Translations under genes and position numbers: made by a program
NCBI GenBank assembly: GCA_020080175.1
Contig: JAGHQL010000032.1
Coordinates: 1-64,000, forward strand
Origin: Glutinoglossum americanum
Taxonomy: Eukaryota > Ascomycota > Geoglossomycetes > Geoglossales > Geoglossaceae
Direction of reading: 5' to 3'
Length of the DNA: 64,000 nucleotides
Notes under the pieces: generated by a model
What the model was told of the DNA's origin: nothing
Seen by the model: only the letters and a program-made list of their open reading frames with translations
Databases searched by the model: none
In this document: positions 1-64,000 of the stretch, one piece after another
Layout: each line of letters opens with the position of its first letter
Numbering within the stretch: position 1 is the first letter of the stretch

Positions 1-1710
1 CACCAGGTTACGCGGCCAGTTGAAGGACCGTTCCTTCCACACAAACAGGATTTCCATGTGTGTGTGGTTGTAGAATAAACAAAAAAAAACGATGGGGTTT
101 CTCTCCCTCTCCCTCTCTCGCTCGTCTCGGGAGAACGATAAGCCAAAAAAACACCCTCACCCTCCCCCACCCGCCGGAGATTCTCCCGAACCGCCGACGA
201 ATAGCGCACCCCCCCCCCCTCCCCCTCAGGATGTGCGTGCGTGTGTGCGTGTGTGCGTGCGTGTGTGTGTTTTGGCGGCTCGCCAGCCAGCGTTTTCCCT
301 CCCCAGCGCCAACTCCAACTGGCCGGGGCCATCGCCCTCGGGCTCGAGACGGGGTGTGGGGAGAGGGAGACGGGGAGAGAAGAGCGGGCGTGCGTGCGTG
401 CGTGCGTGCGCGTACGTGTCCAGCGTACCCTCCTGTACTTTCCTGGGCTCCGGGACCGACTGCGGGCATGGCCGCGTCCATGCCCCGCGAGTTGCCCGTG
501 TGCGCGAGCTGTGCTGGGTCGGGGCTGGGCCGTTGTGTTGTGGACTACAGGCAGGAAGGAAAGAAAGAAAGCAAGAGATCCTCCACGGCGGCCAAAAATT
601 TTTTAAAAATTTTAGTTTTCTCTTTCTCTCTAGCCGCCTCGTTCGCACCCGCTCTGGTAATGGCATCTCCCGAAGGACAAGAAAAAAAATTTTTTTTGGG
701 TGAAAATACAAACATATGCCTGGAGGGATTGTTTTAGGTGGGGTCTCTCTCTAATCGCCAACAGGGACGCCCAGCGCAAAAAAAGGTGGAGATTGCAACA
801 CCAACTACGTACATAATACATGGGGGGGGGGGGGGACCCCACTTCGGGGACTTTCTCTCCCACCGCGAACCGCACAAGAATACGAGATTTTCAATAGAAG
901 CACCTGGCCAAGGTGGAAATAAATTCTATTATTAAGTTGACGCCCTCCCCCCCCCCCCCGCTCATCGAGCCATCCAATCCGCGTCTCTAGTTTCGGTCAT
1001 GACGGGTATCCAGATGAACAGAACAGGACAACAGTACAGTCTATGCTACAGGCGGAGTGGATGATTGCTTGCATCGAAGAAAGTCGATTCCTTCGAGCAA
1101 GAAGAGAGAGACCTGAACGGGGGGGAGGGGGAGGGGTGTTTTCCTTTTCGAGGGGAGAGAAGGTGAGGATTTGAGTGTGATTTCTAAGACAGAAGGGAAT
1201 TCGCTCCCAAGACCCACGTAGTAAAGAAAGTGGAAAACTTTCCCATCGCCTGAAACGAACCGTTCCCTTCTATCACACAGGCATGATTAAGTGTACAACG
1301 CTACCAATGAAATTAATATGAATTTAAAAAATCCAGGCACGAAAAAAAAAAGTTAAGAGGGGGGGGGGGGGGGAATAAGGGAAGGAAAAAAGAGCAAAAA
1401 AAAAAAAAATAATACTGTTGAAAGCAGGGGGGGAAATGAGCTGCCTCCTGAGGCGTTCATCCAGTCTGAAGAAAATTTCATGAGAAAGTTCACACAGGGA
1501 ATCAAACCCGACCGACTCCGAAATGCTTTGCTCAGTTGTCCCCGTCTAAACTAGGAAAATAGACCCCGTGTAAGGTGCAGCCATGGCCAGACATGATTCG
1601 CGGGAAGGAAAGAAAAAAAAAAAAAAGGAAAAAAAGGCGACCCAGTGCGTCGGTGTTCCCGCCCCCAGCCCCCTCCTCCCCAGCCCAAAAATCTCCCCTA
1701 TCTCCCAAGC
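1..1710. other. Low-complexity 3' flank of creA, no gene
   Basis: No open frame here resembles a protein. The stretch holds GT/GC-alternating tracts (about 229-270 and 388-412), a run of 14 G at 822-835, a run of 15 G at 1359-1373 and several A-runs. It lies 3' of creA (minus strand) and probably contains its 3' UTR. Long frames that cross the simple repeats are compositional artefacts. Confidence 0.6.
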
Positions 1711-3009
1711 CTACATGCGCTCGGCCAGATCACCCCCAGCAACCGACGCTGCGGCCGAGGAGTTTCCGGAAGAAAAGCCGCTGTTGACGTTCAGCAAGTC
1801 GTGTACGGCGACCCTCGGCACAGGGGGGATAGGTAACTTTCTCTGCGCACCGTCAGGCCGACTGATGATTTCACTGAGACGGAGGCCTGACGGCGGTTGT
1901 GGTGGTGCTGCCGGAGTATTCGTGGCGTTGTAAGGGTCGGCGATCTCCATCGGAGCCAATGCGGGCGTATGGCGCAGCGACAAGTGTCGTAAGCCAGGCA
2001 GATGCATACCATAATCGATGTTGTCGCGGGGATACAGACGTGGAGAGTGAGCGGGCGTGGCTAACGGTGTGTGGTCTGGCGTGGGCGAGCAGCTGTCATG
2101 TGAAAATGTTGGGGATGAGGGTGCGGTGGAGATAGGCGAGTTTGGCCGTGACCGCTTGGCTATCCGGTGCGTGTACGGATCGTCGTCCTCGTGCGAATGC
2201 GATCGGGACATCGAGTGTCCGTACGCATACGCGGACAACGACGGCAGGCGGCCGTTGTTGTTGTGGTGGAGGTATGGGTGGTGGTGGATATGGCGGTGAT
2301 GGTGGTGGTATGGGTGCGGCTGAGCGGGCTGGTTCTCTCTCTCCAGTTGCTGCGACGCAGCGGTAGCAAGCATGTTGATATCCATGGGGTTCTGGCCATT
2401 AGGGCTGCCGCCGGATGTCTTCCCGTAGGGCCCAAGAGCCGAAGGTAGTAGACTCGACTGACTCTGGTACGAGTGCGGAGGTGAAACGTTGGGCGACACC
2501 GCCTTGGACGTCGGGGCCGATCGTGAGATGGCCTTCGGCGGCGGAGGCATCATGGAAGACATGGACGAGTCCGACAAGTTGCCGCCAACCACCGCGGTCG
2601 AGGCGGCAGAAGCGGCCTGCTGTGACTTGTTACTCCGTCTCGAGTTGGGATTCGAGTGTATTCGAGAATGACGAGTCAACTCGTCGGATCGACTGAATCG
2701 CTTTGTGCATCCTGGAAATGTGCAGCCATGCGGCTTCTCTCCCGTGTGCGTCCTGATGTGTCTCGTCTGGTGTTCCAGCCGGTGGAAAGCCTTGTCGCAG
2801 AGAGGGCACTTGTAGGGCCTGGGGAGATCTTGTCGCTGATCGTCGGCGCCGTTCTGCGAGCCACCGACGAGCGGCGGTAGGAGACTGACTGCTGCCGTAG
2901 CCATCTGGGGTCGACGCTCTGCCGTGTCGAGATAAGACGACGGCCTCGACTGCGCGGGTGGTTGGTGGAGCAGGTTTGCAAAGTCCGTAGCAGCGGGTGC
3001 TTTGTGCAT
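1711..3009 (-). CDS. creA: Carbon catabolite repressor CreA/Cre1, C2H2 zinc-finger
   Basis: This intronless gene encodes 432 aa. CreA (Mig1-like) is the nuclear DNA-binding repressor that shuts down alternative-carbon and hydrolase genes when glucose is present, through SYGGRG sites. Two adjacent C2H2 fingers are visible. Finger 1 has C68, C71, H84 and H88; finger 2 has C96, C101, H114 and H118. They are joined by the linker HTGEKPHG and followed by the family signature NPNSRRSNK. The region around residues 235-255 is rich in histidine. Further on come Ser/Pro-rich stretches with SPTPDHTP-like phosphorylatable motifs, and near the end [17 protein letters not shown], which resembles the repression region of the family. 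The start is the first ATG of the frame. Length and lack of introns fit Aspergillus and Trichoderma CreA/Cre1. The upstream region is unusually long and full of minisatellites. Confidence 0.97.
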
Positions 3010-3068
3010 ATGACGGCCGCCGCAACGATAGAGGGGCAGGAGTTAATGAGATTAGATTTGAGCGGTGG

Positions 3069-3125
3069 GCAGTAGAGGTGGCAGTAGAGGCGGCAGTAGA
3101 GGTAGCAGTAGAGGTAGCAGTAGTT
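3069..3125. repeat. 12-bp minisatellite upstream of creA
   Basis: A unit of the form GCAGTAGAGGTA is repeated about 4.5 times with one or two changes per copy. It lies 60-116 bp upstream of the creA start codon, within the probable leader or promoter. Confidence 0.85.
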
Positions 3126-3379
3126 GCGAACGTAGCAAGTGCGTGCGTGCGTGCGTGTGCGAGTGTAGCTCACGATGGAGTTGGTCGGAGCAGGCTACGA
3201 AGGGTGCGGGCGACGGGGGGATCTGGGTATTGTATGGTTGGGGTTGGGTGTGGTGGAGTGTGATGTGTCAGGGCGTGGGATGCGGGATGCGGTGTTATAA
3301 AAGTCGGAGCCCCGAGCCAGCGTAGTCGGTTTGATAGGGGCGGGTAAGGGTGTGTGTGTGGGCTTGGGCTTAGCTAGGA

Positions 3380-3411
3380 GCAGGCCAGCAGGCTAGCAGG
3401 CCAGTGGGCTA
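3380..3411. repeat. 8-bp minisatellite (GCAGGCCA type)
   Basis: Four consecutive 8-bp units alternate between GCAGGCCA and GCAGGCTA, the last one diverged. It is one of several arrays in the creA 5' flank with a period of 8. Confidence 0.75.
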
Positions 3412-3756
3412 GCGGTGGGCCAGGCGTCGGCGCGGGCTTGGAGAAACAGTCAAGGCGAGCAGAGGAAAAACAAAAACCAGAATCTGGCGCCGGCACAAGC
3501 GAGGTCACTCTCCGTCAGGTGGGAAGAGATCGACCGGGAAGTTTGTTGATGCGCGATGCGGGATGCAAAAGCCTCGCCGTAAAGGGCAACCCGCACGTGG
3601 GGAGAGGCGGAGATGGCAGCAAGGAGAGCAGGCGGGAGCAGAGCAGAGAGCAGAGGGCAGAGGGCACAGCGGACCGTGTATGTAGCTGTATATGTACGTA
3701 CGTCGCACTGTGGGATTCTGCGTGGTATTTTTGTGCGCGCCGAGAGCTGGACTGGG

Positions 3757-3820
3757 ACGCTGGAACGCTGGAACGCTGGAACGCTGGGATGCTGGGACGC
3801 TGGGGCGCTGGGACGCCGGA
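3757..3820. repeat. 8-bp minisatellite (ACGCTGGA type), 8 copies
   Basis: Eight head-to-tail 8-bp units are visible: three identical ACGCTGGA copies, then single-base variants ending in GGG, then ACGCCGGA. It is the clearest array in the creA upstream region. Confidence 0.9.
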
Positions 3821-4821
3821 ACAGGTACTCGTCGGAGGGAGCGAGGAGAGGCGCAGGAGTGGTGCGTCTGGGAAATACGACTCGACAAAAATAAAATAGA
3901 GACAGAGGGACCCGATGCCGCTGGCACGATGCAGAGGCCGAGTCGAGAGAGAGAGATGGCGAAAAGAAAGCAAACTGCGCGGGGGGCGCTAAGGTTCTTT
4001 TTATTCTTCTGGCCGTCTCCACGCCAGCTGGTTGCCGGATGGGATTGACTGGCTGGGACTGGGGCGGGGGACTGGGGTCGTCGTGGGCAACTGGCTGGGC
4101 GAGACTGAAACTTTTTCGCCCGGCGGATGAGCGAGTGCGTTGTGTGGTGAGTTGGTTTTGGTTTTTCTCCCGACGTCAACGAACCGGGCGCGAAAAGCTA
4201 AAACACGCAGCGCGCAGCTAGAAAAGGGATCGCCGTCGAGCGTCGAAGGGTTCGAAGCGCTTGGAAGGTGTGGAGAGTGGAGCCAGGGAGGAGAGAGCCC
4301 AGAATAACCAGGGAGGCCCGGAGGAGCTGGATGCGAGCTATCCGTTGGGGGTTGGGGTTGGCTTGCTGTTGGGGGGGGGGTGGGTTAAGTGGAACGAAGT
4401 TCCGGGGTCGGAGAGACACTCCCGGGGAGGCAAAGTATGTGTACGTAGTGCGCGGGTATGGGTCGATTATGTGTGAAGATGCGAGAGGAGGCCTGATGTA
4501 GCATAGGACAAATCCGCAGGAGTCCGGGGAATGCAAGGTTGGGTCCTAGGTTTCGGAAAGGGGGATCTCCCAACGAGGGAGGGGGAGGGCGACGTGGGTT
4601 TTTTATCTTTTTTATCTACGGAGAGCGTGTCTGACAACAGACCGACGCTCCGGGAGGGGAGGTGAGAAAAAAAGCGGAGGTGGCAGGATCGTGGAGTTGG
4701 AATATATGACCCGCGGCGATTCCGTAGCCACGCTGGGGCGCACATGTGTAGTAAGTAGCATTTGAAGATCGGGTAGAAATGGGGGCAGTTTTTGGGAGGC
4801 AACCAGAGGTTGGGCGAAATG

Positions 4822-4860
4822 CGAGCAAGCACGCAAGCACGCAAGCACACAAGCACGCAG
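4822..4860. repeat. 8-bp minisatellite (GCAAGCAC type)
   Basis: About five tandem copies of GCAAGCAC with small changes, again with a period of 8 bp. Confidence 0.8.
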
Positions 4861-5760
4861 AGCAACGGGAGAGCGAGAAGGCGCGTTACTATTACTACGA
4901 ATGTGCGCCGACAGATAGCCGTGCAGCAAAAACACATTCACGCCGAGCAGCGCGAGAGATAGCCCTGTAAACAGCGAGGGGGTGGGAAGGAGAGAAAAAG
5001 GTAGCGAACCGAAGGCTGCCAAAACGATCAGGAATTTGGGGGGGGGGAGGGTTGGGGTTGGGTGGGTGCGAGTGGCGTGTGGGATGGGGGCGACGGAGGT
5101 GTTCCATATCCAGGAAGAGGGAAAAGCCGAGGGCTGAATGGGAAAAATAAAAAATAAAAAAAAAGAGGAAGGTAGAGAGAGAGGGGAATATAAAAAAAAA
5201 AGAAATAAGCCTGGAGAGGCAGGTTGGTTCAAGCGTCCTCGCATGCGGAATGAGAAGTGGTGGAGGAGAGAGAGGGAGGGAGAAGAAACGTGGTGTGTTG
5301 ACGATGGGGGATTTACCCGTTTTCCCCTTGTATCCCAACCTAGTCCTAGTCCCTTGCAAACCCCACCGACTCTCTCCCACACCGGCTGCGCATTAGGCAG
5401 GGCGACGAATCAACCCGGGGGCCCCGAAGAGGAGAAGAGAAAAAGAAAAAAAGGGCAAGAGTTGAGCACACACGAACCTTTTATTTATTTATTCATTTAT
5501 TATCCTTCACATCTCCATTTTCACTTTCATTTTCTTTCTTTTTTTTTTCCAAGGCGGTTTCTCTCTTTCACACGAAAAACGAACAAACCAAAAAAAAAAA
5601 TAATACACTCTTCCTCTCTCGAACAGAAGGCAAAAAAAATAAATAAATAAAAGATAAAAATAAAATAAATAGACGACCGTCCTATCTCCCCTCCTTCGCC
5701 GCTTACAAAATATATCATTACCATCTTCGTCTCCCACACCCCCCGACGACCCCGGACAAG

Positions 5761-5812
5761 AAAAAAAAAGAAAAAGAAAAAAGAAAAAAAAGAAAAAAGA
5801 AAAAACAAAACC
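5761..5812. repeat. A-rich purine tract
   Basis: About 50 nt of uninterrupted A with scattered G on the plus strand. Similar T-rich tracts follow at 5980-6010 and 6170-6190. Confidence 0.85.
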
Positions 5813-6189
5813 ACCCGGCAGGTGCGTTTTGGCATTCTTTTCCAGGCGTCCGGGTCCATCTACCCACCCATCTTGGCCGGCCGGTCTGTCGGTCGGCCGG
5901 TGGCTGCGCAAGGGTGCGTTATGTTGGTGAGATAGCGTCGGTGCGGTGCGTGCGTGCGTGTGGGGGGGGGGGTTGGCCCTTTTTTTTTATTTTTTTTATT
6001 TTATTTTTTGTTTTATGGAGAGGTGTGAGTAGGCTTTGCTTACGGGGGGGGGCCGTGGCTAATGGCAGTAAGCTAGATCTTCCCAGGTGGGAGACCGGGG
6101 GGGGGGGCACGGTGTGGGGTTTTGGTTTTCTTTGGTCCCGGGATTATTTTTTTTAATTGTTATTTCCTTTTTTCCTTTTTTTTTTTTTT

Positions 6190-6228
6190 GAGAGAGAGAG
6201 AGAGAGATAGATAGAGATAGATAGATAC
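6190..6228. repeat. (GA)n/(GATA)n microsatellite
   Basis: Eight or more GA dinucleotides run into GATA tetranucleotides, directly after a T-run. This is simple-sequence DNA with no coding signal. Confidence 0.9.
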
Positions 6229-8267
6229 ACGCCCCAAATTTTTTTTTTAAATTTTCTTCTTTTCTTTTTTCTCTTTTTGCTTTGGGGCCCAGGCAACAGT
6301 CGACCTTTTGGTGATTAAACTCGCTCACTTATCTCTCCGCCTCCCTCCTCTCTCTCTCCCTCTCTCTCCCCCTTCCGCGCAACGTTAGATAAACTCACAC
6401 CCGTATCACCTGCTATCTCCTTCTGCTTTACATAAATTAACCGAGCCGCCGTTGCTGGTGCTGCTGCCTCTTCTTTGCTGCTGCCTTGGGAAGGATGGCG
6501 ATTTGCCATGATTATTTGCAACATGACACGGAAAAAAGCAATAAAACTCCCTCGGCCCTGTCTCGTTTTACGTAGGATTTCTCTAATCTTACAGCATTTT
6601 TTTCCCATTTTATTTTTCTTTTAATTTTATTCCCTTTCTGCTTTGGCCAACATTTCCCCGCGGGCCGTTTCTCGTAATATTCTTCTTGACGGGTGGTGAG
6701 ACATCGACCCCGTTGAAGATGGAAGGTGTGATCGGTATCTTTGTGGGTTTGGAATGTCGGTGAGGACTTTTTCGCAGTTCAATCTGCTCCCCGAGCGCGC
6801 CAGACGATCATTCGCCCATTTTCCTTTTCTCATGCAGGTTCCGCTGAGCCCTATCTACCCCGTAAAACACCCCTTCACCTTGCTCCTTCACCGGTGTTGC
6901 GCCCCCGGATGGTCCGTGGTGGAATGTCACTGTTGATCGCCTTGCGTCGTGGCAAATAGGCAAATTCATCATCGTTGCCCCCATCCAGCAGGGAAGACCG
7001 GGTTTGTGTGGACAGGGTTGTGTCCTTGTACAGATAAGCGGTTGACTTCCCCCTGGCGGTTTCACCCAGCCCGATCTGTAGTCGCAGCAATTTGCCCATA
7101 TGGATTCTTGTGTGGGGAAAAAGGGTTGGGTTAAAGAAAAGTGGAGGGTTGAGTCGCCATGCGAATGATTCGTTCCTGTACAAGCTTACCATTCTACTGC
7201 GCTCTACCACGTTAATACGCTTTCTATACCATCTATTCGAGCGCTTCCATCGGTCCATCCCCCGTTATGGTATGGAGCGACGCCTATCGGATTGATCCAG
7301 CCTCCCCCGTCCGGTCAGACCCTCCCTTGTCTCGCCCGATTAGGACTGCGGTTTATTTTTATTTTTTTCCTTCCTCCGGATAGCCTTCCGTACAACATCG
7401 CTAACACTGCAGGCGATGGCCGATCTCAGGGGCATATCCTTTGGGTTCGAGTTTGTTTGTTGGTTTGCCCTGGATTGCCTTGCCTCCCGCGGTCCGGCTC
7501 CCGCAATACTATATACATATATGTACAAGGTTGTTTGGGGAGCCATGCAGCAGGCGACTCTTCCAAGCTGGGTATAGCTAGCTCTCAGCTGCCTTCTACC
7601 CTAACGGGGCGAAGTGGGCGCAGTGGTGTCGAGAAGACTCGTAGGAATGTTGAGTTGACCATGTTGTTCTTCCGTGCTTGTCGGGAGGAACGGGCCAACA
7701 ACCGACAGCATCCGACGGTATGCGCAGTATGCGCATTGGATTATCCCAGCACGGCCCGATTGAATAAGGAAGGAAAAAGAATGTTTGAGCCATGCGGGGA
7801 AGCCAACGCTCCAGCTTACTCTATGCCAACGATTCGAGACGGCGCATGGACGAAGCCTTGGAGCCGTGTGTTTGCATACGGGTGTGTATATACGTGAATG
7901 AATGTGATACGAATATCTGGCGGTGTGTTGGATGCAAGGCAAATGTGCATTGTATGTATGTAAGAGCGAGAACATCTCAGAGTTCCAGATCTCGGGGTCC
8001 GATCTACGCATGCGTCGGACAATTTCCCGTGGGGCAAAGTGAGATCTTTCTCGGGATGGAGTCGAGTTAGGGTATCTCACGCTCCCACATACGACACCTT
8101 GACCGGATTAAGAATAAATCACTCCCCAGCCTTATAATGTGCTCAGCAACGCAGATTGCTAGGATGGTGCATCACGCTGCAGTGGACATACGTAGACGAA
8201 TTTTGCGGTTTAAGCGGTTAGAAAAGGCACAAAGGACGCGGATGAGACGGTGGGACCGGGTGGGCGA

Positions 8268-8312
8268 GTGGACGAATGGGTGAGTGGGTGTTGGTGAGTG
8301 GGTGAGTGGGTC
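8268..8312. repeat. GTGAGTGG-type minisatellite
   Basis: Imperfect tandem copies of an 8-bp GTGAGTGG-like unit, the same period as the arrays nearer creA. Confidence 0.7.
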
Positions 8313-9337
8313 GGTGTGTGAGATGGGCGGGGCGGTGAGACGGAGCGTCTGAGGCCTGGATCTCGGCGATAGGTTTTTCCTTGTTCGTTTTCGTTAGCCG
8401 CGGCTGGTCCTTTCTAGTTGGTAATTCCGGCCGGAATCCTGCCGAGCACACGCGTTGATAGGCTTTTCGCGACATTTCTTTTTCCATATCTTTCGTTTCT
8501 TTTTCTGCGCTCAGTCGCTTCCGGCGTCGTCTTGGAAGAGCTACTACTATTGCCACCTGCAGTGTATTTTGTACGCAGTGCGCGTGGTACGGTGTAGCAC
8601 GGTGCCTTGTTGGGGGGGCACATGCGTTGTCTGCTCCAAAAATCTAGAGTGTCCGCTGTGTACTGCATCAATTCAAAGTTTACATCTTTCCTGATCTACC
8701 AATGGATGGCTTCTAGGTCAATGTGACAATGTAAATAAAGCAACCTTGTGATCACGGGTACTCCGTCCAATGTTCGATGGCGTATGAAACGTCTGTGCCT
8801 CTCTCGCCCCATGTCCACTCTCGACTCAGCTTAGTCACTCTGCATCATGTTCCCTCCTGCCTTTGGAGTGTGTGGTGAGGCGGGAGCCGTGCGTCTCAGA
8901 AGATAAGGAGGTTGGGCATGTTCTCCGGCTATGCTGTCGGTGGTTCCGGGGTATTTGCCTGTTTCGGACGCCCGAGCTCTGGGAGGATCACGCTGCGGGA
9001 TTTGAATCCTATCTGTCGCTAGGCGGGTGAGAGGTAAGATTGGGGCGTGAGAGCTATAGCATGCAGAGTATGTCCGGGTACTCTACCTTGGGGGTAGTGC
9101 GTGGGGTAAAAAGGAAGAAAAATCCGGGGTTGGACCCATGACGAATTCTCGCACGGCTCTTTTCTCTCGGCCACACGGTCCTTTACTTTGCGGTATCGCA
9201 GGAATGGTAGGTCGGCACGCCGAGGGGTTACCCTAACACGGGGAGCATCAAAAACGTGGTGTCTAAAGTTGGGTGAAGGGATGGCGAGTTGGTAAGTTTG
9301 TCCGCTTGCGTATGAATGGAGAGGCGGGGCATGCCTT

Positions 9338-9416
9338 TCCTTGACTCTTCCCTTGACTCTTCCCTGACCCTTCCTTTACCCTTCCTTTACCCTTCCTTGG
9401 AGTTTCCTTGAACCTT
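9338..9416. repeat. Pyrimidine-rich 11-12 bp tandem repeat
   Basis: Repeats of CCTTGACTCTTC followed by CCTTTACCCTT and related units make a pyrimidine-rich track of about 80 nt. Confidence 0.7.
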
Positions 9417-12398
9417 ACCGGAGCTTATAAATAAAATAACTATTCGAGCCCAATCTGACCACCCACCTACGGAGAATATCGGGTTGGTGACCGGGCCGTT
9501 TGTTTTGTTGGAGGTCTTTGTTCGCTGTCGCTTGCATTGTCATGGGTGGATGCAAACCTGGTTCGGCATGAGATGGTACGAGAATGACTAACTCGCAGGC
9601 ACAAGTACTTGTACATGTACTTTGTACAGTATACATATCGGCCGTATTGTTGCCGGCTATTCATCGCATGACTCATCCCGGGCGCTCTGCGTGGTGCGCG
9701 TCCAACATGTTCCTCTGCTGGTTGAATTGGTAGTCTTGTATTACATGAAAAATCTTCGTGTTTCCGCTTGGTAATGATCAGATAAACATGGAATCTCGCA
9801 TATACTACGGAATTTCCATGCAACTTGCTTTCAGATATATTATGCTTAGCCCTATGGTCCCTAGTAGCTGTTTGAATACCTTAGAATCTGTCATTCTGAT
9901 ATTGCATTACCCCCTTACCACGGCTATAAGGGCGAGGGAAAGATCACCTGCCCTTTCCCCATGAGAAAGTGGGATTTTCCGTTGTTGAGATTGTCTAGAA
10001 CTAGACCGTGCAAACTATAGTGTGGCATTCATACATTACACGATACACTTTACACTCTTCGCATCCGTACAAAGAAGTGGTGAGAGCTTTGGCCTTTGTT
10101 CTTCCGTCGTATATTTCAGCTTCCAGAAGCTCATCTATCACAAAAAATGTCACGCCAGAAGGTTACCTACCTGTGTTGCTTTGTGTACCGAAATGCAATT
10201 GCTGATAGGCGAGGGGATAATAACAGAAGATGTTATACTAAATCCCAAAACTCTTAGTGTTCCGTCTGTCCGTTCCGCATCCGTTTGTCCATCCAACACC
10301 TTACCACACAGGGCTGCTCTTGCGACGAGCAAGGTACAAACGCCCACAGTGTCCCGGTTAGTCAGCCCAACAACATTCGCCTATGTGTTTTTGCCGACCT
10401 CTAGCCCACTCCCCCTTAAGCCCATTCCCCCTTAACTAAGAACCGTGCATACATATCCCAGGTCCCAAAGACTGGACGGGTTCCCGATGATCTGGTCTAG
10501 GGCCATGCACGTCACGGTGGTCTCAAGTATCTCCCCTTTTCTCCACTATCATAGGGACGGTCCGTTTCCGGAGCTGGCGGACTGGGCCCCTACTTTGTAA
10601 GGTCTGGAGGTGTGGGGCTTTTCAGCTCGTTTCGAATGTTTGCGTAAAAAATAGAAGCATTGGAGGGGATTGTGAGGCCTTGTCCTTGTCCTTTCTCTTT
10701 TCTAGGCCCTTCGACCATTCCCCCTTTCGCCATTGCTAGTCCATCCTCGGCATCTCTGTCCTTCGCATTATCTAATGTGAAGTGATTTCGGTTGTCCCCC
10801 ACGTGTACGCAGTCCCCCTGCCATCCCATTTCAACCACGATGCTGTCCGGAGTTGGAGTTGTACTTACATCTGTAGCCACGGGGGGTGTCTTCACCTGGC
10901 CATTAGTGCTAGGAATATCTCTGCTCGGATAGTTAGCTTCGAACAAGAATGGTCCGCAAATAGATGGCGGTGATCGCCGCTAGGGAATATACACGAAACC
11001 GGCAAGCTGTGCCTTGAAGGTACCGACAGGCGTATCTTGGTTACTGGCCTCATTCTTTGATGGTGTCGCTCGCGCCAGCGTCGGTAGAATGATCTTCAGG
11101 AGCGGGGCTCGCATGCCCGAATATTATGTGATAACCCCTTTCTTTTCTCCTGACCAGCCTTCGCTATTCCTTCAGGTTTAAAGGTTTGCCTCTTTGAGAT
11201 AACACATTCCGCGGTTTCCCACGGAGGGCGACTAAAGCTATCAGGAGCTATGTCCTGATTGTAGGAAATTGGGTCTTTGGGGTAGCTAATGTGGTTTGGG
11301 GATTCCTGTGAAAGAAACCAACAGCCGCCGCATTATCCTCTTTGGGTACATAATCCTCTTGTGAATATTGCCAAACCACTCAGCTGCCTAGGCCGGGCTT
11401 TGAGAGCAGATCGTGAAGAATGATACGTTCTAGATATTTCCTAAAGGATACTATATTTCTGGTTATATGCACAAGATCGGATCCATTAGCCGTCGGTACT
11501 TGCGGTGGAAAGAAACACCTGGTCACTGAGGCCAGTTAGGGAGCTGTGTCATAACGTTTTCATCATACCCGCCCTTCTCTTTGTCCCCTTTACATGTTTC
11601 CTGGAATTGAACTAATGGCCCCTTGCTTTTATGGAGCGCCTGATCGCTCCGTGGGGATCGCTATTACCCCCTCACTGGTGGACCAGTACTTCTCTTGTTC
11701 GTTCGAAAGGAGGGCCATTCTTCACAAGGAATGTACGAAATAGTTGCTCAGGGAAAGTCCTTTCCGCGCGGTAGCACCTCGAGCCTTGAAGCGTGGTTTC
11801 CATTTTCGTGTGACAAGTCACGTGGTATGTGCATTGTGCAGTGAACTGGGTTTAAAGGAATTGTGCGAAATACGAAAAGATGTTGGGATGGGGCAGGCAC
11901 GCGTAACTCTGACGCACGACAACCTGTCCTTGGGAGATGGAGAAGTTGAGGATTCTAATGGTGACGGGCTAGTGAAATACTACTACGTAGTCCATATTAT
12001 TATCCTGCGCGAGGAGAAACAAGACGAGTCGGCATGCTCAGTTCACTTCGGATCCAGAGTTTCTCATACCGGGCGCTTTCCGTTCCTTGCAGGTGAAGCG
12101 AGGAGTGCACGCGTTCTTCGCACCGCGTAAAAAAATGTTGGGAACCCAACGAAACGATCAAGCAAACCGCTGCTTATGATGAGTACCCCATCATGTTCTT
12201 CATACCAGCCCATACCAAGTTTCTTCTTTTCTTTTTTTTCTCCTCGTACTCTGTCCGCATCCAACCGGCTTGTGCAGGAAAATATTCAGCAATTCTTATT
12301 TAATGCTTCCTTCCCGTTTGACTTAAAATCCTCTGCCATTCCTTCTCTTGCAACTCGTATCCTGAGCTGCACCGAGACTCAATCGGTTCTCACGCATC

Positions 12399-13876
12399 AT
12401 GACAACTCCTCCCCAGTTTGCTGCGATCCCTCCGTCGAGCATGGCGGCTGAACAGGCAACGTCAAAACGAGCTCCGACTCGATACGATTCTACGAAACCG
12501 CACATCACGGATACGCCTATCACCAGAGCAAATTGGTACAAGCATGTCAATTGGCTAAACGTATTCCTCATTGTCGGCATACCTCTATACGGCCTCGTTG
12601 CGGCTTTCTGGACTCCGTTGGTGTGGAAGACTGCAGCTTTTGCAGTTCTTTACTACTTCGCCACAGGTCTCGGTATCACAGCTGGTATGCATTATAATAG
12701 AACCTTGCTTCGTCTTGTATCTAGGCTGACCTTCAGTTAGGTTATCACCGGCTATGGGCACATACCTCCTACTCTGCAGGTATCCCTTTGAGGATTTTCC
12801 TTGCTGCCGTCGGTGGTGGTGCCGTCGAGGGCTCCATCCGGTGGTGGGCTAGGGACCATCGTGCTCACCATCGCTATACTGACACCGACAAGGATCCATA
12901 CTCTGTTCGTAAGGGTCTTTTGTACTCTCACGTTGGCTGGATGGTTATGAAGCAAAATCCAAAACGGATTGGTCGTACCGACATCTCAGACCTGAATGAC
13001 GACAAGGTGGTTCAATGGCAGCACCGAAACTATCTTAAGGTCGTACTTTTTATGGGCTTGATCTTCCCTTGCCTTGTCACTGGTATTGGGTGGGGTGACT
13101 GGATAGGTGGTCTTGTCTATGCTGGAATTCTTCGTATATTCTTCGTTCAGCAAGCTACATTCTGCGTCAATTCCGTTGCGCACTGGCTAGGAGACCAACC
13201 GTTTGACGACCGCAACTCTCCTCGAGACCATGTTATCACCGCCTATCTTACTCTCGGTGAGGGGTATCACAACTTTCATCATGAGTTTCCTTCCGACTAC
13301 CGCAATGCAATCGAGTGGCATCAATATGACCCAACCAAGTGGTTCATCTGGACATGCAAACAGCTCGGTCTTGCGTACGATCTCAAGCAGTTTCGACAGA
13401 ACGAAATAGAGAAAGGCCGTCTTCAGCAACAGCAGAAGAAGCTTGATCAAGCTAGGTCGAGACTTGACTGGGGTATTCCGATCGAGCAACTTCCAGTGAT
13501 GGAGTGGGACGATTACCAAGAGCAGGCACGCAATGGTCGTGCTTTGGTTGCTGTTGCTGGCGTCATTCATGATGTTGCCGACTTCATTAAAGACCACCCC
13601 GGCGGTAAAGCAATGATCGGCTCTGGTATCGGGAAAGATGCTACTGCCATCTTCAACGGTGGGGTCTATAACCACTCCAACGCCGCACACAATCTTCTCT
13701 CGACGATGCGTGTAGGCGTCATTCGTGGAGGGTGCGAAGTTGAGATTTGGAAACGGGCTCAACGAGAGAACAAGGATATCCATTTCGTTACCGACAGCAC
13801 TGGTCAGAAAATCATCAGGGCGGGCAACCAAGTTACAAGGATAGCTGAGCCTGTTGCTACTGCTGGAGCTGCATAG
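12399..13876 (+). CDS. ole1: Stearoyl-CoA (delta-9) desaturase with C-terminal cytochrome b5
   Basis: Two exons, 12399-12684 and 12741-13876, are joined across a 56-nt intron to give 473 aa. The enzyme is an ER membrane di-iron desaturase that puts the delta-9 double bond into palmitoyl- and stearoyl-CoA, taking electrons from its own cytochrome b5 domain. The three histidine boxes are HRLWAH (98-103), HRAHH (135-139) and HNFHH (272-276). The haem-binding HPGG motif lies near residue 381 and YNHSNAAHN follows. Hydrophobic segments flank the boxes. The intron splits the first histidine-box region exactly at the Gly codon of GITAGYHRLW. An oddity is HTSY directly after box 1, where homologues from yeast to mammals have HRSY. 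ATG 12399 is the first in frame; ATG 12441 is an alternative. Fungal OLE1/SdeA proteins match this architecture and length. Confidence 0.97.
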
Positions 13877-15186
13877 CTGATCCTTAGTCGTAAGGAATAT
13901 GTGAATGTGAAATGATGAGGACGAACGAGTTAGCGAGAAAAAAAAAGTTTTTCTTTGGTCGTCGCACGGTGTTTTCATCTTTTCACCGGCGTTGTGTCTG
14001 CTTAAAGGGTGGCACGAGACATCTCTAGTACTAACCCCTTCTGAATCATTGATGGTGGCTTTGTTCTTCCATATTGCATAGACCGAAGCCGTTCTGCTAT
14101 GGGTGTTGTGGCCTTTCACCCTCAGAGATGTATCATAGACTTTGCTATAAGGGCCGAGGGAAACCCACAGTACATAAATTAATCCTACTTGAGTCTTACC
14201 TGCAAGCTTCTTAATGTCTAATGTAGAGTTGTGCCCTTGCAAACTATCGCTTGAATTCGAAGTCCGAACTAAATTTACGGTAAACGTGCCGGAGCAAGGG
14301 GCCGTTAAGTTTTAGGCAAATCCACCCACATCCTAAGATATGCAGTTAAACTGACCGCGGGATTAGGGTTTGTTGGGAGAGGTTTGCTGTGAGATACTCA
14401 ACGGCGGGAGCTGAGGGGGTCGATCCCTCTAGAAAATACAGTCTTTGCGGGAGAGGGTAATGGATACCCCTACATACATTTTTGGGTGAGGGGCTCAGTT
14501 ACGAGAGCCGGCATTTAGAGCTCGTTGGGCGATCCGGTATGCTATCTACCGTGAACTTCGTAGTCCCATTGTGATTGGTGGGATATTCTGTTGAGACTAA
14601 CCCTAGACTTCATAGGACGGGAGTGGAAGATTGTATATGGTGGGATCAACGTCGCGTGCATGACAGGCTCAATGGTATGTGGACAGGGGACACTAAGGCA
14701 TTCCGTGATGGGATAAGAGGCATATTGCTCTGAGCCCTGGTGATATCATCTCTATGATTAGGGTAAAGGAGCCTTTCCGAAAGCACTCCACGGTTTTCAG
14801 ACAAAAAGGCAGGCTAAACCTAAATGTGAGATGAAATAGAGCTTACGCTGGTGATTTCAACGGAAATGGCATTCGCATTCGAATTGCATGAAGCATAAGG
14901 TTGATGCGATAACGGTCGTGTTGCGCCATTTCAACTTACGCATTTCGGGGTCCCCTCCCACCTCAACTGGCGTGGGAAAGAAGGCCCATATCCACGAAGA
15001 AGCTCAGTCACAATTCCGGTAGCAACGTATGCACCCATCGGTGGGGGAATGAGTGAAGGAAAGAGGTAAATGGGAAACCACAACAGGCTTCTTATATTTA
15101 TCCTAGGTAGCGGTCAACTTATGTTGGCCGGATCCACGTCGGCATTGGACAAGTCCTTGTCAACCCCTCTGCAGAGAGCAAATACC
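13877..15186. other. Gene-free convergent interval ole1/NOT2
   Basis: About 1.3 kb between two convergent genes. No frame resembles a protein, and no repeat or RNA gene was recognised. It must contain both 3' UTRs. Confidence 0.6.
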
Positions 15187-17466
15187 TTACGCTACAGCTG
15201 GAGACTGAATTCCTCTGCCATCCAGACTGTTGTAATCAAGGAGAAACTCCCTCTACACATCACCATCAGTGAGAAATTTTGGGACAACTTTAGTACAACC
15301 AGCAAGTATGCGAATGGGGTTATTTCAAACTTACCCGCTCCCTCCTCCACGTCTCGGGGTCAAAGAAGATATAGAACCCTCTCTCCTCGGTCTGGCTGAT
15401 ACGAACGGGCTGGGAATCATCATCCTTTGTCAACCATTGTTTCTGTAGCTTGTGGTAACGCCAATTGCGGTTTGTCCTATTACCAATTAGTCGCTGCGTT
15501 CTGAGATATGCGCCTCTTTTGCGTCTGTATGGTTAATCTTCTGGGCTGGGGGCTTACAGTTCACTAGCGACAACTTCCTGCATAATGTCTCGAGGCATAG
15601 TGTAAAATATATAAAATAAAGTTTCGTCGGAGAAGCTTCCAACCTTCTGCTGCAAGGGATGAATATTGTGGACAGCATAGCAGCTTGGTAAACTGAAGTC
15701 TGGCTCAACCGGCTTAGAACTTGTCTCTTCCCAAGGAGATCCGAATGTCTGATATAGTGGGCTATTGCTAATTTACTTTCGTTAGTGTATATACACATCT
15801 AACCCGAATAGCTGTATACGGAGTGGATATCATACTCTGGTTGATTCAGATTTAATCCAAGCTGTGTGAGATCCTGACCCACAGCTAACATCCCCAGGTC
15901 CTGGCTCTCGTTTCGTATCATACCAAGTAGCCCAGTCAATCCAAACCTTTCCATATCAGACATACCCGACAAAGACAGGCCCACATTTTCTGATATCTGT
16001 GCCGCCTGTGGTGAATCGACAAAGTCGCCTCCATAGCTTGGTTGTTGCTGAGGTTGTCGCTGTTGGCTGGGGAAAGGGTTTTGCTTGGAAGGTGCCTGAG
16101 CGATAGTGCCTGCCTGCTGAGAATTTTGGGGATTTGTGAATAAAGACGGATTCGATAAACCATTCTGAGCGGATCTCATGATGTTCTGAAACTTAGGCCG
16201 TTATTAGGGGGACCCTGAAGGATAGGCTGAGGTGCGGCATACATTCTTCTCTTGGTCTAAAAGTCCACCTTGCCCCTGTTGCATGGACTCTATTGGTGAT
16301 CTTGATGATGAGAGGACTAGACTGCAGTTTTAGCTGCGCGTCAGTGAATTGCCTCGAAGCCGCGTGACATACCGCTTGAACCCAACCCAGCCGATGGTAG
16401 ACCCGCTTGTCTAGTTTGTTCCTGATGACCAGATATTGTGCTTAATAGTCCGCTTCGAGTTTGCAGGCTCTGAGGTTGGAGTAGACCAGGGCCGAATCCG
16501 GCTCCGTTTGCATGTCCTCCAAAACCCACACTTTGCATCAGACTTCCGCGCCGATCTTGTCCAATTTCACCGTTCCCTGCTCTACCTAATGGAGGAAACT
16601 CGTCAATATTTCCCGTCTGGGGTTGACCCGATCCCGCCATTTGTCTCGCTTGTCCGCCGAATGCGCTGGATCGGAAGTCGTCAAGGCCGCTCGCAAACTG
16701 TGAGGCAGATGGGAATAGGTCGTCCTGCTGCTGCTGCTGAGCTGTAGTTGCTTGATTGTTATTAGAGTTTGGTTGTGGCCGCTGGACGGGAGTGCCTCGT
16801 TGCGGAGCACTTGCCCAGGCAGCCTGGGATGAATTTTGGTGTTGAGGTTGCGATGATGATAGAGAGGGAAATTCGCTAAAGGTGGTGCAGCACACCGGCC
16901 GTTGGTTAGCCTGAGCACTATACGAATAGGTGGTATGCGAGGGTTCCAATACAAGTCTCTTGCGCGATGCACACTATGAAGAGTCGCCGCGCGCATTTAA
17001 AAAGAGACCTTTAGGTGTAGACCTTAGGGGGATGCATGTGCACGGGGGGCACGAGAGGACGCCGAGAGCAGCTGGTGTGCTATAAAGGCCCGGGCAGGGA
17101 AGGGACACTCACGACAGGTCGAGAGGCGTTCCTGATTGTGACCCTCCAATTGTTTGGGCAAAACTTGACATTGCCGCACTATTTGGCCGAGATTGTGGAG
17201 TCGGGAGCCCTGGAGCACCCCCCATAGGTATGGCAAACCCCCAACCTGAACCACTTCCTAGATACAACGAGGACAATACGTCCAACATCAGCCTCCAGGT
17301 TTCTGCATCAAGGCGAGCTTATCCGGCGATGCCTACCAAGCTTCCCGTTTGGTAATCTGCCCGAGCCTAGGGGCACGTTGCGACCCTGCGGAGGATTCTG
17401 ACCTGGAAAACCGGGCATGCTTCTTAATGGCTGAGGTCCAGCACCTGTGCCAGAACGGTTCATCAT
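15187..17466 (-). CDS. not2: CCR4-NOT complex subunit NOT2 (CDC36)
   Basis: Eight exons on the minus strand: 17466-17337, 17245-17113, 16875-16373, 16316-16243, 16185-15820, 15748-15558, 15476-15335 and 15252-15187. Together they encode 534 aa in one frame. NOT2 is a core scaffold subunit of CCR4-NOT, acting in mRNA deadenylation, decay and transcription control. The N-terminus has the fungal signature LRSMPGFPG then GRLPNGK. LDLSEFPSLS is rebuilt across the 237-nt second intron. The middle is Gln/Ser-rich, and the segment GLTGLLGMIRNE is followed by LNLNQPE. The C-terminal NOT2/3/5 domain (about 410-534) includes PDFSLPSCYAV, FSDETLFYIFYTMPRD, NRNWRYHK and ERGFYIFFDPETW. The first of two adjacent ATGs was chosen. 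Without splicing the gene looks broken into pieces, but all parts are present. It is divergent from MRPL4. Confidence 0.93.
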
Positions 17467-18264
17467 TGTATGTATATACACTATTCGAACAGGCTTGGAG
17501 AGTATAAATGTGAGGTGTGTGATCGTGTCTGTTCCGCGGCTTAAAGAAGTGGGACCGAAGTTATATGACTGTGATTGTTATGAGACCGGGTTGTTGCGAT
17601 TAAGGTTGAGGCTCTAAGGGCTAGCTCAGATGCATGCAATTGCATCGTTCCAAGTCGATTATATCACGAGATATGTAGGGTGGAGCCATTATTAGTAGTC
17701 TCGCAAATTTATAGTAAAATATTATTAAATGTATCCACTATCTAGTTTTGAGGTATTTAATTTATTTGTAGTTTTACATTCCCTGATTCCTAATTATTCA
17801 TGATCATTAATCTTGTGATCGTTGGTTTCGATTTCGAAGGGATCGAAAAGTGGTCGATCAAATGCGGATATCTGGGAGGGGCGTTGAAGGGCGTAGGCGC
17901 TTGGATTCGTGGCGCCAGTGTACACCAATCGGAATCTATAAAATCGGTATAGTTGCATAAGCCGTGAAGTGCTGGCTACGCCCTTTTCCTTGAGAGATTC
18001 AACGAAAAACTGACACGAATTTTCATCTTTTTGCTAATCCCGTGTAATATGGTATTGTTAAATATTTCTAGCTGGCCATACTGCTAGCTTCTGACCTAAA
18101 ATGCAAAGGCATACGCGTTTTTCAGATAGAATATTGAAGCACATCAAAAGTTCATGGGGATGCGTTTGATTATCACGTGATTGCTGATTAATCACCGTCC
18201 CTGTTTTCCCGGTCGAGTATCCCAACCTTCAAAAATACTCTCGCGATAGTAGAGGTGCACCGCA
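17467..18264. promoter_or_regulatory. AT-rich divergent promoter NOT2 / MRPL4
   Basis: About 800 bp separates two divergent start codons. The central part (17690-17820) is strongly AT-rich, with several ATTTATAGTAAAAT-like stretches. No protein-like frame or RNA gene was seen. It presumably holds the promoters of both genes. Confidence 0.6.
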
Positions 18265-19295
18265 ATGTCAGTCCGCTTGATTCGGCCCTTAGACCGTTCA
18301 TATCGCTTGTTCGTTTTCTCAGAGGTTCCTCCATCATTCCTCGTCCCTTCCTTATCGTCTGTAGCCACTAGCTTTACATCTCAATCTGCGCTGTTCTCGA
18401 CGTTTCAACCGCAGAGCTTCCCGCGGGACCGCAATCCCAACCGAGGCGTCTCAGCTGTTCGGAGGACTGGTCCCCGGGAACCGCTGTCGGTGTCAAAACT
18501 GCCATTGCCGCAACCCGTGCTCGACCCAAGCAAGAGGTCGAAAGTTTCAGTGGATGAGAATCATGGACTTTGGCAATTCTTCAATAAGGAGAGAACGACG
18601 CTCAGCAAGCCGGAAGATGACTATGCTCACGGTGAGGGCTTCAGCCTGTGGTTGAAATATTGGGCGCTCCGCTTGCTCGCTCATGATGCTAAATTTACAC
18701 ATTTTCAGGGCGGCCTTGGTCTACTGAGGAGCTCAGATATAAGTCCTGGGAAGACCTCCACAGCTTATGGTGGGTATGTGTAAAGGAGCGAAATAAGATT
18801 GCAACTCAGACCTTCGAGCGGGCGAGATTGAAGGCGGGGTACGGCGATCATGAAGCTCAAAGGAGGGACACGACGGTATGTGCATTTCGATGGAGAGTCA
18901 ACTGGGCTATGAGTTCTTAGGATATTTTAGAAATGCTGAAGGATTGAGCTATGGCTGGGTGATCCTTGGGTGTGGGCACGGGAGAAGTTGCCGCTGGCTA
19001 TCATTTTTTGCTGCATATTTCTACGTCGTGAGCTTTGGCTAACGCTCTTGCCTTTTAGGTTCGCCGAACTCAACGCGCGATTAAACAAGTCCTCACGGAG
19101 AGGTGGTATTCCTGGGAGGATGCTCGAAAGACTGCTAGGATTGATAGCGAGGTGGATTTGTCCGGGAATGGCCCAGCCTATACCCCTCGCGATTTAGAGG
19201 TGACCCACACTATATCTCCATGAAAGCTTGCGGGCTCTAATAGTATGCAGGATGACGTTCTCGAAGAGCGGAAAGGCGCGGAGACAGTTGTATAA
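18265..19295 (+). CDS. mrpl4: Mitochondrial large-subunit ribosomal protein MRPL4 (uL29m)
   Basis: Four exons, 18265-18631, 18709-18875, 19059-19199 and 19251-19295, encode 239 aa. The protein is the fungal mitochondrial uL29 homologue near the polypeptide exit tunnel. The first 80 residues are rich in Ser, Arg and Pro and look like a mitochondrial presequence. The conserved core starts with LWQFF, then [24 protein letters not shown] and [27 protein letters not shown] cut here into its two exons, followed by ERWYSWEDA. The second intron is 183 nt, longer than the usual 50-80 nt of this window. The 45-nt last exon encodes the tail ending in AETVV. Phases agree at all three junctions. Confidence 0.93.
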
Positions 19296-19759
19296 AATTG
19301 CTGATGTTGAAATGCGAGCATAGATTATTGGCGATCTGGGATGAAACGTTGCTGGATGGCGACTAGACTTTGGAAAGCTCAGTTTGTATCGTATGATCCT
19401 TGAGCATTTGTGCTCTATAATTCCTCTACTCCATGCGCAAATCAGCAAGGCCCCAAATGTGCTTGTAAACATAGTAAATCACTATCTTCCTCGTGAATGG
19501 CTTGAATTGATAATTCGCTGGTGATCTGGATGTTGGTGTGACAGCTGTACATTGCCGCGGACGAACTATGTATGATAATGCAGGGAAGTGCCCGAGCGCC
19601 ACAGTAGTGCGGGACAACTCTGGTTCACCGACCAATAGCTTCAATCTAGACCACCTCGACCTCGATTCCCTGAGGTCACACCAACCTCCAAATCATTCCT
19701 CTCTAACTTTTGCAACGACATATCCTCATTCAGTAGAACTGCAACGACATCTCCACAGT
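19296..19759. other. Intergenic MRPL4-GDI
   Basis: 464 bp between tandem plus-strand genes. It should hold the MRPL4 3' UTR and the GDI promoter. No other feature was recognised. Confidence 0.5.
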
Positions 19760-21552
19760 ATGGACGAAATCGCTCCAGAATACGATGTTGTTGTGCTCGG
19801 CACGGGTAAGGAAGCAACCCCGCAACGCTAGCATCGAATGCTAATATAACAACAGGTCTTACCGAATGTGTGCTTTCTGGGTATTGATATCTGCAGCCTC
19901 TTAGCAGATGGGCTTCCTAATAGCTAAATGGTTGTTCGTAGTGTTTTGAGTGTCAAAGGCAAGAAGGTGCTTCATATTGATAGAAATGACCATTATGGAG
20001 GGTTAGTTCATTCCCAGTCACTGTGTCGTTGATTAGAAACCGCTAAGTCTGGACAGTGAGGCCGCCTCCGTAAATATCGAAACTGTTAGTGGCAATCTAA
20101 TCATTTGCCGCAACGCGTACTGAAATTTCCTCAGCTTTTCAAAAAGTACGGCAACTACAACAAAGGCGAAGAGCCATGGAAAAAATACGGCAGAGTCAAC
20201 GACTGGAATATCGACCTCATTCCAAAGCTCCTTATGTCCAACGGTGAATTAACCAATATCCTTGTGTCTACCGACGTGACGAGATACCTCGAGTTCAAAC
20301 AGATTGCGGGCAGCTACGTGCAACAAGGACGGTCTCCCAAAGCGACCGTTGCAAAAGTCCCTTCAGATGCGGGAGAGGCGTTACGCTCGCCCTTGATGGG
20401 AATCTTCGAGAAGAGGAGGGCAAAGAAGTTCTTAGAATGGGTTGGGGCTTTCAATGAAGATGATCCAACTACCCATGCTGGTATGCTATTTTCCATACTA
20501 GCTATATGAGGTGCGGATGAACTAATACGAGTGGTAGGCCTCAGTATTAACACCTGCGTTCCCAGGGACGTATACGATTACTTTGGTCTTGAGCCTGGGA
20601 CTCGTGACTTTATCGGCCATGCAATGGCTCTGTACCATGACGACCAGTACATCCGGGAGAAAGGGGCTTCCCTCGATATGATCCAACGGATTCGCCTCTA
20701 CGTCAATTCAATGGCTCGCTATGGGAAGTCCCCCTACATCTACCCGCTCTACGGCCTTGGTGAACTCCCTCAAGGGTTTGCTCGCCTCTCGGCCATCTAT
20801 GGCGGCACATATATGCTCAACACCAACATTGAGGAGATCATTTATGAAGGGGGAAAGGCAGCTGGGATTAGGGCGACGATGAAGGAGCGCGGTGAGGAGG
20901 GCGAGGGAATGAAGTTCACCACTAAGGCGAAGAAGATCCTAGGAGACCCCTCGTACTTTCCCGGAAAGGTGCAGGTTGTAGGTCATGTCTTGCGAGCCAT
21001 CTGCATCTTGACGCATCCCGTGCCAAACACAGACAATGGCGATTCGGCACAAATTATAATTCCACAGTCACAGGTTGGCAGACAGAACGGTTGGTTTCCC
21101 CTGTAGCCCTTCTTCATGGGCAGGATCGCTGATAAACACAGATATTTACATTGCCATCGTCTCTTCGGCTCACAATGTTTGCCCTAAGGGGTACTACATT
21201 GCTATTGTTTCAACAATTGCTGAGGGTGACAGCAACCACCATCTTGAACTTCAGCCCGGCTTCGAGAGACTCGGCAAAATTGAGGAGAAGTTCATGGGTC
21301 CACCGATCCCGCTATACAAGCCTCTCGAGAGTGGTGTCAGCGACAATATATTCATCTCCAATAGCTATGATGCCACAAGCCACTTTGAGACTACTACTGG
21401 TAAGATAGCGAGAGCCTATACAATCTGGGACGGGTTAAATTACTAATGATGTTAATCTAGATGACGTGAGGGACATTTATCGGCGTGCGGAGGGACATGA
21501 ACTCGTCGTGGAGGGCCTTAGAGAAGGCACAAACCTTGTGCAGGAGGAATGA
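19760..21552 (+). CDS. gdi1: Rab GDP-dissociation inhibitor (GDI)
   Basis: Eight exons (19760-19805, 19856-19880, 19942-20001, 20057-20084, 20135-20480, 20538-21089, 21142-21399, 21461-21552) give 468 aa. GDI extracts prenylated, GDP-bound Rab proteins from membranes and recycles them through the cytosol. The N-terminal FAD-like fold DVVVLGTGLTECVLSG is rebuilt over the first two introns. Then come VLHIDRNDHYGGEAAS, SGELTN-like region NGELTNILVSTDVTRYLEFK, YGKSPYIYPLYGLGELPQGF and GGTYMLNT, and near the end EEKFMG and SYDATSHFET. Exons 2 and 4 are only 25 and 28 nt. The donor at 21090 is the unusual GTTGGT. The sequence agrees along its length with yeast Gdi1 as I recall it. Nothing appears truncated. 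Confidence 0.96.
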
Positions 21553-24500
21553 TAAGCAGAGGCGGATCACAATCCGGGCTACCGATGTCGCGGTTTCGCC
21601 CTGGAGCAATGAGATTTGTGGTAGATTTTCTGAGGCGTCTCTTTCGTCTGAGCCATTTTTCGAACCAATCAACCAGATGAATTTGAGGGTATGACTTCCT
21701 CCTAAAACGGGCGCATGCTAGTCAAAACTCGCTTGATCGTCTTTTTCCTAACTACCCATGCAAGGATCTTGATGCCGATTCTGAAGCTTCTGAGGCACAT
21801 GCATCCTTCGCTACTTGCGGGTTGCGTTTTGTTGTATCCGTTTTATACCGTTCGCGGGAGCCCAGCCTGACATCGAATTAAGAAGAGAAAGGAAATTTTT
21901 GTACACCTGATGTACCCCGAGAGTAACCTAGGTCGCTTGTTTTACCGCCTGGTTGCTCCCCCGTACTTCACACATCTACCTTGAGGACCCCCACTTAAGG
22001 GGTGTATTCTTTTCTAGTAGGACTGCCTATCGCACACAACTCCTGTTCCGGACAGCCCCTGTCTATCCCACAATCCCCGAAGTTAACCGCATACCCCTGA
22101 AGGAACTCCCCTCTTCGCCATCGTGAGTACCATGGGATTCGAAACCAATTTATCTACGGATATTGAGGGGCATCCTCTGGATGCCCGTTCGAATTAGACC
22201 CTGAACCGGGAAGACGATCGCTGTGAAGCCCAATATCCATCGACTTTTGACAGCCATCGGTTAATAGCATGCTGATCTGAGCTTCACCCCCATTCTGAGC
22301 GCGGGGTACCAGGCCTCTTTCTCCCACTACCCCAGATAATTGATTTAAGGTGAAGCACAGTCCGAACCACTCACTAGGTGGTCATGTGGATCCACAGTAT
22401 AGACACAAATGGAGTGTTTATAACGCTACCTCCATATTCCAATTCACCAGCCAGCCCATTTTCGTTCCGAAAAAACCAGGCTGAAGATAGCACCATGCCG
22501 AGTCACGTTCACCTTTCTCAAGAATACATCTATTCGCTGCGAACTCTGTTTTACAAACACTGGCGAGGAAGCCTCGCCATTCAGTATACACCGCCATCTA
22601 TTTGATGCAAGAGAGGTTATCCACAAAATCACTATCCACACCACATCTCGCATCGCTTTCCTTCCATGTGTTGAGCCGTTGGCGTACGAGACGCTAGAAG
22701 GCTGATTTAAAAAGGCTAGGTTAAGCAGTTAGCTTGATATTCGTGGCGCTTTAAATAGACTATGGGGATATAGGATATCAGCTTACGTTGTCGGAAGGCG
22801 GAATTTGTTTCACCCAAAATTCCCCTAAAATTGGAATTTTCTGTAGCAGTTCAGAGAAGAAGAATTAGCCATACCAGTACTACGTTACACTACCAGAGGG
22901 CAGCGGAGGAGCACTCTTGTCTGGAGAGTAACTCGCTATCCTTTGGTGTTCGATTGGGAAAGTTTGGAGAGACTACTGAAGGGAATACCTGGAGGATATC
23001 TCTCTGCACACGTGGGACGCCCGATAGATAAAACAAAGCGGTAACTCCAGCCACAGAACCGAATGCTGCGGCAGTCATGCCACTAGGATTTGCCGTCAGC
23101 TCACCCGCCTAGTCGACCGATGCATCGCTTGCCGCCTCTCCTCTGGAGGTACGATACCCGGCGCTTGTGGTATGAACTAGGAGACTTACTACTTAGCAGC
23201 CTGGCGTAGCGTGATGCCGTGAAAATTTGGGACGACTTTGTACCTGTTATCAGCCCTACCGTTAGCGGCCCCTGGCCTAAAGACATTTAGTGGGCAAAGG
23301 GTAATCCATACTGCGGTCCATGTGGGGATTGATAGGTCGAGTAGCATCGGCGCATCTTCCCCGGCTGCACAAATCGTCCAGCCTGACTCGTAGAGAATGT
23401 TAGGATGTCAATTGGTGATGGGGATAATGATGGCGTACAAACCATTGCACAATATAGAGTTTTCCTGAAAGAGGGCGGCGTGTGGATATGAACGGAACTC
23501 CTACTCGAGGTACGTGGAAAGAGGTTTGAAGGTCACGACTAGCTGTATGGATCTAGCGGGATGAATCGGATGGGCACGAGGATTCGTCGGGCTGAGTTAA
23601 TATATAAAGCGGCGTCGCGGGAAGGTGACGACATTGTGCTCTGCAGTACGTATGCATGGTACTCTACAGCACTTAAGCTTTGAGACTCCTGACGAACCAC
23701 CCGAACCACCTGAGCTGCCAACTACCCAACGAGAGGGGCCACTTAACTGAGTTTTAGTGGACCAAAGCCCTAGCAAAGAGTTGAAAGGCTCACGACGTCA
23801 CAGATAAAAATATATGATGCATTAAGCATCGTGGAATTGCTTTTTATTTGACCACCTTGCACATAAATCTCGATATCTTGCAGCGGAAGTTTGCCAACAT
23901 GTGATGCCTATACCCACTGGATGCTTTATCGGCCCTTTTCTCGTGCTGGAATTGCTTACAATCGGGCGGACGAGGCCCAATTTCTTCCACTCCGAAGTTT
24001 TTTTTTCACCCGGACAGTATCCTACCCAACCCCGCACCCCCACACCTTTATCTCTTGGGTCTGCGGAGATGTCATTTTTGAGAACGAGCAAACTTCAATG
24101 CAAGAACTAGGGTCTCAAAGCCGGGATGCTGGGCCCCCAACGAGCTCCACTCCATTAGCAACGTTGTGAGGGTTTATGGTATCTGTAACCGGCGGTGGCG
24201 TAACAGTGAATTGCGTGCTATACCACAACGTAGTTGTGATCGGGGAACCTAGTGAACCAAAAAGAAGCAATTAGTTAGCATCGCATAAGACGGCATTCCA
24301 CACCCTCGGGAGTCTCATCATAAGTCATCAGAATCTGTTTTCACTCTTACGGTGCCGTTCGTCCGCGGCGTTTTCAGTAGGCGCTCGGCCATTTCTCGCC
24401 GCCGCTTTGATCGGGTGAAAACTAAGGCGTGAGACTTGTGCAATTAAGAAAGGAACCCTAGTGCCACTATAAGTCCCCCGCGTCACCCGTCGCTCACCGC

Positions 24501-24847
24501 CGGCAAAAAAATTCGCCCAAAACTGCAACATCAAAGTCACTTGTCCTTGCCATCCGTCCGCGCAGGTGGCAGCTAGACTTTCGAATCATACAGTACTACC
24601 GCGGATATTCGGGCAAGTTGGTGATCAAGGGAGGATTCTCGCAAGAGTACCTACTGCCTATTTTATCGCTGAATAGATCTCTGGTAGCGAACACGGCGGA
24701 CAGACTCCCGCGGTTAATATCCTTGCAGCCTGCTCCAAGGTGCAGCGAGCCCAAGGCCAGCCAAGCAAGGCTTTTATAAAGAGCCTTATCGACCGGGCAG
24801 AATTTCAAGTACTCATTCCTCTACCCAACCGCAACCACAGATTAGTC
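21553..24847. other. 3.3-kb gene-free interval
   Basis: No coding, RNA or repeat feature could be supported. Stop codons are frequent in all frames and short frames show no family motif. Composition is close to that of neighbouring intergenic DNA. I found no terminal repeats or transposase fragments. A TATAAA at 24775-24780 lies 68-73 bp before the next start codon. Confidence 0.55.
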
Positions 24848-25339
24848 ATGCCAACAAATCGCCCGTTTCTCTCGAACTTCCTTGCGGCCTTCCGTGCCCA
24901 TTCAGCTATCTCACAAGCTTCCTCCGCTCCTCCAACATCACCCTCATCACAACAGTCCTCCCACCACACATCAGCCTCTTCCACCCATGTCACATCAACA
25001 TCCGCAAACCCCCGTGCAATAGCATCAAAATCCCTAGCGGCAGGACCCACAACGACAGCCGTGCAATCCCTCCAGTCAACCCGCACCGCCCAACAGACTT
25101 CCACCTCGCCACTGTCACGATCTCCTGGCACCCCGACCGCTGGTCAATCGGGAGGCGGCTCCGGACGGCGGAGACGCAGTTCGTGTAGTTCGACCGAAGG
25201 GTTTAGTGATGCACTGGGAGGAGAGAAGTGGTGGATTGGGGGGAGGAGTGCAGGCGGCGAGGAGAGGTTTTACAGGCTAGGGATGGTTAGGAGACATCGG
25301 AGTATCGACCGGCTGAGTTTGGACGAACTAAGTTTATGA
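24848..25339 (+). CDS. Conserved small fungal protein of unknown function
   Basis: A single exon encodes 163 aa. I recognise the arrangement from many ascomycete genomes but know of no assigned function. The N-terminus is short and hydrophobic/basic (MPTNRPFLSNFLAAFRAH). About 90 low-complexity Ser/Thr/Pro/Gln residues follow. The C-terminus is conserved: a basic RRRRSSCSS patch, then EGFSDALGGEKWWIGGR, GGEERFYRLGMVRR and the closing RSIDRLSLDELSL. ATG 24848 was chosen because the conserved N-terminus begins there, although the frame is open further upstream. The basic, serine-rich patch before the conserved tail suggests phosphoregulation, which is inference only. A TATAAA lies about 70 bp upstream. 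It has no close neighbours. Confidence 0.82.
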   Translation: MPTNRPFLSNFLAAFRAHSAISQASSAPPTSPSSQQSSHHTSASSTHVTSTSANPRAIASKSLAAGPTTTAVQSLQSTRTAQQTSTSPLSRSPGTPTAGQSGGGSGRRRRSSCSSTEGFSDALGGEKWWIGGRSAGGEERFYRLGMVRRHRSIDRLSLDELSL

Positions 25340-26124
25340 GACGGGAGGGAGAGTTTGAAAGGGGGAGAGGAGCTGTGATGATTGTGGTTTTATCTCGGAA
25401 AATCTGGCGTTAATTGTGAGACACGGCAAAAATGGATCACGTCTCTCCCTGGGCTCATTATTATTCTCAGAAATCGCTCGTCTCGCCATGCGATGGTAGT
25501 CTTTCTCTATCCTTCCTTAGGGGTGATACATAATGTAGTCACCCCATGGAACTTCTCAGCGGGGCAACCGGGGCTTCCACGCTCCTCCCTGGGGCTTTTA
25601 GCGGTGGGTCGGCAGATATGACGGCGGGCTCAACTCTCTGGACCAGCCTACAATCCTTACTTTGACTTTTTGCCCTCATGGGCTATATGTACATACACCT
25701 TGTAACCTGTCCAAAATACATAGCTGTACAAGCGCCTCAAGGAACCGCAGCCCTTTCGCCAAATGCTCGGTATTCCAGCCATGAACGTGAAGAGTCAGAA
25801 ATACAGTTCTGACCGGGGTGTGGCAAAATCATCCCAGGTTTCGTGTGCCCCCGCCGCTTGCATATTCTCTTCCGAGCTGCTCTTTGATTGTAGGGGGCGA
25901 ACTTCGCTTTTGTGGCAGGCTGTATGTATCAAAGACATGAATCATAGCCGCCGGAGAAGAAAGTCCGTCACTGTGTATCTGTTATTCGCCCTGCCGTCCA
26001 TCCCGCTACACTTGACTATGACACAAACCACAAAACATAGGCTAAATGCAACTAAAACCAGACACCTGGCGATTGCCATACCGCCGGAAATCTGGTGGAC
26101 CGTTCGTCGACAAAATAAATGTCC
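25340..26124. other. Convergent intergenic interval
   Basis: 785 bp between the small conserved gene and the CUE protein, which converge. No feature was recognised beyond presumed 3' UTRs. Confidence 0.5.
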
Positions 26125-26833
26125 TTAGAGCGAGATACCATTTCGAGCAGCCAACCGGTCCTTCTCCTCCATCTTGCGTCTCGCCGCGAGGATCATCTCC
26201 TCTCTCCTCCGCTGCAACAACTGCGCGCGCTCAGCTTTGTTTTGTGACCACGCCTGTTTTCCCGATGGCGTTTGACTTGTGTTTTTAGTGCTGCTTTGAT
26301 CTCCCTGAGATGCGGCGGAAAGTTTGGAGGAAAGGTTATATCGCGTGATCAGATCTGGTTGGGAGCTCTTTGCATTCGCTGCTGCTATTGTCGAGGCCGA
26401 GTTTGAGGATGAGGTTGACTGCCTGTTTGCGCTGGTCTCAGTCGCGTGGGGCTGGAATGAGATTGGTGGCTACAACGATCCCTCCATATTAGCAAATTCT
26501 GCCAAAAAAATTATATCCCAATGACGGCCTCTCAAAAGAGGTAGAACTTACAGTCTCCAGCCCCCGTCCACTCAAGATCCGTTCGGTTGTCGCATTCGGG
26601 TTCCCCCCATTACGTTGCAGGTCCCACATGATCTCCCTTATTCCAACCTGTGGGAACATCTGCAAGAGCATCTCAACCTGCACTGGGTCGATCCTCCGAC
26701 CAGAATTAGCTGCTGATGGACGTGGAGCATTGCTAGAACTCGACGATGGCGACGAGAAGAACCACCGCAACACCACGAAACCAACGATCGCCACAACGAT
26801 GAGTTGCGGGATGTTCAGCGTTTGCTCTGCCAT
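26125..26833 (-). CDS. cue1: CUE-domain ER membrane protein (Cue1-like)
   Basis: Two exons, 26833-26552 and 26469-26125, give 208 aa. Yeast Cue1 anchors and activates the E2 enzyme Ubc7 at the ER membrane for ER-associated degradation. Residues 8-25 form one membrane segment (IPQLIVVAIVGFVVLRWFF). A Ser-rich linker follows, then the CUE ubiquitin-binding domain (about 45-88) with VEMLLQMFPQVG and the helix-3 region NATTERILSGRGLET. The C-terminal part carries a basic, probably helical stretch, QLLQRRREEMILAARRK, which could be the Ubc7-binding region by position. The true start is ATG 26833, as nothing upstream in frame is an ATG. It lies 394 bp downstream of SMC2 on the same strand. Confidence 0.87.
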
Positions 26834-27227
26834 GAGCAATGGCTGTTGGGCGGTATGTATAGGAATGGCAAATTTCCCGTTGACGATGCGTTGTGAGACA
26901 GGAGCTGGAATATGGTGGTTGTGGAGATAGAATTACGGGTATTCTAGAAGGGTTCCGAAAATAATGGTTGATGCCGAGCACCGACAAGACTGCAACACGT
27001 GATTATCTTATCAGTCTTTTGTCATGTAAACAAGCCCAACATTCAAAGCCACAGCTCCAAGTTTCGCAGAAGAGACTATAGTGGTTTCCATTACGCCTAA
27101 TGCCGCCTCGAACCCTAGGATAAACTCAAAAGTAGAGAAATCGCCGTATACACATAAAGCACTAATCTATCCGATCATTGTAGTCGTCCCAAAAAGTACC
27201 CCTTCCCTAAAAACTAGGTACTATCCA

Positions 27228-30200
27228 TCACTTCAAGTCCGCCGGGGTCAGAGCCTGAACAACGCTGGTACCCTCACTAAATCGAGTCCTGAAAATACGG
27301 TTTGCATTCTGGAACATTCCATCTTTCAAACTGACAACAATAAACTGGGAGCCTTTGAAGCGGGTCTTGATTAGTCGGCCGATATTCTGTGTGTGGGAAA
27401 GATCCAGCGCTGCATCGACTTCATCAAGGATGTACATGGGCGCAGGCTTGAATTGGAGGAGAGCCATTATTAACGAAAGGGCAATAAGCGACCTGTGAAT
27501 TAAAAGGTTATGATCAGATTAGACGTCTCGAACCTTTAGTACTGGGAGTGTATACCGTTGGCCACCACTCAATTCTGTCAGACTCTGCTTCCACACCTTG
27601 CCCAGGGAGACCTTGACTTCCAGTCCAGCAGTGATCTCCTTCCCTTCCAGAGGATCTAGCTTAGCAAAGCTGCCTGGTAATAACTCCGCGAAGATTTGAC
27701 CGAAATCCCCATTTACTTTCTGCCAAGTCTTCTGTAGTGCCTCCTTCTTGTATTCATCAAGGTTGGTTATCGTCTCCTCAATCTTTCTCTTATCCCTGAT
27801 TACAGTCTTCATCATGTTCTTCAGTGCGATTTCCTTCTTCTCCACACTATCGATCATGTTCATGACTTTCGGATTAATCCTTTTCTTCATACCCTGAGAT
27901 CGTTCTGTCAGGTTACGGAGTGAAGATTTACATTCCGTGATGTTCTGGCCGTTGAAATCGTATGGCGTTCCAGGGCGACCAAAGCTATCCTTGTTGTCCT
28001 CGATCCACTCGTGCTCCTTCTCCATATGTGCAACCATCTGCGCTGCGGATTGCTGCTCTTTATGTAACTTTTCAATCTGGTGACCGAGCCTCTGCATCTC
28101 AAGACCATCCTCAGTGATTTGTGAGGCCTTAGATCTTGAAGCTTCCTCTAAAGCATGAAGTTCATCGTCGAAACCACTCAGTTTGGATTTTTCGTCCTCG
28201 AGACGTGCTTGGGCGATATCAAGGGCATCCTACTCTCTCTTCAGCAAGTACATTCGGAGAGATCCTAACTGGTTCCACCAACCTTGATTTGGGTCTGCTC
28301 TTGCTTCAGTGCCTGGACTTCCTCTTCCTGTGCCCTCAGCGTAGAGTCCGCTTCCTCGAGTTGCTCTCGCGTAGCAGATAAGTCTGCCGCAGCTTGCTCT
28401 ATAGATTATCAGCCCTTCCAATATCTAAATTCTCATGACGATCTCCTACCAGACTCTAACTGTGCCCCTTGGAGCTCCTTCTGCACTGCCTTCACGGATA
28501 CCGAATTCTTGCCTAGCGTTTTCCTTAGTGAGTCTAGGGATTTCTGAGGAACATTAGCAAAGATTCTGGGTGGGCATATGTTATCCACAAACCTGTAATT
28601 CAGCAAGCTTGCCGTCCTTGTTGTTATCGAAGTCCTTCATTTCCCGCTCTATACGCTTGATATCTTTCATCGCCTCGTCCTGCCGAGTCTTTGCACTCAT
28701 GGTATCATTCTTTAGCTGGATTATATTCTCTTTCATCTCCCTAACTGCTTGGATGATCTATTGTCTGTCAGTATGTATCTACCTTTTGGGGGAAACCGGC
28801 TACACACGGTTGAAGAAGAATTGCTGTTTATTTGTTCTTCCGTGAGCTTAAGTTCATGCGTTTTCAAATCGAGCTCTTGTTTCAGCGTCCGGGCTTGATC
28901 CATATTTTTCTTCTCTCTCGCCATAAGCGATTGTAATTCAACAAGGGAGTTCTCTTGACGAGTCAATTCTTTGGTGAGCTCATTTAACTTCTGCAATGTA
29001 ACCAGAACCCCGCTTGAATTTGTTGAGCTTCCGCCAGACAGAGTGCCAGCAGGATCATACACGTCACCTTCAAGAGTGACGCTTTTGACACGAACTGCTG
29101 GGTCGAAAGTCACGCTCTTAGCTGTCTCGGCATCTGCGCAAATTAAGGTAGATCCGAATACGTAGTCCATAGCGGCAGAGACCTCGTCCTCATAGCCGAT
29201 CAGAGATAGTGCAAGGTCAACCTTGCCAGGGGCGATCCTTTGGGCAGCACCAATTCTCTAACATCGTGTTAGCAAAGGTTACCATGACTGGATATTCTAA
29301 AAGTACCTCTGCAGCAACCCGCAGTGCAGCAATCTTGTTTAATGGAATAATCGTGACTCTCTTTTTCAGCTTTCCATTCTGCAAGAGCTGGGTGCCAGTC
29401 ACCTCAGAATCAACAACCACGTTGTAAAGGCGGCCGCCGGCGCAGATTTCTAGCGCAACCCCAGCATGTGCCTTATCCCTATCCAAGGTAAACAGCTGAG
29501 CTACCAGTCCTTTCACTTTGGAACGATCAAATCTTGGGGATGGATCGCTGTAACTGAAGTCGATATTGGCAACTTTCCGCTTTTGACCGTCAGCCTGTTC
29601 GCGAAGTCCCCTTATCCGCTGTTGTAAAGAGGCTTCCTGCTTGTACATATCTTCTTCTCTCCCTGGCTCAAAGCCTAGCTTACTAAGTTCAGATTCTAGC
29701 TTCCTTGACCGAGAGCGAAGTCCATCCAAGTCCTTAAGTAATCCGGAATTCTGCTCCTTTGCTTTTTTGGCTCGGGGCTCTTCCTCCTTTATTCGCTTTT
29801 CAAGGTGTGTGATTCTGAGCTTAGCTTGTTCCTGCTCGGTGGTAGCAGCACTAACGCGGTTTCTCGCGTCTGATGGTTATTAGTACAGGCTTCTGCAGAT
29901 CCACCAACTAGCCCTTACCTTGTAGCTGTCCTTGGTAGCCACTCTCTTGGCCCTCTTTCGAAGCTACACCAGTGAGTAGTGTCTGAAGCAGTTCCTCCTT
30001 CTTCTCCGCATCTTGAGTTTTCTTCTCTAGCTCCGCTTTGGCGTTGTCATATCGTGACTTCAATTCCTCGAAGAGCACTCTTTTCTCCTTTAATTGGATC
30101 TCGAGTTCTGAGACAGTTCTCTGGACACCATTTCGCTTTTCTTTTTCTTCCTTGATACTTGTCGCTTTTAGGTCAAGGATAGTGGTCAGCCGGACAAGTT

Positions 30201-31186
30201 CGTGCGAGTGAGCTTTGACACCGTCTTCCATGGCTTGGAATTTCCCGCCTTTCCGAAGCTCCTTGTCTTTTTGTGCTTTTGTTCGTTTGATATCCTCTTC
30301 AAGATGGGAAATCTCATTCTTCAGGCGCAACACTGAATCTTCCAGGTCTTTTGCTCGTTGTTTCTTCTGTTCTAGATCGCTCGCCGTCTGCCGGAGCTTG
30401 TCTTTATTCTTTAAGTAGTCATGAGCAACAACCAGTCTTGTGAGTCGCTCGAGATCACTCTGCGTTTGTTGGAACTCCAGGAATATACGCTTCTCCGTCC
30501 TGAGTTTGTCTAGCTTCGGTTCAATCTCTTCTTTTAACAAGTCGTTGATCTCCTGGACCTTCATCTCCTTCTTCGCCATTGTTTTGAGTGCTTTATCCCT
30601 CCGGTCCTCGAACATTCGGGTTCCTGCGGCCTCTTCAATCATCGACAAGATCTCTACCGGCTTCATATTGAGCACCTTAGTGATCCGGCCTTGCATAATG
30701 AGGAAATTGGGATTGTTGATGTTGAGTTGGACAGACTGGAATAGGTTCTGGACCGTCTGCTGTTGAGCCCGATGCCCATTAATAAGATACTTACTCGTGC
30801 CGCCGAGGACAATTTGTCGAGTAACCTGTATTTGCGCATATTCTTCGAACCCAATAGGGCTCTTCTTTTTATCGTGATTATCAAAGACAATTGTCACGCT
30901 AGCTTTCGTGACCCCCGCTTGCCCCCGCTTGTAAATGAGGTCCTAACGATCTGAATTAGCCAAGTAGGTCTATCGGCCATCAGCATAGAAGACTCACTTG
31001 GAGATTCTGAGCTCTGACTGTGCTCATATTCGTTATTCCCAGGACGAAACATATTGAATCAAGCATGTTGGACTTCCCGCTACCATTTAGTCCCGTAATT
31101 GAGTTAAAACTTTCGTCCCACCCAGAAATCACGGTTCGTACAGCATATGACTTGAAGCCGTCAATGATCACTTCAACGATCCTCAT
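27228..31186 (-). CDS. smc2: Condensin subunit SMC2
   Basis: Nine exons on the minus strand: 31186-30998, 30942-29919, 29869-29307, 29257-28808, 28757-28593, 28543-28450, 28398-28283, 28229-27556 and 27492-27228. They encode 1179 aa, the usual length. SMC2 pairs with SMC4 in condensin, an ATP-driven loop-extruding machine that compacts mitotic chromosomes. The N-terminal ATPase half has Walker [10 protein letters not shown] (32-40) and [17 protein letters not shown]. Long coiled coils flank a hinge that contains [11 protein letters not shown] and [14 protein letters not shown]. The C-terminal half has the signature LSGGQR (1087-1092), split by the last intron, and Walker B YILDEVD (1112-1118). 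The seven introns other than the last (63 nt) are 49-55 nt. All phases agree. An ACGCG box lies 49 bp upstream of the start codon. Confidence 0.98.
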
Positions 31187-31234
31187 AGTGACGGTAATAT
31201 TTTTTTGAGGGTGCGGTACAATGGTGTTCAAGAG

Positions 31235-31239
31235 ACGCG
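31235..31239 (+). promoter_or_regulatory. ACGCG (MCB-like) box before SMC2
   Basis: The pentamer ACGCG, followed by A, lies 49 bp upstream of the SMC2 ATG. ACGCG is the core of the MBF cell-cycle box in yeasts. Function here is inferred from position only. Confidence 0.35.
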
Positions 31240-31465
31240 ATCGATGTTTGTTTACATCGTTGCGACCAGGGAGTCGGGATCTTCCGTGATGACCAATCGT
31301 CAACACGTGACAACATCTAAACATCTAGTTCCAGAGATAAGCCCATCTACAAATATGATTACCATTTAAATTGCGGGCACAAGAGATGCAAAGAATTCCA
31401 ACACTAATGTGGTGGTTGGGCTCGACGGGTGTGGCTCCTGATAGTCCTAATAACGCACTTCGGAC

Positions 31466-31770
31466 GTAGGCCTACAAATCATGTTAACATACCATATATC
31501 TCACCATTTCATAGCATAATATCCTCCGGATGCTAAAAATGGTAGGGTACAATGTGCCCTATCGTTTTTCATGTGTAGGCTTATAAATCACGTTAATATA
31601 CCATATATCCTACCATTTTGTAGCATAATATCCTCTAGATGGAGAAAATGATAGGGTACAATGTACCCTATCGTTTTTCATACATAGGCCTACAAATCAT
31701 GTTAACATGCCATATATCCTACCATTTCGTAGCATATCCTCTGGATGCAAAAAATGATAGGGCACAATGG
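31466..31770. repeat. 109-bp palindrome-rich tandem repeat, about 2.8 copies
   Basis: Copies start at 31466, 31575 and 31684, so the period is exactly 109 bp, with the third copy cut short. Each unit holds two inverted repeats. One has arms ACCATTT..TAGCA and TGCTA..AAATGGT. The other is an almost perfect hairpin, in copy 2 GATAGGGTAC-AAT-GTACCCTATC in two arms of ten. Each unit begins near TAGGCCTA, itself a palindrome in copies 1 and 3. Substitutions between copies are scattered and the third copy also has a small deletion. Confidence 0.9.
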
Positions 31771-31922
31771 ATCGTGCTGCCCAGCATCTTGACCAGTCGC
31801 GCTGCAGCCATTAGTGCTCGAGACGGACGGAAGCACTGTGGTTTCGTAGCTCTATACAATATAGGAACATTCGAGAATATATATACTGTTCTTGACGGCT
31901 ATGTGAACCATTCTCAACGTTT

Positions 31923-32051
31923 CTCATCCGCTAGACCCGTCAAGAGATAAACAGTGAGAGATAGACCAATGCATGAACGAAACACCTCTCATCCGTTAGG
32001 CCCACCAAGAGATAAACAGTGACAGATAGACCAATGCATGAGCGAAACGCC
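31923..32051. repeat. 65-bp tandem duplication
   Basis: Two adjacent copies of a 65-bp unit start at 31923 and 31988 with CTCATCCG. They share GAGATAAACAGTGA and GATAGACCAATGCATGA, with about eight differences. The array lies 128 bp from the CHIP stop codon. Confidence 0.9.
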
Positions 32052-32178
32052 ATAAAAAATGCATGACCACTGCTCCGTTGCTCATCACACGCAATGAAAG
32101 TGATGTTGGGCGGTCTCAGTAAACCTGAGATGGTCATCCAATCGCCAATTGATCATTTAGGGAGTATATCTCCAGGTA

Positions 32179-33245
32179 TCACCAGTCTACTGCCCACCCA
32201 TTTTCTTCCAAAAATGCTGCACAAGCTTGTTTCAGAGCCAGGTTTGGTCGGAGTTCAGACTCAAGAAGTGGCTCTCGGGTCAACGGATCCGTCTTAGACC
32301 GTCGTATATGCTCCATAATGCTAGATCTATCGTACGACTGGCCTGTCTTTGTCTAGATCGTTGTTAGAGCACAAGCTGCGGGAAAATAGGGATTGGTGGC
32401 CTACCACAACAGGGTCATGTATAACAGAGAACGAAATGTTGTCTATTATCCAGTCTGGTACTTCCTGCGGGGACCATTAATTTCTGTCTCCAGCTGTGGA
32501 GATAATCGGACTTGCTAACCCTCTTTTTAAGGTTATTGGGATGTGCGAGTGCAAAAACCCTATGTAACTCATCTATCTTCCGTTGCGAGATGTCATGGAT
32601 AATTCTTATATCCTCCTCGGCCTCGCTGGTTGATTTTTCTCCTCTGTCGAGATCCCCACTCACTGCCGCCTCCTGCATATCTCTCGCACGCTCAAGCCTA
32701 TCCGTTAACTCCGCCAAGAGCTCATCCTGATCTCTAATTCTACTTCTTTCTCTGTGTTCCCAAAGCTCCTTCTTTATCCTCAGCACCAACGCTGAGATAT
32801 AACTCATACTCGTGCTGCCAGTATCAACGCAGATGTCATATGCTTTCCGCGCTGAGGCAAGCGCCTCGTTTGGGCGATTCAGCTCCAACTGAGCTTGGGC
32901 GAGATAGTAGAAGGCTTTCATATTCTGTGGGGAGAGTTCGATTGACTTTATACAATCATCTATAACGTCGCCCCAAGAAGAGAGCTTGATGCGAGCGAAT
33001 GCACGGTTGGTGAAGAAAATATGGTTCTTCGGGTCACGAACAATGCTACTCGGATATCAGAGTTAGTAGGTATATACAAAGCGGTTACGAGAAACGGACG
33101 CTTCAGTATAGCACTTCTCTGCGCCTTTATAGTCACCTTCTTCAAACCGGCTATCAGTCAAGCCAGTTAGCGCGCCCCAAATATCGTTGAACCACTAATC
33201 ATACCGGTTGCCCTTCTCCTTGAACATCAATGCCGGATTCTCCAT
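32179..33245 (-). CDS. CHIP-like E3 ubiquitin ligase (TPR + U-box)
   Basis: Five exons, 33245-33205, 33150-33100, 33045-32520, 32464-32405 and 32352-32179, give 283 aa. CHIP (STUB1) binds Hsp70/Hsp90 through TPR repeats and ubiquitinates clients through its U-box. The N-terminus starts MENPALMFKEKGN and has TPR motifs (FEEGDYKGAEKCYTEA, HIFFTNRAFARIKL, MKAFYYLAQAQLEL). A charged coiled linker follows. The U-box (about 210-283) reads VPDWIIDNISFSVIHDPVV, TKTGQSYDRSSI, KTDPLTREPL and ends in FLEENGWAVDW. The second intron has the weak donor GTCCGT but a good CTACTAAC branch. It sits in a minus-strand row with SMC2 and PSF2. Confidence 0.92.
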
Positions 33246-34388
33246 CTTTAACGTCAGCTATCTTTGCACGGCACAAATTATTGCCTGAGCCGTAATCGAG
33301 CCTGAGGAGTATAGATCCGGATCACTCAAAGATCAGTGTAGGTCCCGATCTAGTGTCCTTGTCCTAGTTTAGATAAGAATAGACAGGGGTATATGTTAGA
33401 TACATACAGGCTGTAGAAGGCTGGATGTTAGAAGGGCTAGTTGTCCGGCCCGCTTTTGAATAATGTTGCCGCGCCTTACGAACATACATGCTGCCTTTCA
33501 GTGCGAGGTTAGAACCTTCTAGAAGAGCTCGCTAAGTCACCGCCTTGTACGAGCGGATGTGCCCCGCAGTTGGACCCCGCATCTCAGAATTTAGTAGCAA
33601 AACAAGTTGTATTGTGTATGAGAATATGCGTGCTATGGTATCACATTTGATTCGACTCTGCGGTTCTATGTGGCGCCATTATGCCAAGGAATTCTTATTT
33701 TATGCTAGCCAACTCAATGTGGCGCTTGTCCGGTTTTTGAGACAATCCCTTTCGACCGTTAGATCCTTGTTCGGTGGTGTACCGGCAACAAGTAACCGGA
33801 TCCTCCAGGAAGACAACCCTTTCCGGTATTACTACTAACCTAAAACTAATAGCATCATATAGGAGTTGAAGGCCCTCCCTGACATGGAATGTTCTTTCAT
33901 GAAAATTCCTGTTATACTCAATTTGGTGGGCCCTGTGTAAGGCTCCCCTTACCCCACTCTTCATTATCCTTCTCATCGCAATACTCCAGAAGAATCGCAA
34001 TGTCCTGCCTCATGCGTTTTGCAGCGATAGCAAAGAATTCGAAGCACTTAAGCAGGACGCGGTAGCCATCCGGTCTCCTGTAGGACACGAGATTTCAAAC
34101 CGTGGGGTGCCAAGCGCAGGCCACTCCACCAACATCCAGATCAAATTGGAGAGCGATTCAGACTTAACGGTATGAAGAGAGATTCTTTGTCACAGATTGG
34201 GTTCGAATTGGTGAACCGATATGTCCGCGGTTCAAATAAGTAGTTGCAAGTTTCGAAAGAACCTCAGTGACAAAAGCCTCAATAGCTTGCTCAGGGTGTC
34301 CGTAGTTTTAGAGCTGTAGGCTTGAGGGCGGTTGAGGGGAAACCCCAAATGTAAATCGGATCTGGTGCCGGAGTGATTTCTTGCAGGA
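33246..34388. other. Intergenic CHIP-PSF2, nothing recognised
   Basis: About 1.1 kb between two minus-strand genes. It should contain the CHIP promoter and PSF2 3' end. Short frames show no homology. A weak tRNA-like stretch near 34040-34130 was examined and rejected. Confidence 0.5.
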
Positions 34389-35216
34389 TCACAAATCCAT
34401 TTCATCGCCATTCTCAACTGGATCATATGCATCATCTCCTTCCTCAACTTCCCTCTCCCGAAGAGCCTGTTCCCGAGATGTACCGATCTTCCTGTTGATA
34501 AGTGTCAGCATACACATACTACACACGAGCTCTCCGCCAAGTGTCTAAACCTACCTCAACCCATCCACTACTCCTGAAATGAAAGCTCTGCCCTCACCGA
34601 CTTCCATTCCCCCTACCCCCTTTAACCCGACCATCCCACTACCATCTAATACGACCACACCAGCTCTTATCTTTGCCATTCTTATCTCTCGAAGGTCCCG
34701 CATTAGCCGCCTCACTGTGTCTGGATCAACCACGTCATCCGGTGCCGCATCGAGCAATATCTCCCCCAGCTCCAGCCAATGGTACGGAAGCGCTCCATCC
34801 GGGGCATCGGCCGTTGACGAGAGCAAAAAGGGCGGGCTTGTGGTAGCCTCTCCAGTGGCAGGAGGCGGGAGAGGGGGCGGTGGAGAGAATTGATCCGTTT
34901 TATTTCTTTCGATGTCCAGAATCGATGTTAGGGCGGTAGGATGGAACCATGGGGGGGGAAGAATATTTGCGCGGCGTTGGCGCTTGAGGAGGAGAGCTAA
35001 CCAGAGAGGCAAAGAGGCTCGATGCGGTGGGTGGAGAGGCACTGTTGGTCCCTGGGATAATAGGCCTCAGCAACTTCCAAGTCTCTTTCGGGCCCAACTC
35101 ACCCCTAGAAGTTCGAGGCCTTCAAGACGCTGTCTTGGCACAACAGTAACCATCTCCATCTCACAAATAAAGGCAATTTCTGGTGGGGTCAAACCTGGGG
35201 GTGAGGGTAGAGCCAT
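34389..35216 (-). CDS. psf2: GINS complex subunit PSF2
   Basis: Three exons, 35216-35103, 35051-34555 and 34491-34389, give 237 aa. PSF2 is one of four GINS subunits; with Cdc45 and MCM2-7 it forms the replicative helicase. Conserved features are [17 protein letters not shown] at the N-terminus, [42 protein letters not shown] and [20 protein letters not shown] fungus-type acidic tail ([20 protein letters not shown]) is encoded by the last exon, so the protein does not stop at the TAG that follows GVVDGLR in the unspliced frame. It is head to head with ALG10, with only 173 bp between the two start codons. Confidence 0.95.
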
Positions 35217-35389
35217 AGTCCTCAATCAATTAGTACTGAGACTTGGGCTTCGCGTTAACATGACCGGTTACCCGTCAACACTAAAATGTCAACGACATTC
35301 CTCAACCATTCCATGAACAATGCAGATTTCGAGTACAACTCCAAGCCTGTTACTAGAATTGTGAATGCTTAGTTGGAATTCCTTTACGT
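35217..35389. promoter_or_regulatory. 173-bp bidirectional promoter PSF2 / ALG10
   Basis: The two start codons point away from each other across 173 bp. The interval contains CGCGT at 35251-35255 (ACGCG on the PSF2 strand, 35 bp before its ATG). No TATA box is evident. The UTRs must be short or overlapping. Confidence 0.65.
35251..35255 (-). promoter_or_regulatory. ACGCG (MCB-like) box before PSF2
   Basis: ACGCG on the minus strand, 35 bp upstream of the PSF2 start codon and inside the shared promoter with ALG10. Candidate MBF site, inferred from the yeast consensus. Confidence 0.35.
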
Positions 35390-37386
35390 ATGGCTCGGCA
35401 AATCTCATTCCCGATTATTGCCGGCAGTCTGCTCATTGTTGTGGGAGGTATATGGCTTCAACAAGTCAGCCTAAACGTGCCGGAACCATATCTTGTGCGT
35501 GCAAGCCAACAATACTAGATGCGCTATCGTATTGGCATTTAACAATACTAACAGTCGATTGCTCATGCCCTAGGACGAAGTATTCCACGTTCCCCAAGCC
35601 CAGGCATACTGTAAGGGGAAATGGCACATATGGGACCCAAAGATTACCACCCCCCCGGGCTTGTAAACTTCTCTCTCATAATTATCTTGCTCTCCTGGCT
35701 AACTCCCAGCAGGTATCTCTTCTCTCCAGTTCTACAATCGATAACGAAATATTTCGATATCTCCAGTTGCGAAACCTTCACCCTTCGCCTGCAAAACTGC
35801 ATCGCTGTGATAGTCGCAATCCCAGTAGCAACATGCAGTATACATAAATTACTACAATCCCAAGCCAAGAAGGCTGAGAGGCCCCCAACGGATATCTCGA
35901 GTGAAGACTCGATTCGCGCTTTCAACTTCGCAGTGCACACCGCTCTCAACATAGCCCTCTTCCCCCCGCTCTTCTTCTTCTCTGCATTATACTACACCGA
36001 ACCGTGGTCAATTTTTTGGGTTCTCCTCGCTCACCCGATTTTCTCCTCGGGCAAGAGTAGTGTGAAATCGAAGCGTAGTCTAGGACATTCTCTACTACTT
36101 AATTCAATTTTCGTCGTTCAGGGAATCGTGGCTCTTCTTTACAGACAGACAAACATCTTCTGGATCGTTGTGTTCTATGGGGGACTCGATGCCGTTCAGA
36201 TCCTAGAAACTAAAGCAATTCAACTAGCGACATTGAAAGCGAAAGACCAGACATATCGGGATATTATGGTTAGGGGTTGGAAATCCGGTTATATATACGA
36301 CCTACCAGTTAACAACGCATGGCTTCAAGGTGGGTCTATGAGGCTACACTAGGGGCAATAGGCTTTGGTCTAACTTGATTCTAGACTACTTCAAGACCAG
36401 TATTTCACTACTTTTCGCAGCCTTGGGTAGCATTAATGTTGTCCTGTCAGCACTAACTCCACATCTCGCCCTGCTGATAGCATTCGGGGCATTTACCATA
36501 TGGAATGGGGGTGTCGTCCTCGGTAAGTCTGCATTTTCCTCTTCTTTTAAGTTAGTCGATGCTTTGCTAGTCGTCTTTCTGATATGGTACACCATTAGGC
36601 GATAAGTCGAACCATGTCGCATCTTTACATTTGTCGCAGATGCTCTACATCTGGCCCTATTTCATGTTCTTCTCATTTCCTGCTGTTTACCCCTACTTGA
36701 TCAACGCATTTTCCCCAGGAACACTCCGTCGATTCCCGAGATTAAACAACAAGTACACCCGAGATCACCCACGACTAAGCGTTGCGTTTATATTTACTGG
36801 GCTCATGCTTTGCATTGTCCGTTTCAACACAATAGTGCATCCCTTCCTACTCGCTGACAATCGGCACTATGTCTTTTACGTCTTCCGGTGGGTCCTCTTG
36901 CGCCATCCGGCCGCGAAATACCTTGTTGTTCCGATTTATTTCGTTTGTGGATGGGCTATCATCATAGCCTTAGGTGGGACTCAGAGGTCCACCAGCATAC
37001 AAACGAAACCTCCCAAGGGAAAGAACAATGGCAGAGATGACTTAGCTACTACTCGGGCAAATAGAGTCAGTTTCGTGATAGTCTGGCTCACAGCCACAGC
37101 ACTATCTCTGGTTACAGCTCCTCTTGTTGAGCCACGCTACTTTATCTTACCGTGGATGATGTGGAGACTCTACCTACCAAACTCCCTTTTCACAATTGAA
37201 AAGGCGAGGTCCCATTCTGGGTCCCATTCCTATCTTAGAAAATTCTTTGATTGCAGATTCAGCAGCCAGTTATGGCTTGAGACAGTCTGGTTTCTGTTTG
37301 TCAACTCTTTCACAATGTATCTCTTTCTCTATCGCGGGTTCAAGTGGCCCCAGGAACCTGGAAATGTTCAGAGATTCATGTGGTAA
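35390..37386 (+). CDS. alg10: Dol-P-Glc alpha-1,2-glucosyltransferase ALG10 (DIE2)
   Basis: Five exons, 35390-35494, 35574-35662, 35713-36329, 36385-36522 and 36599-37386, give 578 aa. ALG10 adds the last glucose to the lipid-linked oligosaccharide in the ER lumen, which makes the donor optimal for N-glycosylation. The N-terminus has a signal-anchor segment then [18 protein letters not shown], with the conserved luminal acidic [22 protein letters not shown] is rebuilt across intron 2. About a dozen hydrophobic segments follow, with [40 protein letters not shown] and [14 protein letters not shown], and the family ending VQRFMW. Length and motif order fit the family. Confidence 0.95.
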
Positions 37387-37753
37387 TACGTATATTATGC
37401 AATTTAGCGGCTCCGTTTATTTGTTTCCTCTCATATAATGCTGGGGCGCGATTCATTGGTTATTTTAGAATTCCAGGTTTGGTAAAAAGGGCGCCGTCCA
37501 ACAAATTCAAAGTATCCGACAGGTTTCTATCCATTTATCATGTGTTCTTGGGACTTGGGTTTTGCGGCTGGCTCTCGAGGGCGCCGAGAAGCCTGAAGGC
37601 CCTAATTCTAGCTATAGACTCTATAATAGATCAAAACATTTATCCTTAGATAGGTCATTTAAAACCTACAGGTTGTTTACCTATCACAGAAACCCATTCA
37701 TGTTCCCACGCTCTAGCAGATAATGCAAGTGCAGTCACCAATAGCCAATGGCA
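37387..37753. other. Convergent intergenic ALG10 / thioesterase
   Basis: 367 bp between convergent stop codons. No feature was recognised beyond 3' UTRs. Confidence 0.5.
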
Positions 37754-38498
37754 TTAGAGCCTGGAATTCTGCCCCGTATTTATGCTTACTTTCCCATGCT
37801 CCGCTGTGGATAGCACGGCACCGTCATCTTTGCGTTTCATAACCCCTCTAATCATACCTGATACCACCGAAATTCAGTAACAGTACTAGCAGCCCAACAG
37901 CAGAGAGCATTCCAAGGACTCACATAACCGCTTCCCTGCATGCATCACCTCACAATCAATCAAGCACTCCGTACCCATAGGGGCTGGTCGCAAATACGTA
38001 ATATTCAGTGTCCTGCTGACTCTGGCCACGCCCCAGATATCCGATGCGATCGGCGCAATGGCAACACTAGTGCAGATATCGAAGACCAGTGCCGCAGCTC
38101 CTCCATGCAGGGCGCCCAAGCGATTACAGAACGGCGCTGTGACGGTATATGCAAACGTGGCCGTAGCAGTCGGCTCCGCTGCCGCAGATACGAGACGGAT
38201 TTGGTCTCTGACTAAATCTGAGTCGAATCCCTGAAAGGTTGCCAATTGTCAGCATGGAGAGTGTACAAATAGAGCTGTTGACATGGAAAGGCGGATCACG
38301 CCTAACTTTATAGTCCTCCGTTTTCCAGATGTTTAGGTAGGTCTGCACTTGTTCTTTTGGTGTCAGATTTGTGCCTAGTATCCTCCCTTGAGCGTGGCTG
38401 CCTTTATTTGGGGCAATAGGCTCGCCCTTGACGGCCATTGTTGTATTTGCTTCGGTTGGGAGATGAATCTGTTTATGGTCGGTCAAGTCAGAATGCAT
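37754..38498 (-). CDS. Hotdog-fold acyl-CoA thioesterase (PaaI/ACOT13 type), SRL C-terminus
   Basis: Three exons, 38498-38307, 38230-37924 and 37857-37754, encode 200 aa. Members of this family hydrolyse acyl-CoA thioesters. The hotdog core shows FCNRLGALHGGAAALVFD with the HGG motif and the following Asp, then RTLNITYLRPAPMGTECLID and LCMIRGVMKRKDDGAV after the last intron. The last exon was chosen with acceptor CAG at 37858 because the nearer TAG would give an immediate stop. It ends EHGKVSINTGQNSRL. The C-terminal tripeptide SRL is a known variant of the peroxisomal PTS1 signal, so peroxisomal location is plausible (inference). The start is uncertain: ATG 38498 is used and ATG 38438 would shorten it by 20 residues. 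An additional upstream exon is possible. Confidence 0.8.
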
Positions 38499-40595
38499 AT
38501 ATGCCTCGGCAATCGCATCACTCCTAAAATAGGAAACAATGAGAAATCGCCTACATAACGAGAACATAAACACAGAAAGGAGCTGATACTGCCTCCAATA
38601 GGGGAAATAGGAGACGAGACAGGGAAGGACACCAGAGAATGGGAAGGGGAAGAGATACGGGTGGCCCAGGTGAGGAGAAAGAGATGGGAATATCTCACCA
38701 GATAGGAAGGTGCAACGCCAACGAGGACTCTCTGGAACTGGAAAACAACCAGACGAGACACTAGAAGAGTTTTTCTTTCCTTACTTATTTTCGCTATTTA
38801 GCGTTGTGCTTCTCCTCACTGTGGTAAACAGAAAGTTAGAATAACAATATTTGATTCAAGTTTTCAGAGAACGTCCGTAGTACTGCCTCTACGATAGCAC
38901 CTTTAGTTAAACCTTCCGCGTTATAGCATGTCTGTGAGCCTATACTAATATGAAACCTCATAGCCACAGGCCTCCTATCTGCCCTAGCTAAGGCCTTCTA
39001 TTTATCATAGCCATGGCTAGAGAGCTTCCGTGTCAGTCTATTCAATGCTTAGTGGCCTTCAGTTTCAAGTATTCCACAGTTCCCAAGTAAAATTCTTTTG
39101 ATTGATGTGAAGACTGATCCTACCTAGCGACAGTGATAAAGAAATGGGCGCGTAGGGTGGCGCGTGGGTAACATATTGCAACTGACCGTTTGGTTCAACG
39201 CGTCTGCGCCAACCTCCACCGATATAACTGTCGCCTCCATCACCCCACCGCCACGCGGTTTACCCTACAAACAACAAGATCCTTGAATTACAGAAGAAAA
39301 CTACTTCGAACGATTATCGTCTAAACAGCGAACGGCTAAAAAGAACCCCCACCTCTAAACCTCGAACTCCAAACCTTCATGCAAGGTCACTCTACGGACG
39401 TTAAAGTCGTACCAGAAGAACTAAAGACGATTAAACCCCAGGTGAACGGTTTTATCTCCCCCAGTTGCACACCGGCTTGTGCTACATCTCCCTAGCCACA
39501 TCAAAATAAATACCAATATATAAGAGCCCCGTCATAGGCGTCTTCGAAGAAAGGAGCTCATGGTTGATTAGAGATACCCGTCATTTACTGAACTGCTCAA
39601 AGCGCCAGCGGGAAACCCATTGTACAAAGATGCTCGATATGAGTTACCAAAGCTATCTCCTCTCCCCTTTCTCAGTCAAAAATTGCTAAGCTTCCGCCGA
39701 TTGTGCTTTCGATACTCATCCGGCTTTGTAGGACTCTTGTGGAACTTGCTGATTGACGCATATTCGAAAATTCTTTTGCTCGTACGCGTCTCAAATCCTC
39801 AGAAGCAGGGTCGGACTGCTTTGGTCTAGCCATTGCAATTGTGGTTGGCTACGTAGCGTGTACAATCAGGGAATGGGTGGGGAGCCCATCTACGGATGAC
39901 CCTGGCCCCATAACCACGAGTCCTCCGAGAAAACGCCAAACTTCGGTGAATATTTCATTGTTTGTGAGATCGATCTCAATAAACCAGTAATGTCAGAGTG
40001 AATCTATGTATGTCACCCGGAAAAAAAGCATGAACTGTCATTGAAAATGTCTGCCCGGGACGATGTTCAGGTCTCGAACATATACCCCCTCAGTCAATCA
40101 CGCACCTCCAATTCTTTTGATAGAAAGATGGGGGGAATCGTGCACATGGAAGAGCGTCGAAACGTCCCCGGCCTCATCAAAGCTACATCGCTTGGGTGAT
40201 ATAACCAACCACCAACGGCACGTAATTGGGCACGAAACCGGAAAAAGGAGAGCTAAGTACATTGAAAAACAGATCATAACACGAACGCCACCTTAAGGAT
40301 GCGTGCATACCACATTCCCATATTAGTTGAAACACCTAGCCTAAAGGCAGATGCATGCATTTAACGAAGAGCACGATCTTTATTAGGGAGGTCCAGTTCC
40401 GCCACCATATGCTCTCCTATTCCGCCGGTTGTACTAAGAAATTTTAGTAGCTTCCTCATTCACCAACTGAACTTGTCGGCCCGGCAATGAAGTAGCATAT
40501 GAGAAAGACAATCGTAGATGTATAGCTTGGGACATGAGCGGCGAGGATTATCTGATACAATATGCCGGAAAGGCACGGGTGAAACAGCATATTGT
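38499..40595. other. 2.1-kb intergenic interval, nothing supported
   Basis: The interval lies between the thioesterase start and the flbA stop. A TATATAA at about 39516 is followed by no convincing gene on the plus strand. Short frames lack motifs and exon-like splice signals, and no repeats were seen. Confidence 0.5.
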
Positions 40596-43100
40596 TCACC
40601 GCTCGCGGGAGCCAGCGTACCTCACCAGTTTACTTATCGCCCGCTCAGACGTGATGTGTGGGGCATACTGATTGGAAGCAACAGCGTTCTCAAAGTCGTG
40701 TTCGCGAAGAACGGTGGCATATCTGGGCTCCTTGAGGAACTTCGGGACAGAATCCTGTATAACGTTATCAGTTAGCTAGCTTTTACAAAGAATCCGCTTC
40801 AAGGGATTAGGCAACATACACTGGCCATTAGTTTAAAGACCTGGTTCTGTGCTTCATCAAAGAGGTCGGCAACCTCCCTCAGGCTAGTGATCATTCCCTG
40901 GTCGTCACCTACAGCTCTAGTCATCCGACTCGCAAGGCTATTGCGCAATTGATGATCGATATTTAATTCGCATGGAGAACCAGGCGCCAGAAATGCATTA
41001 TAGAGACCTAGTATGGAGGTTAGTCTAAATCCATGACCCGGAGAGCTCTTTAATACGCACCATAGGCTGCGGCCAGCGTCTCCCTAACCGTATCAATCCT
41101 TGGAGGCTCATTCTTTCGGGCAATCGCTCGGAAAGTCGAAGTGAACTCTACAACATCCAGATAGAATGACAGATTTTCCTCGCAGTGGGTGTCACGGAGA
41201 TGCTCTCTAAACAGAAGCCGCAATGCCGCATCACTGAGAATAACAGTTAGACGATTGGTGTTCGTCTCTCGTGGGACATCAGCTCTTGAGGATCCGGGTT
41301 GGTTTCCTATCTTTCCTGAGCCGTTGCTATCAAACGATTGGTCTCTGGTAACCCAACCAGCCAGTCGCTGTCCCTTGTCGGTCAAAGCATAAACGGCCTG
41401 CCTAGTGGGCTGGAAGCTCGCTTCGCGGGGGTGCTGTTGTACATAAGATTTGTCCTCTAATACGCAATGAATAAGACCAAGTTGCACAAATGATGAGCCG
41501 ATCTCGTAGGCCTCTCTCTTATCTACCGTAGTGCAACAATCGACTAGCCAATCCACGGTTGCCTTCCCCGTGAAAGTGTTGTGTACTGTTCGATCAGAGA
41601 CTTTACGATCCCTTGCCATCTTAACTCCAACAAGGCCGTTGTAATAGTCATTAATCGAGTCAGAATCAGACGACGAAACTGACGTCGAAATGTTCGGCCC
41701 CTCTTGACCAACGAAACGTCGGAAGATGACTTCAATTGTGGCCCTATCGTGAGAAAGCTTATCCGTAACCGAATCTCGTTCCAATGTTACTAGCTGCATT
41801 GTGTTCCGGCTTGAGGCGATGAGGCTCATAACATGAGGCTGAGTAATTCCATTCCGCTGACAGAAGTGCTGAAGCACATTAATTCCCTTTGGAGTTAACT
41901 GCCAGATAGCGTGCTTAAGAGGGAACAGATTAACCGGCTTTAGGTCTGCGGGCTCGATGAACCTCGCGTCCATGAATCGCTGACACACCGATCTGGCCAT
42001 CTCGCGGGCCATCGAGAACGTTGTGGTCGTTGTGGTCGTAACGATCCGAGATGGGTCTTTTGGGTCCGGCATGCGATTCGATTGAGAGAACTTCAGAGAG
42101 CCGAGATTGTTGATTGCCTCCTCTGAAGTGAAGGTAAAGTCAACGTTCCGGAACCGAACCCGATGAGGACTCAATGGTAGGCTGACCATCAGCGTAGAGA
42201 AGAGATCTTTGAAGTCCTTGATTCTCACATTGTCAGAATATGAGCCCAACGATGAGGAAAATTCGATATACATGCGGGAAAGAGAGCAAATAGAGTGTTT
42301 TTATAATAGAACAATATGACCTTCGCACGCTGTTAGAAGTGCAAACAGCGGAAGGTTGTTCGGAAATGTCGCAGGATCCGGCTATCACCTGTATACGGTG
42401 GATAATCGGATGAAAAATGTCATTCACTGCATTCGGCTCCATTTAGAGATGGGGCAGGAAGGCAACAAACGTAGTTACGTCATACAAAGATAACGGCGAC
42501 AGACGCAGATATGGAAATGATGCCACTAGAAAGACTTACTCTTGTAAAAGGCCGCTCCTCATCGGTCATACGGAGTAGCCTAGATGATGTCTGATGCATT
42601 TTTGGAGGGTGTGGTACGCCTGAACTCGAATGAGATAGCGTTGGTGATGCGGCTCGAGATAAAGGAGGAGTTGTAAAGGGATTCTCAGCCGGCGGCTGTG
42701 GATTAGCAGTAGTTGACCTCAACTCGGATGATTGTGCCGAAGGTTGCGTCAGATATGATGTTCGGTCTGGAACTGGATTAGCGGCGGGGTTTCCTTGCTT
42801 GCGAAGGCTACTGAATGATGAAGAAGACCGCAAGGAAGAGGTAGAACTGGTGGCTTTTGATGCTAGGGTTGTGATTGCACTGGCGGTTCTATCGCGTGCC
42901 GAACTTGCAATCGATAGCAAACCAATGTTACGCGTGCCAGAAGAAAGGGTGATGCCAAAGCTAGCAGAGCTCTGATGGAACGAAGGGGAGTCTTGAGTAG
43001 ATGACCTTGTAGGTTTGGTGGAGCTCGGGTGTCTAGCAGTTGAGCGAATGCGATGTTCTTGTGCGCAATGGAAGTCTCCGTCAGGACAAGCCGCCGTCAT
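40596..43100 (-). CDS. flbA: RGS protein FlbA/Sst2 (DEP domains + RGS)
   Basis: Four exons, 43100-42540, 42216-41061, 41007-40820 and 40754-40596, give 687 aa. FlbA accelerates GTP hydrolysis by the G-alpha protein (FadA in Aspergillus), ending vegetative growth signalling and allowing conidiation. The first 187 residues are Ser/Thr-rich and end RMTDDERPFTR. The conserved block DFKDLFSTLMVSLPLSPHRV then SARE-like SMAREMARSVCQRFMDARF forms the fungal DEP region. A second DEP region is at about 382-460 (FTGKATVDWLVDCC). The RGS domain runs from about 514 to 680 (LRLLFREHLRDTHCEENLSFYLDVVEF, GLYNAFLAPGSPCELNID, DSVPKFLKEPRYATVL), each quoted piece being partial. Intron 1 is 323 nt with an AAG acceptor, unusual here. 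The C-terminus after HDFENAVAS is not conserved, so a further exon after a GTGAGG near the end cannot be excluded. Confidence 0.92.
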
Positions 43101-46100
43101 GTATGCCGCGGGGACGACAGGTTGAAAAGGACCAGTGTTCCGGCTATTCGGCGGGCCCTGCGACCAGACGTGTAGGATGAAGAAGCTAGGGAGAGAGGAG
43201 AAAATTGAAGGCCTACACACAGACCGCCTTTGCGCAATCTGCGTCTGTCTGATCTCCCGAGGGTGGGCTTACGGCTGGTAAAAAATCGTGGGTGCAAGCG
43301 AAATTTGTCGCGGACGGTTGTGACTGGTCGTGCGATTAGTTATGAATCCGGTGGACGTTGTGTTGCTATGGAAGCAAACCTTGCGGAGATCAGTTTGGCT
43401 CTCCTGTACCGTCCCAGTCTAATGGTATGATGGACAAAGTATAACGCGAGGAAGACGAGAAAGCCCACAGCAAAATCCCGAGAGATCAGCAGGCGGGCGG
43501 TCGTTGCCTGATATAGGATCTGATATTCTTTCTAGAATAATCCCTTGGCCTATGCGGGTCTATGCGACTTCTTTGAGATAGCCGTTACCGAGTAACGCAG
43601 ACTTCCGGATATTCGTTTGATGGGCAAGCGACGAGGGAACTTGCAGTATCGTACAACAGAAAGCAGTCAATGGACGACTGATGAGCTGATTGGCAGCGTC
43701 TGAACTCTGCCTTGCTTTGGTACGCACTACCCTCCATGCAAAACCGTTAGATTAGGGGAGCGAAGGTAGTAGAGCGCTTGAATACAGGTCCCAGACTAAA
43801 CTGCGCTACTGTTTGCGACAGGAAAACCAACTGTTACGGATCAAACATACCTTAGGATGACTATTATTGCAATATCCCTCCCTATCCAATTCTATCCGTA
43901 ACCTGTCTAGCGATCTCGGAGAGTATCCTAGTGGTACAACGAAAAGCTGGGTAAAATCTCTTTTCGACACAAGTGGAGCCCCCAGGAATCTTCAACAAGA
44001 GAGGTTGCGACAATAGAATTGGCGCTCCAAGACTCTTGAGGCTGCTTGGTGTTTTAATGGTCTAAGAACGAAACAATAAAAACAACGACCAAAGCACGGT
44101 GGCAAATGACAGAAATGACGGAGAAGTTTAACGTGGGGGGGAGCCTGACCGATGTGGGTAAGTTACAGGCTAGAAGGGCGGTCGTGAATGAGGAGAATTA
44201 AGCCGAGTGAGGGCAGGGCGCCGCCGTTAGCAGAGGGCCGCTTTACGACAAGCAGTCCAAGGAGAGATGACAAGCGCACAGAAGCAACTGCGCAACAGCA
44301 GCATTGCAGATTATCCCACGATCGATCCTGCGACAAGTTACAGTACAAAATAATACGAGTCAGCTAGCTAACATATCATATTATGCCAACACTCGGCGTC
44401 AACGGAGTTGGCTACGAACCCTTGTCAGATTCGTTGGGCCTGATCAGTTTCGGGGGAAAACGAGGCTTCGGCATCATTCAGGCTGAAGAACACATCCCCC
44501 CTTGTTCGTAGTGTCTGACCTTCTACAAACAGACTTTCCATTCAACCAGGATCACCCGAGCATGTTAGGTCCAGCATGGTCCCTGACGCCGGCAGAGACG
44601 TCTTAGGGAAAAAGCCAATCCTCACCGACTTCACGTGAGTGCGGCCCAGGCTCCCGCAGAGAAATCACAACCTTCCTGTGAGAGAAAATTCTGCTGTTGC
44701 ATTTTACAGCGATGAACTATGGTGACCGGCGAGGATTAAGGGTTTCACCAAATTCCAAACCCCATCCAAGCAAGCTGGAGCATTTAGAAATTACAGCTAA
44801 TGTCTTATTATTACATCCTAATCCTAAACAGAGCGATGAATGCATTGAGGAAAAGAAAAAAAACTTTTTTTGAATTACAGATTTGGACGAATTTCAGGTT
44901 TTAAATTTTCATTGTTCTTCGGCGCAGGATAGTACAGTATATACATGCACAGAATTACGAACATGGGGCAAATCCAGGTGTGGGCGCGGGGATGGATTTC
45001 TGCGTATGCTGCGGAAGCGGCACTGGGAGCGGCTGTGCTTGGGCGAAGTCTTCCCCAAGCAGCGGGCAACGCTCGAGCAGCTAATCTATTTAAGTTACGG
45101 TAAGTCAAATCCCTGGGCCCACGCGATTTTTCTGTGACTTCGCATGGAAGGACGATCCCTTCCTCGTGCTGCTGCAAGGGTGCCTCGTGTTTGCTGCAGG
45201 CGGCTAAGAGCGCCACCTTAGCTGTCCTTCTTCTGAGTAAGCGTCACGCTGCGCGGAGAAGCTGTAGTGCCGCCACCAACAGTAGGGTTGGGTTGTGTAA
45301 GGCAGAGGAAGGAGAATATGCAACTAAGGGGGCTCGAATCACGAAGTCGTGTCATACATAGTACGATCGGTTGACCGGAAGTGGTGCCGAAAAGGACAGC
45401 CAAGTCACAGACAGACGGCCAGCGAGCAAACGACATCGGTCGCGCGCCAGTCACATATGCGGCCCAAAAGTCGGTGGGATGAGTTGATTGGAACCAGGAC
45501 AGGGATTAAAAAAAAGAAATATGAAAGGAAAAAATTGCGACGCTCTGCAACCGCAGACTTTACACAAAACAAAAAAAGGGCTTTATTCAGAGTAACCACG
45601 CTTTGACCTTTCGATGGTGAGCGACAGGATAAGGTTGGGTGGAGGCATAAAACGCAACTGGCAATTTATCCGAGACCTCCCACGAGGAGTCACCGTCGCA
45701 CACGGTAGCCCGTAAACTACTGTACGTACAGCCGTAATGACCGCATAACTCACGGGCAAAGCAAACTCTATCGACAGGCACGGACTCCGACTCTTCGACT
45801 TCGCATCTCTCGGCCTATTTCCCTACGGTTCACAATCGGAAAGCCACGTGGTGGCACTGAAGCATGAACATTGCCGCACGGGCACGAACAAAGCGAAAAA
45901 CTGAAACTTGTGTCGCCCGCCAGCCTCGGCCTGTCAATGCCGGCACCCCGATGGAGAAGCTGACGGCCAGATAAGATACGCAATTCAGGGCTGTGAAAAT
46001 AAAATAGTAAAGCAGACATTGTAGGTGAAAAGGAGAAGGGCCATTATCGAATTTCTAACAATAAAGCTTATCCTGGCCCCTAACCTAAACAATCCTCGGA

Positions 46101-48640
46101 GTGCACGGATCGCGGAACCTCCTCCTTGGGGAATTTTATCCACCACATGTATGAAGCCCTTTTCTTCTCTACCCGATTAGAAATCTACTCTTCGCAACAT
46201 GACGTCAGCAGTCGCCACAGCGGCACAATCCCCCTAAACTCTTGGAGCGGTGCCGGCAGACGCGTGAACATGTACTTGTACGGAGTAGTGTTGCACGAAG
46301 GAAGCCGAAAAAAAATATTCGATGCTTAGCGGAGCCTCTCGGACATACCGGACCTGTATCGGTTTCCGGCCAGGCCACGTCTGCATCAAGTTCAATCCCA
46401 TTGAAGTTAACAGAGTAGATGAATTAAACTTTATTGGGTCGAGGCTGCCAACGACAAGTCACACCCTACGGGGCCACTCGGCTTCCCGACGGCCTTACGG
46501 AGCATCCCACTGTTCCGTCTTGGTTCCCCCGCGTTTTATCCCTTAGTAAATAGATGAGATCCAAATCTAAAGCGAGATGAGGCTAGAGGTGATTAAAGTT
46601 TTCTTTTCTTTTTCTTCTTTTCCCCTTTAAATGCTTAAATCTCGGAAAGATTACGAGAATAATAGTACTAACAGATACAAATTCCGGAGGAAAAGGGCCT
46701 TACGTACGCACTCCACCCTCAACCCATATTACGCGTCGTGTTCGTCCGAAGAGGCTCCCAGAAAAAATAACGAGATGTGCTCTCCCATCCCGGAAAATAA
46801 AAAGGGGAAAGAAAAAAAAAAAAAAAAAGAGGTCAATAACGTAACGCTTCCAAATTACTTTCCCCCGTCGCAATGCCATCTAAATCCCTAAATGGAAAAA
46901 AGCAAATCAGTTCCGCGGCGGCGATCGCTGCGAGCTGAGCGTTCCACAATACTATATACAAAAAGGAAAACAAAGCCCAGAAGAAAAAAGCAATCAACAG
47001 AGCCATCACGTACATATCTCAGTATGTCCAGTACGTAATCAGCATACATACAACCTTCACACCGAAGCTCGAGCGCGCCAAGAAACATAACACCCACACA
47101 AGAAACCCTCACCTTTTCCAAATCAAGAATAGAGATCGTAGTTGATATGCTACGGTAAGCAACCGGTTCCTCTTATCTCCAGGAATAGGGTTTTGTTATC
47201 CCATGGATTCATTATCTCGACCGCGAGAGGTTGGTTATTTATTCCCATGCCGGGAGAGATCCTCTGGCTCAAGTGCGAGGCAACAGGGCCCGTGTTTGTG
47301 GGGTTTGGAATGACCCGTACGAGCCGGTGCGATTACCAGATGAGCTGGATATTACTTCCTCATCTCCCTACATCTCACATGGGAGGGAACATGCTACATT
47401 CGTTCGTATCGGAGTCCGCAATACGCACAAGAAGTCCCCGGCTCGGGAGAGGCGACGCGCCTAAGAACCAACGAATGCGCTCCTATATATATAGAGGATG
47501 ATGTACGGATTGAAATATCCTCAACTAGAAATTAATAAGAAATGCGATATATACCGCACCCGTCCGTTGAAAATAACCAAAAAAAACTCCGCCTTCGTCA
47601 CGCGGTTTTCTATCCACCGAAGCCCCGCGGAGTTAGTGCTCGGGGGGGGGGGGGGGGTGAGGAATCAAAAAGATCCCTAAACACCCAACCCGCCTCCCGA
47701 TTAGGATGCCCATTGACCATCCACCTCCAGCATAACCCTTAATCCCTAGAACGCGGCACGTGCGCCCGGGAAGGGGGGGGGGATGCGATACGACTCCGCC
47801 CTGCCCCGAACCGCGCGGGATTTTTCTCGAGGAGCAGCGACTCGAACCGCACTCGGCCCGCCGTGGGGCTGGAGGTACTACCGTACGAACATCAGATGAG
47901 ACCCATTCTAACTTCTCAAGTCGTCAACACAAAATATACCCTAACCCCCCTAACCTACCCCCCCCCCCGGGACCCCCCTATTTTTTATTTTTTTATTTTT
48001 TTTCCCACCTTGCGGCTCGAACTAAAATTGTATGGTAGCCCACCGCTAAAACTCACCACTATAATAATACCATGCGATGCACCCTCTCGATGGAAGGAAG
48101 GAAAATATATAAGGAGGGGGAAATGGGATTCTACCACATCCGTCGCATAAAAACGATGGGAGTCCCGTCTTCAGGGTTCTTTTTTCCAACCCCCTTGGAG
48201 CAGGGATAATCCATTTTGGGACCGCGTTGCGCCCCGCCTTTTAAGCTTGTTGACCGGGGGAAGACAACAGGATACTTGTCTGCCCTAGTCTCAATCCCCT
48301 TCCTCAGCTAAAAGATTATGCATGTACCGCCAGAATGATCTATCACATGAACGCGAACCGTTATGTTTCCGAATCAGTGTTGTTGCTCCAACTTTAAAGC
48401 CCATGTTTGTTTTTCTAGGGGTGCTGGCTGTCCACAATGGGGGTCTATGAAGCACTATATAAAAGTAAGGCGGACGGCAGCTGTATGCATCCCGAGGACG
48501 CCGTGCATTGCATACAGTGATGCACGATTTTCCCTCGTCCCTGGAAAACTATGAATCACTCTTTACTTCTTGATGGCTCCCTCTCGGAAAGCCGAACCCC
48601 GGTTTCTGGTTCCCGCGCTATCCTATGCCGTCTTTAACCT
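43101..48640. other. 5.5-kb gene-free interval between flbA and ORC4
   Basis: No exon chain with protein similarity was found on either strand. The stretch includes A- and T-runs, 16 consecutive G at 47642-47657 and C-runs near 47960. It contains the flbA promoter and possibly a long leader, and the ORC4 3' end. A TATATAAA at about 48463 is not followed by a recognisable gene. No terminal repeats or transposon proteins were seen. Confidence 0.55.
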
Positions 48641-51600
48641 TCAGATCTCTCTGCACCACTTGGTCATGACGGCACCCAGGCTAGGCATGCTCTGCCAGAT
48701 TTCCTCTAAACCAACATCGACCCGAAACATCCGGCCCATCCTGCCAACATCTCTCGTCCCATTGCCACCAGCGACCCCGCCAAGTGCGGGGATAATAAGG
48801 TTATACTCCGCCAGCCGCTCCCAAGCTCCTAGGCCGACTTCTCTCCCCCAAATCTTCGACCCAGCGCCGACAGCAGACGCACCAGAAGCCGAAGACTGTA
48901 ATTTTACTCGAGAAGCGAGCGTTGTGTATTCATCGTAGGACATATTGAAGTTGCAGGTATCGGTGTCGAGGATGATGTCCAAACGGGCGGCGGCGATAAG
49001 CAGGGACAGCTCCAAGTCGCTCAGACCCTCTAGGATGTGGAGCTTTGACTCTGGAGGGGCTAGAGTGTTATCAATGAAGTCTTGGCCCTTGAGGTAGAGG
49101 GATTGAGGCGACAGATCGAAAATGGGGAGCAGGCATGCTACGTGAAAGTCCTTAACCCCTTTTGTTGTGTAGAATATTGACTGCAGTAGGTGTTTGAAGT
49201 CGGTATCGTTTCCTAGACCCTGCGAAGCGAGACAGTGTAAGTAAGCCTCGATGCGCCAACATAGTTTACAGGAGATGGGGATCTACGGCATACCTCGACC
49301 ACACTATTCCAAATCTGTAAAACCCCCTCCTGATCTAGTATCAAAGCCGCTTCTTCCTCTGCAGTTTGGATATCGTCTTTGTCGACCAGTAATGCCTGCT
49401 TACATATCTCCCAAAAAGCCCCGAGGCTCCTTGGTAGACCCAAATGGACATGTCGGTGACTGAAGCGGCTCTTTACTCTCTTCTCTAAGCTCTCGACGAC
49501 GTCGATTTTGGTAGTGAGGCCTAATACCAATATGGGTGCTTTGCGACCTTGAGCGACGTCGAAGAGATTATAGAGGAGAGTCTGCCTAGGATGGGAAGCG
49601 AACAGGTCAAACTCGCTGAGGATGAAAATCACAGACTTTGCCGTGTGGTTTGGGGCACTCTCTGATAATTCAGATGGGTGGGATAGAAGAGCTAGTAGGG
49701 ACGATAGTATATCCGCGTAGTTGCTGGCCTACGACAAGTCAATACTAGAGTCCTTAAAGATTAGAGTGAATGCGATCGTACCTTGCCGATTAGCTCATCT
49801 TCGATCTCCATCTCTACGCCCAATTGTCTCCATATCTCTCGTAGAGCCAGTCTGTCATCAGTGTGAATGAACCCATTTAGCCGGACAGTGTGGAAGTCTT
49901 CTCCGTGCTCAGTGGAGACCTTTGAGATAACCTTTTCAACCAGCTGCACAAGGGTTAGTATATTAGTTGGAGTTCTGCAATCACCAAAACCATACCGTAG
50001 ACTTTCCGCTACCTCTCGACCCAATGACCAACATAGAGTTCCCTTCTCCTGCCACCACTGTTTGCTCTAAGACTTGACGGACCTTCCCTTGTTCGTCGTC
50101 CAGTCCTACGAGACGGACGGCTCTTTTGCCGGTCAGTTTTTCGAGCAAGACCCTTTTTAACACCTCTACCTGCTGGTTCAAGGCGGGGCCCTGAGGCAAC
50201 TCACGAAGCTGGGCTGCATCAGCTATGGCTAAGTCGTCTTCATAGTCGGATTCGTTAACGTTCTCCGAGTTTTGAGGTATGGAGTGGGATGTCTCGAGGG
50301 GTGGCCAAGATAGAGGAAACCGATCTTTCCGTGGTCTCCCTCGGCCACTTCGGATGGGAGGCGGGTTTGAGCCACCAGGACCGCTATAGTCCTCGTTGTG
50401 GGTGATATTCGAGTCTGTATGCTCGGTGGCAGCGGTTTCCCCAACATCCTCTCTGAGAATATCCTTGAATCCCAACGCTCTGCCAACTTCAATCTGCTCA
50501 TTACCTTCAAAATTGACAGTCTTCCGCGGTCTCCCACGCCGCCTTGGGGGCGTCATAATTCCAACCAATTGATTCTCCGATGCGAGAGTGTTGTGGATGA
50601 CGGGTCTTCGGATTGTCTGACGCTCTTCAGAATGAGCAACCATATGTGAAGGATGTTGTTCCTCTCTTAAAGCAGGGGATTTATTCTCTTGAGTTGGGGC
50701 CGTTGGACTCTCGCTTTCGGGAAGGGAGACCTTTCTCGGTCTTCCACGTCCGCGCTTCGTTGGTGTTTCTTCAGATATAGGACGTTCCACAAACTCTAGC
50801 ATCTCCCCGTTCATAGTCAGAGAGGGAAAGCTGCTTTCGCTCTGGTTGGCCGAAGCCTTCCGTGGCCGTCCACGTTTTCGCTTCGTTGGTGTCTCTCCAT
50901 CTGCATCTGGCACAGACAGCTTTACTAGTGTCCCTGAAGCATGTACAGAATCAGGATCCACACTTCGACTACCACCAACGATACCACTCTCATTCCCTGA
51001 GTGTCCATTTAGGTGCGAAGTATTAACGTTGGTGATAGATTTGCGTGGTCTACCACGCTTTCTCTTAGTTGCTGAAACCCCTTGTGGATCTAAATGCTGC
51101 ATCCAGTCTCCGGGCGACATCGTGCCCACGGGTTCATCTTCTTCAGCATCTAGCAAGTCCATTGCTGATGGTCCATCCCCTATGTGTTCATTGCGATTCG
51201 GGCCACCGTTTTTCGTAGTTCTTGGTTCCCGCGGCCGGTCCCGTTGTCTTGCCCGTGTTATTATAATAGTATCACCCAGTTCGTCCGCAGAATACCGCAC
51301 CGTTTTCAACCGGCTCTCCAAACTAGACTGTCCGTTGGTCTTGCCAGTCTGACCAAGGGCAAGGAGTTCATCTTGAAAGCGATCTCCCACTGATAAATCC
51401 CACACTTCCTTTAGACCAGCCGTGACCGTACCATTCTCTTGACTAGCTTCTGCAGAGTGCCCTCCATCGCTGCGCCCGGTAAACGTCGGCCGGCTAGCGG
51501 GGGTGATGGACGATACCGCCGCATTTCTTAGCGCTTCCAATACCTTTGGGGTAGAGGATGAAGAGCTAAAATCGTCACCGATCCTTCGGCGTTTAACGGC

Positions 51601-51666
51601 CTCTCCTAGTACTGCAGTATTCTTTGGGGGTCGGCCACGCTTTCGAGAAGGAACTGCTTCAGACAT
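48641..51666 (-). CDS. orc4: Origin recognition complex subunit 4 with N-terminal AT-hooks
   Basis: Four exons, 51666-49996, 49943-49782, 49728-49294 and 49219-48641, give 948 aa, much longer than Orc4 of animals or budding yeast (roughly 430-530 aa). Orc4 is an AAA+ subunit of ORC, which marks replication origins and loads MCM. Residues 1-480 are a low-complexity extension with six AT-hook cores GRP flanked by basic residues, near 11, 206, 267, 308, 378 and 443. The AAA+ part starts near 490: Walker [10 protein letters not shown] (549-557), then [20 protein letters not shown], the Walker B position reading FILSEFDLF (Asp replaced by Ser compared with the human ILDEFD), and [16 protein letters not shown]. 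The C-terminal winged-helix half ends [12 protein letters not shown]. An ACGCG box lies about 135 bp upstream, next to a tRNA gene. Confidence 0.95.
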
Positions 51667-51800
51667 TGGGTGGATTCACCCATACAATGTCTAATGTTAA
51701 GCTGTCCTTACCACTCGAACATTAGCGACAGAATATTGCTGAGTAATTAATCACGTGCATGCTCGATCAATTTTGAAATTGCAATTGTGCGAGTTTAGAG

Positions 51801-51805
51801 CGCGT
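51801..51805 (-). promoter_or_regulatory. ACGCG (MCB/E2F-like) box before ORC4
   Basis: On the minus strand this reads AAAACGCGCT, 135 bp upstream of the ORC4 ATG. It is also only 13 bp before the tRNA gene on the other strand. Candidate cell-cycle box by consensus only. Confidence 0.35.
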
Positions 51806-51817
51806 TTTGACATACCC

Positions 51818-51942
51818 GGTCGTATGGCGCAATTGGTTAGCGCGTGGTGAATACCCCCGTATTTTGTAGTGAATTCATCAACTAATTGGTCTGGTAGGTG
51901 CTAATAACGCCAAGGCTGTGGGTTCGAGTCCCACTATGACCA
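51818..51942 (+). tRNA. tRNA-Ile (anticodon AAU) with a 51-nt non-canonical insert
   Basis: Removing 51847-51897 leaves a complete 74-nt tRNA including the discriminator base. The acceptor stem GGTCGTA pairs with TATGACC (one G-T). The D arm is GCGC/GCGC, the anticodon stem TGGTG pairs with CGCCA, the loop is CTAATAA with anticodon AAT, and the T stem GTGGG pairs with CCCAC around TTCGAGT. Discriminator base A is at 51942. The A box TGGCGCAATTGG (51825-51836) and B box GGTTCGAGTCC fit Pol III consensus, and a T7 run follows at 51951. The insert lies on the 5' side of the anticodon, whereas nuclear tRNA introns lie one base 3' of it. Anticodon AAU would read Ile codons after deamination to IAU. 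Confidence 0.9.
51847..51897 (+). other. 51-nt GT..AG insert in the tRNA anticodon arm
   Basis: The insert starts GTGAAT and ends TGGTAG. A CTAAT motif, matching the fungal branch consensus CTRAY, sits 12 nt before its end. Because GGTG occurs at both borders, the true edges may shift by up to 3-4 nt, from 51846-51896 to 51850-51900. The GT..AG register is one of these choices. The 51-nt length matches the mRNA introns in this window (49-55 nt is common). For none of the five registers could I form the 4-bp central helix of a bulge-helix-bulge motif. Confidence 0.75.
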
Positions 51943-51950
51943 TTCATTAA

Positions 51951-51957
51951 TTTTTTT
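51951..51957 (+). terminator. Pol III T-run terminator of the tRNA
   Basis: Seven T on the plus strand, 9 nt after the tRNA discriminator base, the usual Pol III stop signal. Confidence 0.85.
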
Positions 51958-52263
51958 GTCGCCGTTTTTTGGTTGAAATAATTACTTAAATACTACATAC
52001 AAACACCACAGTTAATACGCGAAAACACTAAGCAGGCAATGGATGAGATAGAGAGATCCCGCGGAGGCTGCGGTATCCGATTAACAATTAATGCTCGACG
52101 CATCTCGCACCGCCAAATGTAGAACCATCTCTGACTGAAATAGAGGGTTTAAATAAAGGTCTTTGCTTTTCCTACTAATAAGACAATAAGGAAAAATCGG
52201 GAAGCTTAGGGAAATGGGTACAGGCCGAACCGCAGCAAAACGAGCCGGAATCCAAACTTTGAT
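51958..52263. other. Intergenic tRNA / PDI-like gene
   Basis: About 300 bp of ordinary sequence holding the 3' UTR of the minus-strand PDI-like gene. Nothing else was recognised. Confidence 0.5.
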
Positions 52264-54667
52264 CTAATCTACCTTTCCGCTCGGGTTCCCACCTCCAAGT
52301 AAGCCATCCTTCCCATCTATTTTAAAGAAGCCGCCCCCTGGGCCCCCAAATCCAGCGAAGCCCTTACCTTTCTTTATTCTGCCTCGGCCCCAGACGCCAC
52401 CGCCAAAGGCACCTATTAAGAGCCCTAGAGTAAGGAAAGGGTGGCTATATGCTGCGCCACGGACTTCAAAAAAGAGGTTCTCCATACGAGATATTGTGGA
52501 TTTTGGTTTGATCTTTGGAGGTGAGATGATAACTTTTGGGATCGTCTCGAGAATGGCGGTGCGAGAGGCGCCGATATAGCTGCCAGATATGGTGGTATCC
52601 CAGTACCGCTTATTCTGTACTTCGGTTAGTTATTTATCCCGCCGATACTACCAAAGAGGGAACGAAAATAAGCTTACATCTTCGTCATTGATGACAACTC
52701 TCTCTCCATTCTTCACCTCAACTCCATAAGTGGTCCGAATCCATCGCTCCCAAAACACACCATCCACCCAGGCAAAACCAACCTCCCTCCTATCAGAGCC
52801 GTCCATGCTGATACGCATGCTCTTCGCGGATCTTAAAGCTCTCTGGTCGCCTCGATCCTCAGCTTCTTCTATCCTTAGCTGTTTGGCATCCCGCAATTCC
52901 TGCCGTTCTAACTGGAATGCTGTGGCCTGCTTGTCCATCCAGTCAAGTGCCGCTTGTTTAATCTCACGCTTGCCTGCAGCGAATTCTGCTGGTCGGGCAG
53001 GCGAAAGGATTCCGAGAACAACTAGTTTGCCATCCATGATCTCACGGGAATTGGAAGCGGTGAGTTCAGGAACGAGCGGAAGCCAAACGGATTTCATCCA
53101 GGAAAGGACTTTTCGGAAGTCTCGCATGTCTTTAGGAGCAAGGGCCTCGTATTCTGTAGGTCTTCCATCCCTTGAAACTACAAGTCGAGGCCAGGTAGTT
53201 ATTTTGAACTTGTCGGCAAGAATGGCGCTGTCGGTCTTGACAAGGACTGCATGACCGATCAAGCTCAATGTTAGACGCTCTAAAGCGGCAAAATCCTCAC
53301 TAGTCGTCGCATGGTCATAGAAGTAGATAAAGATAACCTCCTCCTTTTCCTCCAGCTCCTTGAATGCAGCTGCATCGACGTATTTCACGCCATCCCCAAG
53401 GTCGACAGCTTTTTGGGCAAAGTTGACAAAATCGCCCAATCCTCGAAGACCATCGTACTCAATTCGTTCCCCGCCTTTGAAGTAAAGAATGGTGGGGTAT
53501 CCCCGTAGTCGAACATCCTTACAGAGCCTAGACTCAAGATCACAATTGACTTCCCCGATGTTAAGTCTTCCCTTCATTTCTCTTCCAAGCTCGTCCCAAA
53601 CTGGCGCCATGGCTCTACAGTGATGACACCAAGGAGCGTAAAACTTGACAAACCATGGGTCTTGCGTCGTTGTAACTCTATCCTGGAAGCCCTCAGCTGT
53701 GAGCGGTTCAGAAGTACCCAGAGGATTTGGAGTTCGTATGGGACTGCTGGGCTTCTTGATCACTTGAGTCGCCTTCGTATCAGCTACCGCGGTCGCCTTA
53801 GTCTCACTGGCAGCAGCAGCAGCCTGTGCCACTTGTTCGTTATGTTTGGTGCCTGCCGCTATACCCCCTGCGGCGTTCTTGTCCTTTGCCGCAGGAACGT
53901 CCGGTTTCGCCGCAGTGTCCACCTCCTTAGCACCCACTTCTGGCAGTCTGACACCATCTTTAGGTCTCGAACCTGGCTTTATTGATTCAAGGATTTCCTC
54001 AACGAAGGCACTAAGCTCTGCAAGCGTTTTCACGCCTTCGAGAGACTTGACAAGTTCACCATTCTTGAATAGTACGAAAGTTGGGTATCTCTGAACGCTG
54101 TGGGTTTCACAAGCGGAACCGTATGCGATACAGTCGAGGTTAGCAAAATGGAAATTATAGTAAGGATGGAACGAGTTGAGAGAAGATTGCCGTTCCGAAG
54201 GCGGTGAGGAGGGGAGAGGATTCGACGTCTACATACATGGTTAACATGACAGAGGCACGGACATGGGACTAGAAAGCATACAAAATAGAATTCATAGAGG
54301 GTCTGCCAAGTTGGAGCTGCTGCTAGACAGTGATGACAGTATGGTGAGTACATTTTTACGAACCTAGAGTAAAGCTGTCAGCGTTTAATGGTCAACGGTG
54401 AGCCTTCGCCTCGAGAGATCCTGAGGCGGCATCACTTCATGACAGAGGATCTTGATCTCACCAGAATCCATCTTTTACCGATGCCTCGAAGGTATCCCCG
54501 GTCAGCTCCCGCAATGGAGGGACTTCCATGCTATTAAAATACGTAGGTCGTAATTCCTCAAGCTGTGATATATCTGACTCGGTTTCATTCTGTGACGAAG
54601 AAAGAGCGGGGGATAGTAAAGAGAGCGCGAGCAGCGCAGTCGACAGGATTGAGCGCATCGTTAGCAT
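52264..54667 (-). CDS. ER membrane thioredoxin/PDI-like protein with two CHHC sites
   Basis: Four exons, 54667-54462, 54363-54282, 54228-52678 and 52614-52264, give 729 aa. It resembles fungal membrane-bound disulfide isomerases (Eps1/TMX type) that oxidise or reshuffle disulfides in the ER. The N-terminus is a signal peptide (MLTMRSILSTALLALSLLSP). Thioredoxin domain 1 has SPYCHHC (CxxC at 78-81), rebuilt across intron 1, and RYPTFVLFKNGE. An Ala/Lys/Thr-rich linker of about 80 residues follows. Domain 2 has APWCHHC (297-300) and RGYPTILYFKGGERIEYDG. A thioredoxin-like region without CxxC comes next. Near the C-terminus, residues about 672-688 form a membrane segment, followed by a basic, glycine-rich cytosolic tail without HDEL. 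ATG 54658 is an alternative start. It is divergent from the NDUFA5-type gene. Confidence 0.9.
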
Positions 54668-54965
54668 CGTGGCAAAGCCGAAATCAGCAGTGGATCGGGA
54701 CAATGGAGAGGATGGCAGGGTCCCCAACAGTCTAGCAGGCTGAGGTTCGACCCTCACATATGAGCCCTAGAGAAATATAACGAGTTAAGAGAGAAAGAAA
54801 CACGTTCCACAGCATTCGAGCGATATTTTTCGAACGGTCTCCCCTGAAATCGCATATCTGTATTAATGCGCCCCTTGGGCATGCACTCACGTGCTGCTTA
54901 GTCACACCCACCTCAACTGCTCATCACCTCCGGCCATGTTCAGCGGATTTCCTTTCGTACTAAGG
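54668..54965. promoter_or_regulatory. Divergent promoter PDI-like / NDUFA5-type gene
   Basis: About 300 bp (270 if ATG 54936 is used) separates the start codons of two divergent genes. No TATA box or known operator was recognised. Confidence 0.55.
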
Positions 54966-55835
54966 ATGAGACCCTCAACCCGTCTACTGGCAGCCGCTAC
55001 CCGATTTCTGGAGCCCGGCGCTCCCACTGGGCTTACCGGACTCTTCACGCACCCAGCGCCACGCTCAGCACTCATCTACCTCTACAGTAGCACACTGGAC
55101 AAGCTTAAAGCTCTACCCGAGTCCTCAGTCTATCGGCAATCTACCGAGGCGCTCACCAAGCACCGCCTAAAGATCGTCGAGTCCGTTGAGCCAGTTGGCT
55201 ATAGGGAATGGCAAGAGCGCGCCAAGAAGCAATTGGCTGAACATTCCGCTTCCCAAGAGAATGGCAAGGCAAACGGGGGCCAGGTTGTGCGTACCGTGCA
55301 GAATGGTAGGGAATTTGTGGTGACTAAGTTGGAGCCGGAGTATGATGAAACGGAGGTGGAATGGGATGGGGAGAAGGGGTCTCCGGTGTTGGAAGGAACA
55401 CGAACGTCGGCAGAGAGGAGCAACCAGGCACAATTGGGAAGGACGACACCGGTTGAAGAGAAGACCGTACAATGGGAGCCAGAGCCTCAACTGGATGCTG
55501 AGCAGTAGGCGCCCTCCGTTCAATTGGTTTATTCCCGCCATCAATTTCTCCACAAGCTATATTAGATGCTCATCTCCTTATCCCTATGCAGGACCGCAGA
55601 GATAGAAAACAAAATCGGCGCCGGCCTCATCGAGGAGGTAATTCAGGTAGCAGAAGGGGAATTAAAACTCGTAGATGCCATGACCCAGTCGAAAGTGTAA
55701 GGCCCCCTTCAACGACCCCTACCATTCTTATTTCTAGTTATACTAAACACTCACCTTATTGGCCTATATAGGTGGGAGGAACTCGAGGAGAAGCCCTCAC
55801 CTGGCCAATGGACATATTTTGAACGAAAGACGTGA
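54966..55835 (+). CDS. NADH:ubiquinone oxidoreductase 29.9 kDa subunit (NDUFA5/B13)
   Basis: Three exons, 54966-55504, 55592-55696 and 55772-55835, give 235 aa. This is an accessory subunit of the matrix arm of mitochondrial complex I. The start MRPSTRLLAAATRFLEPG matches the fungal N-terminus; ATG 54936, ten codons upstream, is the first in frame and cannot be excluded. The conserved core is GLTGLFTHPAPRSALIYLYS, LPESSVYRQSTEALTKHRL and YREW. The fungal extension carries EEWDGEKG-like EVEWDGEKGSPVLEGTRT. The ETC-subunit tail IENKIGAGLIEEVIQVAEGE is followed by WEELEEKPSPGQWTYFERKT. The unspliced frame ends at a TAG that belongs to intron 1 (its GTAGGC donor), so the last two exons are easily missed. 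Confidence 0.93.
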
Positions 55836-56151
55836 CTTCAACTCGCTGCGATATCCCGAAACCTACACTGTATGAATACACTCTGAATATTAACTAGATA
55901 TGAAGATCTGTTCGATTTGATATTCCCTCCTGAGCTTATAATTGGGTGATTCCTACGATCGACTATAGCGAGTTCGTCTCACGCCAGAGTGCCAGACAGC
56001 AGAATAAACGGTCCCTGTAATATCTAGAAATTATGCGACGGCAAAGTCTATCTCTGTACCTGAATCAAATTTGATCTAAACGGAAGATTTATAAGTTTAT
56101 ATGCCTCCTCGCCCCTTTGTATGTACATACATACAAATGTAGTCCTCGTGA
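55836..56151. other. Convergent intergenic NDUFA5 / DHODH
   Basis: 316 bp of AT-rich sequence between convergent stop codons, including repeated GTACATACATACA near 56120. Only 3' UTR content is expected. Confidence 0.5.
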
Positions 56152-58019
56152 CTATTTTCTCCCCTTCTCCCTCGCAATCTCATCTCCCATCTCCCTCTTG
56201 ATTCTTGTGATAGTCCCCACACCGCCATAGACGAGTGAAGTAAGTATCATGGCCACATTAGCGCCTGCATTCAGAATCTCAAGCGCTTGTTTCCCGTTTG
56301 TGATACCCCCGGTTGCAAAGATGACTTTTGGTTCCCTCGGCGAGATATCCATCTCGCGGGCGCCGGCTAGAGGGGTGCTTTTGGGTTCTGCGTTTGATAC
56401 TAGCTCAGGTATGGAGCCTTCATGCTTCTCTTTTGCAGTGAGGTTTGTACTCAGGTGTCCTGTTTCTGGATCCTTGGCCGCTAGTTTCCCTAAAAAAATT
56501 TTTTTTGGATTTTCGTCTAAAGCCAGTCCTCCTACAGGAGTCGTAGATACCGGGGGACCTTTCTCGGAACTGAGAGTTTTCCTACCGTCCTTTCGCGGGC
56601 CATCATCTAGGAACTTCCGGTAGAGCTTCACCAACGATAAAGTCCTTTCAAACAACTGCGGACCCGAATACCCACCTTGCTCAGAAAGGAGAATAGCCTC
56701 GTCATGCGGTAGCAAAAATCCCTTTGGCAGGGGATCCGGCCGTCGGTTAGTCGTATTTCCAACAATAACCCCGTCAACTCCCGACTCTAACACTGCATCA
56801 CAAATGCCTCTGATCTGTTCTTCCGCATCTTCATCTGGACTAACCTTTACCATGATCCTCGGCTTTATATTTCTAGGAACTTTCGCTGCAGCGTCCACCA
56901 CTCCCTTCAGAATTCCTGTCAATGGTTCCACCTGCTGGAGAGTTCGCAGACCAGGTGTGTTCGGACTCGAAACATTCACCACGATGATATCCGCATACTT
57001 GCCTAGCCGCTGTACACAGTACAAATAATCCTGCTTAACCGCTTCGATGTCCTTCTCTGGTGTCCATTTGTTCTTTACTATCTGGACTGCCATCAGCCGT
57101 CCTGGCATTAGGCTACCTGGTGGTACTCCTGCCTCACCATTCAAAACTCTCCACTCCGCCTCATCATCGGCACCAAAGCCCATTGCATAAGCAAATCGCC
57201 GAACGCGCTCACGCAGCCGCATAGCAGTAAAATCTGCCCCTTCAGAATTGAAGCCATAGCGGTTGATAAGCGCGTTCTGAGAGGGGAGGCGAAAGACTCG
57301 AGGTCTAGGTTTACCATCCTGGGGGAGAGGTGTACTGCCGCCGACTTCAATAATAGCAGGTCCTAAAGCTAAAAGGGGTGTGGGGATTTGTGCGTGTTTG
57401 TCAATGCCAGCGGATATGGCGATGGGATTTACAAGTTTCTGACCAAAGACCTAGATGGAGATATCAGATCAGCTTAAGACATGATAGCGTTTGGCAGCCA
57501 TCAATGCGTAGAAGCTGCCTCAATGGAACTACCACAACTTACTTCAACCTCCAAGGTCCCGCCGTCCACATCCACCCTCTCTCGGGGGTTTAAGCCCAGC
57601 TCCCACAATGCTTTCAGGGCCTTCGTACCGAATTCGTGTGCCTCCTCCGCATCGCGACACCACCACCTCAGTATCGGGACAACCAGCCACTGGTGCACGC
57701 CGGCCCGGGTATCCGTCACATAGTAATAGCCTAGGCCTAGCAACAACGCTAAGGGTGCGCCGTACAGAAAATTCTTCACCCGCGAAGTAAGCAATCGCAA
57801 CATAGGCACTGGTAGAGTGCTCGTGGAAATATTTGATGTGAATTGGTGGCGATCGTGGGTAAAGGGATTCGATATAGTTGGTGGCTTGCGAGAGTTACAA
57901 CGTGGTCGTAGGTGGTTAGGACGCCATTGTGAAAGCGACGAAAGCGAACGTAAACCTTGGGTTGCCTCGAGCGGCCTCAGGCATCGCCGCAAAGCTAGTA
58001 GGGGCATTTGGCAGCCCAT
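56152..58019 (-). CDS. pyrE: Dihydroorotate dehydrogenase, mitochondrial (class 2)
   Basis: Two exons, 58019-57543 and 57450-56152, give 591 aa. The enzyme oxidises dihydroorotate to orotate with ubiquinone as acceptor at the inner mitochondrial membrane, the fourth step of pyrimidine synthesis. The N-terminus is a basic, Arg/Ser-rich presequence. A membrane segment FLYGAPLALLLGLGYYY anchors it. The barrel has NPIAISAGIDKHAQ, EVGGSTPLPQDGKPRPR, NRYGFNSEG, VNVSSPNTPGLR with the catalytic Ser region, IMVKVSPDEDAEE, GVIVGNTTNRR and IFATGGITNGKQALE. A charged insert of about 90 residues between SLVKLYRKFLD and PKVIFATGG is longer than in the human enzyme; Aspergillus proteins, as I recall, have a similar one. 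ATG 58007 is an alternative start. Confidence 0.95.
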
Positions 58020-58731
58020 CACTCTTGTGGTCACTGTTATTTGTTCATCCGCATAGCGAAGTAGGACTATTGTGGGGCTGTGCTTAGTCACGCACTCTCT
58101 CCCGAAAACATTGAGCCGTCCCACCAATGTGTCCACTCTAGAATACCTGTACCTTCGACCCTCTGTAGTTCTTCTGTCTCACTTGGGTCAGCGGCGTCGG
58201 TACCTGTACGGCTAGAAATAGATCGGAATTCTTTTGGATGTAGTATAGAGTTTAAGTTGGTTTCTTAACTCTTTACTCTCTCTACCAAGTCCCTCCTTCT
58301 AGTTAACCAGATCTTATGGTTTTTACAAGTCTATGCCGCGCCCCGTCCCTGAGTGGGCGAAAACCAGTCATTGCGAAGTTGGCGACCTTAAGCCAATGTC
58401 ATGCCTGGAGCCCGAGCCCGCCTGTCTATTGTAATTTGACTCCGAACCATGAAACTCAAAACCCTTGTCCCCAATCTCCAAAAGACATGCGCCCAAAAGA
58501 GAGTCTAAAACTTTTGGTAAGAGTCGTATAACAAGAAAGCTGTCCAGCAGACAAAGGAGAAGTTTTTTTTTTTTCCTTTTCTGGAAAAATTTTTTTAAGG
58601 AAGAGAAGGCTTCTCCCAGCCATGGGCAGCCCCTAAGTCCACAACCGGGCCAGATAATCTTCCCATGCACACGGCATCGGCAACACCCCAAAATCCCTAG
58701 GGGGGAGGGCAATAGAGAGCCGAACTGCTGG
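58020..58731. other. Intergenic DHODH / C2H2 factor
   Basis: About 700 bp between tandem minus-strand genes. It contains the DHODH promoter and the 3' UTR of the zinc-finger gene, with T- and A-runs near 58565-58600. No other feature was recognised. Confidence 0.5.
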
Positions 58732-60357
58732 CTAATAGAGATTGTTGAATATGCCATGGTGGCCATCTGCCGTTGATTCGAAAGACCCATTTTCCAGCGG
58801 TTCGCTCTTTATCGGAGCCTGCCCATGGCTCATATTCGATTGAAGCATCGGGTTCATGAGAGTATCGTGGGACTCTGTTTGGAATAAGTTAGGCCAGTCC
58901 ATATCGCTTGTTTGGGTTTGAGATCCATTGAAATAAGAGCTTTCTCCGCGGCTAGAATCATGAGACATGTGGCCGAGAGGATCGTGAGCCCTCGGATCAC
59001 CACTGTAGTGTGGGCCATGCCCAGAACCGTGGGAATGATAGCCAAATCCGTTGGAGTAGCCGTTTTGACCCGCTCCACTTGCAGGAAACGCCGCAATGGA
59101 GGGATCCACCGTTGACGACATAGCAGCCACTATGCGCCCATGCTCTGCAATGTCCATGCCTCGTCTATGCGATCCCGAAGGGCCTGGGCCGGTGAGACTC
59201 CTGCTGTCCCTGTCCCCATCGTCGCTACTTGACCTCTTGGCAATCTTCCCCCTGGACACAGCATCTGAATCAGGCCTCTGCTCATTTGTATACCTGGGTG
59301 GGCTAGGCGTCATTACATTTCTCGAGGAGCCATTTCGCAAAATCTTCGAATCGCCAATAGAACTCCTGTCTGACCCTGGAGTAGTTACTTTGTGAGATCC
59401 AGGATGTTGCCTCTTGTGATGTGCATGGGACTGAGAGAGATGGCTTGCACCAGTCGGGTTACCTCGACGCAGAGAACATTTTTGAAAGTGGCGCTTAAGA
59501 ATGTCACTTCGTGAAAAAGTATCTTTGCAAAGCACGCACATGTAAGGACGGTCACCAGTGTCTTCCTAATGTTAGCAGAAACACATGCCATTAGGATAGG
59601 GAGGGAGGGAGGGGGGAGTAGGGGGGGGTTTGAACTCACGCCTTAAGAGATGTCTCTTCAAATGTTTGGCGTGAAGGTAAGACTTGTTACAGTGAGGACA
59701 AGGGAACTTGCCATCTGCATCCTTCGCGGGGATCGAAGTATTCTTAGATCCTCCGGCGCCGGTTACCGCAGCTGCCCGACCAGGTGCGCTCGGCAGGATG
59801 CCCCGCCTTCCCTGCGATCCAACTACATGCGTCGGTTGTGCTTCTTGATTAGGAACCACGGGGGGCTGGGAGAGAACTTGCGAGGGGCCGTACTGGGAAC
59901 GCGTGGGATGCGACATTTGGTTGAAGCCGCCCAAAGGCATGGGGCGCAGTGGCACTTGTGGTCGGCCAAGGGCCGGAGCAGGCGCAATAGCCTGGGGATG
60001 AGATTGCGCAACTGACACCGGAGACACCAGTGATGCTGGGCTCGAGTAAGGCTGCGGCGATTGTAGGTACGGCGAAGCCTGCTGAGCCATATGCGAAAAT
60101 GATCCATTGCCACCAGCAGATATTGGTGTATGAGGTGTGTTTGGCGTCCGCGGAGTGTGGGGCGCACTCACGGACTGTCCATATATCTGATGCGACAATC
60201 CTATAGGTATTTGTTGAGACTGTAGTGGCGGCAAGATATGCGGAGAGCCACGAGTCTGCTGTTGTGCCAGTTGCTGCATTGAAAGAACGGACATTGGTGT
60301 GAGCGGCTGGGATGTAGCTGCCACCAGGGGCGATATTGGGTGGAACTGATGATCCAT
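58732..60357 (-). CDS. C2H2-type zinc-finger transcription factor
   Basis: Two exons, 60357-59640 and 59561-58732, give 515 aa. The first 225 residues are rich in Pro, Gln and Ser, with HTPRTPNTPHTP-like TP repeats. Finger 1, CPHCNKSYLHAKHLKRHLLRH, spans the intron; one base of the second His codon lies in exon 1. The linker is TGDRPYM. Finger 2 is C-x2-C-x12-H-x3-C (CVLCKDTFSRSDILKRH then FQKC), so its last ligand is Cys. CSLRRGNPTGASHLSQ follows and is characteristic of an ascomycete family that I recognise but cannot name. The C-terminus is Ser/Gly/His-rich and ends with an acidic, aromatic stretch (SDMDWPNLFQTESHD) that could activate transcription. The acceptor is GGAAG at 59562, the only one that restores the H-TGDRP linker. 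Confidence 0.88.
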
Positions 60358-62745
60358 AGGCGCCGTATGGGCCCACAAGGTCAAGATGGGAGGAGGTTTG
60401 ATAATCTCATCCGCGAAGTATATTCGAGTCACCGTGGAGGCGACGGTTAGCAAACTAGATAATCAAAGATCGACAATTCATCCGCTAAGGAGCTGACGCA
60501 ATGCAGCGTGGAAGGTACCGACACGGCCTTATCGAGAGATCCACCAAGAGCCGCGAGGTGGACTGTAATGTGTGTTGCCCAACTCAATGAAGTATGGAAG
60601 AGACTGGGGATGGGGAATTGAGCAAATAGAGCTTCCAGGCTGCATGCGCGAATTTTACTTTTTGCCTGTAAAGGCACGAGCAGGGCTATAAAGAGTAAAA
60701 AACCCTTAAAATAAAGTATACTCCCTTCGTCTTTCGCCGTGGAAGGTGAGTGGATGACAGAGAGACTTGCAGACGGACGGATGGACAATGGACAACGGTG
60801 GTCGCAGAGGAAAAAGAGCCGAACGACGGTGTAGAGAGAAAAGTAAGCCCTGGGGCGGAGAAGACGGGGCCTTTCATGTGAGAAAATGGGTGAGAAAGGG
60901 CCCGAAGTCGCCGCCAGCTAGACTCCGACTTCCCTTTCCGTCGCCGTTGGTGCTCCCAGCGGATTCTGCAATCGCGCCTCCCAAGACTTTTTCCAGCAGC
61001 CGAACACCAGGATAAGAGAAACAGGCGACGATGACGAATTGGCCCGGCAATTGCCGCCCGCTTAGGACTAGAGAACCGGTGGCGCGGTGGGTGATCGAGG
61101 AAGAATTTGGTCAAACCGTAGCGCATTGAAGGGCATTGAGGAGTGTGATTAGTACCACCGCGTCTAGAACAATTCACCCTCGACAATTCAGTGTGGCACG
61201 GGGCATAGAGGCACACTAGTGGAGTACATACAGATCGATAGGACGTCTTGCTATCCAAGAGTTTGAGTTTCAACAAATCTCGATAATCTAAACCCTGTGC
61301 GTCGCCGGGACCACATCCCGATCTATGAGTCGTTGTCCAACACAGAAACCATAGCCAGAAATGCCCTTATTCGAGCAACTCTTCTGCTCAGAGCTGCTTT
61401 ACGTACGTAAGGCAGTATGTATCTTCAGCTGGTATGTGCCCATGGCGCCATGAGTGTTGTGAGAGCCTGCCACCGCTTGGGAATTCAACCGATTCCCATG
61501 GTCAGCTCAGCCAGCTTAGCCGGGCCGATTTTGGTTTTTCCCTAATCTGGCCTGAATACGCTGAGGTGATAGGGTGGGTGGTTCGGAATGCTTCAGCAGT
61601 TGGCGACGTTTTCAGATAGATGTAATCTCTGAGATGTCCAATACTGTCGCAGCGGTCGCCCACACTTTCTCTGACTCGAGCAACAACGACCTTCCGGCAT
61701 CATCGTCGTGCATCAAGCATCAGCATCCATCTCACCACACACGCATTCCGGAAGTTCTTCCGCCTTGCTGGGCGACAGGAAATGTATTACCTAAGACGAT
61801 AAAGTCTCGGCAGCTGATCTCGATGAAGCAATCTGATTCATTGATTGGTAGGTATTGTCCATAATTCATCCTCCTTCTATTTCGCCATCAGAGTTTCAAA
61901 GTTATTGCATATAGCGGCATTCAGAAGAATTACCGCATCGACCCCAGCTGCTCTGCCCGCATCAAACTGGCTAGTGGCATGTTTTGCAGGGCAACGCTCC
62001 AGCAAATCTCCGCCGCCCACGCCGCGAAGGCTTCACACTGTATTACTTCCCTTCCGATAGATCACAATACTACTGCTTTACTAACTATGAGCATGGAAAC
62101 TGCTGTATTTGCGACCAATAGATCCCAAAGCGGGATGCATTTACATGTCACTGAATTGCTTGAGGATTAGATGGTTTTCAGCCATACCATATCGCGCTGT
62201 ACCGGCATACACATGCACTTTCGTTGACAGCCTGCCTATAAGGGCTTGAAAAAATTTACCTCAGCCGATAGCGTCTAAAGGACGCCATAGCGTGGTAGCA
62301 GTCTCAAAACAACAAGTCAAAATCCTCCTGCAGGGTCCAACTTTGTAGATCTCCCGTCTTGCGTGGGGGCGCCCCGCCAGGCTACTTCCACGCGCTCCTC
62401 CTCACCGATGATTGGATTGAGCCTATTAGCAGAGGTTCTAATAGTGAGGATCTAGATCCGTTGATCCGATCGCCCCCAAAATGCTCCGAGATGGACCTAT
62501 TTTTCTTTAGGCAGTTGTTGAACACCTACGGAATTGCATGTCCACGTCGTTTTATGTGGAAAGAACATGCCCACCCAAAATTGCCCAAATTTGACGATGT
62601 GGGGTAGAATATTAAGTTCAGCCCAACACGAGTGCCCCTCTCACCAAACCCATACCATCACCACACTATTCAAGCCCATCGAAAAGTCAGCACCACAAAG
62701 CGTTCCAACTTGCAAAGTAGACAAGATCTAGAACAAATTACGAAT
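60358..62745. other. 2.4-kb interval upstream of the C2H2 factor and ACBP
   Basis: The divergent interval contains the promoters and leaders of both genes. Frames of 60-190 aa lack motifs. No repeats or RNA genes were recognised. Confidence 0.55.
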
Positions 62746-63210
62746 ATGTCGGAATTCCCCCAGTCCGAAGAATTTCAGAATGCGATTATCGACAGCCGAA
62801 AGCTGAAGTCCAAGCCCGGCCAAGATGAATTACTTGAGGTGCGTCATTCACAACCCAACATTTGCTTACCTCCAAAATTACTTTTCTTGCTTAGCTGATC
62901 GATCTGGATAGTTATATGGGCTCTTCAAGCAAGGCACCCAAGACCCGCCCATCGAGAAATCCGATACTCCTGGGACGTTCGACTTCAAGGTATTACCCCA
63001 TCCTTCTTTTCTCCTGTAGACTTTCTGCTGATAGTTGAACCTCACCCTCTGAAGGGCAAAGCCAAGAAGCGCGCGTGGCAAGCGCTTGTCGATGAAGGAG
63101 TGACCCCTCAGGAAGCACAGTCACGTTATGTGGCGCTAGTGGAGAAGCTGAAGGAGGCCTACGGGTATGATGCGGATAAAGAACCGGAAGTCGTTGGTGG
63201 TGGATCATAG
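62746..63210 (+). CDS. acb1: Acyl-CoA-binding protein
   Basis: Three exons, 62746-62838, 62912-62989 and 63055-63210, give 108 aa. ACBP carries long-chain acyl-CoA in the cytosol and buffers its pool for lipid synthesis, desaturation and peroxisomal use. The four-helix fold is seen as EEFQNAIIDSRKLKSKPGQDELLE, then LYGLFKQGT with the ligand-binding Tyr, FDFKGKAKKRAWQALV with the conserved Lys and Trp, and EAQSRYVALVEKLKEAYG, each piece shown in part. The short Glu/Ser N-terminal extension and the tail DADKEPEVVGGGS are typical of fungal forms. The acceptor for exon 2 is GATAG at 62911, because only this gives LYGLF. It is followed 432 bp later by CDC73. Confidence 0.95.
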
Positions 63211-63642
63211 ACTAGAAAGCTCTGTTACTGATAAACTCGGGTGGAGGAGACTTACTTTCGGACTTCTTCCCTCTCTGGTGGAATAAGACAATCGAAGAGA
63301 TGCTTCCTCTTGTTATTGAAATACGAAAGATACACGCGTATCGTTAAATCAATACAGTGTCCGCTATAGCATGCTCATGGAGGAGGAGTAGCATGTCTCA
63401 CATGGCGGCAATACTCCCAAGATCCCTTGTCGATATTGGATATCGATCAAGAACCTCCTTTGTCAGTGTTTTCACATCTAGAACATTGGACAGATTTGTA
63501 CGCGCTCTTGATTGGTCGCACGTGCAACACCAGTAACTTGAATTGAATTGGGCTTAGCTCCACATCAACAAATGAGGCTCCGCCGTGAACTCCATCCTCG
63601 AGCCCTTAAACATTTTGTATGCACTTTTATTTTGAAAGGATC
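63211..63642. other. Intergenic ACBP-CDC73
   Basis: 432 bp between tandem plus-strand genes, holding the ACBP 3' UTR and CDC73 promoter. Nothing else was recognised. Confidence 0.5.
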
Positions 63643-64000
63643 ATGGCACCTACAGACTTGCTCCTATCCGATCCGCTGAATCATTTGAGGGACTCCATTG
63701 CCAACAACAACCCTCCAATACCCACTTCATCTGCCGAATCTACCTCATCTGATGCCGACTTAAGTCTGGCCGTCGCAACCCATTTATTCTTCCCTACACC
63801 ATCACCTCAATCATTCTCATTAGACACCCCAACGCGATTCGCTTCTTCTAACAAACCTGTTGATCTCCGAAGTATCTACTTCGCCTGGCTGAAGAAAGAT
63901 GTCGCAATCCCTGACTATATCGCCTCGGCACAGCGCCTCAGCGACGAGCTCTCAGCGGCTGGAAAGGGTGGGAAGGTACAAAATTTGGTCTTCGTTGAGA
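63643..64000 (+). CDS. cdc73: CDC73/parafibromin, Paf1 complex subunit (5' part only)
   Basis: The frame is open from ATG 63643 to the window end, giving the first 119 codons. CDC73 is a subunit of the Paf1 complex, which travels with RNA polymerase II and supports elongation and histone marks. The visible part carries the conserved N-terminal block: DPLNHLRDSI, then ATHLFFP, TRFASSNKPVDLRSIYFAW, KKDVAIPDYIASAQRL and KVQNLVFVE. These match the fungal Cdc73 N-terminal domain in order and spacing. No intron is needed within the visible segment. The gene is cut by the window edge and the C-terminal Ras-like domain is not seen. Confidence 0.92.
   Translation, partial: MAPTDLLLSDPLNHLRDSIANNNPPIPTSSAESTSSDADLSLAVATHLFFPTPSPQSFSLDTPTRFASSNKPVDLRSIYFAWLKKDVAIPDYIASAQRLSDELSAAGKGGKVQNLVFVE

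Follow-up and report, generated by a model that had tools for sequence, protein, structure and literature searches.

The window, that is, the whole 64-kb stretch of DNA analysed here, is nuclear DNA of an ascomycete. At 51818-51942 on the + strand it carries a sequence from which a complete 74-nt tRNA-Ile(AAU) is obtained only when 51 nt within the 5' strand of its anticodon stem are left out. The locus is situated between ORC4 (- strand, start codon near 51667) and the end of a PDI-like gene, which is also on the - strand. Genes of the window include SMC2, the PDI-like protein, dihydroorotate dehydrogenase, ALG10, NDUFA5, an RGS/DEP protein and a desaturase that carries cytochrome b5 in the manner of OLE1. 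Two further proteins, an ORC4 bearing AT hooks and a Rab GDI, were recognised by eye, Pfam exceeding its cut-off for the AT hooks alone. The first 224 residues of SMC2 matched the solved chains 6qj1_A (428.7 bits), 6yvd_C (372.4) and 9f5w_A (307.1), which we take to be from Chaetomium, budding yeast and human, respectively; this makes Pezizomycotina the probable group. No relative of the PDI-like protein was found in viral contigs.

Several further observations concern the window. The N-terminal half of the ORC4-like protein (49200-51667, - strand) bears several AT-hook motifs (KRGRPRK type) and in this respect resembles fission yeast Orc4. The region 2001-6000 is GC-rich and G-skewed and contains several short tandem repeats. 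Upstream of SMC2, a 109-bp unit is present in 2.8 tandem copies at 31464-31769, accompanied by a 65-bp array at 31922-32048. The features of the locus itself are as follows; the A box and B box were assigned from what we take to be their consensus.

51818 to 51846, + strand: tRNA-Ile(AAU) exon 1, comprising the acceptor 5' strand, D arm and nt 26-28 (ARAGORN with introns, cloverleaf; numbering by hand)
51825 to 51836, + strand: A box TGGCGCAATTGG, internal Pol III promoter (pattern match)
51847 to 51897, + strand: 51-nt insert (GTGAAT...TAG), which in the GT-AG register separates tRNA nt 28 from nt 29 (sequence; intron model score 18.5)
51862 to 51865, + strand: TTTT run within the insert that might act as a weak stop for Pol III (sequence)
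51880 to 51886, + strand: AACTAAT resembling a branch site, with its putative branch A at 51885, 12 nt upstream of the final base of the insert (intron model)
51898 to 51942, + strand: tRNA exon 2, comprising the rest of the anticodon stem, anticodon AAT, variable loop, T arm, acceptor 3' strand and A73 (ARAGORN, cloverleaf)
51921 to 51931, + strand: B box GGTTCGAGTCC (pattern match)
51951 to 51957, + strand: T7 run, likely Pol III terminator (sequence)

Intactness of the split tRNA gene

The split tRNA-Ile(AAU) gene is confirmed as real. With its intron option, ARAGORN returned one gene in the window, a tRNA-Ile(AAT) at 51818-51942 with a 51-nt insert, and without that option it returned no tRNA across the 64 kb. 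The Rfam tRNA model remained below its gathering score at the locus; under a lax threshold it reached 19.5 bits versus 29, with the 5' end misplaced. It can be observed that the joined exons (29 + 45 nt) form a 74-nt cloverleaf with stems of 7, 4, 5 and 5 pairs, in which two of the 21 pairs are G-U and T33, A73 and the GG of the D loop are all present. Once the insert is removed, the locus thus shows the cloverleaf, both internal promoter boxes and the Pol III terminator expected for a tRNA gene of the nucleus. The sequence-only reading had described a tRNA that becomes complete only after a 51-nt removal, with stems, both boxes and a Pol III T-run intact, and this description is borne out by the ARAGORN call, the 21 pairs, TGGCGCAATTGG, GGTTCGAGTCC and the T7 run.

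Folding energies are less straightforward. The joined RNA has a minimum-energy fold other than the cloverleaf (-29.6 vs -26.6 kcal/mol). Furthermore, when the unspliced RNA uses the second GGTG copy, a cloverleaf-like fold is possible at -25.7 kcal/mol, compared with -26.6 kcal/mol for the spliced cloverleaf, which counts against removal by the spliceosome. An unusually stable precursor fold was considered and rejected, the precursor being no more stable than its shuffles (z = -0.66; 49/200 shuffles at least as stable).

The probability that so strict a tRNA arose by chance is small. A one-strand search requiring 21 pairs, T33, TTCRA, GG in the D loop and an insert of 0-89 nt in the anticodon 5' strand matched the real window at 51818-51942 alone and none of 60 shuffled windows. 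Likewise, none of 100 shuffles contained an A box and a B box 20-120 nt apart on one strand. ARAGORN made 11 calls on 200 Markov shuffles of the window; two of these carried inserts of no more than 100 nt (78 and 92 nt), one carried none, and the remaining eight carried inserts of 194-1151 nt.

Relatives were also sought by pattern. Exact matches to the intron-bearing tRNA were absent from viral contigs and from bacterial and archaeal contigs, where little was expected, and the intronless pattern had no exact match in viral contigs. A 23-base exon 1 pattern was found in at least 119 stretches of bacterial and archaeal contigs and in one stretch of viral contigs, and all 80 of the listed bacterial and archaeal contigs had bacterial names. 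Among the 120 matches listed, from at least 120 loci, 114 were tRNA-His (15 with an adjoining tRNA-Gln), one was tRNA-Pro and five had no ARAGORN call; a tRNA search of the record with the tRNA-Pro contributed nothing further. These loci were rejected as relatives, being tRNAs with a common D arm. The stretch shared by bacterial tRNA-His and the fungal tRNA-Ile, up to an A/G difference, is a likeness of the D arm.

Anatomy of the insert and its likeness to local mRNA introns

The motif GGTG is located at both edges of the insert, and five cut registers, from 51846-51896 to 51850-51900, consequently yield the same tRNA. The ambiguity within GGTG had been anticipated by the sequence-only reading. 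Only 51847-51897 has GT..AG ends, and it places the insert at 28/29, away from the canonical tRNA intron position of 37/38; by hand count on the cloverleaf, the registers as a whole span 27/28 to 31/32. The non-canonical position, the GT..AG ends, the CTAAT with its A 12 nt before the last intron base and the 51-nt length are thus as originally described. Three other arrangements were tried and rejected. By eye, an intron at 37/38 would leave exon 1 without the anticodon, and an anticodon directly 3' of the first GGTG would have no T33. Origin of the insert by tandem duplication of a piece of the tRNA (AATTGGT at 51831 and 51884) was discarded, a local alignment score of 7 being reached in 422/2000 shuffles.

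For comparison, a set of 16 mRNA introns was drawn from eight of the window's genes, each intron with an open frame through 90 nt on either side of the join. The join at 30943-30997 is also spanned by a gap-free alignment to the solved SMC2 chains, while the others are based on frame, splice sites and protein recognition. The intron model consists of position weights for the 5' site, branch site and 3' site. Introns with less certain genes or boundaries were kept outside it, namely ORC4 49729-49781, ALG10 36523-36598 and 34492-34554, together with unresolved gaps in RGS, GDI and NDUFA5 and weaker candidates.

The insert is typical of the window's mRNA introns and has the anatomy of a spliceosomal intron. 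Its length of 51 nt falls among those of the reference set (49-63 nt in 15/16, 92 nt in one), as the sequence-only reading had proposed, and its branch site lies 12 nt from the end, compared with 10-14 nt in 14/16 introns and 18 and 21 nt in the other two. The branch site AACTAAT (8.4 bits) and the 3' site (5.4 bits) resemble those of the organism's own introns. The 5' site scores 4.8 bits, within the local range of 2.6-8.6 (n = 16), but its position +5 is A where G is usual, which counts against it. In total the insert scores 18.5 bits, versus a mean of 17.8 (sd 2.6) for left-out real introns, 8/16 of which score no higher; it should be noted that the reference set was chosen partly by branch motif and thereby favours consensus-like introns. 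The resemblance to local introns extends to length, branch site and 3' site and, less clearly, to the 5' site. A model of the eight SMC2 introns alone weakens the case (insert 13.2 vs 15.2, sd 3.6; 1/8 no higher; 188/9397 null intervals as high). The eight non-SMC2 introns give 19.8 (7/8 no higher; 5/9397 null), and 19 introns, obtained by adding the ORC4, ALG10 and 34492-34554 candidates, change little (18.1; 8/19 no higher; 11/9397 null).

High scores are rare in the window. Among the 431 GT..AG intervals that are exactly 51 nt long, both strands included, only the insert itself and the SMC2 intron 28399-28449 score as high as the insert. These two, in five registers each, also supply all 10 of the 127,700 random-block positions that reach it, so that no other block attains the score. 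When lengths of 45-65 nt are allowed, 11/9403 other GT..AG intervals score as high; among them is 34492-34554, a possible real intron.

A scoring blind to the tRNA was applied to 147 GT..AG candidates of 40-100 nt within 51618-52142, on both strands. Under the 16-intron model, 51847-51897 shared the top score with 51822-51897, whose 5' site lies in the acceptor arm. The site at 51822, which had not been listed previously, is a real competitor, and the leader depends on the model: 51847-51897 and 51822-51897 score 13.2 vs 12.7 with the SMC2 introns, 19.8 vs 20.4 with the other eight and 18.1 vs 17.9 with 19 introns. The 76-nt length of 51822-51897 is unusual among local introns.

Two properties of the insert bear unfavourably on its removal. 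In the minimum-energy fold of the precursor, within 51845-51880, UGGUGAAU at the 5' edge pairs with AUUCAUCA just upstream of the branch site, and the 5' splice site is enclosed in this helix of eight pairs (51845-51852 with 51873-51880; six pairs in the centroid). In addition, the TTTT at 51862-51865, also missing from the sequence-only reading, could in part stop Pol III early. Fungal Pol III usually needs T runs longer than TTTT.

Proposed splicing and competing explanations

Removal of the insert by the spliceosome is the best explanation of these observations, with a probability of roughly 0.6, confidence being limited by the restriction of the case to a single locus of a single species. 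On this explanation, the filamentous ascomycete would have a nuclear gene for tRNA-Ile(AAU) whose anticodon stem is interrupted in its 5' strand, at nt 28/29, by a U2-type intron, 51847-51897. Judging from the boxes, Pol III would transcribe the gene from the A and B boxes to the T7 run. Subsequently, the spliceosome in the nucleus would recognise GTGAAT, the CTAAT branch site and TAG, and 51846 would be joined to 51898, whereby the anticodon stem would presumably regain its five pairs. RNase P, RNase Z and CCA addition, the established finishing pathway of tRNAs, would then complete the molecule. Its gain was probably a late event, through reverse splicing or some other route, as proposed for the intron of fission yeast U6 snRNA. 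The fuller proposition, that this is a working nuclear tRNA dependent on the spliceosome, in which a U2-type intron entered a Pol III gene away from 37/38 and was kept since splicing restores the stem exactly, stands at about even odds.

The main rival is that a spare tRNA-Ile(AAU) copy was disabled by a recent intron-like insertion, is now silent or yields a degraded transcript, and has exons that are still undecayed while intact copies supply the cell. Pezizomycotina are named among the groups with introners in the accessible parts of PMC9860276 and PMC4457414, and short insertions in the D or T arm of eukaryotic tRNA genes, according to the available portion of a tRNA intron review (Yoshihisa 2014, PMC4090602), mostly affect a single gene out of many synonymous ones and are regarded as pseudogenes. 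Against this, the 21 pairs, both boxes and the terminator are intact, and the splice signals of the insert fit a cut that restores the tRNA, so that the gene need not be disabled. A similar element elsewhere in the 64-kb window was not found either, the longest blastn match to the insert being 10 nt. Disablement is judged unlikely, while being the foremost of the alternatives.

Excision by the tRNA splicing endonuclease, or by another nuclease with a ligase, in the manner of the non-canonical tRNA introns of a red alga and of nucleomorphs, is much less probable. The fungal endonuclease cuts at 37/38, whereas this insert is at 28/29. In none of the five registers was a four-pair central helix of an archaeal-type bulge-helix-bulge (BHB) found, even with bulges of 2-4 nt. 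The scan is a weak test of the archaeal type, run without a positive control and leaving aside the looser needs of the fungal endonuclease: 484/500 inserts with shuffled interiors also contained no 3/3 BHB and 315/500 no relaxed one. Such introns do exist in some eukaryotes, and removal of the shortest is described as not understood in the part of PMC4090602 that is available. Endonuclease removal would nonetheless leave the GT..AG ends, the branch site and the length unexplained.

Similarly improbable is the possibility that the tRNA is simply broken and that its intron-like signals arose by chance or stem from a Pol II transcript that runs across the locus: the equal score of 51822-51897 and the 11 in 9403 intervals noted above are compatible with it, but ORC4 and the PDI-like gene, as the neighbours that could be recognised, are encoded on the - strand, the + strand frames near the locus (50693-51352 and 52730-53254) lie opposite these two genes, and a best-scoring interval coincides with one of the five tRNA-restoring cuts.

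Comparison with known systems

A spliceosomal intron in a nuclear tRNA gene was not encountered among the PMC matches listed, a scope outside which most subscription papers fall. In its available part, the tRNA intron review places non-canonical eukaryotic introns in a red alga and in nucleomorphs, regards other insertions mostly as pseudogenes, and contains no word beginning with "spliceosom" (PMC4090602). For tRNAscan-SE 2.0, the accessible text describes the search for non-canonical introns for archaea (PMC8450103). More such genes may sit unannotated because the default tRNA searches used here miss this one.

Canonical nuclear tRNA introns likewise interrupt the anticodon arm of a nuclear tRNA gene. 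They are located at 37/38 and handled by the tRNA endonuclease, whereas this insert is at 28/29 with U2-type splice signals. The introns of Cyanidioschyzon merolae and nucleomorphs are, like the insert, eukaryotic tRNA introns away from 37/38; for C. merolae the BHB is described as critical, in the part of the review at hand (PMC4090602), whereas the insert has no archaeal-type BHB in the weak scan. The introners and introner-like elements of Pezizomycotina similarly represent spliceosomal intron gain, as far as the accessible text of both papers extends (PMC9860276, PMC4457414), and in fungi they have been read as RNA-based in the portion available of the first (PMC9860276). Introners are present as several similar genome copies, while the insert has no second copy within the 64-kb window, and the word tRNA does not occur in the texts of either paper.

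A further close parallel is with U6 snRNA, in which mRNA-type introns are found in other fungi besides fission yeast. The sequence-only reading had pointed to fungal U6 as a precedent for an mRNA-type intron in a Pol III RNA, and rightly so: fission yeast U6, also a short RNA made by Pol III, contains an intron of the spliceosomal type, whose origin is considered to lie in reverse splicing, according to the accessible part of the source (PMC10484740). U6 is a part of the spliceosome, which has been offered as the reason for its insertion site, whereas a tRNA is not and has a splicing system of its own. If the proposed reading is true, a Pol III tRNA precursor can be a substrate of the spliceosome, and the locus provides a clear-cut natural example of a non-coding gene that has gained an intron. 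Introns of tRNAs and of mRNAs are treated as separate worlds with separate machines, and a tRNA that relies on the spliceosome would join them.
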